From NCBI GenBank assembly GCA_014860565.1, contig JACZJN010000161.1, forward strand, positions 1 through 47,486: 47,486 nt of DNA. The letters are read 5' to 3'. The notes under the pieces were generated by a model, which saw only the letters and a program-made list of their open reading frames with translations, was not told the origin of the DNA and searched no databases. Source of the DNA: Bacteroidota bacterium (lineage in GTDB: Bacteria; Bacteroidota; Ignavibacteria; SZUA-365). The translations under genes were made by a program, and so were the position numbers. Of this stretch, positions 1 to 47,486 are shown piece after piece (position 1 is the stretch's first letter; the number at the start of each line of letters is the position of its first letter).

Positions 1-1
1 G

Positions 2-2095
2 AACATCGAAGAAACCATTGCCTTTCTCCGCAAGGAAACCATTGAAGGTGCCGAGAGCATTACCTCGCGTCAGATTTTTGCTTCGTCGATGCCGCTGGCG
101 CTCAAACGCATGTTCGAGATCGATATCGACATCTGGGTGCGCGATGAAAAAGGACGCCTTCTGCAGTCACCGCACTTCAGCTACGACGAGGCCGAGGTCG
201 AATCACTGTTCGCCCAGATCGGTGAGAAGGCGCGCGATTATGCCGTCTTCACCACATCGGAGTTCGAGGCCGCGCTGGAGAAAAACGTCAAACTGCTTTT
301 TAACTATGTCTGTCGTCCTCAGTGGACTCTTGTCAAATACCTTTTCGCCGAGCGCGAGCACGCAGCCACCGATGACATACTCGAGGCCCTTCGCTGTTTC
401 TGGCATTACGAATATTATCAGATCATCCTTCGCGAATACTTCGATAAGAAGAAACTCTCGGTGATCAACGCCAAGAAATTCACTGAACTGATCGAGCATA
501 TCGATCTGGAAGTTGTCAGGAATTTTGACAGTCGGAAGACGGCACATTTGAGCGAACCGCTGTTTGAATCTTTCAATATCGGGATGAACCCTGAGGAGCA
601 GACTGCTCCTATCGAGGCGCTGTCTATTTTTTACGATGACAAGAATCTTGGTTCCATCGTCGAGCGGCTCGATCAGGAAAAACAACATCACGAGCGTATG
701 AGCCTGCACGATCTGGTAATGCTCATCAGTGAGGCGGACTTCACGCTCGGGGTGGACATCTCGACGATCGTCAATGAGCAGCTCAGACAGGGAGGCGCAA
801 TGAAACCGGAACGAACCGCTACGGCGGGCGAAGATTTTGAAGTACCCGCGATTGCGGTTAATGCCGAGGACGAAATTCTCCACGGTGATCTTGGTAATGA
901 GCATGACGCCCTTGATTTCATTATCTCGGACGAGGAAGAAGGCGTCATTGTTCAGGACGGCGATCATATTATGCGTACGCTGGAAGACGATGTCGAGGAA
1001 GATATGCAGCGGCGCGACGAACTGCGGCTTATGACCGCTGAAGATGATGTTGAGGATGAATTTGGCGCAAGCGGAGACGATGAAGATACAGTTCTGTTCG
1101 CACAGCCGATGGAAGAGATCTCGGAAGAGGGAGAGGACCAGGAATCGGATGACAGTGCCTTTTCTCTCACTGATGAAAGCATACTGAACCTTGAAGCGGA
1201 ATTCGGTACCCACACCGATTATTCCGCGGATGAGGAATCGGAGAAACCTGCGATATCCTCAAGCGAGGAAGATCTTCCTGATATCATTCTCGGAGACGAC
1301 GAGGACGAACCGACATTGAATTATCTTTCATCGAAAGACGTCATTCCCGACATCACACTTGAAGAGTTGGGATCGATCAGTTTTGGCGACGGGCTGGATA
1401 ACTCATCAGCTTTCGAGGAAAATGAGGAGGAAGATCCGTACATGACCAGCACTGTTCTGGACGAACTCGCGGGTGCCGATGTCGTGCTGGATACATCGAC
1501 AGGAGGGAAGGCTGCTCCGTCGATCGATGAGATTGACTGGGACAAGGAAGCGGAGGAAATGGATGACATCAATCTCGATGATGTCGAACAAGACGAAGGG
1601 AAGATTTCGGATTCGCTGCCCGGTGGCGAAGAAGAGATCAAGCCGGCAGAATCCCTTAAAGCGGCAGAGGAATTACTCGGCGAGCTTGATCTTGACGATT
1701 TTGATCCCACCCCAGTCTCAAAGCCCTCTCGTCATTCCGATATTCCTATCATTGAAGATGAAACGCCGCTCCCACAGTCGCAGCGTGTTCCAGCACAGGA
1801 GACGGAAGAAGACGGGGGAGAGAATGGAGTTGCCACTGAAGAGGTTATTAAGGAGTTTGGCGATTTGAGCCAATTACTGCCCGTGGCGGAAAAGAAGAAA
1901 TATGTCAGAAGGCTGTTCAACAAGAATGAAGACGCATTCAACCGCGCCATTCAGGTATTGAACGGCAAAGCCACCTGGCGTCAGGCATCCGAATACATTG
2001 ATGAGCTTTTTATCAAGTTTGACGTCGACATGTACTCCCGACTCGCGGTGAAATTCACCGACGATATTTATAAGCGCTACGCAAATAAGAAGTAA
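2..2095 (+). CDS. Hypothetical highly acidic protein, 5' end outside window
   Basis: The reading frame is open from base 2, so the start codon lies upstream of the window; the first internal ATG is at 89. About 697 residues are visible. Three parts can be seen. The first ~270 residues look globular, with helical aromatic-rich stretches. Residues ~290-600 are extremely rich in Asp and Glu with few hydrophobic residues, and are probably disordered. The last ~85 residues are a basic, ordered domain containing the stretches TWRQASEYIDELFIKFDVD and KFTDDIYKRY. The C-terminal domain resembles conserved uncharacterised domains of Bacteroidota proteins from memory, not from a search. There is no signal peptide in the visible part and no catalytic motif that I recognise. 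The gene ends 6 bp before obg, in the same frame register, so the two are probably co-transcribed. Function unknown; an acidic scaffold or nucleic-acid mimic is only a guess. Confidence 0.8.
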   Translation, partial: NIEETIAFLRKETIEGAESITSRQIFASSMPLALKRMFEIDIDIWVRDEKGRLLQSPHFSYDEAEVESLFAQIGEKARDYAVFTTSEFEAALEKNVKLLFNYVCRPQWTLVKYLFAEREHAATDDILEALRCFWHYEYYQIILREYFDKKKLSVINAKKFTELIEHIDLEVVRNFDSRKTAHLSEPLFESFNIGMNPEEQTAPIEALSIFYDDKNLGSIVERLDQEKQHHERMSLHDLVMLISEADFTLGVDISTIVNEQLRQGGAMKPERTATAGEDFEVPAIAVNAEDEILHGDLGNEHDALDFIISDEEEGVIVQDGDHIMRTLEDDVEEDMQRRDELRLMTAEDDVEDEFGASGDDEDTVLFAQPMEEISEEGEDQESDDSAFSLTDESILNLEAEFGTHTDYSADEESEKPAISSSEEDLPDIILGDDEDEPTLNYLSSKDVIPDITLEELGSISFGDGLDNSSAFEENEEEDPYMTSTVLDELAGADVVLDTSTGGKAAPSIDEIDWDKEAEEMDDINLDDVEQDEGKISDSLPGGEEEIKPAESLKAAEELLGELDLDDFDPTPVSKPSRHSDIPIIEDETPLPQSQRVPAQETEEDGGENGVATEEVIKEFGDLSQLLPVAEKKKYVRRLFNKNEDAFNRAIQVLNGKATWRQASEYIDELFIKFDVDMYSRLAVKFTDDIYKRYANKK

Positions 2096-2101
2096 AACAC
2101 A

Positions 2102-3115
2102 GTGTTTGTAGACCAGGTAACCATTTCCGTTCGTTCGGGAAAGGGCGGTGCGGGCTGCGTGAGTTTTCGCCGCGAGAAATATGTCCCCAAAGGCGGTCCC
2201 GATGGCGGCAACGGCGGCAAGGGTGGAGATGTCATCCTCCTGGCGAATCCACAGCTGCACACATTGCTCGATCAAAGGTATCGCCATGAATACGCAGCGG
2301 AAGATGGTGTAAAAGGTCAGAAGTCACTGCGCTCCGGCCGTTCCGGTGAAGACATTATTATTCAGGTGCCATGCGGCACCGTGATACGCGATTCCGAATC
2401 GCAGGAAATGCTGGCGGATCTGGTCAAACCAGGACAGCAATTTCTTGCGGCGGTGGGTGGCCGCGGTGGCCGCGGTAACGCGGAATTTGCAACGGCGACG
2501 CATCAGACACCAAGAAATGCAGAACCCGGACGTCCCTCGATTGAAAAAGAACTTCTGCTGGAACTCAAGCTTATAGCAGATGTGGGTCTCGTTGGCTTTC
2601 CCAATGCGGGAAAGTCCACCCTCATTTCTACAATTTCTGCAGCGAAACCAAAAATTGCAGATTACCCCTTCACGACCCTGGAGCCCAATCTGGGAATTGT
2701 CCGGTACCGGGAGTACGACAGTTTCACCGTGGCGGATCTGCCAGGTCTGATTGAAGGGGCTCATACTGGTAAAGGACTGGGAATTCAGTTTCTCAAGCAT
2801 GTCGAGCGTACGCGGGTTCTTGTGATTCTTATTGAAAGCTTCAGTAACGATTTCGAAAGCGACCTCGCCGTGCTGCGCAACGAGCTTTCATCTTATAGCG
2901 GGGAGCTTTCCCGCAAGCCGTGGTTTGTCGCCATATCAAAAATGGATTCCGCGGATGAAGACTCACGGCAGCGTGTGGAAGATCTGAAAGCATCGCTTGA
3001 CGTCGATGTGCATGCCTTTTCGTCCGTGAGCGGTGAAGGGGTGTCTGCGCTGAAGGATAAAATGTGGAATCTGGTCGGCGTACAGACGGCGTCAGAGTTC
3101 AACGAAGAAGAGTGA
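2102..3115 (+). CDS. obg: GTPase Obg/CgtA
   Basis: Obg is a ribosome-associated GTPase used in late 50S assembly and the stringent response. Residues 1-158 form the glycine-rich Obg fold (GKGGAGCVSF; a run of GG pairs near 31-42). The G domain follows: G1 GFPNAGKS at 165-172, the switch threonines near 191-192, G3 DLPG at 212-215, and G5 near 307-313. G4 reads SKMD (279-282) instead of NKxD; from memory ISKxD is common in Bacteroidota Obg. At 337 aa it lacks the C-terminal OCT domain of the 428-aa B. subtilis protein. The start is GTG at 2102, because an in-frame stop (that of the preceding gene) lies two codons upstream. Identification is secure. Confidence 0.97.
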   Translation: MFVDQVTISVRSGKGGAGCVSFRREKYVPKGGPDGGNGGKGGDVILLANPQLHTLLDQRYRHEYAAEDGVKGQKSLRSGRSGEDIIIQVPCGTVIRDSESQEMLADLVKPGQQFLAAVGGRGGRGNAEFATATHQTPRNAEPGRPSIEKELLLELKLIADVGLVGFPNAGKSTLISTISAAKPKIADYPFTTLEPNLGIVRYREYDSFTVADLPGLIEGAHTGKGLGIQFLKHVERTRVLVILIESFSNDFESDLAVLRNELSSYSGELSRKPWFVAISKMDSADEDSRQRVEDLKASLDVDVHAFSSVSGEGVSALKDKMWNLVGVQTASEFNEEE

Positions 3116-3171
3116 GCGAACTTCATAAACTCTTGCTTCCCGAACTCATGCGGGAGGTCTGCCTGCAATGA
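3112..3171 (+). other. Possible 19-aa ORF bridging obg and the permease
   Basis: A GTG at 3112 overlaps the obg stop (GTGA), and the frame ends at a TGA (3169-3171) that overlaps the permease ATG (ATGA). The 19-residue product, MSELHKLLLPELMREVCLQ, has no recognised match. The exact abutment at both ends would suit translational coupling, but a frame this short can occur by chance. The permease's own ribosome-binding site (GGGAGG, ~3151-3156) lies inside it. Confidence 0.2.
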
Positions 3172-4190
3172 ACAACCCCTCGCTTTCAACTCCAGCGCGG
3201 ACACTGCGGATAAGCGTACTGTTTGCGCTGCTCACCGTTGCCTGTGGTTTCCTTGCCCTGTGGGTGGGGCCTTTTTCGATTTCATTCTCGGAAATCTTCC
3301 GCATCCTGATCGGTGATACATCGCTGACTGCGGATTCGATGCGTGCGGTGCTGCTCGAGATTCGTCTTCCACGCGTGCTCATTGCCTTGCTGGTCGGTGG
3401 CGGTCTTGCTGTCTCAGGTGCTGTTTTTCAGGTACTGCTTCGAAATGTACTGGCAGATCCTTACATACTCGGCGTTTCCAGTGGCGCGTCCGTCGGCGCA
3501 CTCGTGGCCTTATCAACAGGACTCTCAACTCTTTTTCTTGCATCGCAGCCATTGTTTGCCTTTGCATCCGCGCTCATTGTTGTAGTGACGGTGTATCGGC
3601 TCGGCCTCCATGGAGCGATAGAAGACAATACACTGCTGCTCAGTGGTGTAATGATAGGGGCGTTTCTTTCCGCGATAATTCTTGGACTTGTGTCCACGAT
3701 GGATCGTCCCGTACGAAACGCTCTGTTCTGGCTCATTGGCTATCTTGGGAATGCCACGATGACAGAAGTACTTCTGCTGTTTCCCGGTGTTGTGATTCTT
3801 CTCTTCGTCCTGTTTGTTTATGCCGGACGGATGAACGTCATGGCGCTGGGCGCGGAAGCGGCAGGACATCTCGGTCTTGCCGTTCGGCGCCAGCAGATTG
3901 TCCTCTATGTTCTTGCATCGCTGATGACAGCTCTGGTCGTCAGCTTTGCTGGTGCGATCGGTTTTATTGGCTTGCTTGTGCCGCATGCGGTACGGCGGCT
4001 GTTCGGTCCGGACCATCGCCTTCTGCTTCCGGTGTCGTTTTTTCTCGGTGCCAGCTTCCTGATAATATCAGATCTTATCGCACGAACAGCCATCGCTCCA
4101 ACAGAACTTCCGGTCGGCGCCGTGACAGCGGCGCTAGGCGCTCCGGTCTTTATCTACCTGCTTCGAAGAAAAAGCGCGTTACGGACTTGA
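3168..4190 (+). CDS. FecCD/BtuC-family ABC transporter permease
   Basis: A 340-aa polytopic membrane protein of the FecCD family, the permease subunit of importers for siderophore iron, haem or vitamin B12. Family signatures are visible: RLPRVLIALLVGGGLAVSGA near the N-terminus, NVLADPYILGVSSGASVGAL in the middle, and the cytoplasmic coupling region AGAIGFIGLLVPHAVR near residues 255-275. Roughly nine or ten membrane segments can be read. The start is ATG 3168 with GGGAGG about 11 bases upstream. No ATP-binding subunit or substrate-binding lipoprotein lies next to it; upstream is obg and downstream is rpmH, so its partners must be encoded elsewhere. The substrate cannot be told from the sequence. 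Confidence 0.92.
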   Translation: MNNPSLSTPARTLRISVLFALLTVACGFLALWVGPFSISFSEIFRILIGDTSLTADSMRAVLLEIRLPRVLIALLVGGGLAVSGAVFQVLLRNVLADPYILGVSSGASVGALVALSTGLSTLFLASQPLFAFASALIVVVTVYRLGLHGAIEDNTLLLSGVMIGAFLSAIILGLVSTMDRPVRNALFWLIGYLGNATMTEVLLLFPGVVILLFVLFVYAGRMNVMALGAEAAGHLGLAVRRQQIVLYVLASLMTALVVSFAGAIGFIGLLVPHAVRRLFGPDHRLLLPVSFFLGASFLIISDLIARTAIAPTELPVGAVTAALGAPVFIYLLRRKSALRT

Positions 4191-4194
4191 TTTT

Positions 4195-4213
4195 TTATGC
4201 ACTTTGTGCATAA
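4195..4213. promoter_or_regulatory. Perfect palindrome containing a DnaA box, upstream of rpmH
   Basis: TTATGCAC and GTGCATAA are 8-bp perfect arms around a TTT spacer. Read on the minus strand, the first nine bases are TTATGCACA, which fits the DnaA-box consensus TTATNCACA exactly. The plus-strand copy, TTATGCACT, has one mismatch. It lies 43 bp before rpmH, a gene often found next to dnaA and oriC. It could be a DnaA-controlled operator, an isolated origin-region box, or a weak terminator for the permease gene, although no T-run follows. Confidence 0.45.
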
Positions 4214-4256
4214 CTTAGTAGTTCTGTAATGAATATTACCATTATCTAGAAATCAT

Positions 4257-4412
4257 ATGAAGCGTACATTTCAACCCAGTCGCCGCAAGAGAAGCAACAA
4301 GCATGGATTCCGTGCCCGCATGGCCACAAAGAACGGCCGGAAAGTGCTCGCACGCCGTCGTGCGAAAGGGCGCTGGAAACTCACCGTCAGTGACGAGCCC
4401 AAGCACAGATAA
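4257..4412 (+). CDS. rpmH: 50S ribosomal protein L34
   Basis: A 51-residue protein starting [20 protein letters not shown] and rich in Arg and Lys, which is the classic L34 signature; L34 is a small basic component of the large ribosomal subunit. Most L34 proteins have 44-46 residues; this one has a slightly longer tail (VSDEPKHR). No clear Shine-Dalgarno sequence precedes the ATG at 4257. A weak TTTG-20 bp-TAATGAAT promoter-like pair can be read at 4203-4234. The rnpA frame overlaps the 3' end. It is first in the rpmH-rnpA-yidD-yidC cluster. Confidence 0.97.
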
Positions 4413-4806
4413 ACCGGTTAGAAACCGATTATCGAAAAAAGAAATCCTTCGTGGGTACCGGGCTTTCGGACACGTACTTTCCCGTGGTATATACGTGCAA
4501 CACCGAAGCATCCGGTTCTATTACGACATCAAGCGGGAAATCCCACCATACCACGGTATGGTGGGATTTGCTGTTAAAAAGCCTGGGAACGCCGTACTGC
4601 GGAACAGCTTCCGTCGGTTGATGCGAGAATCGTTCAGACAGCGGAAGCATGAGCTGTGGGAGTATTGCCAACAGCAGCACTGTCAGCTGCGATGCGTGAT
4701 GCTCGTCGATCCCGGTCGCATGAAAGAACCCGTTTCCTTTGATATGATAGATGCTTCGGTCGCAGCTCTTCTGGATGCTGCCTTGAAGCGCCTGAGGCAG
4801 ACATGA
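4390..4806 (+). CDS. rnpA: Ribonuclease P protein component
   Basis: RnpA binds the RNase P RNA and helps it remove 5' leaders from tRNA precursors. The family core is clear: [21 protein letters not shown] at the start, then the RNR-type helix [15 protein letters not shown], where the usual motif is GNAVxRNxxKRxxRE. The chosen start is GTG 4390, giving 138 aa and overlapping rpmH by 23 bp. The frame stays open back to an ATG at 4303 deep inside rpmH, which would give 167 aa. There is no start codon between the rpmH stop and the conserved RLSKKE segment, so some overlap is unavoidable. The stop overlaps the yidD ATG (ATGA), implying translational coupling. A 15-bp perfect inverted repeat lies inside the gene at 4538-4569. 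Confidence 0.93.
4538..4569. repeat. Perfect 15-bp inverted repeat inside rnpA
   Basis: AAATCCCACCATACC is followed, after only AC, by its exact reverse complement. As RNA it can form a 14-bp stem closed by a CACG tetraloop. It encodes the segment around [12 protein letters not shown], just before the conserved [12 protein letters not shown] helix. No T-run follows on either strand, so it is not an ordinary terminator. Confidence 0.85.
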
Positions 4807-5024
4807 AGCACGCGCTCTCCGCATTGCTCATTGCGTTCATACGCTTTTACAGGGCCGCAATCTCTCCCTTGCTTCCTCCCTCATGCCGATTTTACCCCAC
4901 ATGCTCATCGTATACGTTGGAAGCCATTCAGAAATACGGTCCGTTCCGTGGAAGCTGGATGGGCGCAAAAAGGATCTCCCGTTGCCATCCATGGAATGAG
5001 GGGGGGTATGATCCAGTACCGTAA
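4803..5024 (+). CDS. yidD: Membrane protein insertion efficiency factor YidD
   Basis: A 73-residue protein with the YidD/Haemolytic-domain pattern: an amphipathic N-terminal helix ([26 protein letters not shown]), the CRFxPTCSxY cysteine motif at ~28-37, and the ending GxWxGxKRIxRCHPWxxGGYDPVP. It sits at the inner membrane and assists YidC-dependent insertion. The length is typical. The ATG overlaps the rnpA stop by 4 bp, and yidC follows 27 bp downstream, the usual gene order. Confidence 0.96.
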
Positions 5025-5051
5025 AACCAATAAAAACAAAGCGATATAATT

Positions 5052-6935
5052 ATGGACAGAAATGCTGTCATCGGTTTTATTCTGATTGCCGTACTTTTTG
5101 TGGCTTGGATGCTGTATACATCGCCGAGTCCTGAAGAAATTCAAAAACAGCAGCAGCAGGAACAGTTGGAGCAGAAGGAAGCTGCGGGCGAGCAGGCTGA
5201 GACTCCAGAGAAAGCGCCTGCAAAGGCACCAGTTCAGGAGGGGAGACAAGGCGCTCTCCAGTCGGACAGCAGCGCACAGGCTATTGGATCAGTTCGCTAC
5301 GGACAATGGTTCAGTCACCTGGCTGAAGGCGAGGAAAAGACCTTTACTGTTGAGACGGAAAAATACGAAGTCGTATTTTCAAGCCGAGGCGGCAGCATTA
5401 AGCGCTGGTTTCTCAAGGGATTCACAACCTGGAACGACAAGCCACTGCAGCTTATCGATTGGGCTAGAACAAGCGACTACAACCTGGTATTTGCCAGTTC
5501 GGACGGACGATTTGTGGATACAAAGGATCTGTATTTCCGTTTTGACGGTTTCCCAAAAGACGGTCGTGTGGTGCTCACGGATTCGATGACGTATGCCTTT
5601 GATGCGGTACTCCCTGTCCGTGGCGACAGCGCGGCCATCATCAAGCACTATGTCGTGCGCAGTGGCGGATTTGCGATGGACATGGATGTGGAATTTGTAA
5701 ACATGGCTGACGTCGTCGCCAACTATGAATACCAGGTTACGGTTCATTCTCCCGCTCATACCGAGCGCAACAGCGTGGAGGAAGCAAGCTTTTCTGAAAC
5801 CGACATTATGGTCAACGGGACCCGTGAAACGGTAAATGCTGATGATGCGGAGGGAGAAAAGGCGTCCTTCGAAGGTGAAACGGAGTGGATCTCCATAAAA
5901 AACAAATACTTCCTTGATGCTCTGATGGTGCGCGACGGATTCATGGGCAGCGGTGCCTATGTTGAAGGAAAGATGCACAAGCAGAAAAACGAAGGACAGA
6001 GAGAGATATACGAAGCAGGAATCAAGGTGAAGTATCGCGGAGAAAGCCGCGAGACCTCGAAATTCACCATTTTCATCGGACCTCTGGATTATGACGTTCT
6101 GGCTCAGCAGTACAAGGGTCTTGAACAGGTATTGAGTCTCGGTTGGCAGTTCGTTGTCCGCCCATTTTCTGAATATCTGGTAATGCCGCTCTTCCATTTC
6201 CTCCACAGCTTCATCCCGAACTACGGCATCGTCATTATTATATTTTCTATTCTGATCAAACTGCTTCTTTACCCCTTGACGAAGACGAGCATGCGCTCCA
6301 TGCAGAAAATGCAGAAGCTGCAGCCGTTAATGACAGAAATACGCGAGAAGTACAAGGACGACCAGCAGAAACAAAACGTTGAGACGATGAAGCTCTATAA
6401 AGATTATGGGGTAAACCCGGCAGGTGGCTGCCTGCCGATGGTTTTACAGATGCCCATTCTCTTTGCACTGTTTTCCATCTTCCGCTCCACAATCGAGCTC
6501 CGTCATCAGCCTTTTATCGGTTGGATGAACGACCTTTCTGCTCCGGATATCCTCGTAACACTCCCATTTAAGATACCACTGCTAGGCATGAGCTTTATCA
6601 GCGGGCTCGCCCTTCTGATGGCGATAACGATGTTTGTGCAGCAGAAGATGTCGGTGAAGGATCCTCGCCAGAAATCAATGGTGTATATGATGCCCGTGAT
6701 GTTCTGGGTTCTCTTTAACTCTTTCCCGTCGGGACTGAACCTCTACTACTTCATGTTCAACATTCTTTCGATTGGACAGCAATACCTTATTAACAAGAGG
6801 CATCAGGATGAACCCCTTGTCAAGGTCGTTTCAAAGGACGGAAAGAAAAAACAGAGTTGGACCGAACGCGCTATGGCCTCGATGCAGGAAAAAGCGAAGG
6901 AGCAGAAGTCAGGAAAGAAGCCGCGCAAATTCTAA
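5052..6935 (+). CDS. yidC: Membrane protein insertase YidC
   Basis: A 627-aa insertase that inserts and folds inner-membrane proteins alone or with Sec. Layout: one N-terminal membrane segment (~6-24), a Gln/Glu-rich linker (~27-60), a large periplasmic beta domain typical of Gram-negative YidC (~95-360), then the conserved 60KD_IMP domain from ~373 with FSEYLVMPLFHFLHSF, YGIVIIIFSILIKLLLYPL, the cytoplasmic helical hairpin MQKLQPLMTEIREKYKDD, and the CLPMVLQMPILFALF segment. The basic C-tail (KKKQSWTERAM...KKPRKF) suits ribosome contact. It is the last gene of the rpmH cluster and is followed by a terminator flanked by parS sites. Confidence 0.98.
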   Translation: MDRNAVIGFILIAVLFVAWMLYTSPSPEEIQKQQQQEQLEQKEAAGEQAETPEKAPAKAPVQEGRQGALQSDSSAQAIGSVRYGQWFSHLAEGEEKTFTVETEKYEVVFSSRGGSIKRWFLKGFTTWNDKPLQLIDWARTSDYNLVFASSDGRFVDTKDLYFRFDGFPKDGRVVLTDSMTYAFDAVLPVRGDSAAIIKHYVVRSGGFAMDMDVEFVNMADVVANYEYQVTVHSPAHTERNSVEEASFSETDIMVNGTRETVNADDAEGEKASFEGETEWISIKNKYFLDALMVRDGFMGSGAYVEGKMHKQKNEGQREIYEAGIKVKYRGESRETSKFTIFIGPLDYDVLAQQYKGLEQVLSLGWQFVVRPFSEYLVMPLFHFLHSFIPNYGIVIIIFSILIKLLLYPLTKTSMRSMQKMQKLQPLMTEIREKYKDDQQKQNVETMKLYKDYGVNPAGGCLPMVLQMPILFALFSIFRSTIELRHQPFIGWMNDLSAPDILVTLPFKIPLLGMSFISGLALLMAITMFVQQKMSVKDPRQKSMVYMMPVMFWVLFNSFPSGLNLYYFMFNILSIGQQYLINKRHQDEPLVKVVSKDGKKKQSWTERAMASMQEKAKEQKSGKKPRKF

Positions 6936-6947
6936 ACCCCGAAACCG

Positions 6948-6963
6948 TGTTTCACGTGAAACA
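6948..6963. other. parS centromere site 1 (exact consensus)
   Basis: TGTTTCACGTGAAACA, a perfect 16-bp palindrome identical to the consensus chromosomal parS sequence bound by ParB. It begins 13 bp after the yidC stop. ParB loading at such sites organises the origin region and recruits SMC. Confidence 0.93.
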
Positions 6964-6995
6964 AACCCCTTGTCCAGGCAGGGGGTTTGTTTTTT
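6961..6995 (+). terminator. Rho-independent terminator of the rpmH-yidC cluster
   Basis: ACAAACCCC (6961-6969) pairs with GGGGTTTGT (6982-6990), giving a 9-bp stem with a 12-nt loop followed by a T-run to 6995. Its first bases are the last bases of parS site 1, and its T-run touches parS site 2. Confidence 0.85.
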
Positions 6996-7010
6996 GTTTC
7001 ACGTGAAACA
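6995..7010. other. parS centromere site 2 (exact consensus)
   Basis: A second perfect TGTTTCACGTGAAACA, centred 47 bp from the first. Two exact copies of a 16-bp palindrome this close together cannot be chance and mark a functional ParB-binding locus. Confidence 0.93.
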
Positions 7011-7640
7011 GCTTCGGCTGATACCCCCCTCCCTCTCCAAGTTCTTTACAGGATTATTGATAACGAAGGCCCCTGTTGATTGAAAAGTGTTTAGAGAGTA
7101 GTTGTATCGAACCCGGGCTGGATGAGTTGATCACTGCTTTGTCCTGGATGGGGTCGTAATTCATGGCGATCGGTTTCATCAGCCCCGTTAAATGGTGCGG
7201 GGTTGAAGCTGCGTTCCGCAGGTGGTTTTGTTAGCCGGCAATCAGTGTTGAATGCGTTGTTCGGAAATCGTGGAGGTCTGAGACTGTAGTCTTGAATGCA
7301 GCTGCCGTATGAGCTTCGACTGCGAGCCCGGGCGGGATTGCCGGGGTGTGCTTTCGGACATGTATAATGATGTCGTGCTCTGTACAATAAAGGCGTGCAT
7401 TGACGATTCGCTTTTACATCGATGAATCATTTTGATTGAACCGGAGGGGTCATAAAGCATCGGATTGGCCGGTGTACGCAGGGGATGCTCCCTATTATGG
7501 TTCACGTGCTCTATGTACTTGTTTATATTGCGTTTATGTCGATATGCATGCATAATCTTACAGCAGATCGATAAGGTATCACGAATGCAGGGGTTTGCGC
7601 TCCGTGTGAAATTTCATTTCTCCTGCCGGGAGAGTTTCTC
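7011..7640. other. Gene-free stretch beside parS
   Basis: About 630 bp without a convincing gene. Open frames on the minus strand (for example 7091-7387) have no recognisable features, atypical composition and no credible start context. I see no tRNA cloverleaf, no tmRNA or SRP RNA signature and no cluster of DnaA boxes. A partial parS-like sequence (GGTTCACGTGC) lies near 7500. The stretch could hold an unrecognised small RNA or simply be spacer around the centromere. Confidence 0.5.
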
Positions 7641-7671
7641 TTTGTTCGTTGGGCGCGGTTTCGTAAATTTC
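7641..7671 (+). promoter_or_regulatory. Bacteroidota-type promoter
   Basis: TTTG (7641-7644), a 19-bp spacer, then TAAATTTC (7664-7671), close to the TTTG-N19-TAnnTTTG pattern of Bacteroidota housekeeping promoters. Transcription would begin near 7676, so the first ATG (7677) would be leaderless or nearly so. Confidence 0.55.
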
Positions 7672-7676
7672 TATTC

Positions 7677-10343
7677 ATGCAAAACTGTACGGTGTTTCTC
7701 ATGCCGCATCGAAAACATGCTTTTTCCCGGATTCGCTTCAGTACAATGCTGTTGTTGATTCTCTCGACGCTGCTGCTTCCCGCCCTGCAAGCGCAGCCCG
7801 TTTTTATGGAGCAGAAACGATCGCTTCCTCGAGATTTCAGCCTGGGACTGCTTTCAGCCTCTGATGTAAAGAGTGTTGTTGACTTGAACGGGTCGTGGAG
7901 TTATCGCACGGATGATGAAGAGCAATGGCGAAAGGTATCTGTTCCCTCGTCATATAAAGGAAATCACCGCATTCTTTTCCGGCGCGACTTCACGGTGCCT
8001 CGTGCCCTGCTCACTTCTTCTGTCTTCCAGTTGAATGCGCTCAGCATTTCGTATTATTGTGAAATAAGTATTAACGGTCAGTTTATCGGAAAACACGCAG
8101 GACTGACCTCGTTCACTTTCAAGATCACTCCGGGCATTTTGCGAGCCGGCAACAACACCATCGAGATTCTTGTCCATAACAATCTGAACACGCATGAAAC
8201 CGTACCGATGTACGAGCAGCTGTGGGATCGTCTGAATTACGGCGGCATTGTGCATGACATCGGTATCATTGCACATCAGGGTGTGTGGGCACAGGAAACG
8301 TATGTGTCCACCGATGTTTCCGGTGAAGGACGGTCGGCAACGCTGCATTACAGAACGCTGCTCAATTCTGGTGAAATTTCTTCGCTGCCAGGCGACACGA
8401 GTTCGGCGTCTGCCGGATTTGGCAAGAGCTACGTGACACACTACTTCGATGTCGTGGATCCTGCGACCGGCTCTGTCGTGGTTACGAGCGAAGCCAGCCG
8501 CGTTGTTGTGGAATCAGATCGCCTCAAGGAAGTCGAAATGAGCGTGACCATTCCGTCTGTACGGCTCTGGTCACCGGACTCGCCGAATATCTACCTTCTC
8601 CGCCAGCACACCATGCGGGGCGCGACGGTGCTGGATGAACGGATTCAACAAATTGGGTTTCGCAGTATCCGGGTCGGGGAAAAGGGATTGCTCGTCAACG
8701 GTGCACCGATGTTTATCAAAGCGCTGACGTATATGGAGGATTCTCCGCGGCATGGCCGCAGTCTGTCCTTCGACGAAATGGAGCGCGATGTCCTCCTGAT
8801 GAAAAATCTTGGCGTCAATTCCGTGCGACTTGTATACGGATCCGTGCATCCGTATTTCCTCTCGCTTTGTGATCGCTATGGAATCATGGCGTTTATCGAC
8901 ATACCCGTTCGCAATATTCCTGGCCGGCTGCTCCAGAATGATGGCCTCCGCGTCAGCGCCCGGAATGCGTATCGAGAAATCTCCGCGCGCGATCTTAACC
9001 ATCCGTCGTTTGTCGGACTCGGATTGGCGCAGGGAGTGCAGGGAAACAGTACGGCACTGAAACAATACGTACAGGAAGTAACTGCAATGTCGCGCATCAA
9101 AGAAGCGCCATTGTATTATGTTTCCTATCAATCGATGTTGCCTGCCGAAATCCCTGAAGGTGTTGATCTTGCGGGGATTGATCTCTTTCCTGAATCCGCC
9201 GAACATGCCGCGGGCATTCTGCAGAAATACAGCAGCCGGAATCGGAATTTTCCGGTCTTTGTCAGTTCGCTGATGTACCCGGTTCAAGTCGGCAACTACA
9301 ATGGATACAGCGATTCGCGTTCCATCGATGCACAGGGACAGTTCTTTCTACAGATGTTCAAGGAAACCCGCGACGCCGGATACGCCGGTATTACCGTAAA
9401 TTCATTTTCCGATTGGGCCGTCTCTCGTCCGATCATGGCGGTTGACCGCATTTATCAGTACACGGCAACCACCGGAGTTGTTGACCGATATCGACAGAAG
9501 CGCATAGCCTACGATGTTCTCAAAGCGAGCTTCAATAATGAGAAGCCTCCTGTGCTGGTCACGGGCAATTATGAGGAATTTCATCCGGTTGGCTTTGTCA
9601 TCATTGGAATTCTGATCATTCTGATTTTTGCGGTGGTTTATAATCTCTTCCGCCGATTCCGTGAAAATGTCAGCCGTTCTTTAATGCGTCCCTATAATTT
9701 CTTTGCGGACGTTCGTGACCAGAGGATGCTCTCGATATTTCAAACGTCCATGGTGGGATTTATAGGTTCGTTGTCCGCTGCCCTGCTCTTCGCCAATCTC
9801 CTGTACTTCTGGCGAATGAACATTCTGGTGGATGATGTCATTTCGCAGTTTGTGCACGGCAATGGATTGAAGGAGTGGTTGAACTATGCCGCATGGAATC
9901 CCTTTGAAAATATCCTGTTGACGACGCTGGTACTGTTTCTGGTGCTTCTCCTGCTCACAGTGTTCATCTGGTTGGCCGCCTTTGTAAGCCGCCGAAAAGT
10001 GTTCCTTTTCGATGCGTTCAGCGTTTCCATGTGGTCGGTGCTGCCGATGATCGTGCTCGCACCTTTCGGTATGGTGCTGTATCGGCTGATGGATCTTCCG
10101 GTACTCGAGATCCTTGCCGTCCTGGTCTATATCATTTTCCATATCTGGATCATCAGCCGCATTCTCAAGGGTATCGCCATTGTTTTTGATGTTCGTCCCG
10201 TGTTTTTCTATCTCGGTGGTTATGTTCTTATCGGCGTTGTACTCGCATGGTGGCTGATGTCGCTGAACGGGGAATACAACATTTTCGCATATCTGCGTTA
10301 TTTCGCGGATGTCTGGTGGACGATTGCTCAATCCGTCGCCTGA
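7677..10343 (+). CDS. GH2-like secreted protein fused to a polytopic membrane domain
   Basis: 888 residues. A signal peptide lies at ~20-40 (LLLILSTLLLPALQAQ). Next come a GH2 sugar-binding jelly roll (~65-190, GSWSYRTDDEEQWRKVSVPSS; RRDFTVP), an Ig-like GH2 domain (~200-330) and a GH2-type TIM barrel (~335-620: INGAPxFIKALTYMED equivalent, MERDVLLMKNLGVNSVRLVYG, DRYGIMAFIDIP). Where active GH2 enzymes carry the acid/base Asn-Glu after HPS, this protein has HPSFVGLGLAQGVQGN (~440-455). The strand that should carry the nucleophile Glu reads PVFVSSLMYP. Both catalytic glutamates therefore appear absent. From ~634 there are about six membrane helices, resembling a Yip1-like domain. ATG 7677 is the listed start; ATG 7701 is equally possible given the promoter position. 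smc follows 24 bp later. Probably a carbohydrate-sensing or transport-related pseudoenzyme; true role unknown. Confidence 0.82.
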   Translation: MQNCTVFLMPHRKHAFSRIRFSTMLLLILSTLLLPALQAQPVFMEQKRSLPRDFSLGLLSASDVKSVVDLNGSWSYRTDDEEQWRKVSVPSSYKGNHRILFRRDFTVPRALLTSSVFQLNALSISYYCEISINGQFIGKHAGLTSFTFKITPGILRAGNNTIEILVHNNLNTHETVPMYEQLWDRLNYGGIVHDIGIIAHQGVWAQETYVSTDVSGEGRSATLHYRTLLNSGEISSLPGDTSSASAGFGKSYVTHYFDVVDPATGSVVVTSEASRVVVESDRLKEVEMSVTIPSVRLWSPDSPNIYLLRQHTMRGATVLDERIQQIGFRSIRVGEKGLLVNGAPMFIKALTYMEDSPRHGRSLSFDEMERDVLLMKNLGVNSVRLVYGSVHPYFLSLCDRYGIMAFIDIPVRNIPGRLLQNDGLRVSARNAYREISARDLNHPSFVGLGLAQGVQGNSTALKQYVQEVTAMSRIKEAPLYYVSYQSMLPAEIPEGVDLAGIDLFPESAEHAAGILQKYSSRNRNFPVFVSSLMYPVQVGNYNGYSDSRSIDAQGQFFLQMFKETRDAGYAGITVNSFSDWAVSRPIMAVDRIYQYTATTGVVDRYRQKRIAYDVLKASFNNEKPPVLVTGNYEEFHPVGFVIIGILIILIFAVVYNLFRRFRENVSRSLMRPYNFFADVRDQRMLSIFQTSMVGFIGSLSAALLFANLLYFWRMNILVDDVISQFVHGNGLKEWLNYAAWNPFENILLTTLVLFLVLLLLTVFIWLAAFVSRRKVFLFDAFSVSMWSVLPMIVLAPFGMVLYRLMDLPVLEILAVLVYIIFHIWIISRILKGIAIVFDVRPVFFYLGGYVLIGVVLAWWLMSLNGEYNIFAYLRYFADVWWTIAQSVA

Positions 10344-10367
10344 TGTCAATTAATAGAGTAAGGGTCT

Positions 10368-13300
10368 ATGTATCTCAGTAAACTTGAGATTTTCGGTTTC
10401 AAATCGTTTGCCAATAAAACGAATGTCGTTCTCAACGACGGTGTAACCGCCATCGTCGGTCCCAACGGTTGCGGAAAAACGAACATCGTCGACGCCTTGC
10501 GCTGGGCGCTTGGCGAGCAGCGATATTCGACGCTTCGCAGTGACAAGATGGAAGATGTCATTTTCAACGGAACGAAAATGCGCAAGCCCATCGGGATGGC
10601 GGAAGTGTCTCTGACGATCGAAAACAATAAGGGCATACTTCCGCTCGAATACAATGAAGTTACCATAACAAGGCGCGTGTACCGTTCGGGCGAAAGTGAG
10701 TATATGCTCAACCGGACCAACTGTCGGTTGAAGGATATTCTGAACCTCTTCATGGATACCGGCATGGGCGCCAATGCCTATTCCGTGATCGAGCTGAAAA
10801 TGGTAGAAACCATTCTCAGCGACAAGGTCGAGGAACGCCGCCGCCTGTTTGAGGAAGCCGCAGGCGTTACGAAGTACAAGGCGCGCCGCAAGGAAGCGCT
10901 GCGAAAGCTCGGCGATGTGGACAGCGACCTCTTGCGAGTTGAGGATATCATCACCGAAGTCGGTAAAACGGTGAATTCCCTTAATCGGCAAGCGAAAAAA
11001 GCCGAGCGCTACAATGAATACATGGAGCGTCTGCGCGTGCTCGAAGTCGATGTACTGCAGCGCGACTACAATAATCTTTTCCGCCGCCTCACTCCTCTCG
11101 AGGAGCGACTGCTCGTGACAATCGAGGAACGTGAAACCATGTCGCGACGCATGGATGAAGAAGAGGCGCTGCTGGAGGAACATCGCAACGAGGAAAATGA
11201 TATCGAGCATCGTCTCGATACGCGCCGCAATGAATTTTCCGGACTGGTCGCGCGCATCAACGAAACGCGGCAGCAGCTGCTCGTCAATGAGGAACGCGAA
11301 AGAGCACTCCTGCACCGCGCTTCCCGCCTGAAAGAGGATAAAAAGAATTATGATATCCGTATTGGTGAAATAGAGACGCGCAAGGGAGCACTCACACACG
11401 AACTCGAGTCCCGCGCCTCCGAACTTGAGCTGCTGGAAACGGAAAGTGGAAACCTGCGCGAAACGCATCGGCATATCGAGGAACAGGTTTCGCAGAAAAA
11501 ACTGCAGGCGGAGAGCAGACAGCAGCGTCGCATGCAGCTGATGCAGCAGATTTCGCAGCAGAACAATGAAATCGAGCGACTCGATTCCCGCAGCGAAACC
11601 ATCGATACTGTTATCGCACGGCTGTCGAACGAAGACGCCGATGCGGGCAGCAACCTCGATACGCTCCGTGGTCAGCTGGCCGAGCAGGACGCGGGCCAGG
11701 CAGTCCTTTCCGACACGGTGCTTGCTGCCGAACGAGAATTCCATCAGATGGAAGAACACAAGCAGGAACTGCGCAATGAAATCGATCTTCTCCAGAATCG
11801 TGCCTTTGAAATTCAGGGCATGATTGGCGAGAAAATGACACGCATCGATTTCATCAACGGACTGGTTGACCGCCTTGAGGGCTATAACGAAAGCGTGCAG
11901 CATCTTTTGCGAAACCGCGACTGGTCCACATCACGCTACGGGACTATCGCCGATGCAGTAAACACACGCGAGGATCTTCGCGTTGCTGTCGAGGCGGTGC
12001 TCGGAGACGCGGCACATTACATTCTCGTCAACGACGTGAGTGAAGCGATCAGTGGTCTGCACAATTTGAGGGATCACCGGAAAGGCAAGGCGACCTTCGC
12101 CGTGCTTTCTCGCATTCCCGAAAGCACGGTTGCCACCTTTCCTATCGCAGGTGACGGTATCGTCGGCTGGGCAGTGGATCTGGTGCGTTACGAATCGCAG
12201 TACAATCACCTGTTCAGCATGCTGCTTCGTCATGTGCTGATCGTGCGCGACGCGGAGGTTGCCCACACATGTATTCGGGAATATCCGGATCTGCGCTGTG
12301 TGACGCTCGGTGGAGACATGTTCGACAGCCAGGGATTTGTGCGCGGCGGCAGCCATGGACAGGATGAAGGCAGCATGATCGGAAAGAAAGATCAGATTGC
12401 CGCACTTTCGCGAGAGGTTGAGGCATTGAAGTTGAAGCTGGCCGAAAACCAGGAACGTCTCGAAGAAAAAAATCTCGAGTATGGCGGCATCGATCTCCGC
12501 ACCTACGCTGAAAATATGAAAAGGACGCAGCAGGATCTTTCCTCACATGAGCGCCGCATCGCGCAGATGATGTTCGAAATCGAGAAGTATGAACGCATCC
12601 AGCAGAAAAATGCGGAAGAGCGGATGAGCATCGATTCTGAATTGGAAGGAATCGCCGCGCGTCGGAACGAGCTTGCGCCGGAACTCGAGGAATTGCGTGC
12701 GCATCAGTCCAAGGTCGAGACCGAGGTGCAGAAGGAAAACGAAATTCTAGCGGAACTCGAGAAATCGTACAACCAGAGCAACGAAGCGGTAAATGCGGCA
12801 AATGTCGCGGTGGTTCAGAAACGCGGAGAAATTCAGAATCTTCGAAATGAATTTGACCGCTTGAGCACATCTCTGCACGAGACGGAACATGCCCTTGAAG
12901 CGGCTTCAAAAGAAATCATCGAATCCGAGGAAGCTGCCAACGGCCTGGTGGATGTGATATCACGTCTGCGGATAGAACTTTCCGAAATGGAACAAGTGCA
13001 TTCGGTGTCGCGGGAATCTCTTTCAGCGATCGAGCAGGAATTGGAAACGAAGCGTGTGGAATTGCGCGGCATCGAAAAAGCATTGCACGACGATCGGCAG
13101 AAACAGACGCAGAACGTCAACCTGGTTCATGAGATCGAGCTGAAGGTTTCCGAAATCAAACAGCGCATCGCATCGCTCGAAGAACGCGCCCGGGAAGAGT
13201 TTGAGATGGAACTCCTGCGAACAGAAGAAACCGAGGATGATGTCTTCGATCTGGCCCAGGAAAAAGAAGAGATCAACGACCTGCGGCAGAAGATTCGCGC

Positions 13301-13928
13301 TCTCGGCCCGGTCAATCCCCTTGCGTTCGAAGAGTGGAAGGAAGAAAAAGAGCGCTTTGACTTGCTGACCGAACAACGGCAGGATCTGGTCGAATCGCAG
13401 CAGACCTTGCGCGACACCATCCGTGAGATCAACGAGACCGCGAAGCAAAAGTTCTCGGAAACCTTCAACCTGATTCGCGAAAACTTCATCAAGATCTTCA
13501 AGTCACTGTTCGACGAAGGAGACGAAGCCGACCTTATTCTTCAGGAACACGAAGATCCTCTCGAAGCAAAAATCGATATTGTCGCGAAACCGCGCGGTAA
13601 ACGACCCCATAGCATTGACATGCTTTCGGGCGGAGAAAAGACGCTCACGGCAATCGCCCTGCTCTTTGCCATCTATCTGGTAAAGCCCAGTCCCTTCTGT
13701 ATTCTCGATGAGGTCGACGCGCCGCTGGATGACGCGAACATTGATCGTTATATCAAGATCATCGGCGAATTCTCCAACAATACGCAGTTCATTGTCGTCA
13801 CTCACAATAAGCGGACGATGGCTGCGGCAGACACGCTCTACGGCGTGACAATGGAAGAGGAAGGTGTATCGAAACTCGTCGCGGTGAATTTCGGCAAGGA
13901 AGCGATCGCCAAGTACGCGCAGAATTAA
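10368..13928 (+). CDS. smc: Chromosome segregation protein SMC
   Basis: A 1186-aa structural-maintenance-of-chromosomes ATPase that compacts and segregates DNA as a dimer with ScpA/ScpB. N-terminal Walker A GPNGCGKT is at ~31-38, followed by the Q-loop region. There are long coiled coils either side of a hinge at ~515-640, and the C-terminal head has the signature LSGGEKT (~1085-1091) and Walker B CILDEVDAPLDDAN (~1108-1121). Length is typical. It lies 3.4 kb from the parS pair, the sites where ParB loads SMC. No scpA or scpB is in the window. It is convergent with the following aminotransferase gene, with 42 bp between stops. Confidence 0.98.
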   Translation: MYLSKLEIFGFKSFANKTNVVLNDGVTAIVGPNGCGKTNIVDALRWALGEQRYSTLRSDKMEDVIFNGTKMRKPIGMAEVSLTIENNKGILPLEYNEVTITRRVYRSGESEYMLNRTNCRLKDILNLFMDTGMGANAYSVIELKMVETILSDKVEERRRLFEEAAGVTKYKARRKEALRKLGDVDSDLLRVEDIITEVGKTVNSLNRQAKKAERYNEYMERLRVLEVDVLQRDYNNLFRRLTPLEERLLVTIEERETMSRRMDEEEALLEEHRNEENDIEHRLDTRRNEFSGLVARINETRQQLLVNEERERALLHRASRLKEDKKNYDIRIGEIETRKGALTHELESRASELELLETESGNLRETHRHIEEQVSQKKLQAESRQQRRMQLMQQISQQNNEIERLDSRSETIDTVIARLSNEDADAGSNLDTLRGQLAEQDAGQAVLSDTVLAAEREFHQMEEHKQELRNEIDLLQNRAFEIQGMIGEKMTRIDFINGLVDRLEGYNESVQHLLRNRDWSTSRYGTIADAVNTREDLRVAVEAVLGDAAHYILVNDVSEAISGLHNLRDHRKGKATFAVLSRIPESTVATFPIAGDGIVGWAVDLVRYESQYNHLFSMLLRHVLIVRDAEVAHTCIREYPDLRCVTLGGDMFDSQGFVRGGSHGQDEGSMIGKKDQIAALSREVEALKLKLAENQERLEEKNLEYGGIDLRTYAENMKRTQQDLSSHERRIAQMMFEIEKYERIQQKNAEERMSIDSELEGIAARRNELAPELEELRAHQSKVETEVQKENEILAELEKSYNQSNEAVNAANVAVVQKRGEIQNLRNEFDRLSTSLHETEHALEAASKEIIESEEAANGLVDVISRLRIELSEMEQVHSVSRESLSAIEQELETKRVELRGIEKALHDDRQKQTQNVNLVHEIELKVSEIKQRIASLEERAREEFEMELLRTEETEDDVFDLAQEKEEINDLRQKIRALGPVNPLAFEEWKEEKERFDLLTEQRQDLVESQQTLRDTIREINETAKQKFSETFNLIRENFIKIFKSLFDEGDEADLILQEHEDPLEAKIDIVAKPRGKRPHSIDMLSGGEKTLTAIALLFAIYLVKPSPFCILDEVDAPLDDANIDRYIKIIGEFSNNTQFIVVTHNKRTMAAADTLYGVTMEEEGVSKLVAVNFGKEAIAKYAQN

Positions 13929-13970
13929 AGCGTACTGTTTTCGTGGGTGGGGCAGTCGCGTTGCCTTCCC

Positions 13971-15275
13971 TCAGGCATTCTCCGTGCTGCGTTTGACCCA
14001 TGCAGCAATGCGTTCCATCGCTTCGAGTGTATCGGGACAATGCACGTCCAGAAAGCTGTCCAGTAGATCCTGATCGAGGGAAATTTCCCTGCTGGCGGCG
14101 AGAGCTTCCGCACCATCAAAATTGACATAGGCCAAGCGGGCGGACAGTTCGTCTGCCGGCCGTTCAAAATCTGCGCCGGGGAGAATTGCGACGCCGGTAT
14201 CCAGGAGCAGGCGTTCACATAGTTCCCTGCTGTCGTGTATTCCTCGCGCCTTCAACTGATCGCGCATCGGCTCAAAATCAATGAAGAGATAGAATGCGCC
14301 GTCGGGACTATGTACCCGGATGCCCGCTTCCTTCAGAATATCGGCACAGCGGTTTCCAGTCAGACGCAGAATACGGCGCGCATGACTCAGATATGTTTCT
14401 ATTTCCGGGCCGCCGCGGAACGCTGGAACTGCAGCATACTGAATGGGCGCGCTGACGGATGTGAATGTTTCGCTGGCAACCGCCGCCATGGCATCGAGCA
14501 GCCAGAACAGACTCTTCGGGAATGTGAATGTTCCGAGACGCCACCCCCCTGCCCCACACCACTTCGATAGTCCGGAACTGATAATCGTACCCTCAGGATA
14601 AAAGCGGCCGACGGAGAAATGTCCTCCCCGGTGTTTGAGCTGACCATAAATTTCATCGGAAAGCAGGATCACTTCGTACTCCCTCGCGGTTTCCGCCAAC
14701 TCCTGCAGCTCCTCCATCGTGTAGGATTCCCCGTCCGGATTTCCCGGATAATTCAATATCAGCAGGCGCGGGCGAAAGGTGTCGTTCTCCTTTTCGAGGT
14801 AGGATCGCAGCCGTGCCGATGAAATGCGCCAGCGCTCCTCATACGTTGTATGGATGAGATGGACGTTGCGGCCTATGATCTTTGCCTGCGGACCATAGGA
14901 AACCCAGCAAGGAGTGGGAAGCAGAATTTCACCGTAGTACACAAGCTGAAGAAGAAACATCAGTTCTTTCGAACCCGGACCGATCAACACACCATCGGCG
15001 CTAGCATTTATATGATCCTTGCGCCTGTGAAAATCCGCGACGGCCTCGCGTAGTTCGGGCAGGCCCTTGACCGGAAGGTAATCCTTTTCGTGTGCATGAT
15101 GTCGAAGCGCATTTACTACACACTCCGGGACCGGAAAGGGAGATTGTCCGAGACCCAGTTTGTACACCGTCTTCCCTTCACGGCGCAAGGCGTTGCTGCG
15201 CTCGTTGATGGCCAGGGTGGCGGAAGGCTTCAATCCACGCACGTTCATGTTGAGACTGACATGCTTGCCGTTCAC
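13971..15275 (-). CDS. Class I/II PLP-dependent aminotransferase
   Basis: 434 aa, fold-type I aminotransferase. Visible motifs: the N-terminal glycine-rich substrate segment KLGLGQSPFPVP, the PLP-contact stretch LLILNYPGNPDG, the aspartate-tyrosine pair LLSDEIYGQL, and the Schiff-base lysine in SSGLSKWCGAGGWRLG (~240). The WCGAGGWRLG variant differs from the common TFGMTGWRIG and suggests a branch distinct from aspartate aminotransferase AspC. It follows the PIG-L gene by 31 bp on the same strand, so it is probably the last gene of the operon that begins with the two T9SS proteins. The substrate cannot be assigned. Confidence 0.9.
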   Translation of the reverse strand: MNGKHVSLNMNVRGLKPSATLAINERSNALRREGKTVYKLGLGQSPFPVPECVVNALRHHAHEKDYLPVKGLPELREAVADFHRRKDHINASADGVLIGPGSKELMFLLQLVYYGEILLPTPCWVSYGPQAKIIGRNVHLIHTTYEERWRISSARLRSYLEKENDTFRPRLLILNYPGNPDGESYTMEELQELAETAREYEVILLSDEIYGQLKHRGGHFSVGRFYPEGTIISSGLSKWCGAGGWRLGTFTFPKSLFWLLDAMAAVASETFTSVSAPIQYAAVPAFRGGPEIETYLSHARRILRLTGNRCADILKEAGIRVHSPDGAFYLFIDFEPMRDQLKARGIHDSRELCERLLLDTGVAILPGADFERPADELSARLAYVNFDGAEALAASREISLDQDLLDSFLDVHCPDTLEAMERIAAWVKRSTENA

Positions 15276-15306
15276 TGTACCGACCTCCAGGTTTCTTTAT
15301 AGCTGT

Positions 15307-16026
15307 TCAGTCAATCGGGATAAGTCCGTGGAACAGATCCGTGACCGGTGGGTCAGGCTGTTCCTGAAAAAAGCTGAAGTACTCCGTTTCCCATAGCATC
15401 CAATTGTCGTAGTTGTGCTCCTCCACATCGCGGGATACGGTTCCATGCGCCTGGAGTGCGCGCACCTCGATATCATGCATGGCGGCGACATCGATCATCG
15501 CATGAATCCGTTCTTCAGGCACACCGAATACCTTGCGTGGCCAGTGGGCGATGCGGGCGTCAGGGAGAACACAAAAACATAAACGCTGGAGAAATGGAAG
15601 ATCGGTTTTCATCTCGACGAACAGTCTTTTTACGACATGGTGCAGAGTGATGTGATCGGGATGTACAGATCCTCCCTGCACGTCGAATGTACAGAGCACA
15701 TGCGGACGCAATAGTCGAATCTTATCAGCAATGTCGCGCTCCAGAATACGGGGATCGAGATCGCGCAAGCCTCCGTCGGGGTACGCGGCCTGGAAAAGCG
15801 TCGTGATGCCGAGTATGCGTGCAGCGTCTGCGACTTCGATGGCGCGTCGTCGGCCAACTTCCTGCGGGGTAAGATTGAGAGTATGCCCGTTGCGGCTGCG
15901 CTCCCCGCGTGTCAATGTGTACAGCGAGACCGAGTGACCAGCAGCCGTCATCGCGGCGATACTTCCTCCCATGAGAAACGATTCATCGTCGGGATGCGGA
16001 AAAATGCAGAATAGTCTGAAAGACAT
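15307..16026 (-). CDS. PIG-L/LmbE family deacetylase
   Basis: 239 aa. PIG-L enzymes are zinc-dependent N-acetylglucosaminide deacetylases; BshB, the bacillithiol-pathway enzyme, and MshB belong here. The zinc and catalytic motif PHPDDE is at ~10-15 (FCIFPHPDDESFLMGG), and the third zinc ligand lies in HPDHITLHH (~121-129). The start is ATG at 16026, immediately before the first strand MSFRLFCIFP; the longer open frame upstream lacks family similarity and would run into the preceding gene. BshB1 is one possibility, as bacillithiol occurs in Bacteroidota and Chlorobiota, but no bshA or bshC is present here to support it. It may be co-transcribed with the upstream T9SS gene (91-bp gap). Confidence 0.9.
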   Translation of the reverse strand: MSFRLFCIFPHPDDESFLMGGSIAAMTAAGHSVSLYTLTRGERSRNGHTLNLTPQEVGRRRAIEVADAARILGITTLFQAAYPDGGLRDLDPRILERDIADKIRLLRPHVLCTFDVQGGSVHPDHITLHHVVKRLFVEMKTDLPFLQRLCFCVLPDARIAHWPRKVFGVPEERIHAMIDVAAMHDIEVRALQAHGTVSRDVEEHNYDNWMLWETEYFSFFQEQPDPPVTDLFHGLIPID

Positions 16027-16117
16027 GGTATTTGAGTATGTCGCGTTTCTTTTAAGTACGGGAAATGGTCTAACAGATGCAAACCGCCGATGAGACCGAA
16101 GACCATCTCCAGAGTGG

Positions 16118-18745
16118 TCAGCGGAGAAGGAGCAAACGTCGCAGGGCCAATGGGGCGCCGTCGACGCGGAGCAGGGCGTAATAGCTCCCGCTCGCAAGTC
16201 CGCTTCCGTCAAACGGGAAATCGTACTTTCCCGCCTCGGCCACGCTATCATACAGACGGGACACTTCCCTGCCGTATGCATCGAGAATGGTGAGGGAAAC
16301 ATAGGCGCGCAGCGGCAGGGCGAGATGAATGAGCGTGGTGGGGTTAAACGGATTGGGCGCGTTCTGCAGGATGACGTATTGGCGCGTTGCTTTGAGCGGG
16401 TAGAGGCAGTCGCCGCTTACAATCACGTCGCCATTGTAGTAGCGGGCCAGGATGCTTCCTTTGTTGACGCTGCTGGAAAGGGAATCAAACTCAAGCGCCG
16501 ATGATGCGACGTTGAGGATATCGTCGCCATCGCCGAAACGCACGCGATACCGCATGCGAATAAGTTCGCCGATGCCTTCGAGGTGGCCGCCCTGATTGAT
16601 GGCGTGGAAGGAAATGCGTCCTTTGCCACCACCACTGCTTATAATCCAACCGCTTTCCAGAAGTGTTTCCCCGGTTTCCCACTCAAGAAATTCGATGAGA
16701 CTCTCATCGTACGTGACGAAGAGTTCGATGTCCTCGATGTCCTTGTTTTCGGATTCATCGATGAGCACAGGCATGGTAAATTCACGGTTGTACCGCTCGA
16801 CAACATTACGTGGAATGGTGAAAACGGTGACCGGCGGGATGCCGATGACGAAGATCCAGTCCTCGCAGTACGTCGCCATACTGCCTGTACGGAATTCCAC
16901 ACGGATGGTGTCGAGCACGCCATTGCGCTGCTTCAGCGGCAGAAGCTCCCAACTGACAGTCCATGCTGAATCCACACCCAACGGATCCGGTCGCGAACGC
17001 ACTGCCGACTCAAGCGATGAGAGTCCGATGTCAGGAGGCAGCAGCAATGTCGCCTGCAGATCTCGCGCGGCAATGCTTCCGCGGTTTGTCACCACGGCCG
17101 AAAAAGTCAGCACGTCGTGTTCCAGCGTTGACGTGTTGAAATGCAATGTATCGTCGGGTGCGGTCATAGCGGTGCATTCCAGTGCCGGCAGGAGCGCGGC
17201 GTCGATATGGACGCTGCAGCTCGTGGATACGGTCGCGCTGTTGCGGCTGGTGATGCGTATGCGTATCGGAATATCCCGGGGTGATTGAACGGGTAGCGGA
17301 GCGAGCTGCCACTGAAGGCGCACTATGGCTGAGGGCGCGAGACGATCGGTGACAAATACGCGCGCCAACGAAGGCGCTACAATTCGGATATCCGGATCAG
17401 CTACAATTATTTCTGCGAACAGCGAATCGGCGTTGTCGTTGCCGATGTTCTGCACGTCGATATCGACAGTGAACTCCGCCGGTTGATAGAGCCCGGTCTG
17501 GGTATTCACGCGGATCGTATCGGGGACGATCACACAGGATGCGGCCAAGCCGGGTGTCCTCATCGCCGGGAGGATGAGGCTATCGCAGCAGGTCGCCATG
17601 CGGTTGAATTCATCGTATACGCGCACGCAAATTTCACTGCTGTCGGGTGTGAACACCGGTTTTGCGCGAATCACCCAGGACACGCTGCGTTCCTCGCCGG
17701 CATTCATGTCGCCGATGACAAGCTCGGTACTTCCGCTTTCCAGCACATAGGTGACTGGCAGGGCAATCACCGCGCGGACGTTTTTTGCGCGGCTGTTGCC
17801 GGTGTTGCGTACGATGACATTCCAGTTGAATGGATTGGGAACGTAGCGGCCATCCTCGAAACGAATCTGCGGATCGCTTTCACAGCTGAGTTCAAAGAGG
17901 ACGTCGCGTGCCTTCGGGATGTCAAGCGTATATGAACAGAGCGTATCGATAATGCGATCTCCGAGACCGCCCTTCCCCTGCACTTCGAACGGAAGCACGA
18001 CCGTGGTGTCGGACGTCCTGCGCACGGCTTCGAGCCGGAAAACGCGGTCGACGCGCTCACCAGGTGCAATCGTACCGAGGTCGAGAACATATTCCTGTCC
18101 GTCGGCCGGTGTCACCGATTGTGTGGCAATGTAGAACAGCCGCGTCTCCTTCGAAGGCCCATCGCCGCGATTGATTACCGAGATAGGAATCATCATGGGC
18201 GAGGGCATATATCTGTTGAGTGTATCGACGAAAGAAAGAGCAACGCTGCCGGGAGGGGGACAAATGACCTCGTTGACGGGTTTGTATTCCTTTTCCACCC
18301 AAACGACCCAAAAGCATTCGGTCCGTGCGCCGTCCTTCCCGGAGACGGCTACGATAATGGTATCGAGTCCGCTGACGCTGCGAGGCTTTACCTGCAGCGT
18401 GAAATCAGTGCGGAGGGTGTCGCCTGGCAGCATGCGGGCGGCAAGCAGCCGGCTCGCAGGTGGAATAATGGTGAAGCGCTGATTGGACCGCGGAAACGCG
18501 ACCACGGAATCTATCGGAGTATCGCCGATATGGACAAGCATGACGTCGACCGAGAAAATACCAGGCAGGTAGCGATTGTAATCAGTCTTGTCGAAGAAAA
18601 TGGAATCGGGGCCAGTGGCCGTGCATGCAATACGGCGATCATTGCTCTGAGACAGGACGGAGGCCTGGCCGAGCAACACGAAGAACGCAAGGACCACCAT
18701 GGTCCTTGCGTTCCGAAGAGTGAAACTGTACCTGTGAAATGCCAT
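16118..18745 (-). CDS. Large modular secreted protein with cohesin-like domain and T9SS sorting domain
   Basis: 875 aa. A signal peptide (MVVLAFFVLLGQASVLSQ) is followed by about five ~105-residue beta-sandwich modules that resemble CARDB domains. Each opens with a Cys near a PDxxxF motif, contains a Y-x-P-x-x-F and an N-x-G motif, and closes with a second Cys, so each can hold one disulfide. A cohesin-like domain follows (~645-785: VLIDESENKDIEDIELFVTY). The C-terminus (~789-875) is a T9SS type A sorting domain: NAPNPFNPTT, then YGREVSRL and a basic LRRLLLLR ending. The protein should therefore cross the outer membrane by the type IX system. It starts 4 bp after the stop of the larger homologue. 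ATG 18745 is annotated; ATG 18700, inside a strong hairpin, is the alternative start. Confidence 0.88.
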   Translation of the reverse strand: MAFHRYSFTLRNARTMVVLAFFVLLGQASVLSQSNDRRIACTATGPDSIFFDKTDYNRYLPGIFSVDVMLVHIGDTPIDSVVAFPRSNQRFTIIPPASRLLAARMLPGDTLRTDFTLQVKPRSVSGLDTIIVAVSGKDGARTECFWVVWVEKEYKPVNEVICPPPGSVALSFVDTLNRYMPSPMMIPISVINRGDGPSKETRLFYIATQSVTPADGQEYVLDLGTIAPGERVDRVFRLEAVRRTSDTTVVLPFEVQGKGGLGDRIIDTLCSYTLDIPKARDVLFELSCESDPQIRFEDGRYVPNPFNWNVIVRNTGNSRAKNVRAVIALPVTYVLESGSTELVIGDMNAGEERSVSWVIRAKPVFTPDSSEICVRVYDEFNRMATCCDSLILPAMRTPGLAASCVIVPDTIRVNTQTGLYQPAEFTVDIDVQNIGNDNADSLFAEIIVADPDIRIVAPSLARVFVTDRLAPSAIVRLQWQLAPLPVQSPRDIPIRIRITSRNSATVSTSCSVHIDAALLPALECTAMTAPDDTLHFNTSTLEHDVLTFSAVVTNRGSIAARDLQATLLLPPDIGLSSLESAVRSRPDPLGVDSAWTVSWELLPLKQRNGVLDTIRVEFRTGSMATYCEDWIFVIGIPPVTVFTIPRNVVERYNREFTMPVLIDESENKDIEDIELFVTYDESLIEFLEWETGETLLESGWIISSGGGKGRISFHAINQGGHLEGIGELIRMRYRVRFGDGDDILNVASSALEFDSLSSSVNKGSILARYYNGDVIVSGDCLYPLKATRQYVILQNAPNPFNPTTLIHLALPLRAYVSLTILDAYGREVSRLYDSVAEAGKYDFPFDGSGLASGSYYALLRVDGAPLALRRLLLLR
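18683..18713. repeat. Perfect 14-bp hairpin around an AUG at the start of the 875-aa gene
   Basis: GAACGCAAGGACCA and its exact reverse complement flank a 3-base spacer. In the minus-strand transcript the second in-frame AUG (18700-18698) sits at the hairpin tip, and an AAGGA Shine-Dalgarno-like sequence is buried in the stem. No T-run follows. Confidence 0.85.
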
Positions 18746-18749
18746 TCAG

Positions 18750-21700
18750 TTATCGCGAGAGTATCATCTTGCGCACTTCGAATTTGCGCGATGTTTCGAG
18801 ACGGTAGAAATAGAGGCCCGATGGATACTGTTCGCCGGAGAAGCGCACGAAGTGGTTTCCTTTGGCATACTGTCCCTCGGCAAGTACAGTGACTTCGCGA
18901 CCATGTCGATCGAAAACGATGAGGCGTATGTGGTCGTCACGCGGCAGGATAAACTCGATGACGGTCTCGGGATTAAACGGATTCGGCCGGTTCTGGCGCA
19001 GAACGTACTGCTCGGTGGCGACAAGAGGTTCGAGACACTGGTTCGTCGCGATCACGCGTCCGTCACGGGTCGAGAGGAAAATATCACCTCGGTTGAGGAC
19101 GGACATGGCGGAGTCGATGTGGAGCACCGACTCACCATAGCCGGAGATGCCGCTGTTCTCGTTGAACACGCCTTCGACCTGCAGCTTCAGCAGGATTCCT
19201 GCGTCGCGCGCCAGCGGAGATCCCGTGGTATAGTCACTGATTTCGAGATGGCCATTGCCCCAGGGTTTGATCTTTGCTCCGACCCAGCCGATACCCGTTA
19301 ATGTTCCGGCGTTTGATACGCCGAGGACATGCAGCACCGATTCGTCATAATAGAAATGCAGCACATATTCGGAAAGATTCTTCCCGATGGTGCGATCGAT
19401 GTAAATCGGAATGTCCTGTTTTTCGCCATAGCGCAGCAGCGTATAGTCGGGGAAGGAGAGTGTGACATGCTTCGGCGATCCTTCCACGAAGAGGTCGTCT
19501 GTGCAAACTGCATCGTCAGCATTGTCAGCGCGTGCGATGAAGCGGAACTCACGGATCATGTTTTCATTCGACCGCATGGCGCGGAATTTCCAGGTCACCG
19601 TGCCGCTTCCACCGGGCTCAAGAACCGAAGGATCCACGGGTTTGAGCGTTTCCTCGCCCGTGATGAGGGACACGCCGGAGGGTGGAATGAGAAGAGCGGT
19701 GACATTCTGCGCGTTGACCGCGCCAACATTTGTCACCGTAAACGTGAGCGAGCACTCGGTATACTCAAATGTGCCTGTGTCCCAGTCAAAAAAGAGTGAG
19801 TCCTCCGGAAAGGATGAGCATACGGTTTGCAGAATCGGTGTCTGCATTGCTGGGACAAACACTTCGACCTGGCATTCGCGCGACGCGTGGTTGTCGGCCG
19901 TGACGGTTATCACAAAGGGAACATCCGCAGGCAAATCGCGCTTCAGTGCTTTGACCTTCCAGGTGATGCGCACCGATACGCCGGGATCAAGATCGCCTAC
20001 ATGTTGATCCATCGGATCCATCAGCTGCATGAAGGAGCCGAGCACGGAAAGGGAGACGTTGACGTTGGTCGCAGCCCCGAGTCCGACATTTGTGAGATTG
20101 AGTACGACCTCGAAGGGATTGCCGAGATACGATCCGGTCTGACTGTCGAGGAACAGGGTATCGATGGACCAGCATGACGGCATGAGAATCGGGTTTTCCG
20201 TTTTCGGGATAAAGACGTCAGTGCAGCATTGCTCGCTGATGCCGATGGAATCAACTACCTGCGCACAGATTCGATAATCGCCGTCATTCGCACGCATCTC
20301 AGGTGTGAGATTCCATGTCAGATCCACGCTTTCGCCCACACCCAGCGCGGGAATATAGCGCTCCGCGGCCTCGCCATCGGCGAGGGAAACCGAGGGCGGT
20401 GGAATGATGGTCGGTGAAAGTCCACGCCCCGCCGCATTCCCCACGTTTTTGATGTGCAGGGAGAAAGGCAAGGGATCGGGCTGATAGCGATTGTCGACAT
20501 AGGACATCGAATCCGGGGCGCTGCATGTCAACTCGTACTCCGGCCGACGCACGGCGGGAACATAGACGGGCAGGCGACATTCCGCGATCACGATCTGTTT
20601 GCCGAGTCCGCCGCGCCCGAGCACCTGGAAGACAAGGGTGTCCCACGCGGCCTCTGTGCGCGGCAGGGCGCGAATGCTCCATTGCTCCGAACGTTTGTCG
20701 CCGATCTGCATCGTGCCTTCCGGCCGCAGGTTCGTTCCTATCGGTGTGAAGCGCGGTGGGCCCGCAAGCATGATGATGCAATCCTCGGCATACGTTTCAC
20801 CGATATTCGTCGCGACAGTGGTGACGGTAAAGGGATTGGGTTCGTATTCATAGGTCGCGTCGTTGAACACCAGCGAGTCTATCGGCGTCGCGCAGGTCAG
20901 GGTGAACTCGGGCATGCGTACGCGCTGCACCCAGATCGGGTACTGGCACCAGGCAGGATTCGTATCGTCGCCCTGGACGTTGACGCGCACGGTGTCATAT
21001 CCGTCCGTATCGCGAGGATGAATCCGTACCCGGAATGTGTCTGCTGCCGATTCATTGGGCAGCAGCACCGCGGCAAGATCCTGCGAGGCGGGTGGCACAA
21101 TGGTGAATCGCGTATCCTGCAGCAGCTGTGCGCGCACGTCGCGCGTCTGTCCGCTCCCGACATTATGCGCCATCACATGGATGTTGAATTCTTCCGGCTC
21201 GTAATACTGTTCGCGGAAAAAGATTGTGTCGGGTGCGCTCAGATCACACACGATGGCGGAACTCAGGGCCGGATCAACAAGAATGCGTTTCCAGCATGCA
21301 ATGCCCGGGTGGTTGTCAGCCTGCACGGAAAAATAGACTGGTATGGAATCGAGATTTTCCTGTTTTGTCGCCCGAAGCGTCCATTGCGCCGTGCCGATGC
21401 CGCCTGGTGGAATGGTGCGCGGCGTGAGCAGCTGGGAGGTCGTCGTTGGGGTTACAAGATCCACGATGGAAGGATCCGTGACGATCGTCGCGCGTACATT
21501 CCATGCTTCCTTCGTACCGGAATTCATTACCGTGATCGAGACGTTGAAGGGATTCGGTTCGTAGCGCTTTTCCTGATCATTCCATGTCAAAGCATCCGGT
21601 CCGGCGACTTCACAGGTGAGCAGCGGTTCGCGGGGATTGATGATCAGACGGCCATTATGCAGTTGGGGGATAAGACAGTAGGCGTCAAAGGTCCAGTTTA

Positions 21701-22985
21701 TCAATTCGATCGGGGTGTAGGTTCTCTGTGCCACATCGCCCGCGCGGAAATGCAGATAGCACATCACGCCGCCTGTGGTATGGAGTTCCATATTTTCGAG
21801 GACCGTAATTATTGCTCCCGATCCCGGCAATTGGACGCCGATTTTCTTTCCTTCAAGCAAGGTTCCAGCGATCGTGACATTCGTCAGCTGCATGACGTTG
21901 CGGTCATACCCGATGGAGAAAGAGCATTTCCCGAAAATTCCGTTCACCGGAGTCTCCAGAATCACCGGGATGACGATATCCTTTGTCGAGGCAACTTCAC
22001 CGTCATCGATGCGCAGACCGATTGGCTGGAACTGCGAGCGGTCGAGAGGCGCGATATATGTGCGGGTCTGTGTAGCCGATCCGCCGCAGTAATTCTTCAG
22101 CTGCAATTCGACAACGCGTTGCGAACCGTCGGGACAGCCGGTTTCATACTCGATGTAGCATTCCTGGAAGGCTTCCTTCACGGACTGTTTAATGTTCGCG
22201 TAGATCTGTGCCAGATCCTGGCCGGTTCCCGTCCGATAGTACTCACCTCCTGTTGCATTGGCGATATAGCGCAAGGCAGCGTCAGCGTAGGTATCGGCGA
22301 CTTCATACCCGATGGTATAGACTTTTACATCTTGCGCTATCGCGAACTGCGCGACAGCCTGCGCTGTGCGGAGGAACTGACTTTCATTGTCACCGCCATC
22401 GGTAAGCACGACGACGGCACGACACCGGTTGGTTCCAGAATTCGTCAGCTCCTGGACCCCGACACCAATGGCATCCCAGACGGCGGTTCTCCCCAGGGCC
22501 TTCATGGCATTGATGGCGCTGAGCAGCTGTGGTTTGTTGCTGGTCATGCCCACATCGAGGGTTACGTCTTCATTAAAGGAGATGACCGCCGCTTCGTCGC
22601 AGGGTAAGCCGTCGGGATTCATCGAATTTACGAATGCAGCTCCGCCGATCTTCACATTCTCGATCTTGGGTCCGAGCATGCTGCCGGAGCGGTCGAAGAC
22701 GAGCGCGACCGAAACGCAGCAATCCGGTTCCTGCGGACACCAGAGCGTGGCGTTCTTGACGGGGAGTCCGTTTTCGTAGACTTCAAAATGTTGAGGCTGG
22801 AGATCGTTGCGGAAGGTTCCCCCACAGGTGACCTTGAATGCCAGACGTATCTTCGGATACATCACCTCGACGCGTTTGAAGATCAACGTCGGTTGGGCAT
22901 TCGCCGGTTGGAGCAGGGCACAGGCAACGAGGAAAGCAAATACGTAGCGTATCACCATACAGGCCCGGTAGGATTGTGCATTCAA
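18750..22985 (-). CDS. Giant von Willebrand A / repeat / cohesin-like protein with T9SS sorting domain
   Basis: 1411 aa, secreted. Signal peptide at ~10-30 (VFAFLVACALLQPANA). The VWA domain (~90-275) has an intact MIDAS motif, DRSGS at 98-102, plus LTDGGDN, so it should bind a divalent metal and protein ligands. A cohesin-like segment follows (~305-450), then six tandem ~110-residue modules (~455-1165) of the same two-cysteine type as the neighbouring 875-aa protein, a second cohesin-like domain (~1165-1325: IPIYIDRTIGKNLSEYVLHFYY), and a T9SS sorting domain (~1325-1411: NRPNPFNPET, HGREVTVLAEG, ending VRKMILSR). It is first in the minus-strand operon, with the 875-aa gene 4 bp downstream. 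It is likely a cell-surface adhesin or scaffold; ligand unknown. Confidence 0.9.
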   Translation of the reverse strand: MNAQSYRACMVIRYVFAFLVACALLQPANAQPTLIFKRVEVMYPKIRLAFKVTCGGTFRNDLQPQHFEVYENGLPVKNATLWCPQEPDCCVSVALVFDRSGSMLGPKIENVKIGGAAFVNSMNPDGLPCDEAAVISFNEDVTLDVGMTSNKPQLLSAINAMKALGRTAVWDAIGVGVQELTNSGTNRCRAVVVLTDGGDNESQFLRTAQAVAQFAIAQDVKVYTIGYEVADTYADAALRYIANATGGEYYRTGTGQDLAQIYANIKQSVKEAFQECYIEYETGCPDGSQRVVELQLKNYCGGSATQTRTYIAPLDRSQFQPIGLRIDDGEVASTKDIVIPVILETPVNGIFGKCSFSIGYDRNVMQLTNVTIAGTLLEGKKIGVQLPGSGAIITVLENMELHTTGGVMCYLHFRAGDVAQRTYTPIELINWTFDAYCLIPQLHNGRLIINPREPLLTCEVAGPDALTWNDQEKRYEPNPFNVSITVMNSGTKEAWNVRATIVTDPSIVDLVTPTTTSQLLTPRTIPPGGIGTAQWTLRATKQENLDSIPVYFSVQADNHPGIACWKRILVDPALSSAIVCDLSAPDTIFFREQYYEPEEFNIHVMAHNVGSGQTRDVRAQLLQDTRFTIVPPASQDLAAVLLPNESAADTFRVRIHPRDTDGYDTVRVNVQGDDTNPAWCQYPIWVQRVRMPEFTLTCATPIDSLVFNDATYEYEPNPFTVTTVATNIGETYAEDCIIMLAGPPRFTPIGTNLRPEGTMQIGDKRSEQWSIRALPRTEAAWDTLVFQVLGRGGLGKQIVIAECRLPVYVPAVRRPEYELTCSAPDSMSYVDNRYQPDPLPFSLHIKNVGNAAGRGLSPTIIPPPSVSLADGEAAERYIPALGVGESVDLTWNLTPEMRANDGDYRICAQVVDSIGISEQCCTDVFIPKTENPILMPSCWSIDTLFLDSQTGSYLGNPFEVVLNLTNVGLGAATNVNVSLSVLGSFMQLMDPMDQHVGDLDPGVSVRITWKVKALKRDLPADVPFVITVTADNHASRECQVEVFVPAMQTPILQTVCSSFPEDSLFFDWDTGTFEYTECSLTFTVTNVGAVNAQNVTALLIPPSGVSLITGEETLKPVDPSVLEPGGSGTVTWKFRAMRSNENMIREFRFIARADNADDAVCTDDLFVEGSPKHVTLSFPDYTLLRYGEKQDIPIYIDRTIGKNLSEYVLHFYYDESVLHVLGVSNAGTLTGIGWVGAKIKPWGNGHLEISDYTTGSPLARDAGILLKLQVEGVFNENSGISGYGESVLHIDSAMSVLNRGDIFLSTRDGRVIATNQCLEPLVATEQYVLRQNRPNPFNPETVIEFILPRDDHIRLIVFDRHGREVTVLAEGQYAKGNHFVRFSGEQYPSGLYFYRLETSRKFEVRKMILSR

Positions 22986-23005
22986 GGTTTCCGGAACAAG
23001 TCAGC

Positions 23006-23036
23006 GTAGTATATGAATTTTTCCTCTCGGTGTAAA
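23006..23036 (-). promoter_or_regulatory. Promoter candidate for the T9SS operon
   Basis: On the minus strand TTTA, a 19-bp spacer and TATACTAC, placed so that transcription would begin ~15 nt before the ATG at 22985. It matches the spacing of the other promoters in this window. Confidence 0.4.
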
Positions 23037-23191
23037 GGGCCGAGGAGACCATCCGACAACTTTTTTAATTGAAACACGTTAAGAATTTCGCTTCATAAAC
23101 AACTTCAAAATTCCTTCGCATATCAAGAGACAAAATAATGACCTGTTTTGTTACGCCTGAATAACACATCAAGCACACGTTTGTTCCTCGT

Positions 23192-23740
23192 TTACTTCTT
23201 ATTTTTGTCGTCGTTCGCGTCGAATTCCAGGGAAGCGGAATTAATGCAGTAGCGGAGACCGGTGGGACGCGGGCCATCTTCGAACACGTGCCCGAGATGT
23301 CCGCCACATTTGGCGCACACCACTTCATCGCGGACCATGCCGTGGCTGTAATCCTTGTGGATGGTCACATGTTCGTTGTCCGCCGGAGCGAAAAAGCTGG
23401 GCCATCCGCAGCCGGAATCAAATTTTTCTTTCGAGGTGAACAGCAGATTGCCGCAGCCCGCGCAGCGGTAATTACCGTCTTTGTCGGTTTTGTAGTACTT
23501 GCCGGTGAATGCGACTTCTGTTCCCTTTTCCCGCAGCACCCGGAATTGCGCAGGTGTCAGTATGTTTTTCCACTCCTGGTCGGATTTCTTGATTTTCTCT
23601 ATCTGCATGTTCTTTCCTGTCGTTGATTTCAGTGTGGAATGACTATCATTTTTCGTTGTCGTCATCTTTTTACCGCTGTCTTGAGCCTGTGTTGAGACTG
23701 CCCCCAGCAGAAGGAGGAGGGCGAATGCCATGTATTTCAT
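23192..23740 (-). CDS. msrB: Exported methionine-R-sulfoxide reductase MsrB
   Basis: 182 aa. MsrB reduces methionine-R-sulfoxide in oxidised proteins. An N-terminal signal peptide ([17 protein letters not shown]) indicates a periplasmic enzyme. The structural zinc site CxxC...CxxC is present (Cys93, Cys96, Cys142, Cys145), as are CGWPSF (111-116) and the catalytic Cys165 in [11 protein letters not shown]. The start is ATG 23740, preceded by AAAGGA at good spacing; the open frame continues upstream but carries no family sequence. It stands alone, with its own promoter upstream. A neighbouring exported thioredoxin (28477-28950) could supply reducing power; this is inferred. Confidence 0.95.
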
Positions 23741-23767
23741 CGTATTCCTTTCATTGATTTCGGATAC

Positions 23768-23798
23768 AATTGATAAAACAACAAATGTGCGGATCAAA
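23768..23798 (-). promoter_or_regulatory. Promoter of msrB
   Basis: On the minus strand TTTG, a 19-bp spacer and TATCAATT, ending ~28 bp before the msrB ATG. The -33 element is an exact match to the Bacteroidota consensus. Confidence 0.5.
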
Positions 23799-23906
23799 TT
23801 CAATGCAATTGCTGATGTCGGTCAAATTGCGGTCGCCAGACGCTGACGCAGCCTGTGTGCTTTCCGCTTTGCCTCCCCATTCCGTATATTGCGGGAAGTC
23901 TCCTTT

Positions 23907-25322
23907 ATGAACGGTCCTGGATCCATGGAAAAGAAATACGACGTTATTGTTATCGGCAGCGGTCCCGGAGGAGAAGGCGCTTCGATCAAGGCCGCCAAGG
24001 CGGGGAAATCCGTCGCGGTAGTCGAGCGGCACTTCGAGGTCGGCGGCGGCTGCACGCACTGGGGCACGATTCCGAGCAAAACGCTCATTCACGTTATTCT
24101 TCAATTCGCTGAGCTGCGTCATAACCGGCTGTTCGACAAGGTGACGCGCAATTTGAAGATGAATTACGATGAATTGATGTCCGTCGTGGACGATGTCGTC
24201 ACCCAGCAGGTGCGCGACCGCCAGGGCTTCTACGACCGTAACGATATCGAAGTCATCAGGGGCGTTGCAAGTTTTGTCGACGCGAACACCATCAGTGTTC
24301 ATGAAGCAGACGGCGCCATACACCGATTCAAGGCAGATCATTTCGTCATTGCCACCGGCTCACATCCGTATCATCCGGAGGATGTGGACTTCAATAATCC
24401 GTTTGTGGTCGATAGCGACACGATTCTCAAAATGCAGCGCATCCCGGATTCGATCACGATCTATGGCGCAGGCGTGATCGGGTCGGAATACGCATCCGCC
24501 TTTCGCGGGTTGGACGTCAAGGTCAACCTCGTCAACACGCGCCAGCGCATGCTCGAATTTCTTGACGATGAAATCAGCGACGCTCTCTCGTATCACATGC
24601 GTGATGAGGAGGGTATCCTCATTCGACAGAACGAGGAGTACGAACGTGTCGAGGTGCTCAGCGACGGCGTGGTGCTTCATCTGAAGACAGGGAAGAAAAT
24701 CAAGTCCGACATTCTGCTCTGGGCCAACGGTCGCACGGGGAATTCGGCAGGCCTCGGGCTCGAGGCCCTGGGCATAGAAATCGATCATCGTGGAAACATC
24801 AAGGTGAATGCGCAATACCAAACCGCGCAGCCGCATATTTACGCCGTCGGAGATATCGTCGGTTTCCCTTCCCTTTCGAGTGCGGCGTATGACCAGGGAC
24901 GCTTCGTGGGCACGCATATCGTCGACGGTACCTGCGACGACAATCTCGTTCACGATTTTCCAACCGGAATCTACACCACTCCGGAAATCAGCAGTGTCGG
25001 GAAGACCGAACGTGAGCTCACCGAAGCGCATATTCCGTACGAAGTCGGACGTTCCTTTTTCCGCAACCTGGCACGAGGCCAGATCACCGGAAAAACCGCC
25101 GGCATGCTTAAAATCCTGTTTCACCGGGAGACGCTTGAAGTACTGGGAATTCATTGTTTCGGTCAAAATGCGGCAGAAATTCTGCATATCGGGCAGGCCA
25201 TCATGTCGCAGCCCGCTCCGGTCAATACCATCAAGTATTTCATGACGACGACGTTCAACTATCCGACCATGGCCGAGGCCTATCGAGTCGCTGCGTTGAA
25301 CGGATACAATCGCTTGTTCTAA
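23907..25322 (+). CDS. sthA: Soluble pyridine nucleotide transhydrogenase SthA
   Basis: A 471-aa flavoprotein of the pyridine nucleotide-disulfide oxidoreductase family that transfers hydride between NADPH and NAD+. The FAD-binding motif GSGPGGEG lies near residues 16-23, the NAD(P) Rossmann motif [11 protein letters not shown] near 187-197, and the dimerisation domain contains [11 protein letters not shown]. The active-site segment is [13 protein letters not shown], with the second redox cysteine replaced by Thr, which separates SthA from lipoamide dehydrogenase and glutathione reductase. ATG 23907 is chosen because GGGAAG lies upstream; ATG 23925 gives the length closest to E. coli SthA. 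It heads a plus-strand group with meaB, a lipoprotein and radA. Confidence 0.93.
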
Positions 25323-25357
25323 CACGCTGCACGGTGTTCGCAGCAGTACAGGAACGC

Positions 25358-26503
25358 ATGCATTCTGACGATATTCATAGCGAGGCCTACAGCGGAGCGG
25401 AAACCGGCGAGGAAGGAACCGCGCGAGGTTCAAAGGGACGCATGGGAGTGCGGCCTGGAGTGGAATCACCGGGCAGCACTGCACCTTCCGCCAAACGGCG
25501 TCCCCCGCGCGAACTCACCGTCGACGAGCACGTCGCAGGCATTCTTTCGGGCGACCGCGTGATTCTCGGGAAAACGATCACATTGATCGAATCGCTGAAA
25601 GCTGAACACAACCGCAAGGCGCTCGCGGTGATGGAGCAATTGCTTCCGCACACGGGCAGTGCCATACGCATTGGCATCACAGGGGTTCCGGGCGTCGGGA
25701 AAAGCAGCTTCATCGAAGCTCTCGGATCGTGGCTGACAGAGCACGGACACCGCATCGCCGTTCTGGCCATCGATCCCAGCAGCCAGCTCTCCAACGGGAG
25801 CATCATGGGCGACAAAACGCGAATGGAAAAGCTTTCGGTAGACCCGAACGCGTTTATCCGTCCATCGCCGTCCGCCGGTTCGCTCGGCGGAGTGGCTCGC
25901 AAAACCCGTGAAGCCATGCTTGTATGCGAAGCTGCCGGATTCGATGTCGTATTCGTCGAAACGGTGGGGGTAGGACAATCGGAGACCATGGTGCATTCCA
26001 TGGTGGATTTTTTCCTGCTTCTGATGCTGGCAGGTGCCGGTGATTCGCTTCAGGGAATCAAGCGCGGCATCATGGAACTGGCCGACGCGGTGGCGATCAA
26101 CAAGGCGGATGGCGACAACATCATCCACGCCAAGCGTGCGCGATCGGAATATGAAGGTGCGCTGCATCTGATGAAATACCCGGCACCAGACTGGAGTCCG
26201 CCCGTGCTGACCTGTTCATCAATCACGCGCGCGGGCATTGCGGAAATCTGGGAATCTATCAGCGAGTATCGCGCGCGCATGACCGCGAACGGCTGGCTCG
26301 AGAAAAAGCGGCGTGAGCAGGCGCTGGCCTGGATGCACGAAAGCATCCGCCAGGCGCTGCAGGACCGTTTCCGCGAACACCCCGGTGTCGCAGCTCAGCT
26401 GCCGTCTCTGGAACGGGCCGTCTCAACTGGCGAGCAGCCGGCTTTGCTCGCCGCACAGCGTCTGCTTGAAACGTTTTTCGACGAAGAAATTTCTACACTC
26501 TGA
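25358..26503 (+). CDS. meaB: MeaB/ArgK-type G3E GTPase, methylmalonyl-CoA mutase chaperone
   Basis: 381 aa. MeaB guards B12-dependent methylmalonyl-CoA mutase by gating cofactor loading. Motifs: Walker A GVPGVGKS (~108-115), the base-contact and switch region IDPSSQLSNGSIMGDKTRM, the ETVGVGQSE segment characteristic of MeaB/ArgK, and INKADGDN as the G4 box. The first ~55 residues are a low-complexity extension rich in Gly, Ser and Arg before the family domain begins at RELTVDEHVAGILSGDR. The start is ATG 25358 with AGGA just upstream. No mutase subunits are in the window. It begins 35 bp after sthA. Confidence 0.93.
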   Translation: MHSDDIHSEAYSGAETGEEGTARGSKGRMGVRPGVESPGSTAPSAKRRPPRELTVDEHVAGILSGDRVILGKTITLIESLKAEHNRKALAVMEQLLPHTGSAIRIGITGVPGVGKSSFIEALGSWLTEHGHRIAVLAIDPSSQLSNGSIMGDKTRMEKLSVDPNAFIRPSPSAGSLGGVARKTREAMLVCEAAGFDVVFVETVGVGQSETMVHSMVDFFLLLMLAGAGDSLQGIKRGIMELADAVAINKADGDNIIHAKRARSEYEGALHLMKYPAPDWSPPVLTCSSITRAGIAEIWESISEYRARMTANGWLEKKRREQALAWMHESIRQALQDRFREHPGVAAQLPSLERAVSTGEQPALLAAQRLLETFFDEEISTL

Positions 26504-26525
26504 CATATATCATCCCGGAGGGATC

Positions 26526-27131
26526 ATGAAGTACAACATCCTGACACTCGCCGCTGCCATGCTGCTGCTTTCCGCCTGTTCATCCACCGAGGAACAGGTG
26601 AAGCCCGAACCCCCGCCAGTGAAAAAAGAAACGGAAATCAAACACGTCGAACCGGTCCGCGTATTCACTTACACGGAACGATACTATGTAAAAGGCGCGA
26701 GTATCGGCGATCCGACGGATGTCGATGATCCGCTGCAGGCGATCCGCGTCATTCAGCTGAAGCCTGGGACAGGCGAAGTGCTTGTCGTGAGCAGTTTCGA
26801 CAAACAGGATGCGACCTCGCTCGAAACGTGGTTTGGCATTGAGCTCCCCTCCTTCGCACCCGGGACCTATGATCTGGCAAAGGCGAAGAAAATTGCGTTC
26901 TATCGATTTTATCTCGGAGATGAGAAAAAGCGCATAGACGGACAGTCATGCGAAGGGACACTCAAGGTGGAAAGCAACGCCGACGGTGAACTGATTGGAT
27001 CGATTGAAGCGACTGTCATCGGCACCACCCGGTCATTTGACGAAGGGAACAAGCCTGTACGCGTGACGTTCACCGGTTCGTTCCGCATCCAGGAAGTGGA
27101 GCTTGAAAACACATTGATGAAATCGCGGTAA
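26526..27131 (+). CDS. Hypothetical lipoprotein
   Basis: 201 aa. The signal peptide ends in a clear lipobox, LLSAC, with Cys18 as the acylated residue, followed by a Pro/Lys-rich linker. The rest is a predicted beta-rich domain (GIELPSFAPGTYDLAKAKKI; SCEGTLKVES). I do not recognise a family. A strong GGAGG precedes ATG 26526. It lies 22 bp after meaB and 2 bp before radA, so it is probably co-transcribed, though neither neighbour suggests a role. Confidence 0.85.
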   Translation: MKYNILTLAAAMLLLSACSSTEEQVKPEPPPVKKETEIKHVEPVRVFTYTERYYVKGASIGDPTDVDDPLQAIRVIQLKPGTGEVLVVSSFDKQDATSLETWFGIELPSFAPGTYDLAKAKKIAFYRFYLGDEKKRIDGQSCEGTLKVESNADGELIGSIEATVIGTTRSFDEGNKPVRVTFTGSFRIQEVELENTLMKSR

Positions 27132-27133
27132 TC

Positions 27134-28480
27134 GTGGCGAAACAGAAAACACGCTACGTTTGCCAGGTTTGTGGCGTATCCGCAACCCGCTGGAGCGGAA
27201 AATGCGATGGCTGTGGCGAATGGAATACGCTGGTCGAGGAAGTCGTGCGCCAGGAGAGCAGCGGCCGTGGCGCGCGCGCGGCGACTGGTGATGCCAAAGT
27301 GTATCCGATCACGCGCGTGGATGCGCGAAAGGACGAACGACTGAGCACGGGACTCAGCGAACTGGATCGTGTGCTGGGCGGAGGCATCGTCCCCGGTTCG
27401 ATGATCCTGCTCGGTGGGGATCCCGGCATCGGAAAATCCACTCTCATGATGCAGCTGGGACGCGGGAGCACCCGCATTCTGTACGTGAGCGGCGAGGAGT
27501 CGCTACGGCAGATAAAGCTGCGTGCCGAACGTCTGCAGGTTGGCGGGGAGGATTTTCTGGTTCTCGCTGAAACCAATCTTGATGCGATTTTGCGCGCTAT
27601 TCAGGAACATAAGCCCGAACTGGTCGTCGTCGATTCGATACAGACGGTATTCCGGCCCGAGCTGGAAAGTGCGCCGGGCAGCATTTCACAGGTGCGTGAA
27701 AGCACCGCGGTTCTGCTTCGGCACGCCAAATCGGAGAACATTCCGATGATTGTCATCGGCCATGTGACCAAGGACGGCGTGATCGCCGGTCCCCGTGTGC
27801 TCGAACACATGGTAGACACCGTATTGCAGTTCGAAGGCGATCAGCACCACAGCTACCGTATCGTTCGGGGGTTGAAAAACCGCTTCGGCAGCACGAATGA
27901 AATAGGGATTTTCGAAATGCGGGAAGATGGGCTGCGCGAAGTTTCGAATCCGAGCGAGGTCTTTCTATCCGACCGTTCACACGGAATCTCCGGATCCTGC
28001 GTCACCAGCAGTCTCGAAGGCACGCGCGCGCTACTCATTGAAGTGCAGGCCCTCGTTACGCCGAGCAACTACGGCATGCCGCAGCGAACGGTGTCGGGAT
28101 TGGACGCGCGGCGGGTTTCGCTTCTTCTCGCGGTACTCGAAAAGCGTTTCGGTATGCATGTCGGACAGTTTGATGTGTTTGTCAACATCGCTGGAGGGGT
28201 GCGCATCGACGAACCGGCGGTGGATCTGGCCGTTTGCGCGGCCATTGTTTCCAGCGCGCGTGACAAGGCCATCGATCATGGTACTGCAGTAGTGGGTGAA
28301 GTAGGACTCGGGGGCGAAGTGCGGTCGGTCGGACAGGCTGAAAAGCGCGTACTCGAGGCGGAGAAGCTCGGTTTCAAGCGCATTATCGTTCCCAGGGGTG
28401 GAATCGCCGATAAAAAAAGGCGAGGGATCGAAATCATCGAAGTCGATCTCCTCGCCGAAGCGATGGAAAAACTTCTTTAG
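27134..28480 (+). CDS. radA: DNA repair protein RadA
   Basis: 448 aa. RadA is a RecA-related helicase that drives branch migration of recombination intermediates. The N-terminal C4 zinc finger has Cys10, 13, 24 and 27. The RecA-like ATPase has Walker A GGDPGIGKST at ~94-103, and the RadA-specific KNRFG motif is at ~248-252. The C-terminal Lon-protease-like domain (~285-448) contains GGVRIDEPAVDLAVC. The start is GTG 27134, two bases after the lipoprotein stop. The 3' end overlaps the convergent thioredoxin-like gene by 4 bp. Confidence 0.97.
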   Translation: MAKQKTRYVCQVCGVSATRWSGKCDGCGEWNTLVEEVVRQESSGRGARAATGDAKVYPITRVDARKDERLSTGLSELDRVLGGGIVPGSMILLGGDPGIGKSTLMMQLGRGSTRILYVSGEESLRQIKLRAERLQVGGEDFLVLAETNLDAILRAIQEHKPELVVVDSIQTVFRPELESAPGSISQVRESTAVLLRHAKSENIPMIVIGHVTKDGVIAGPRVLEHMVDTVLQFEGDQHHSYRIVRGLKNRFGSTNEIGIFEMREDGLREVSNPSEVFLSDRSHGISGSCVTSSLEGTRALLIEVQALVTPSNYGMPQRTVSGLDARRVSLLLAVLEKRFGMHVGQFDVFVNIAGGVRIDEPAVDLAVCAAIVSSARDKAIDHGTAVVGEVGLGGEVRSVGQAEKRVLEAEKLGFKRIIVPRGGIADKKRRGIEIIEVDLLAEAMEKLL

Positions 28481-28950
28481 AGCAGTTTTTCGAAGGATTT
28501 CACGAGCGCATCCTCCGATATGGCGCCGACATGGCTGTCGATCACTTTGCCCTTGCGGTCGATGATGAAGGTCGTGGGGATGGATTGAATGTTACCGTAT
28601 GCCCTGGCGATTTCCGCACCACCGAGCACCACGGGATAATTGATGTTCTGCTGTTTGAGGAAAGGCTTGACGACGTCCCATCCCTTGTGATCAAGCGATA
28701 CCCCAACGATTTCAACGCCTTTCGTCTTGTATTTATCATAGGTACTCTTGAATGCCGGAATTTCGGCGCGACAGGGGGGACACCAGGTCGCCCAGAAATT
28801 CAGAACGACCACTTTCCCCTTAAGGGATTCGAGGGTAATGGCCTTCCCGTCCTTGTCTTTCAGCGAGAAAGTGGGAGCCTGTTCCCCGACCTGGGCTTGC
28901 AGACTGCCTACGGAAAGCAGGAGCGCGAGGGCAAAAAGAAAAGATTTCAT
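28477..28950 (-). CDS. Exported TlpA/ResA-like thioredoxin
   Basis: 157 aa. A signal peptide (FLFALALLLSVGSLQAQ) is followed by a redoxin domain, VGEQAPTFSLKDKDGK, with the redox motif WCPPC at residues 56-60 and the cis-proline region SIPTTFIID. Such proteins act in the periplasm in cytochrome c maturation or disulfide reduction. ATG 28950 is chosen because the signal peptide begins there; the longer open frame upstream is not coding-like. It is monocistronic as far as visible, and converges on radA with a 4-bp TTAG overlap of stop codons. Confidence 0.92.
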   Translation of the reverse strand: MKSFLFALALLLSVGSLQAQVGEQAPTFSLKDKDGKAITLESLKGKVVVLNFWATWCPPCRAEIPAFKSTYDKYKTKGVEIVGVSLDHKGWDVVKPFLKQQNINYPVVLGGAEIARAYGNIQSIPTTFIIDRKGKVIDSHVGAISEDALVKSFEKLL

Positions 28951-29105
28951 GTCTATCCTGTAAAAGTGTTGTGAAAGCACATCCTGAGTTAACCGAAGCG
29001 GAAAGAATTTTGTTTCATTTTCCGTTTCCGTTTGGGCATTGCTATCCCGAAACGCATGCAATGATACAGTCCATTGGATGAAATAATCAAGGAATGGATT
29101 CCGTT

Positions 29106-30365
29106 TTACCCAGCGGGACGCATCTCCCCTTTTTCTCGCCAGGAAAGATAGCCGAGAATGGATACCGCCACGAGGCAGAGCGCACCGCCAATAAGAAAGG
29201 GCGTCATCACACCGAAATGTTCTGCAACAGTTCCCATCCACAGACTCCCTATGGGCATTGCAAGCTGAAAGCTCATGCTGAGTAAACTCATGATGCGGCC
29301 CCGCTGCGCTTCCTCCACGTTGGTTTGCAGGAGAATATTATTCCCTGCCATCTGCATCATCATCCCGAATCCACATACGGGTATAAAGAGGACCGCCAGA
29401 TAGAAATTGCTGATAAGGGCGAAGACGATGAGGCTGGCACCGAACAGTACGGCGGCGAAAAACAGTCTGCGCGTGAGTCCCGCAGTGTCCTTTCGCGCCG
29501 CCAGAAAGAGCGCACCGATTGTTGCGCCCAGTCCAGAGCCGGCCACCAGCCAGGAGAGACCGGCTGCACCCATTCCGAAGCGTGTTTCGGCGACAACCGG
29601 CATCAATGTACCGTAGGGCATGCCGAACAGGGCCATGATAAAGAACAGCAGAAGATACGTGCGTATGCCGCGCTCGCGCCAGGCATAACGGAGTCCTTCG
29701 AGCACATGCGAAACCATGGGCTGGGTGCGCCGCTCCAAGATACGCGGTTGGATCCGCATGGCAGCGAGGCTCATGAGAACGGCGATGTAGGTGACCGCAT
29801 TGAAAAGAAACGCTTCCCCGATGTCCACCGTCACGATAATGATGCCTGCGATAGCTGGACCGACCATGCGAGCGATATTCACCGTGGTCGAATTGATGGC
29901 GATGGCGTTTGCAAGATCAGGTTTCCCCACCATTTCAATAACGAAAGCCTGGCGCGCCGGAATATCAAAAGCGGTAATCACCGCCAGAGCAGTTTCGAGC
30001 ACGAGCAGCAGTGGAACGGTGACATATCCGCTCATGGTCAGAGCGGCAAGGATGCTCGCCTGGACGAGGAATGCGACCTGCGTGATTTTAAGAAGGCGGA
30101 AGCGGTTCATGCTGTCGGCAACCGAACCGGCGAAAGGTCCGGCCAGCACTCCGGGAAATAGTCCAGCGAAGCTCACAGCGCCAACCAGAAACGCGGAATG
30201 CGAGAGATCCCACGCCAGCCAGCCAACGGCCAGGCGCTGCGCCCAGGTGCCGATAAGCGAAACCAGCTGTCCTGCGGTAAACAGACGGAAATTTCGGTGC
30301 TGAAAGGCACGGAGTGTGCCGGTGCTCAGCATTCGGGAGAAACGTGTGCGTATAGACGTTGTCAA
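29106..30365 (-). CDS. MFS transporter, EntS-like exporter subfamily
   Basis: 419 aa with about 12 membrane helices. The N-terminal half carries the family pattern FRLFTAGQLVSLIGTWAQRLAVGWLAWDL and the loop 2-3 motif GSVADSMNRFRLL, as in MFS_3 proteins such as the enterobactin exporter EntS and related multidrug exporters. The only upstream start with a nearby ribosome-binding sequence (GGAA) is TTG 30365; ATG 30332 is the alternative. The gene follows aroC by 77 bp on the same strand, with a 16-bp palindrome between them. The transported compound is unknown; a link to aromatic metabolites is only suggested by position. Confidence 0.87.
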   Translation of the reverse strand: MTTSIRTRFSRMLSTGTLRAFQHRNFRLFTAGQLVSLIGTWAQRLAVGWLAWDLSHSAFLVGAVSFAGLFPGVLAGPFAGSVADSMNRFRLLKITQVAFLVQASILAALTMSGYVTVPLLLVLETALAVITAFDIPARQAFVIEMVGKPDLANAIAINSTTVNIARMVGPAIAGIIIVTVDIGEAFLFNAVTYIAVLMSLAAMRIQPRILERRTQPMVSHVLEGLRYAWRERGIRTYLLLFFIMALFGMPYGTLMPVVAETRFGMGAAGLSWLVAGSGLGATIGALFLAARKDTAGLTRRLFFAAVLFGASLIVFALISNFYLAVLFIPVCGFGMMMQMAGNNILLQTNVEEAQRGRIMSLLSMSFQLAMPIGSLWMGTVAEHFGVMTPFLIGGALCLVAVSILGYLSWREKGEMRPAG

Positions 30366-30382
30366 GGAAATTCCAATTTTTC

Positions 30383-30398
30383 TATCACGCGCGTGATA
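30383..30398. promoter_or_regulatory. 16-bp perfect palindrome upstream of the MFS gene
   Basis: TATCACGCGCGTGATA, a perfect palindrome ending 18 bp before the MFS TTG start. The size and position fit the operator of a dimeric repressor controlling an efflux gene. No regulator gene is adjacent. Confidence 0.45.
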
Positions 30399-30442
30399 AA
30401 ACGATGAAGTCTAAAATAAACCATGAAAATACTGCACGGATT

Positions 30443-31465
30443 TCACAGGTTGTCGAGCCGAGAGGCCAGGAACAGATCCGCCAGGACCAATGCAGCCATG
30501 CTTTCGATGACGGGAATGACACGTGGGACGATGCAGGGATCATGTCTCCCCTGCCGCGCCAAGTCCCCGGTAGTACTTGTTGGTTTGATGGCGACACGCA
30601 TGACGATTCGCTGACCGCTTGTGATTCCACCCTGAATTCCGTACGAGCGCGTGGTGATGCCTTCGGGAGCATTTGCGACAGCGGTATGGAAAGCCGAGCC
30701 AGCAAGCAGGCATTCGGTGAATGCTTCGCCAAGCGAAACGCCGGCGACAGCGCCGATCGTCATTATGCCGGAAGTAAGGAGTGACTTCGCCTTGTTGAAA
30801 ACCGGTTCACCGAGTCCGGAAGGAACCCCGTCAATGCGCAATTCGATGATACCGCCGACGGAATCACCCTGCTCGCGGAGGCGGAGCAGCTCTTCCGTGA
30901 TCGCAGCATCGGCCATGGAATCAGGACATCGTGTAGGATAAGAGTCCACATTCGCGCGCGTGATTTGGCCAGGGGTTTCTTTCAACGAAACGTGCCCGAT
31001 TTGTCGTGCGAAAGCAACAATTTGCACTGAATCAGGCAGCAGTTGCTCCGCGACCGCGCCACCAATCACGCGCGCGATCGTCTCGCGTCCTGATGAACGT
31101 CCCCCGCCACGGTGGTCCCGGTTGACATATTTGTCCTGCCAGACACGGTCTGCGTGGCCGGCGCGATACACCTGTGGTGAGTAATCCTCGCTGCGTGTAT
31201 CGTGATTGCGAACGATCACCGCAATGGGAGTACCGAGAGTACGTCCTTCGAAAACTCCGCTGAGAATTTCCGGGATGTCCTCCTCCAGCCGAGTGCTCGT
31301 GATGATCGATTGCCCGGGTCTGCGGCGTCGGAGGGCTGCATTGATGTGTTCTTCGGTGAGGGGAACCCCCGCAGGACAGCCATCGATCACTGCACCAAGT
31401 GCTGGTCCGTGACTTTCGCCAAAACTGGTCAAAACGAAGAAATTACCAAAGCTATTACCACGCAT
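30443..31465 (-). CDS. aroC: Chorismate synthase
   Basis: 340 aa. It converts EPSP to chorismate with reduced FMN, the last shared step of aromatic biosynthesis. The three family signatures are visible: GESHGPALGAVIDGCPAG at the N-terminus, the GHADRVWQDKYVNRDHRGGGRSSGRET region (~104-130), and the C-terminal RMAIKPTST-like RVAIKPTSTTGD. Slightly shorter than the ~360-aa norm but complete. It starts 20 bp after the AroK-AroD-AroE fusion gene, giving one aromatic operon. Confidence 0.97.
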   Translation of the reverse strand: MRGNSFGNFFVLTSFGESHGPALGAVIDGCPAGVPLTEEHINAALRRRRPGQSIITSTRLEEDIPEILSGVFEGRTLGTPIAVIVRNHDTRSEDYSPQVYRAGHADRVWQDKYVNRDHRGGGRSSGRETIARVIGGAVAEQLLPDSVQIVAFARQIGHVSLKETPGQITRANVDSYPTRCPDSMADAAITEELLRLREQGDSVGGIIELRIDGVPSGLGEPVFNKAKSLLTSGIMTIGAVAGVSLGEAFTECLLAGSAFHTAVANAPEGITTRSYGIQGGITSGQRIVMRVAIKPTSTTGDLARQGRHDPCIVPRVIPVIESMAALVLADLFLASRLDNL

Positions 31466-31485
31466 GTGTACTCCGTGCGAAATTG

Positions 31486-33306
31486 CTAGAGAAGCGGGTG
31501 GTCAGCGCAGTCGGCCATTCCCCACAGGCGCCGCTGGGCCAGCGCCTGCTGTTTATAAAACGTCATACCGCTGTAGAAACGTTCTGCACGGGGCGGCTGC
31601 GGGGGCAGATTCCGGTAGCGAAGATCCAGCCAGGCAACACATGCCGGAGCATCTGCTTTCTGTGCAGCGTCCTGCCCAGAAGCATCGACAACGAGCTGCA
31701 CTGTTGAGGCGGCATGTTCACCCCATCCATCACGCGCACGCAATACGGAAATGGGTCCCCATCCGCGCGATTCAAGCGCGCGCGTGATCGCGGGAGTTAC
31801 TCCTCCGCTGCCGAATACAAGCGCAGAGCCAGGAGTAACGCCATCGGACTCGATAACTTCAAGTGCCGCTTCCATGCCAGCCTGATCTGTGTCGTACAGA
31901 AGGAAGCTGCCTTTCACCAGAGACAGCGTATTGCCGGAAGTAATAGCAAGCTCCGTTCCAACGAAATTCGAACCGAAAACAGCCGTTTTCAAGGGAGAGG
32001 TCACGGAGAGTCCTTTGAAACCAATCTGTGGAAGCAGGTGCAGGCAATTATCTATCTCGGTCGCTGTCAGAGGAATTTTCATGTATCCGGCCGCTCCTCT
32101 GTCACTTTCCAGAGACAGTGCGCGATGAAAGATATCGCCGAAACTGTGTTCCACGGGCTGACCGATGATGCCGTAGAAGTCACGCGCGTGATCACCCACG
32201 ACGTGCGGGAGGAAATAGTCAAGCGAGGGTGGACGCTGCGAATGTTCGAGACAGCCGGTGGAGATATAGTTCACATCATTTCCGTGGAAAAGTCTCTGCG
32301 CGCGCATCCACTTCCAGTTTTTGCCTTGTGGCAGGAAAGAAATGCGATTCCCCTCCTTTTCGTAGACCTTGTAGAGCTGGTTGGCATAGCGCAGTTCGAC
32401 CCACGACTTGACTCGAGGCGCATATTTGAGCAGAAGCTGCGGGTACCATGACGGGAGGCTTTTTTCTACCCAGGAAGGAAGGCCAATCAGGAAGTCGAAA
32501 AATTCCTTGTACACATCATCGGGGTGGGAACTGAGATAGAGCGGACGCGGATCGAGTCCATGAAGATCCAGACACCGCAGAAAGCCGGTATCGCAATCGA
32601 ACGCTGTCGCGGACGCGGAGCGCTGGAAAAAGGTGGCATCGTCACTACGCAGGGATGCCAGCCATGGCACCGCCGGCTCCGGAGGATCGGGGAAGACATC
32701 GGATCGGATTTCCACCCCGGCCAAGCCGAACAAACGGGCGTCGGCCTCGGCGTGCGGGAGGTCTGCCGCATCACGAGGAACCACCCAGCTTTTTTTCATC
32801 CCGGGGGTGCCGGCTGCGTCGGCCAGCCAGCCGGCGAGGAAGATAAGCCTCCGTGCGGCCTCGTCCTCCCCGCAGTTCCGCTCGATATGGACACAGAGAT
32901 GCGCTGCGCGTCGGTAGCGTTCCTCGCGGGAATCCTTCATCCACGTGATCTCCTCTTCCGGAGACAGGCGAGGACGCAGTCGCGCGCGATCACGGAGCGC
33001 ACTTTCTTCCCAACCTTCGCGGTACAGCCAGATCGTCCGTATGCCAACCGGCCAGGATTCGCAGCCCCCGCCGGTCGCGATGACGGCATCCTGGGAATGG
33101 GTAGCCAACTCATGCAGGACTTCCTGCTCGAGGCGGCGAAATTGCGTTTCGTTTTCCGTGACGAGATCCGTGGCGGAGCGTCCTTCCCTTTCGGCAATCA
33201 ATTCATCGAGGTCGATAAAGCGAATACCGCGTGCCTCGGCCAGACGGCGTCCGAGCACGGACTTCCCGCTGGTTCTGTGGCCGATAAGCAAAAACGAACA
33301 GTTCAT
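31486..33306 (-). CDS. Fused shikimate kinase - AroD-like - shikimate dehydrogenase
   Basis: 606 aa. Residues 1-170 are shikimate kinase: Walker A GHRTSGKS (9-16), the DLDELI shikimate-contact motif (32-37) and ATGGG (77-81). Residues ~185-368 look like a diverged type I 3-dehydroquinate dehydratase: VEIRSD (198-203; family ELRLD), WLASLR (215-220; family VTLR), LSSH261 (family SxH) and LLK294YAPRV (Schiff-base Lys region), then ISFLPQGKNWKWMRAQRLFHG, which aligns with the SMGxxGxxSRxxxxxFG strand-loop. Residues ~372-606 are shikimate dehydrogenase: QPVEHSF (384-389), Lys440 in SVTSPLK, SGNT (457-460), Asp474 in YDTDQAG and the NADP loop GSGGVT. If active, it performs three steps in one chain. 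ATG 33306 is the start. The kinase and dehydrogenase assignments are solid; the middle domain is inference from spaced motifs. Confidence 0.85.
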   Translation of the reverse strand: MNCSFLLIGHRTSGKSVLGRRLAEARGIRFIDLDELIAEREGRSATDLVTENETQFRRLEQEVLHELATHSQDAVIATGGGCESWPVGIRTIWLYREGWEESALRDRARLRPRLSPEEEITWMKDSREERYRRAAHLCVHIERNCGEDEAARRLIFLAGWLADAAGTPGMKKSWVVPRDAADLPHAEADARLFGLAGVEIRSDVFPDPPEPAVPWLASLRSDDATFFQRSASATAFDCDTGFLRCLDLHGLDPRPLYLSSHPDDVYKEFFDFLIGLPSWVEKSLPSWYPQLLLKYAPRVKSWVELRYANQLYKVYEKEGNRISFLPQGKNWKWMRAQRLFHGNDVNYISTGCLEHSQRPPSLDYFLPHVVGDHARDFYGIIGQPVEHSFGDIFHRALSLESDRGAAGYMKIPLTATEIDNCLHLLPQIGFKGLSVTSPLKTAVFGSNFVGTELAITSGNTLSLVKGSFLLYDTDQAGMEAALEVIESDGVTPGSALVFGSGGVTPAITRALESRGWGPISVLRARDGWGEHAASTVQLVVDASGQDAAQKADAPACVAWLDLRYRNLPPQPPRAERFYSGMTFYKQQALAQRRLWGMADCADHPLL

Positions 33307-33399
33307 GAGCAGGCAGATGGTTGTGATACCCAGGAGAGCAATGTAACCAAAAAAATATTTTCCCTTCCGTGCATTTCGGCATCGAGCGTAATATTTGCC

Positions 33400-33430
33400 T
33401 TTCTCTGTTTTCCTTGCTAATGTATATTCG
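33400..33430 (+). promoter_or_regulatory. Promoter of the CsbD/ElaB-like gene
   Basis: TTTC (33400-33403), 19-bp spacer, TATATTCG (33423-33430). The start codon is 50 bp downstream, with GGAGG in between. Confidence 0.5.
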
Positions 33431-33479
33431 TCAACACTTCAATACGATATATTCTCACACACACCTTGTGGAGGAGATC

Positions 33480-33956
33480 ATGAGTTTACCACGTTTCGAA
33501 AAGGAATGGGATGGTTTCAAGGGACACGTTACGGTACGATGGGACAAAATCCAGGAAGATGATTTGATCAAGATCGAAGGCAACTTCGGAAAGCTGGTCA
33601 GTCTCATCGCCGACCGGTACGGAGAGCAGAAATCCGTCATCGAGGCAAAACTACACGAGCTCTATGCCAATTACCTTGAAACCCGAGAACGACTCGCAGA
33701 GGAGTTTTCCGAACTCCGGGAGAATGTCAACACGCGATCTCACGACATCGCCGAGAATCTCCGCGAGAAGGCTGGGGTCATTCAGGACAAGGCAAAGGAG
33801 CAGATGCAGAAAATTCGCGAGCAGAACATTGACCCCGCGGTGCAGAAGTCCGAGGAGTATATCAAGATCCATCCTTTCTCCGCCGTGCTTGGCGCCTTCG
33901 GTGTCGGGATGTTGATCGGTGGTGTGATCGGTTTGCTTTCGAATCACAAGGATTAG
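33480..33956 (+). CDS. CsbD-like / ElaB (DUF883)-like membrane-anchored stress protein
   Basis: 158 aa. Residues ~8-60 match the CsbD pattern (WDGFKGHVTVRWDKIQEDDL, then IEGNFGKLVSLIADRYG), a small family of stress-induced proteins. A charged helical segment (~65-125) follows, then a C-terminal membrane anchor with glycine spacing (HPFSAVLGAFGVGMLIGGVI), typical of ElaB/YqjD/DUF883 proteins that tether ribosomes or other partners to the inner membrane. ATG 33480 is preceded by an excellent GGAGG. It is divergent from the aromatic operon and converges on the next gene with a 4-bp TTAG overlap. Role inferred from family only. Confidence 0.85.
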   Translation: MSLPRFEKEWDGFKGHVTVRWDKIQEDDLIKIEGNFGKLVSLIADRYGEQKSVIEAKLHELYANYLETRERLAEEFSELRENVNTRSHDIAENLREKAGVIQDKAKEQMQKIREQNIDPAVQKSEEYIKIHPFSAVLGAFGVGMLIGGVIGLLSNHKD

Positions 33957-35104
33957 CAGTTCTGCAGCCGCTGTATTCCTTCGCGGAGTGTTTCATCCGA
34001 TTTTGCGAAACACAGCCGCAGCAGCGATTTCCCTTCGTCACTATTCTGATAGAACACTGATGGAGGTATGACGGCGACGCGCCGCTCGGTCACGAGCCGA
34101 GTGGCGCAGTGAACGTCGTCGTGCACCCCTTCCGGAAGCTTTACCATCATGAAATACGTGCCTTCAGGGAGAATCGCGCGTAGCGTGCTTTCGCGCAGGC
34201 CGTCGTAGAGCAGGTCGCGTTTGCGCTGATACAGCGCGCGGAATTCCGGCAGGTACTGCGTGAGCTGCTCGAGTCCATACGCCATCGCGTGCTGGCCCGG
34301 AGTGTTCACTGCGAACGTCACGAACTGGTGAACGGTGCGCACGGCCTGCGTCAGCGAAGGAACCGCGATCGCGTAACCGATTTTCCAGCCCGTCATTCCG
34401 AAGGTTTTTCCCGTCGAAGAAATCGTGATGGTACGCTCGCGCATCCCGGGGAGCGTCACGAACGGAATATGCTGCCGGTCATCGAAGGTAAGGAATTCGT
34501 AGACCTCATCGCTGATTACCAGCAGATCATGCTTTCGGGCGATTTCAGCGACGATGGCGAGTTCTTCACCTGAAAACATTCGTCCGGTAGGATTATGCGG
34601 ATTGTTCACCACGATCATGCGTGTGTGCGGGCTGATCGCGGAGGCGAGTTCTTCCGCGTCGATCCGGAACTCTGGCGCATGCAGCGTGACGCAGACAGGG
34701 ACCGCGCCGGCGAGAAGGCAGTTCGCGAAGTAGCTGTCGTAGTAGGGTTCGAAAAGAACGACTTCGTCGCCCGGATCCAGAAATGCCATCATCGTCGAGA
34801 ACAGCGACTCGGTCGCGCCCGCCGTAACGGTGACGTCGCTTTCCGCATTCCAGTCAAGGTCATAGAATGTTTTGTGGTATCCGGCCACGGCACGACGCAG
34901 GCGCTGCACTCCCGGCATCGGAGCATACTGGTTTTTTGCGGAGCGCAGGGCGTCGGTGAACGCATCCACGATCCAGGGAGGGCCATCGAAGTCAGGAAAC
35001 CCCTGGCCGAGGTTCACCGCCTGATGTTCGAGGGCCAGCTGGCTCATGGTCGCGAAGATGGATGGTTCGATGGCGTCGAGACGCCGGGCGTGCGTGTGTT
35101 TCAT
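33953..35104 (-). CDS. Class I aminotransferase, KAT/YbdL-like
   Basis: 383 aa, fold-type I PLP enzyme. The N-terminal stretch AVNLGQGFPDFDGPP and the sequence around the Schiff-base lysine SSTGKTFGMTGWKIGY (Lys ~232) are typical of the kynurenine aminotransferase/methionine aminotransferase (YbdL) group. PLP contacts NNPHNPTGR and ISDEVYEFL are present. ATG 35104 starts just before ARRLDAIEPSIFATMSQLA; the longer open frame is not family sequence. It lies 58 bp downstream of the MetS-like gene on the same strand, so it is probably co-expressed with the amino-acid transporter, suggesting transamination of methionine or another imported neutral or aromatic amino acid. Substrate assignment is inference. 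Confidence 0.92.
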   Translation of the reverse strand: MKHTHARRLDAIEPSIFATMSQLALEHQAVNLGQGFPDFDGPPWIVDAFTDALRSAKNQYAPMPGVQRLRRAVAGYHKTFYDLDWNAESDVTVTAGATESLFSTMMAFLDPGDEVVLFEPYYDSYFANCLLAGAVPVCVTLHAPEFRIDAEELASAISPHTRMIVVNNPHNPTGRMFSGEELAIVAEIARKHDLLVISDEVYEFLTFDDRQHIPFVTLPGMRERTITISSTGKTFGMTGWKIGYAIAVPSLTQAVRTVHQFVTFAVNTPGQHAMAYGLEQLTQYLPEFRALYQRKRDLLYDGLRESTLRAILPEGTYFMMVKLPEGVHDDVHCATRLVTERRVAVIPPSVFYQNSDEGKSLLRLCFAKSDETLREGIQRLQNC

Positions 35105-35162
35105 AGGGAGATTGAGGAGTAGCGGGAAGGATACTTCCGTTCGGAAGCAGAATCCCGGGAAT

Positions 35163-35294
35163 TCAGGAATCAGTTGATTTTTCCTGGCGGTTCTTTCGCG
35201 CCTCGCGCCGCATCGCATAGACGAGCAACGAAGCGAACCCGCCCCAGACGAGCGAGAGCACAACCGCCATTGTTATGAAAGCGCTGTCAGTCAT
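35163..35294 (-). CDS. metS: MetS-like small subunit of an NSS transporter
   Basis: A 43-residue membrane microprotein beginning MTDSAFITMAVVLSLVWGGF, with one transmembrane helix and a basic tail (MRREARKNRQEK). The pattern of a short polar start followed by a single helix with VWGG, encoded directly after an NSS-family transporter, is that of the MetS/AlaS small subunits required for methionine or alanine import by MetPS-type systems. Its ATG overlaps the transporter stop by 8 bp (ATGACTGA), implying coupled translation at matched levels. Confidence 0.85.
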   Translation of the reverse strand: MTDSAFITMAVVLSLVWGGFASLLVYAMRREARKNRQEKSTDS

Positions 35295-36729
35295 GGATCA
35301 GTGTTCCTCGTTCCGCGCGGCGGTTCCACCAAATGAATATTCCCAATGCGATGCCCCATTGCAGAAGAACCGTGCCCAGGCTCCAATCCGCAAACGGATC
35401 GAGCGACGCCGCCCAGCCCTCTTGCGAGATGGTCTGGCTCAGCCACCAGACGAGAAGGACCACCGCCTCGAGAAGAACAAAAACCACGAGGTACCGCCAC
35501 CAGGGTCCGAGGGTAAAATCGCTGTCGTCTGTGTTCATGTGCTCGAGGCGGAATTTTCGCGCTCCGAACTTGATGACGGCCACTGCGAACAGCAGCCCGG
35601 ACACCATCAGCCCGATGCCCCAGACCGCATCCTGGTTGTTGAAGAAAGACGGACTGAGCGCGGAGGGCAGTCCGAATATCACTCCTGCGATGCCGACCAG
35701 CAGCACCGCGCGGGGACGCGGGATCTTGCGGTCCATAAGCACGCGTGTTGCAAGTTCCACCATTGACACGAGCGATGTGAATGCGGCGAAGAGCAGCGCA
35801 AGAAAGAACACCGCCATGAATACCTGTCCGCCGGGCATCTGCGAAAACAGCTGCGGCACCCAGATAAATGTGAGACCGTTATTTCCCGCACCCACGATCT
35901 CGATGGCGGCGTCGGGTCGCACGGAGAAAATCGTGCAGAGCACGAGAATACCGGCCATCAGCGAAATGCTATTGTTGCCGAAGCCGATCATCGCCGCATT
36001 GAGCGTCGTGTCTTCGCGGCCACGTGCGTAGATGGCGTAGGTGAGGATGAGTCCCCATCCCGCGCCGGTATCCCACGCATTCTGCGTCAGCGCCTGCAGC
36101 CAGATTTCCGCATTGGCAAGATCGCCCCAGTGCACGGTGAACAGGAAGTTGAGTCCGATATGTGCGTTCGGAAGTGTAATCGCCCGAAGCATAAGCACGG
36201 CAATCAGCACGAGGAGGGTCGGGAGAAGGATGCGTGCGATGCGTTCGATTCCGCGGACCCCGCGATACACCAGCGCGGCGGCGGCGGCCATCATGGCTAC
36301 ATGCGCCAATACCGCCTGCCAACTGCCTTCAAAGCCATGCCAGAAGGATCCTGGCACCTGGTCGGGAATTTCACCGGTCACCGCGGCGATGAAAAACCGA
36401 AGACACCAACCGGTAACGACGGAATAGTAGAACATGATGGCGGTCGCGGTGAAGGCCACCCATAGTCCCATCCAGCGAAAGCGGCTGCCGATCAGCTTGC
36501 CGAAGGACTCGACGGGTCCGGCCCGCATGGATTTGCCGATAGTGAATTCTATCATAAGCAGGGGAATGGACCATGCGAACAGAAAGATCAGCCAAGGGAT
36601 GAGAAAGGTGCCGCCGTCATTGGTGGCCGCAATGCGTGGAAAACGCCAGACATTGCCCGTGCCGACCGCAAGGCTCAGCATTGCAAGCATCATGCCCCAG
36701 CGGGAGGAGAAGGTCTCGCTTCTGCTCAT
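35287..36729 (-). CDS. Sodium:neurotransmitter symporter (NSS) family amino-acid importer, MetP-like
   Basis: 480 aa with about 12 membrane helices. The sodium and substrate-binding segment of helix 1 reads LAVGTGNVWRFPR (~20-32), the family signature. Helix 2 has IPLLMIEFTIGKSMRAG, and helix 6 carries the unwound region near NAWDTGAGWGLILTYA. It imports amino acids with Na+. The adjacent MetS-like subunit points to a MetP/AlaP-type methionine or alanine carrier. It is the first gene of a three-gene minus-strand unit with metS and an aminotransferase. ATG 36729 is the start. Confidence 0.93.
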   Translation of the reverse strand: MSRSETFSSRWGMMLAMLSLAVGTGNVWRFPRIAATNDGGTFLIPWLIFLFAWSIPLLMIEFTIGKSMRAGPVESFGKLIGSRFRWMGLWVAFTATAIMFYYSVVTGWCLRFFIAAVTGEIPDQVPGSFWHGFEGSWQAVLAHVAMMAAAAALVYRGVRGIERIARILLPTLLVLIAVLMLRAITLPNAHIGLNFLFTVHWGDLANAEIWLQALTQNAWDTGAGWGLILTYAIYARGREDTTLNAAMIGFGNNSISLMAGILVLCTIFSVRPDAAIEIVGAGNNGLTFIWVPQLFSQMPGGQVFMAVFFLALLFAAFTSLVSMVELATRVLMDRKIPRPRAVLLVGIAGVIFGLPSALSPSFFNNQDAVWGIGLMVSGLLFAVAVIKFGARKFRLEHMNTDDSDFTLGPWWRYLVVFVLLEAVVLLVWWLSQTISQEGWAASLDPFADWSLGTVLLQWGIALGIFIWWNRRAERGTLIHD

Positions 36730-36898
36730 CCGCGCGTCGATTCCTCGAACACCCCGTCGAACAATCGATCGGTGTCCGTTGTCAACGTTGTGTTTCGCTC
36801 GTGCAATCGTTGGGCGAGATGCATCAGAGGCCTTTCTCGTAGTGTGGCTGTAATCTGTCCCTCAGGAGAGTAATTTCAAAATGCGAAGGAACACGGGG

Positions 36899-36929
36899 TT
36901 GTCTCTCCGGTGTACACCCGATATATTTC
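36899..36929 (+). promoter_or_regulatory. Promoter of the LEA2-like lipoprotein gene
   Basis: TTGT (36899-36902), 19-bp spacer, TATATTTC (36922-36929), ending 30 bp before the ATG. Confidence 0.4.
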
Positions 36930-36959
36930 GTCTTTCCACAAACAATTTTGGATCCGATC

Positions 36960-37589
36960 ATGATACGCTTCTCCCGCCTTTCCATTCTGCTGCTCTCAAC
37001 GATTTTCCTATTCACATCCTGCGCCGCTCTCAAGGATATGCAGAGGGCGATGACGAATCTGTCGCGCTGCAAGTTCAAACTCGAATCGGTGAACAATTTC
37101 GCGCTTTCGGGAATCCGGCTCGCCGATAAAAAGTCGGCTTCAGATTTTTCTCTCGTCGACGGAGCGAAGCTGGCGGCCTCTTTCGCTCGTAACGAATTTC
37201 CCGCTTCATTCACCTTGAATGTCGCGGCGATAAATCCCAACGACGGCACGGGCGGGACGCAGCAGGCCAGTGCAACACTGACGAGCTTCGCTTGGACGCT
37301 GATTCTCGACAACACGCTCACGATAAACGGCGACATCGCCGATCCTATCACCATCCCCGGAACCGGGCAGAAGGCGATCATCCCTCTTGTCATGAATCTG
37401 GATCTGGCGAAATTTTTCAAGGAGAAAGGCTATGATGCGGTCGTCAACCTCGCGCTGGCGCTCGGCGGTGCGAACAGTTCGCCCTCGCGCATCACGCTTC
37501 GGGCGACGCCGCGCATCCGCACCTCTCTCGGCGACATCACGTATCCGGGTGCGATCGACATCATCGACAGGGAATTTCGCGCTCAGTAA
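36960..37589 (+). CDS. LEA type 2-like lipoprotein
   Basis: 209 aa. The lipobox LFTSC places the acylated Cys at residue 21. The mature part fits the LEA_2 (water stress and hypersensitive response) beta-sandwich: FALSGIRLAD, then FTLNVAAINPN, and an ASATLTSFAWTLILDNTLTI segment followed by VMNLDLAKF. Bacterial LEA2 lipoproteins are common in Bacteroidota and their role is unclear; protection or lipid handling has been suggested for the fold. ATG 36960 is used because the signal peptide begins there; TTG 36948 is the only longer option. It converges on the NlpC/P60 gene and shares its terminator. Confidence 0.85.
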   Translation: MIRFSRLSILLLSTIFLFTSCAALKDMQRAMTNLSRCKFKLESVNNFALSGIRLADKKSASDFSLVDGAKLAASFARNEFPASFTLNVAAINPNDGTGGTQQASATLTSFAWTLILDNTLTINGDIADPITIPGTGQKAIIPLVMNLDLAKFFKEKGYDAVVNLALALGGANSSPSRITLRATPRIRTSLGDITYPGAIDIIDREFRAQ

Positions 37590-37663
37590 CGGTTCGGGAG
37601 CTGACCTCAACTCGCCACAGTAGGTCTTCGGCTCCAGCCGCTCTCCTGGACCGGGTCGCGACA

Positions 37664-37710
37664 TGACCTCACCCCCGACCCCTCTTCTGGAAGGAGAGGG
37701 GAGGAAGAGG
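37664..37710. repeat. Intergenic G/C-tract inverted repeat
   Basis: TGACCTCACCCCCGACCCC is followed by TCTTCTGGAAGGAGA and a run of purines rich in GGGG. ACCCCTCT and AGAGGGG form an imperfect hairpin. From memory, very similar CCCCTC...GAGGGG elements recur in intergenic regions of many environmental bacteria, so this is probably one copy of a dispersed non-coding repeat. Confidence 0.45.
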
Positions 37711-37716
37711 GGAAAG

Positions 37717-37755
37717 AAAAAAAATCCCGCGGTGATGACTGCGGGATTTTTCGTT
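37717..37755. terminator. Bidirectional terminator between LEA2 and NlpC/P60 genes
   Basis: AAAATCCCGC (37721-37730) and GCGGGATTTT (37741-37750) form a perfect 10-bp stem with a 10-nt loop. The minus-strand transcript, from the NlpC/P60 gene, then meets a run of about eight T; the plus-strand transcript meets a shorter T-run. Confidence 0.88.
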
Positions 37756-37777
37756 ATAACGGGGAATTATCTGAAGG

Positions 37778-38671
37778 TCAGCGAAGTGCCTGCGCGTCAG
37801 GGATATCTTCCTTGACGACACGGCGGGCGCCGACGTACGTGCGATTGTAGTAGGGATGCTCGAGGCTGGAAATCACTACGCCGTATTTCGTGCTCGCATG
37901 CGCGAAAAGGTTCGTGCCGACATAAATGCCGACATGGGAAACGGGGGTGCGGCGGCGGCGGGTTTTGAAAAAGATCAGATCGCCGATGCGCAGGTCGTCG
38001 CGTTTGACCGATTCGCCGATGCGGAACTGCTGGTTGGAGCTCCGGGGCAGGCCCACGCCAAGCGCGCGGCTGTAGATCGTGCCGGTGAACGCCGAGCAAT
38101 CCAACCCAGCGGTCGCATCCGTCCCGCCGTAGCGGTAGCGCAGTCCGAGGAGATTGATGATCTCGCGCATGAGCTCGGGACGGTTGACCGACGTATTGAT
38201 TTCCGGGGAATTGTCGGCGTCGACCACGGCGGTCTGCTGAATAACTTTTTCCAGCGCCACGGCGCTGACGGAGATATCCTCTTCGTCGAGATCATCGCCT
38301 TCCGCGAGTTCGTCCTCGATTTCCTCCACATCCAGTCCTAATTCGTCAACATGCATCGTCATGCTGACCGCCGACTGGTTGACGATCATCTTCTGAACAT
38401 CCTCTTCCGACGCGAATGCATTGCTCGCCGATTCAGCCTCTTCCTTGATGCTGGAATAGGAGGCAACAGTCGCAGGGTCGATCAGATCCTTCGAAGTGCG
38501 TTCGGCGATAGGTAATTGGTCAGGTGCAAACGAAGTGCTTGAGGTGCGGAAGCGAGGCAGGGGTTCGAGAGAAGCGCAGCCTTGCAGTAATATAAGCAGC
38601 AGAGGAAGCAATGCGAACAGACGGAAGCGTCCTGGTGTCAGTGTCACAGATTCTTCCTTTATGAGGTTCAT
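37778..38671 (-). CDS. NlpC/P60 family peptidoglycan hydrolase, lipoprotein
   Basis: 297 aa from ATG 38671. The lipobox LLQGC gives acylated Cys32. A long, strongly acidic spacer (around MHVDELGLDVEEIEDELAEG) precedes the C-terminal NlpC/P60 domain (~175-297): catalytic Cys ~192 in AGLDCSAF, His ~243 in VSHVGIYVG, and FAHAST as the third catalytic region. NlpC/P60 enzymes cut peptide stems of the cell wall, usually the D-Glu to diaminopimelate bond. The start is uncertain: ATG 38686 and GTG 38746 are in frame. A strong terminator follows the stop. Confidence 0.9.
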   Translation of the reverse strand: MNLIKEESVTLTPGRFRLFALLPLLLILLQGCASLEPLPRFRTSSTSFAPDQLPIAERTSKDLIDPATVASYSSIKEEAESASNAFASEEDVQKMIVNQSAVSMTMHVDELGLDVEEIEDELAEGDDLDEEDISVSAVALEKVIQQTAVVDADNSPEINTSVNRPELMREIINLLGLRYRYGGTDATAGLDCSAFTGTIYSRALGVGLPRSSNQQFRIGESVKRDDLRIGDLIFFKTRRRRTPVSHVGIYVGTNLFAHASTKYGVVISSLEHPYYNRTYVGARRVVKEDIPDAQALR

Positions 38672-39002
38672 GAATCCGGATGACATTGCCTTCGGCTCGC
38701 ATGCTCTTGCCCGTCTGCTCAGGAAACCTGAAACATATCTTGTCACGGCGAGATATCTTTGAGATTCTCTCGGGCGACGCGGCAGATATCAAATACTAGC
38801 GGCTCAAAAGGTCAGATGCATCCTTGAACTGGTGAGAAGCGGTGACACGAAGGGATACAGACGTTCGGGTCACCTCCGGAGTGAGAATCCACACTCCTCC
38901 GTTTCATAATTTATCAGGGTCAACTGGAAAAAACAAACGCTCGCAACCCCCTGAAAAGTAAAGATTTTTTCGGCCGAACTGTATGATATACGGACACTAA
39001 CA
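38672..39002. other. Intergenic region upstream of the NlpC/P60 gene
   Basis: About 330 bp without a supported gene; it should carry the NlpC/P60 promoter. On the minus strand a TATGTTTC hexamer-like element occurs near 38735, without a clear -33 partner. An AT-rich patch lies at ~38900-38995. Confidence 0.4.
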
Positions 39003-39029
39003 GAACACCCCGCCGGCGGCAGGGTGTTC
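39003..39029 (-). terminator. Hairpin after trxA
   Basis: GAACACCC (39003-39010) and GGGTGTTC (39022-39029) form a perfect 8-bp stem around a GC-rich loop that can itself partly pair. It lies 28 bp past the trxA stop. Only a poor T-run follows, so termination may be weak or Rho-assisted. Confidence 0.5.
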
Positions 39030-39056
39030 GAGACATAGATTCGTTCAGACGGAGTA

Positions 39057-39377
39057 TCAGAGCAGGGGCTTGACCTTCTCTTCGATGGCTGCTTTCGGAA
39101 CGGCACCGACGATTCGGTCGACCACCTCGCCGCCCTTGAAGACGAGCAGCGTCGGGATACTGCGGATGCCGTACTTCATCGCCGTGTTGGGATTGTTGTC
39201 GACATCGAGCTTGCCGACCTTCAGCTTGCCGTCATATTCGCCGGCAAGTTCTTCGACCACCGGTGCAATGATGCGGCAAGGACCGCACCACACTGCCCAG
39301 AAGTCAATCAGCACAGGGAGATCGCTCTGTTCGACTTCCTGCGCGAAGTTGGCGTCGGTGATTTCGACTGGTTTCAT
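39057..39377 (-). CDS. trxA: Thioredoxin
   Basis: 106 aa, a complete cytosolic thioredoxin: VLIDFWAVWCGPCRIIAPVVEELA with active-site WCGPC at ~29-33, the buried Asp region, and the cis-proline segment IRSIPTLLVFKGG. No signal peptide. It reduces protein disulfides and supplies electrons to ribonucleotide reductase and peroxidases. It starts 27 bp after the dnaE stop and is probably co-transcribed with it. Confidence 0.97.
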   Translation of the reverse strand: MKPVEITDANFAQEVEQSDLPVLIDFWAVWCGPCRIIAPVVEELAGEYDGKLKVGKLDVDNNPNTAMKYGIRSIPTLLVFKGGEVVDRIVGAVPKAAIEEKVKPLL

Positions 39378-39404
39378 GGGTATTCCTCTTGTTGACTGTA
39401 AGGA

Positions 39405-42400
39405 TTAGCTGTCGAGTGATATTCTGACGTTAGATGCACCAAATACCGTGCGGAGTTCAAGGAGCAATTCGCGCGTGACAAGAACCCTCAGTCCGCGGGA
39501 CATGAGATTCCATGCTTCTCCGTTGCCATCTGTAACATAAAAAAAACAGGATGAATTTCCCGAACCCCGTCGGCGCTCCAATGCTTCGATGCCGTCCTGG
39601 ATCTGTTTTTTTGTCGCCGAAAGCGTGGAGATGGAAATGATCAGCGACTGCGCAAGCATGGGCAGCGCCGTGCTGATGTCGGTGACCTCCTCTGCAACGA
39701 TGCGCAGGGAATCTCCGCTGACCTCTGCCTTGCCGGTCATGACGATAGGCCGGTCGGGGGTTATATGTACGGCGGACCGCTCATATGCGTCAGCAAACAC
39801 CAGGCATTCGGCCTTGCCGGTGAAATCCTCGATTGTGAGGAAGGCCATGGTGCGTCCGCGCTTGTCGATTTTCGTGCGCATTGCGGCAATGATGCCGCTG
39901 ACCCGAATGAGCGTTCCGTCGATACCAGGGTCGAATTCTCCGAAACGCACTTTGCTGATGGCCTCGACCTCGAGCCGCCACGGTTCGAGCGGGTGCCCTG
40001 ATATATAGAATCCGAGCACGCTTTTCTCTCTCGCCAGCTTTTCCGCGTCCGACCAGTCGGGCAAAGGCGGAAGTGCGGGCTGGGTCGCCGAGGAGAGATG
40101 CGGATCCGTCACGTCATCAAAAAGACTCGATTGTCCGTTTTCAATTTCCTGCTGCTTCTGTACGCCATATGCGATGGCGCTCTCGATCGCGGAAAATCTC
40201 TCTGCGCGATTGCCCCCGAGGCTGTCGGTGGCTCCGGCAAGGACCAGGCTTTCCATGGTTTTCTTGTTCACCGCGCGATTGTTGACGCGCTCGGTGAAAT
40301 CGAAGAGCGTTTTAAAGTGTTCGCCCGATTCCCGGGCCTCGACGATGCTTTCCACAGCACCGACACCGACGTTCTTGATCGCCGCCAGACCGAAGCGAAT
40401 ACGGTTTTCCGCGACACTGAAGTCCACGTAGCTTTCATTGACATCGGGCGGCAGCACTTCGATGCCGAGCTTGCGGCATTCGTCGATGAGTCCCACCACT
40501 TTCTCGGTCTTGGCCATTTCCGCGGTCATCAGTGCGGCCATGAACTCGGGGGTGTAATTGGCCTTGAGCCAGGCGGTCTGATAGGCGAGAATGGAATAGG
40601 CGACCGAGTGAGATTTGTTGAAGCCGTAGTTGGCGAACTTGTCGATCATGTCGAAGATTTCAGACGCGACCTTCTTCGAAATCCCGCGTTCCTGGGCCCC
40701 ATCCACAAAGGCCGTGCGCTGCTGTGCCATGACGTCGGCCTTTTTCTTTCCCATCGCGCGGCGCATGAGATCGGATTGTGCGAGGGTGAAGCCGGCGATG
40801 CTGCTTGCCAGCTGCATGACCTGCTCCTGGAATACGATGATGCCGTAGGTCGGCTTGAGTATCGCCTCCATGCTCGGGTGCAGGTATTCGATCGGCTTGC
40901 GGCCGAACTTGCGGTCGATGAATTCTTCGATAAAATCCATCGGACCCGGACGATACAGCGCGTTCATCGCGGCGAGATCGTCAATGGAGCGGGGTTTAAG
41001 CTTGGAGAGCCATTCGCGCATTCCGGAGGATTCGAACTGGAACACACCGACGGTATGTCCTTCGCCGATCATCTCGAAGGTCTTTTCGTCGTCGAGCGGA
41101 ATGGTATCGATGTCGATGTCAATGCCGCGTGTCTGTTTGACCAATCGCAGGGCCCGGTCGATAACGCTCAGCGTAATCAGCCCGAGGAAGTCCATTTTCA
41201 GCAGTCCCGCTTCCTCGAGGTCTCCCATGTTGTACATGGTCATGATCTCGGTGTTCGGCGACTTGTACAGCGGCACATAGTCGCTGGTATCGCTCGGCGC
41301 GATCACCACACCCGCGGCATGCATGCCCACATTGCGGTTGAGTCCCTCGAGGATGACCGAATACTCGACCAGCTGCTGGATTTTCGGATCGTCGCTTTTT
41401 CGTACCCAGTCCAGTTCCTTGATGGGAAACCATTTCCCGGTGCTGTCTTTCTCGAGGCCGAAGGCGAAGCGCAGCGGCTGCACCTTGCCCATTTTCACCG
41501 GAATCTGCTTGGTGATGGACTCGACGATGTTGAGTGGAATGCCGAGCACGCGGCCCACGTCCTTGATCACCGCGCGGGCACTGAGTTTGCCGAAGGTGAT
41601 GATCTGTGCGACGGAGTCGTTGCCGTATTTCTCCCGGGTGTAATTGATGACCTCCTCGCGTCGGTCGTCCTGGAAATCCACGTCGATATCGGGCATGGAA
41701 ATACGGTCGGGATTCAGGAAGCGCTCGAACAGCAGGTCGTAGCGCAAGGGATCGACGTTGGTAATGCCGAGCGAGTATGCCACGATGGAACCCGCGGCGG
41801 ATCCGCGGCCGGGTCCGACACGGATGCCGCTTTCCTTCGCCGCGTTGATGAAATCCTGCGTGATAAGGAAGTAGCCAGAATAGCCCATTTTCGTGATCAC
41901 CCCGATTTCAAAATCGAGGCGGTCACGGATCTCCGTCGTCAGCGTTTTATACCGGCGTTCCGCGCCTTCGAACGCCAGTCGCTGCATGTACTCGTCGAGC
42001 GTCGCCACACCTGCATCGGCCGGAATGGGGAAATCGGGCATGTGGTTGACACCGAGTTCCAGCGCGAAGTCTATTTTCTCCATCACCTCGACCGTCGACT
42101 CGATCGCCTGGGGATAGTCCTTGAACAACGCAAGCATTTCCTTCTCGGACTTGTAGTAATACTCGCGCGTCTCATAACGCAGGCGCTGGATGTCTTCCGC
42201 CTCGCGCACATCGGCGATGTGCAGGTACACATTGTGGGCGACGGAGTGGTTGCGGTCGACGTAATGAATATCGTTGGTGGCGATGAGCTTCATGCCGAGA
42301 TCCGTTGCCAGCCGCGGCATGCCCTCACGAATGATGGACTCACGCTCGAGGCCGTGATTCTGGATCTCGAGGTAGACATCGTCGCCGAAAATGTCCTTGA

Positions 42401-42905
42401 GCTGCCTGGCCACGTCCTTCGCCGCCTCGTAGTCGCCCACGGCGAGGTAGGTCGAGACCACGCCGCCCGCGCAGGCGGTCAGGGCGATGAGTCCTTCCGA
42501 GTAACGGCGCAGCAGTTCCCAATCAATGCGCGGCTTGTAATAGAAGCCTTCGGTATGGCCGAATGTGGTCAGCTTCAGCAGGTTGCGGTAGCCGATTTCG
42601 TTTTTTGCAAGAAGGACGAGATGGTTGTAGCCGTGGCGTTTGCCTTCGGGATGCGTTTCGGCGGCATTGCGGTCGAAGCGTGACCCGCGCGTCACCATAT
42701 ACATCTCGTTGCCGATAATCGGCTTGATCCCCGCTTTTCTTGCCTTCTTATAAAACTCCACCGCACCGTACATCACACCGTGGTCGGTGAGCGCGAAGGC
42801 CGGCATGTTGTTCTCCACCGATGCGGCGATCAGATCATCGACCGTGCATGCGGCGTCGAGCAGCGAGTAGTGCGAATGATTGTGGAGATGTATGAAATCG
42901 GCCAT
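39405..42905 (-). CDS. dnaE: DNA polymerase III subunit alpha
   Basis: 1166 aa, the replicative polymerase subunit. The N-terminal PHP domain begins FIHLHNHSHYSLLDAA. The polymerase active site is PDIDVDFQDDRR, with the catalytic aspartates near 401 and 403, and GPGRGSAAGSIVAYSLGI lies in the palm. The tandem HhH and OB-fold (LIRVSGIIAAMRTKIDKRGR) regions follow. Length fits DnaE1. ATG 42905 is used because the conserved MADFIHLHNHS starts there; the frame is open 16 codons further. dnaE and trxA form one minus-strand unit, divergent from the TPR gene. Confidence 0.98.
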   Translation of the reverse strand: MADFIHLHNHSHYSLLDAACTVDDLIAASVENNMPAFALTDHGVMYGAVEFYKKARKAGIKPIIGNEMYMVTRGSRFDRNAAETHPEGKRHGYNHLVLLAKNEIGYRNLLKLTTFGHTEGFYYKPRIDWELLRRYSEGLIALTACAGGVVSTYLAVGDYEAAKDVARQLKDIFGDDVYLEIQNHGLERESIIREGMPRLATDLGMKLIATNDIHYVDRNHSVAHNVYLHIADVREAEDIQRLRYETREYYYKSEKEMLALFKDYPQAIESTVEVMEKIDFALELGVNHMPDFPIPADAGVATLDEYMQRLAFEGAERRYKTLTTEIRDRLDFEIGVITKMGYSGYFLITQDFINAAKESGIRVGPGRGSAAGSIVAYSLGITNVDPLRYDLLFERFLNPDRISMPDIDVDFQDDRREEVINYTREKYGNDSVAQIITFGKLSARAVIKDVGRVLGIPLNIVESITKQIPVKMGKVQPLRFAFGLEKDSTGKWFPIKELDWVRKSDDPKIQQLVEYSVILEGLNRNVGMHAAGVVIAPSDTSDYVPLYKSPNTEIMTMYNMGDLEEAGLLKMDFLGLITLSVIDRALRLVKQTRGIDIDIDTIPLDDEKTFEMIGEGHTVGVFQFESSGMREWLSKLKPRSIDDLAAMNALYRPGPMDFIEEFIDRKFGRKPIEYLHPSMEAILKPTYGIIVFQEQVMQLASSIAGFTLAQSDLMRRAMGKKKADVMAQQRTAFVDGAQERGISKKVASEIFDMIDKFANYGFNKSHSVAYSILAYQTAWLKANYTPEFMAALMTAEMAKTEKVVGLIDECRKLGIEVLPPDVNESYVDFSVAENRIRFGLAAIKNVGVGAVESIVEARESGEHFKTLFDFTERVNNRAVNKKTMESLVLAGATDSLGGNRAERFSAIESAIAYGVQKQQEIENGQSSLFDDVTDPHLSSATQPALPPLPDWSDAEKLAREKSVLGFYISGHPLEPWRLEVEAISKVRFGEFDPGIDGTLIRVSGIIAAMRTKIDKRGRTMAFLTIEDFTGKAECLVFADAYERSAVHITPDRPIVMTGKAEVSGDSLRIVAEEVTDISTALPMLAQSLIISISTLSATKKQIQDGIEALERRRGSGNSSCFFYVTDGNGEAWNLMSRGLRVLVTRELLLELRTVFGASNVRISLDS

Positions 42906-43113
42906 GGTCCAGCATTCAGGGAACGATGAATCTAAAATAGAAAAGCATTTCATGGAAAGGCAATCCGCAGGGAGGGGGCGATCGTGGACGGACGCTGTTT
43001 CGCCTTGTCCTGCTTTCGTTTGCGAGCGGAGGGCCGCCGTCGATTTTTCTGGAAGCGGCGGGATGGATTTTCGTATCTTTCACGTCCGGTGCCAATTCAG
43101 CCGAAGACAGGAC

Positions 43114-44025
43114 ATGAACGCAACACATGCGAAGGCCCTCGAGGCCTATGAAAACAAGAACTTTGAACAGGCGATTCCCCTGCTGCGCGACGCCGCGGAA
43201 GAAACCGCCGATCCGGCGCTGCGTGAACGTCTGCTGATTAAATGCGGGGTGGCGCTCGACGATCTTGGCCGGCACGCAGAAGCGCTGGAGACGCTCAAGG
43301 AAGTACTGGAGATCAACGGTGATTCCGCGGCCGCGTGGAACAATCTCGGCATCGTCTGTCAGCACATCGGAAAACTTGATGAAGCCCGCGCTGCCTTTGA
43401 GCGAGCCTACAGACTCAATCCCGAGCAGGCCGATCCGCTGATCAATCTCGGCAGCGTGTGTCTGCGTCAGAGCGATCCCGGAAATGCCCTGCAGTATCTT
43501 CAGCTGGCAGTGGAGCTGCTGCCCGGACATCCCGCCGTACATGCGAATCTGGCGCTGACCTACGCGGTGTTCGGACGTCTCGAGGAGGCGGAAGATGCAT
43601 TGCGCCTCGCAATCCTGTATGGCTTCGAACAGGCGCCGGTCATCGAAGAGAAAATCAATGCGATGAAAAAAGTGCGCGAAGAAATTATTGCCCAGGTCCA
43701 GTTGAGGGCTTCCGCGGAGAATGCGGCTCCAGGCGAGGAAACCGGCGAGGACGGAGACGATGCCTCGGTGCAGCCACAAGCCTCGGCGGGCGAGATGGAA
43801 TTACTGGTACAGCTGGAAAATGAAATGTATTCCCTCGCTGAACGTCGATTCGCGGCCGAACCGGCTGCGGGGGCGGAGGAACGTGCCCGGCTCACCGCGA
43901 GGATGGACGCATTGCGTCCCCAGATCCGCTTGCTGCGCCGCACGCTCGGCATGGAAGAAATCACCGAAAGCGATACGGTCATGGGCATCAACTACATGCG
44001 CGACGACAACGGCAACAGGGGATGA
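43114..44025 (+). CDS. Tetratricopeptide-repeat protein
   Basis: 303 aa. Residues ~1-185 contain about five TPR units (for example GDSAAAWNNLGIVCQHIGKL and HPAVHANLALTYAVFGRLEE), the helical pairs used for protein-protein contact. A Glu/Gly/Ala-rich linker (~205-235) and a charged helical C-terminus follow. No signal peptide or catalytic domain. ATG 43114 is preceded by ACAGGA; the open frame continues upstream to a TTG that would overlap dnaE, which is unlikely. A TATCTTTC -7-like element sits at 43074-43081. The GAF-domain gene follows 96 bp later. Partner unknown. Confidence 0.85.
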   Translation: MNATHAKALEAYENKNFEQAIPLLRDAAEETADPALRERLLIKCGVALDDLGRHAEALETLKEVLEINGDSAAAWNNLGIVCQHIGKLDEARAAFERAYRLNPEQADPLINLGSVCLRQSDPGNALQYLQLAVELLPGHPAVHANLALTYAVFGRLEEAEDALRLAILYGFEQAPVIEEKINAMKKVREEIIAQVQLRASAENAAPGEETGEDGDDASVQPQASAGEMELLVQLENEMYSLAERRFAAEPAAGAEERARLTARMDALRPQIRLLRRTLGMEEITESDTVMGINYMRDDNGNRG

Positions 44026-44121
44026 CAGGCTCCCATTTCTTGCCTTTCTCTGCGGGGCGATGTACCTTGCCGATTACGCGAATCCCGTCACTATCCACTT
44101 TCACAACCTCGACATCTCGCG

Positions 44122-45945
44122 GTGAATAAATCCAGTTTCGGTATCGGAGCCGTCATGCTTGCCGCGGCGGCCGTGTTCATCTATTTCGATGACCCGTTGT
44201 ACGTCCGCATCATCGCTGCGATCATTTTCGTAGCGGGCGCGGTTCTTCTCTACCAGCTTCTTTCGCGCACCCTCGTGGCGGACGCCGAGAGCGAGGGCAT
44301 GGAAGCGCAGGGAGAGGAAGCCGGCAGCGAATCCGCTGCGCCGTCTCCCCGGGTTCCATCCTCAGCCGATGCCAGTGCGGCATCGTCCGCGGCGCGCAGC
44401 ATCCCGCAGGCCCCCGTCCACGCCGCGCCGGAGGAAATTCCCTCCGAGCTCTACCGTTTCGATACGGAAACGCTGCCGCAGGACGATCCGCGCGCCGAGT
44501 TCGATTTCCTGACCAACAAGCTGCTGCAGGCCGTGAAGGATCATGTGCTCGCGCATACCGTCGGACTGTACTGGATCAACCTGGACCGCGAACAGATCAT
44601 CATCGGGGAGTTTGTCACCGACAGCGGCAACTTCACGACCGCGCGCAGGCTCAATCTTGGCAACGACCTGATCAGCCGCGTCGGACTCGACGGCAAACCC
44701 GTCATCATGTCCGATGTCTCCACGGCGAGCGAATCGGATCTGGTGATATACTATGACGCCGCGGAAGGTATCCATTCCTTCGTGGGAGTACCGTTGTATT
44801 TCGGCAGCGAGGCCATCGCGGTGCTGGCTGCCGACAGCAAGGCGCGTGACGCGTTCGGACTCGAGACCGTGGCGGCGCTCGGGCGCTTCACCTCGCTGCT
44901 CGCGCTGCTGCTGGGCAGTTACAATCAGAAATTCGATCTCGCGGCCGATGCGCGCATGCTCGCCGTGCTCGATTCCATGCAGCATCGCATCGAGGAAAAT
45001 CTCGACGCCTACGGCATCGCCAGCGTCGCGGCGAGAGCCGTGACGGAAATCATGGACTGGGACTATGCCGCCGTGGTGCTGCACAGTCCCGAGCGCAAAT
45101 CCTGGATCGTCGTGAAAAGTCTCGCCAAGGCCGCCAATCTCCCCTACATCTCCGAAGGAGTGACGGTGGACATGGACGGATCAGTGCTGCGCGCCGCGCT
45201 CGACGGCGACGGCGGTGTGATCGTCGACGCCCCCGTGACACCGGCCTGGCGTTTCCATGAAAAGGAAGCCATCAACTCCTTCGGTCAGCTTTGCGCCATG
45301 CCCCTGGTCACCCCGCAGGCCTATTACGGCCTGATCGTGGTGGAATACCGCGAGACGCATCAATACGCGAAACAGGATCTGGCCGTGCTGCGGCGCATCG
45401 CCACGCGTGCCGCGCAGGCGCTGGAAGTGACCCGACTGTATGATCACACGCGCAAGCATCTCATCGTGGACGAGGCCACGCAAACCGCCAGCCGGACTCT
45501 GCTGCTGCGCCGTCTGCGCGAGGAACAGTCGCGACTGGCCGCCATGGGCGGCAACGCCGTGTTTTTCCTTGCCGCCATCGACAATCCCGACGAACTCGTG
45601 CAGAAGCACGGCGAGCAGGAAGTCGAGCAGGTGCTTGCCCGCATCGGAGGCACGCTGCAGGAGCACATCAAACCGTATGACGTCGTCGGCCGTTTCGAAC
45701 GCTACGGCTTCGGACTGTTGCTGATGCATTCCTCTCCCGAAGACGCCTATCTACGCGGAGAGAAAGTGCGCAAGGCCGTGGCCGGCAACGTCATCACGCA
45801 CGGCGGAAGCAGTTATTCCATCTCCGTGAGCATCGCCGGCTGCACGGTCAGCCAGAATTCCGATGTGGATCATATTCTCAAGCTCGCGCAGCAGGCGCTC
45901 GAGCGAGCGGTGGCCGACGGCGGCAACTGCGTCAAGGTCGTGTAG
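44122..45945 (+). CDS. Membrane protein with two GAF domains and a degenerate GGDEF domain
   Basis: 607 aa. Two membrane helices lie near the N-terminus (~8-22 and ~30-47), followed by a low-complexity Ala/Ser/Glu linker. A first GAF-like domain (~130-285) includes DGKPVIMSDVSTASESDLV and FVGVPLYFGSEAIAVLAAD; a second (~300-440) includes QLCAMPLVTPQAYYGLIVVEYRE. The C-terminal ~150 residues have the diguanylate-cyclase fold, with VGRFERYGFGLLL where active enzymes have RxGGDEF, so the catalytic motif is lost (~521-531). It probably senses a ligand and signals by protein contact or nucleotide binding rather than by making c-di-GMP. The start is GTG 44122. The domain calls rest on pattern reading. 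Confidence 0.8.
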   Translation: MNKSSFGIGAVMLAAAAVFIYFDDPLYVRIIAAIIFVAGAVLLYQLLSRTLVADAESEGMEAQGEEAGSESAAPSPRVPSSADASAASSAARSIPQAPVHAAPEEIPSELYRFDTETLPQDDPRAEFDFLTNKLLQAVKDHVLAHTVGLYWINLDREQIIIGEFVTDSGNFTTARRLNLGNDLISRVGLDGKPVIMSDVSTASESDLVIYYDAAEGIHSFVGVPLYFGSEAIAVLAADSKARDAFGLETVAALGRFTSLLALLLGSYNQKFDLAADARMLAVLDSMQHRIEENLDAYGIASVAARAVTEIMDWDYAAVVLHSPERKSWIVVKSLAKAANLPYISEGVTVDMDGSVLRAALDGDGGVIVDAPVTPAWRFHEKEAINSFGQLCAMPLVTPQAYYGLIVVEYRETHQYAKQDLAVLRRIATRAAQALEVTRLYDHTRKHLIVDEATQTASRTLLLRRLREEQSRLAAMGGNAVFFLAAIDNPDELVQKHGEQEVEQVLARIGGTLQEHIKPYDVVGRFERYGFGLLLMHSSPEDAYLRGEKVRKAVAGNVITHGGSSYSISVSIAGCTVSQNSDVDHILKLAQQALERAVADGGNCVKVV

Positions 45946-46306
45946 CCCCGCCGAAACCTGGAATTATTCCCGTCCGCCACCGGTTTATGTGAACACAGCG
46001 GCGCTGTCTGGTCATCGCGAAACGGGTTGAAAGTTTTTTCTTATTGTTGCATATTTAAGTTTGCCCTTTCCGCGCAAGAAGAAAGGGGAAAACCTGTTGT
46101 CACCATTCCGACCGTCCGTGCATCTAACGTGGGGCGCAAGGAATGACAGGGGCATTATCTGTGTTAGAGCAAAAGGACCGCGCCAGGCGCGGATAACGGA
46201 CGCGACAGTTCGCCGTTGATAATCGGCGGCGAAGAGGAAGAAACGGCAGCAGCATGCGGCGCGCGCCGCAGAGCACACCGCAATCATATCACAATCAGGT
46301 GATTGA
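45946..46306 (+). other. Long leader region of rpoD
   Basis: 361 bp without a gene. It contains a promoter-like element at 46034-46063 and, downstream, several hairpin-forming stretches: CCGCGCCAGGCGCGG near 46170 and TTCGCCG...CGGCGAA near 46208-46232. CAATCAGGTGATTG (46292-46305) puts the AGGTGA ribosome-binding sequence inside a small inverted repeat just before the GTG start. Confidence 0.45.
46034..46063 (+). promoter_or_regulatory. Promoter candidate of rpoD
   Basis: TAAGTTTG (46056-46063) is an exact match to the Bacteroidota -7 element TAnnTTTG; a T-rich -33 region (TTTT at 46034-46037) lies 18 bp upstream. It implies a 5' leader of roughly 235 nt. Confidence 0.5.
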
Positions 46307-47170
46307 GTGAGAATATCGAAACAGTATACCAACCGGGAAAGCCAGTCGCTCGACAAGTACCTGCAGGAGATCGGCAAGGTCGATCTGCTCACGCCGGACG
46401 AAGAGATCGAACTCGCGAAGAAGATCAAAGGCGGCGGCGGCGGAGCGCAGATCGCGCTCGAGAAGCTGACCAAGGCCAATCTTCGTTTCGTGGTGTCGGT
46501 GGCGAAGCAGTATCAGAACCAGGGCCTGTCGCTCGGCGATCTGATCAACGAAGGGAATCTCGGTTTGATCAAGGCAGCGAAGCGGTTTGACGAAACCCGC
46601 GGCTTCAAGTTCATTTCGTACGCCGTGTGGTGGATCCGCCAGTCCATTCTCCAGGCCCTCGCCGAGCAGTCGCGCATCGTGCGCCTCCCGCTCAACCGCG
46701 TCGGCGCGCTCAACAAGATCGGCAAGAAATTCAGCGAGCTCGAACAGAGCTACGAGCGCGAGCCGAGCGCGAGCGAACTGGCCGAGGAACTGGACATGAC
46801 ATTGTTCGAAGTTGCCGACACCCTGAAAATCTCCGGCCGTCACATTTCGGTGGACGCGCCATTCGCGCAGGGTGAAGACAACCGTTTGCTCGATGTCATT
46901 CAGGACGATCGCCAGCCCAATCCCGACAACACGCTGATGACCGAATCGCTGAAGGTGGAAGTGCGCCGCGCACTGGCCACGCTCAGCGAACGCGAAGCGG
47001 AGGTCATTCGCCTGTATTTCGGGCTTGATCGCGAGCATTCCCTGACGCTGGAGGAGATCGGCGAGAAATTCAATCTGACCCGCGAACGCGTGCGCCAGAT
47101 CAAGGAAAAGGCCATCCGCCGCCTCCGCCACGCATCGCGCAGCAAGCAGCTGCGCAGCTACCTCGGCTGA
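46307..47170 (+). CDS. rpoD: Primary RNA polymerase sigma factor RpoD/SigA, Bacteroidota type
   Basis: 287 aa. The protein opens with the typical Bacteroidota sequence [21 protein letters not shown] and lacks region 1.1. Region 2 is intact ([47 protein letters not shown]), region 3 contains [16 protein letters not shown], and region 4 ends with the helix-turn-helix [20 protein letters not shown]. The length matches the compact primary sigma factors of Bacteroidota, whose promoters have TTTG/TAnnTTTG elements, in line with the promoters seen here. The start is GTG 46307 with AGGTGA upstream. A strong terminator follows. Confidence 0.97.
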
Positions 47171-47195
47171 CGTACATATCGGCATCACATTTTGG

Positions 47196-47225
47196 CGTCC
47201 CGTCATTGCGACGGGACGTTTTTTT
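47196..47225 (+). terminator. Rho-independent terminator of rpoD
   Basis: CGTCCCGTC (47196-47204), ATTGC loop, GACGGGACG (47210-47218), then seven T. A textbook terminator 26 bp after the stop codon. Confidence 0.95.
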
Positions 47226-47240
47226 GTGTGCGTTCGTTGG

Positions 47241-47314
47241 CGTCCGCCCTTGGCGGACTTCGGCGCGGGAGCAATGGGCCCGCCTTCGTCCGCCCTTGGC
47301 GGACTTCGGCGCGG
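47241..47314. repeat. Pair of 28-bp direct repeats, each a hairpin
   Basis: Identical 28-bp units lie at 47241-47268 and 47287-47314, a 46-bp period. Each contains GTCCGCC-CTT-GGCGGAC, a perfect 7-bp stem. They resemble dispersed GC-rich REP-like elements. They lie between the rpoD terminator and the next gene. Confidence 0.75.
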
Positions 47315-47352
47315 CAGGCAGGGTAAAAATCCTTCCATGAGACGGATGGGGA

Positions 47353-47383
47353 TTGAGAGTTTGTGATTCAATGGCTATACTTA
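47353..47383 (+). promoter_or_regulatory. Promoter candidate of the last, partial gene
   Basis: TTGA (47353-47356), 19-bp spacer, TATACTTA (47376-47383), 39 bp before the ATG at 47423. Confidence 0.35.
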
Positions 47384-47422
47384 GCCCTTGTGGATCGCAG
47401 ATGTTTCACTATGGAGACCTCA

Positions 47423-47486
47423 ATGAAGAAGGTTGTGCTACCATTGTCTGAACGATTCACTGTTCACGCCACGGCCCTTATCAACA
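47423..47486 (+). CDS. Start of an unidentified gene, cut by the window end
   Basis: ATG 47423 is preceded by GGAG (47413-47416) at good spacing, and 21 codons are open to the window edge (MKKVVLPLSERFTVHATALI). An in-frame ATG at 47411 is the alternative. A promoter-like pair lies upstream and a terminator closes the previous gene, which together support a real gene. Too little is visible to name it. Confidence 0.5.
   Translation, partial: MKKVVLPLSERFTVHATALIN

What the first reader, a model, noticed from the sequence alone, without database searches (positions are those of the whole stretch)
31486..33306. AroK-AroD-AroE three-domain fusion in a bacterium, upstream of aroC
The order kinase - dehydratase - dehydrogenase is the same as the last three domains of the fungal AROM polypeptide. 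The middle ~185 residues keep spaced type I dehydroquinase features (E199/R201/D203, R220, H261, K294) although they are strongly diverged. With aroC next, four shikimate activities sit in two adjacent genes.
Basis: partly seen in the sequence, partly recalled or inferred. Interest (0 to 1): 0.65.

Follow-up and report, generated by a model that had tools for sequence, protein, structure and literature searches.

The report
Bacterial half of a split AROM
A group of uncultured Bacteroidetes makes three consecutive enzymes of aromatic amino acid synthesis as one protein, in the same order as the second half of the fungal five-in-one AROM enzyme, and makes the first half as a second fused protein, so bacteria appear to have built (or kept) a two-piece version of an enzyme thought typical of eukaryotes.

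Summary
Window 31486-33306 (-) encodes one 606-aa protein: shikimate kinase (about 1-165), a middle domain (170-374) and shikimate dehydrogenase (375-606), 20 bp upstream of aroC. No Pfam or NCBIfam model recognises the middle domain, but its AlphaFold model (pLDDT 88.8) is an eight-stranded barrel whose best PDB matches are all type I dehydroquinases (VIA Z 15.4-12.7, ranks 1-32, AROM included). E199, R201, D203, R220, H261 and K294 are invariant in 13 homologues. The genome (97.8% complete) has no other detectable aroD or aroQ; all 13 fusion-bearing genomes lack both, whereas 68 of 71 pathway-positive genomes elsewhere in the class have one. The larger finding lies outside the window: all 13 fusion-bearing genomes, this one included, also encode an AroB-AroA fusion. 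The two polypeptides hold all five AROM domains, in AROM order, split in two. In three genomes the genes are adjacent as aroKDE-aroC-aroBA: six of seven pathway steps in three genes. Trees do not place these genes with fungal AROM but do not exclude it; independent fusion is likelier. No biochemistry exists; activity of the middle domain is inferred.

The parts
31486..33306 (-). aroK-aroD-aroE fusion gene, 606 aa, single ORF
   Evidence: full-length homologues in 12 genomes (this one included)
32812..33306 (-). shikimate kinase domain, residues about 1-165: Walker A GHRTSGKS (9-16, with G9, G14, K15 invariant), D34, R57, G79 and G81 invariant
   Evidence: Pfam SKI E 3.7e-20; VIA match to M. 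tuberculosis shikimate kinase Z 20.9, rmsd 1.9 over 156 residues
32185..32799 (-). type I dehydroquinase (AroD-like) domain, residues about 170-374; invariant E199 (32710-32712), R201 (32704-32706), D203 (32698-32700), R220 (32647-32649), H261 (32524-32526), K294 (32425-32427), R335 (32302-32304)
   Evidence: AlphaFold model pLDDT 88.8; Foldseek and VIA best matches type I dehydroquinases; invariance; hhalign
31489..32184 (-). shikimate dehydrogenase domain, residues about 375-606, somewhat shortened; K440, N459, T473, D474, Q587 invariant
   Evidence: NCBIfam aroE E 1.7e-18; VIA Z 25.1 to C. difficile AroE
30443..31465 (-). aroC, chorismate synthase, next gene in the apparent operon, 20 bp downstream
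   Evidence: Pfam E 1.4e-102; aroKDE followed by aroC on the same strand in every neighbourhood examined

Best explanation
The gene encodes a trifunctional enzyme that carries 3-dehydroquinate through three consecutive steps to shikimate 3-phosphate: a strongly diverged type I dehydroquinase (Schiff base on K294, general acid/base H261, substrate held by E199/R201/R220/R335), then an NADPH-dependent shikimate dehydrogenase (K440/D474), then an ATP-dependent shikimate kinase. It works with a second polypeptide, an AroB-AroA fusion encoded elsewhere in this genome, which makes dehydroquinate (step 2) and consumes shikimate 3-phosphate (step 6); aroC next door makes chorismate. The two polypeptides are together a split AROM with the same domain order inside each half. 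In some relatives they form one cluster, aroKDE-aroC-aroBA. Shown: gene structure, domain order, predicted fold, conservation, absence of any other detectable dehydroquinase, co-occurrence of the two fusions, gene adjacency. Inferred: catalytic activity, and any channelling or physical association of the two halves. Most likely the fusions arose within this bacterial lineage, independently of eukaryotic AROM.
For: Fold: the model of 170-374 has as best PDB matches 2ysw, 2egz, 2ox1 and 29 further type I dehydroquinases, including the AROM and plant ones, before the first other family at Z 12.6; Foldseek agrees. Genome: no PF01487 or PF01220 hit; single SKI and single Shikimate_dh_N hit, both in this gene. 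Phyletic complement: neither aroD nor aroQ in any of 13 fusion genomes, against 68 of 71 in other class genomes with aroK or aroE matches. AroB-AroA fusion. Cluster aroKDE-aroC-aroBA in G081, G042, G108. Purifying selection.
Against: No sequence-family model detects the middle domain, and profile-profile probability is only 35% on the cleaned alignment (67% in a first run inflated by one contaminated row). Residues equivalent to E. coli E86, S232 and Q236 (accessory and lid residues, from general knowledge) are not identifiable as conserved positions. A fused dehydroquinase domain can be dead: that of Candida albicans Aro1 has lost both catalytic residues (PMC9074039). The genome is a draft (223 contigs, 97.8% complete), and 3 of 71 class genomes with the pathway also show no aroD or aroQ. 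No experiment exists.
Confidence: 0.88

Rival explanations
1. The middle domain is a relict dehydroquinase barrel kept only as a structural or dimerisation spacer, and the dehydratase step is done by an undetected enzyme.
For: Strong divergence; C. albicans Aro1 is a precedent for a dead dehydroquinase domain that still dimerises (PMC9074039).
Against: Catalytic His and Lys and the substrate-binding Glu/Arg set are invariant in 13 sequences, unlike C. albicans where His and Lys are replaced; no aroD or aroQ elsewhere in any fusion genome; the middle domain is the most constrained of the three in two of three comparisons.
Confidence: 0.06
2. The middle domain is a different (beta-alpha)8 enzyme, not a dehydroquinase.
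For: No Pfam hit; other barrels such as DAHP synthase and dihydropteroate synthase score Z 12.2-12.6.
Against: Dehydroquinases take ranks 1-32, the best about 3 Z units above the first other family; catalytic residues fall in the dehydroquinase register without guidance; position between AroK and AroE and next to aroC.
Confidence: 0.04
3. The two bacterial fusions and eukaryotic AROM share one origin (a common fusion, or transfer in either direction), rather than having arisen independently. This concerns origin only and is compatible with the trifunctional mechanism.
For: Same domain order in both halves; AROM is the best PDB match of both polypeptides; the AU test does not reject a clade of the split genes with AROM (p 0.43 for AroB, 0.21 for AroA).
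Against: In the free trees AROM does not join the split genes; AROM AroB is 53% identical to that of G069 (family f20), while the fused AroB-AroA matches of this lineage are 30-35%; AROM ranks first partly because scores of several domains add up; predicted domain packing differs from AROM (rmsd 17.7 A over 507 residues) and resembles the plant AroD-AroE enzyme; the joint between the halves is absent.
Confidence: 0.12

Closest known systems
Eukaryotic pentafunctional AROM / Aro1 (fungi, apicomplexans)
   Same: Same five activities; same domain order within B-A and K-D-E; best whole-length matches in the PDB.
   Different: Two polypeptides instead of one, bacterial host, compact 606-aa K-D-E part, strongly diverged AroD, different predicted packing of domains, aroC in the cluster.
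Plant bifunctional dehydroquinase-shikimate dehydrogenase (AroD-AroE); AroD-AroE fusions also occur in several families of this class
   Same: AroD-AroE part; predicted arrangement superposes on Arabidopsis DHQ-SDH (2gpt, 2o7s, 6bmb) at about 3 A over about 410 residues.
   Different: Extra N-terminal kinase; AroD not recognised by PF01487.
Type I 3-dehydroquinate dehydratase (AroD, PF01487)
   Same: Barrel fold, catalytic His/Lys and Glu/Arg/Arg set in register.
   Different: Below the detection of family models; short segments between strands 2-3 and 3-4; E86, S232 and Q236 equivalents not identifiable.
AroD-AroE-AroK fusion of genome G098 (L062, 664 aa)
   Same: Same three activities in one bacterial chain.
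   Different: Different order and an ordinary, recognisable AroD; probably an independent fusion.
Bacterial AroK-AroB fusions (NCBIfam PRK13951, PRK14021)
   Same: Bacterial fusion of shikimate pathway enzymes.
   Different: Different domains and order.

Membership tests
Type I 3-dehydroquinate dehydratase | Detected by the family's sequence model (PF01487) | tested here: not met
   No hit at E 10 for the protein or the middle region, nor in any genome of the family. This is a detection criterion, not a biochemical one; the structural and residue criteria below are met.
Type I 3-dehydroquinate dehydratase | (beta-alpha)8 barrel most similar to known type I enzymes | tested here: met
   ranks 1-32 by VIA Z (predicted model)
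Type I 3-dehydroquinate dehydratase | Schiff-base lysine on strand 6 and catalytic histidine after strand 5 | tested here: met
   K294 in strand 291-295, H261 just after strand 256-260; aligned to the known residues; invariant
Type I 3-dehydroquinate dehydratase | Glu/Arg pair on strand 2, Arg after strand 3, Arg after strand 7 | tested here: met
   E199, R201, R220, R335 invariant and aligned
Type I 3-dehydroquinate dehydratase | Accessory and lid residues (E. coli E86, S232, Q236) | tested here: inconclusive
   No conserved equivalent in the family alignment; the C-terminal loop of the model has low confidence
Type I 3-dehydroquinate dehydratase | Enzyme activity | not testable with these tools
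   Needs biochemistry or complementation
AROM pentafunctional enzyme | Domain order B-A-K-D-E | tested here: inconclusive
   B-A in one protein and K-D-E in another, each collinear with AROM; the order between the halves does not apply, and in the gene cluster K-D-E comes first
AROM pentafunctional enzyme | All five domains in one polypeptide | tested here: not met
   Two genes on different contigs here; separate genes with aroC between them in G081, G042, G108
AROM pentafunctional enzyme | Common descent with eukaryotic AROM | tested here: inconclusive
   Free trees separate them; a clade is not rejected
Shikimate kinase | SKI model and Walker A, D34, R57 motifs | tested here: met
Shikimate dehydrogenase | Substrate-binding and Rossmann domains with catalytic Lys and Asp | tested here: met
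   K440, D474 invariant; aroE match. Shikimate_dh_N is just below its Pfam cut-off for the protein alone and above it in the genome search

The most novel reading that the evidence does not exclude
The aroKDE-aroC-aroBA cluster is the bacterial cousin or source of eukaryotic AROM: a two-piece intermediate from which, or alongside which, the one-piece enzyme arose, and the two bacterial proteins assemble into an AROM-like complex.
Probability: 0.1. Interest if true: 0.85.

Novelty: new variant of a known kind. Interest (0 to 1): 0.62.

Why it matters
AROM is usually treated as a eukaryotic arrangement, with the bacterial activities typically on separate proteins (so stated in PMC9074039). A bacterial lineage with all five domains in two fusions of the same internal order gives either a striking case of convergent assembly, which would argue that this order has a functional reason, or a missing relative of AROM. 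It is also a compact natural comparison for asking whether fusion brings channelling, and it explains how a lineage without any annotated aroD or aroQ can still make aromatic amino acids: annotation pipelines would score this pathway as incomplete.

Tried and rejected
Direct detection of the middle domain by Pfam, NCBIfam and an HMM profile against PDB sequences found nothing significant. A first hhalign run (probability 66.6) was inflated by one class dehydroquinase row that ran on into AroE, as the control showed; the cleaned rerun is the one to use. Seeking the middle domain in 395 genomes spread over the phylum found only the window's own genome; a genome-contig scan gave three close relatives; plasmids hold none. 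Trees of AroB and AroA to settle common origin with AROM were inconclusive: sampling was limited to one bacterial class, two fungi (one of them partial for AroA) and three further AroB sequences, and the split genes sit on very long branches. Three genomes of the same order (family f2) have no match to any of these genes and seem to lack the pathway. The whole genome was not available as a file. Richards et al. 2006 on shikimate gene fusions was not held, so prior notice of a bacterial K-D-E or B-A fusion there cannot be excluded. No Rfam element in the window.

Full report
OBSERVATION. The 606-aa ORF at 33306..31486 (-) is real and uninterrupted, and aroC follows after 20 bp on the same strand. 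Residues 12-142 match shikimate kinase (E 3.7e-20) and 377-514 match aroE (E 1.7e-18). Nothing in Pfam or NCBIfam matches the middle, even at E 10. The fusion occurs full length in 12 genomes of one bacterial family (this one included; the others 45-78% identical), and cut by a contig end in a 13th genome of the same order. One of these genomes is a single 5.2-Mb contig. The public records of the relatives are Bacteroidetes metagenome-assembled genomes: SZUA-365, SH-MAG12 and SH-MAG111. In 395 genomes spread over the phylum only the window's own genome matched.

THE MIDDLE DOMAIN. In 13 sequences the invariant residues of the middle domain include E199, R201, S202, D203, R220, D237, D239, H261, K294, E304, R306, Q327, G328 and R335. 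AlphaFold on the family alignment gives a confident barrel (mean pLDDT 88.8, pTM 0.87), with E199/R201 on strand 2, R220 directly after strand 3, D237/D239 on strand 4, H261 just after strand 5, K294 on strand 6 and R335 in the segment after strand 7. That is the arrangement of type I dehydroquinase (residue roles from general knowledge of that family). Among solved structures, Foldseek's best matches are type I dehydroquinases. The VIA second look places type I dehydroquinases at ranks 1-32, from the Aquifex enzyme at Z 15.4 (190 residues, 3.0 A) down to 12.7, before the first other barrel, DAHP synthase at 12.6. Profile-profile comparison with class dehydroquinases is weaker: score 32.1, probability 35%, but above all 300 column shuffles (maximum 19.4) and above AroK, AroE, AroB and AroA controls (23.9, 14.5, 15.1, 14.1), and it pairs the catalytic residues in register without guidance. 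The earlier higher value came from a contaminated row. dN/dS in the middle domain is 0.06-0.12 (synonymous sites are near saturation, so the values are rough). Accessory residues E86, S232 and Q236 of the E. coli enzyme have no clear counterpart, so lid closure may differ.

NO OTHER DEHYDROQUINASE. The window's genome (97.8% complete) has no PF01487 and no PF01220 match, although each search rings in 7 of the 14 control genomes. It has one SKI and one Shikimate_dh_N match, both in this gene. Across the class sample, none of the 13 fusion genomes has aroD or aroQ, while 68 of the 71 other searched genomes with aroK or aroE matches have one or both (the exceptions are G045, G066 and G107, two of them under 70% complete). 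The genomes are related, so this is one or a few evolutionary events, but it is the pattern expected if the middle domain does the job.

THE OTHER HALF OF AROM. The genome's only detected 3-dehydroquinate synthase lies in a 787-aa AroB-AroA fusion on another contig, C134:39357-41720 (-). All 13 genomes with the K-D-E fusion also have the B-A fusion (in G068 the match starts inside AroB), and expected catalytic motifs are invariant in it, for example the His of GHT and of HG in AroB, and KS.LNRA, KES.R and DHR in AroA. Fungal AROM is the best PDB match of both proteins, collinear over B-A (residues 75-775 on AROM 89-837) and over K-D-E (two stretches; whole-length Foldseek E 3e-19). In G081, G042 and G108 the genes are adjacent on one strand as aroKDE-aroC-aroBA, and in the other neighbourhoods examined aroKDE is followed by aroC. 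Two proteins plus aroC thus cover steps 2 to 7 of the pathway. The K-D-E protein carries exactly the uninterrupted run of steps 3, 4 and 5 (dehydroquinate to shikimate 3-phosphate), and B-A makes its substrate and uses its product.

ARRANGEMENT. The full-length model (pLDDT 88.8, pTM 0.88) superposes its AroD-AroE part on Arabidopsis dehydroquinase-shikimate dehydrogenase over 409-414 residues at 2.9-3.1 A, whereas against AROM the domains match but the packing differs (rmsd 17.7 A over 507 residues). This is a prediction from a shallow alignment, not a measured arrangement.

ORIGIN. The split genes form one well-supported but very long-branched group in trees of AroB and AroA. AROM falls elsewhere, next to family f13 with moderate support in the AroB tree and unresolved in the AroA tree, but holding it together with the split genes is not rejected (p-AU 0.43 and 0.21). 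Several other fusions exist in the same class: AroD-AroE in families f13, f14 and f20, and an AroD-AroE-AroK protein in G098. Independent fusion is therefore the economical reading; common ancestry with AROM remains open.

LITERATURE. Candida albicans Aro1 shows that a fused dehydroquinase domain can be inactive when His and Lys are lost, and that Candida species keeping the dyad keep the activity (PMC9074039). Here the dyad is kept. No paper in the held library was found that reports a bacterial K-D-E or B-A fusion, but the main evolutionary paper was not held.

VERDICT. It is a new variant of a known kind; activity, assembly and relation to AROM remain to be tested.

Noticed in passing
window genome, contig C134:39357-41720 (L067:8358-10721, minus strand): AroB-AroA fusion, 787 aa, the other half of the AROM set; conserved in all 13 genomes that carry the aroKDE fusion.
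   Followed up: yes
L081:1850-7543, L082:2041-7197, L083:2-4547: Contiguous aroKDE-aroC-aroBA clusters, six of the seven shikimate steps in three adjacent genes.
   Followed up: yes
L062:175-2166 (minus): AroD-AroE-AroK fusion of 664 aa in another family of the class, with a different order and an ordinary recognisable AroD; probably an independent trifunctional fusion.
   Followed up: partly
G014, G034, G003, G010, G024, G044 and relatives (rows with open frames of about 544-614 aa): Open frames of equal length that carry both AroK and AroB matches, probable AroK-AroB fusions, in two other families (f5, f12) of the class.
   Followed up: no
genomes G075, G095, G114: Members of the same order without any match to these AroK, AroD, AroE, AroB or AroA queries; they seem to lack the shikimate pathway.
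   Followed up: no
window 33953-35263 (-): Class I/II aminotransferase gene on the same strand just upstream of aroKDE, separated by an opposite-strand ORF; could act on aromatic amino acids, not tested.
   Followed up: no
window 18750-22985 (-): 1411-aa protein with VWA, CARDB, DUF11 and cohesin-like matches and a Por secretion tail; a probable secreted multi-domain protein.
   Followed up: no
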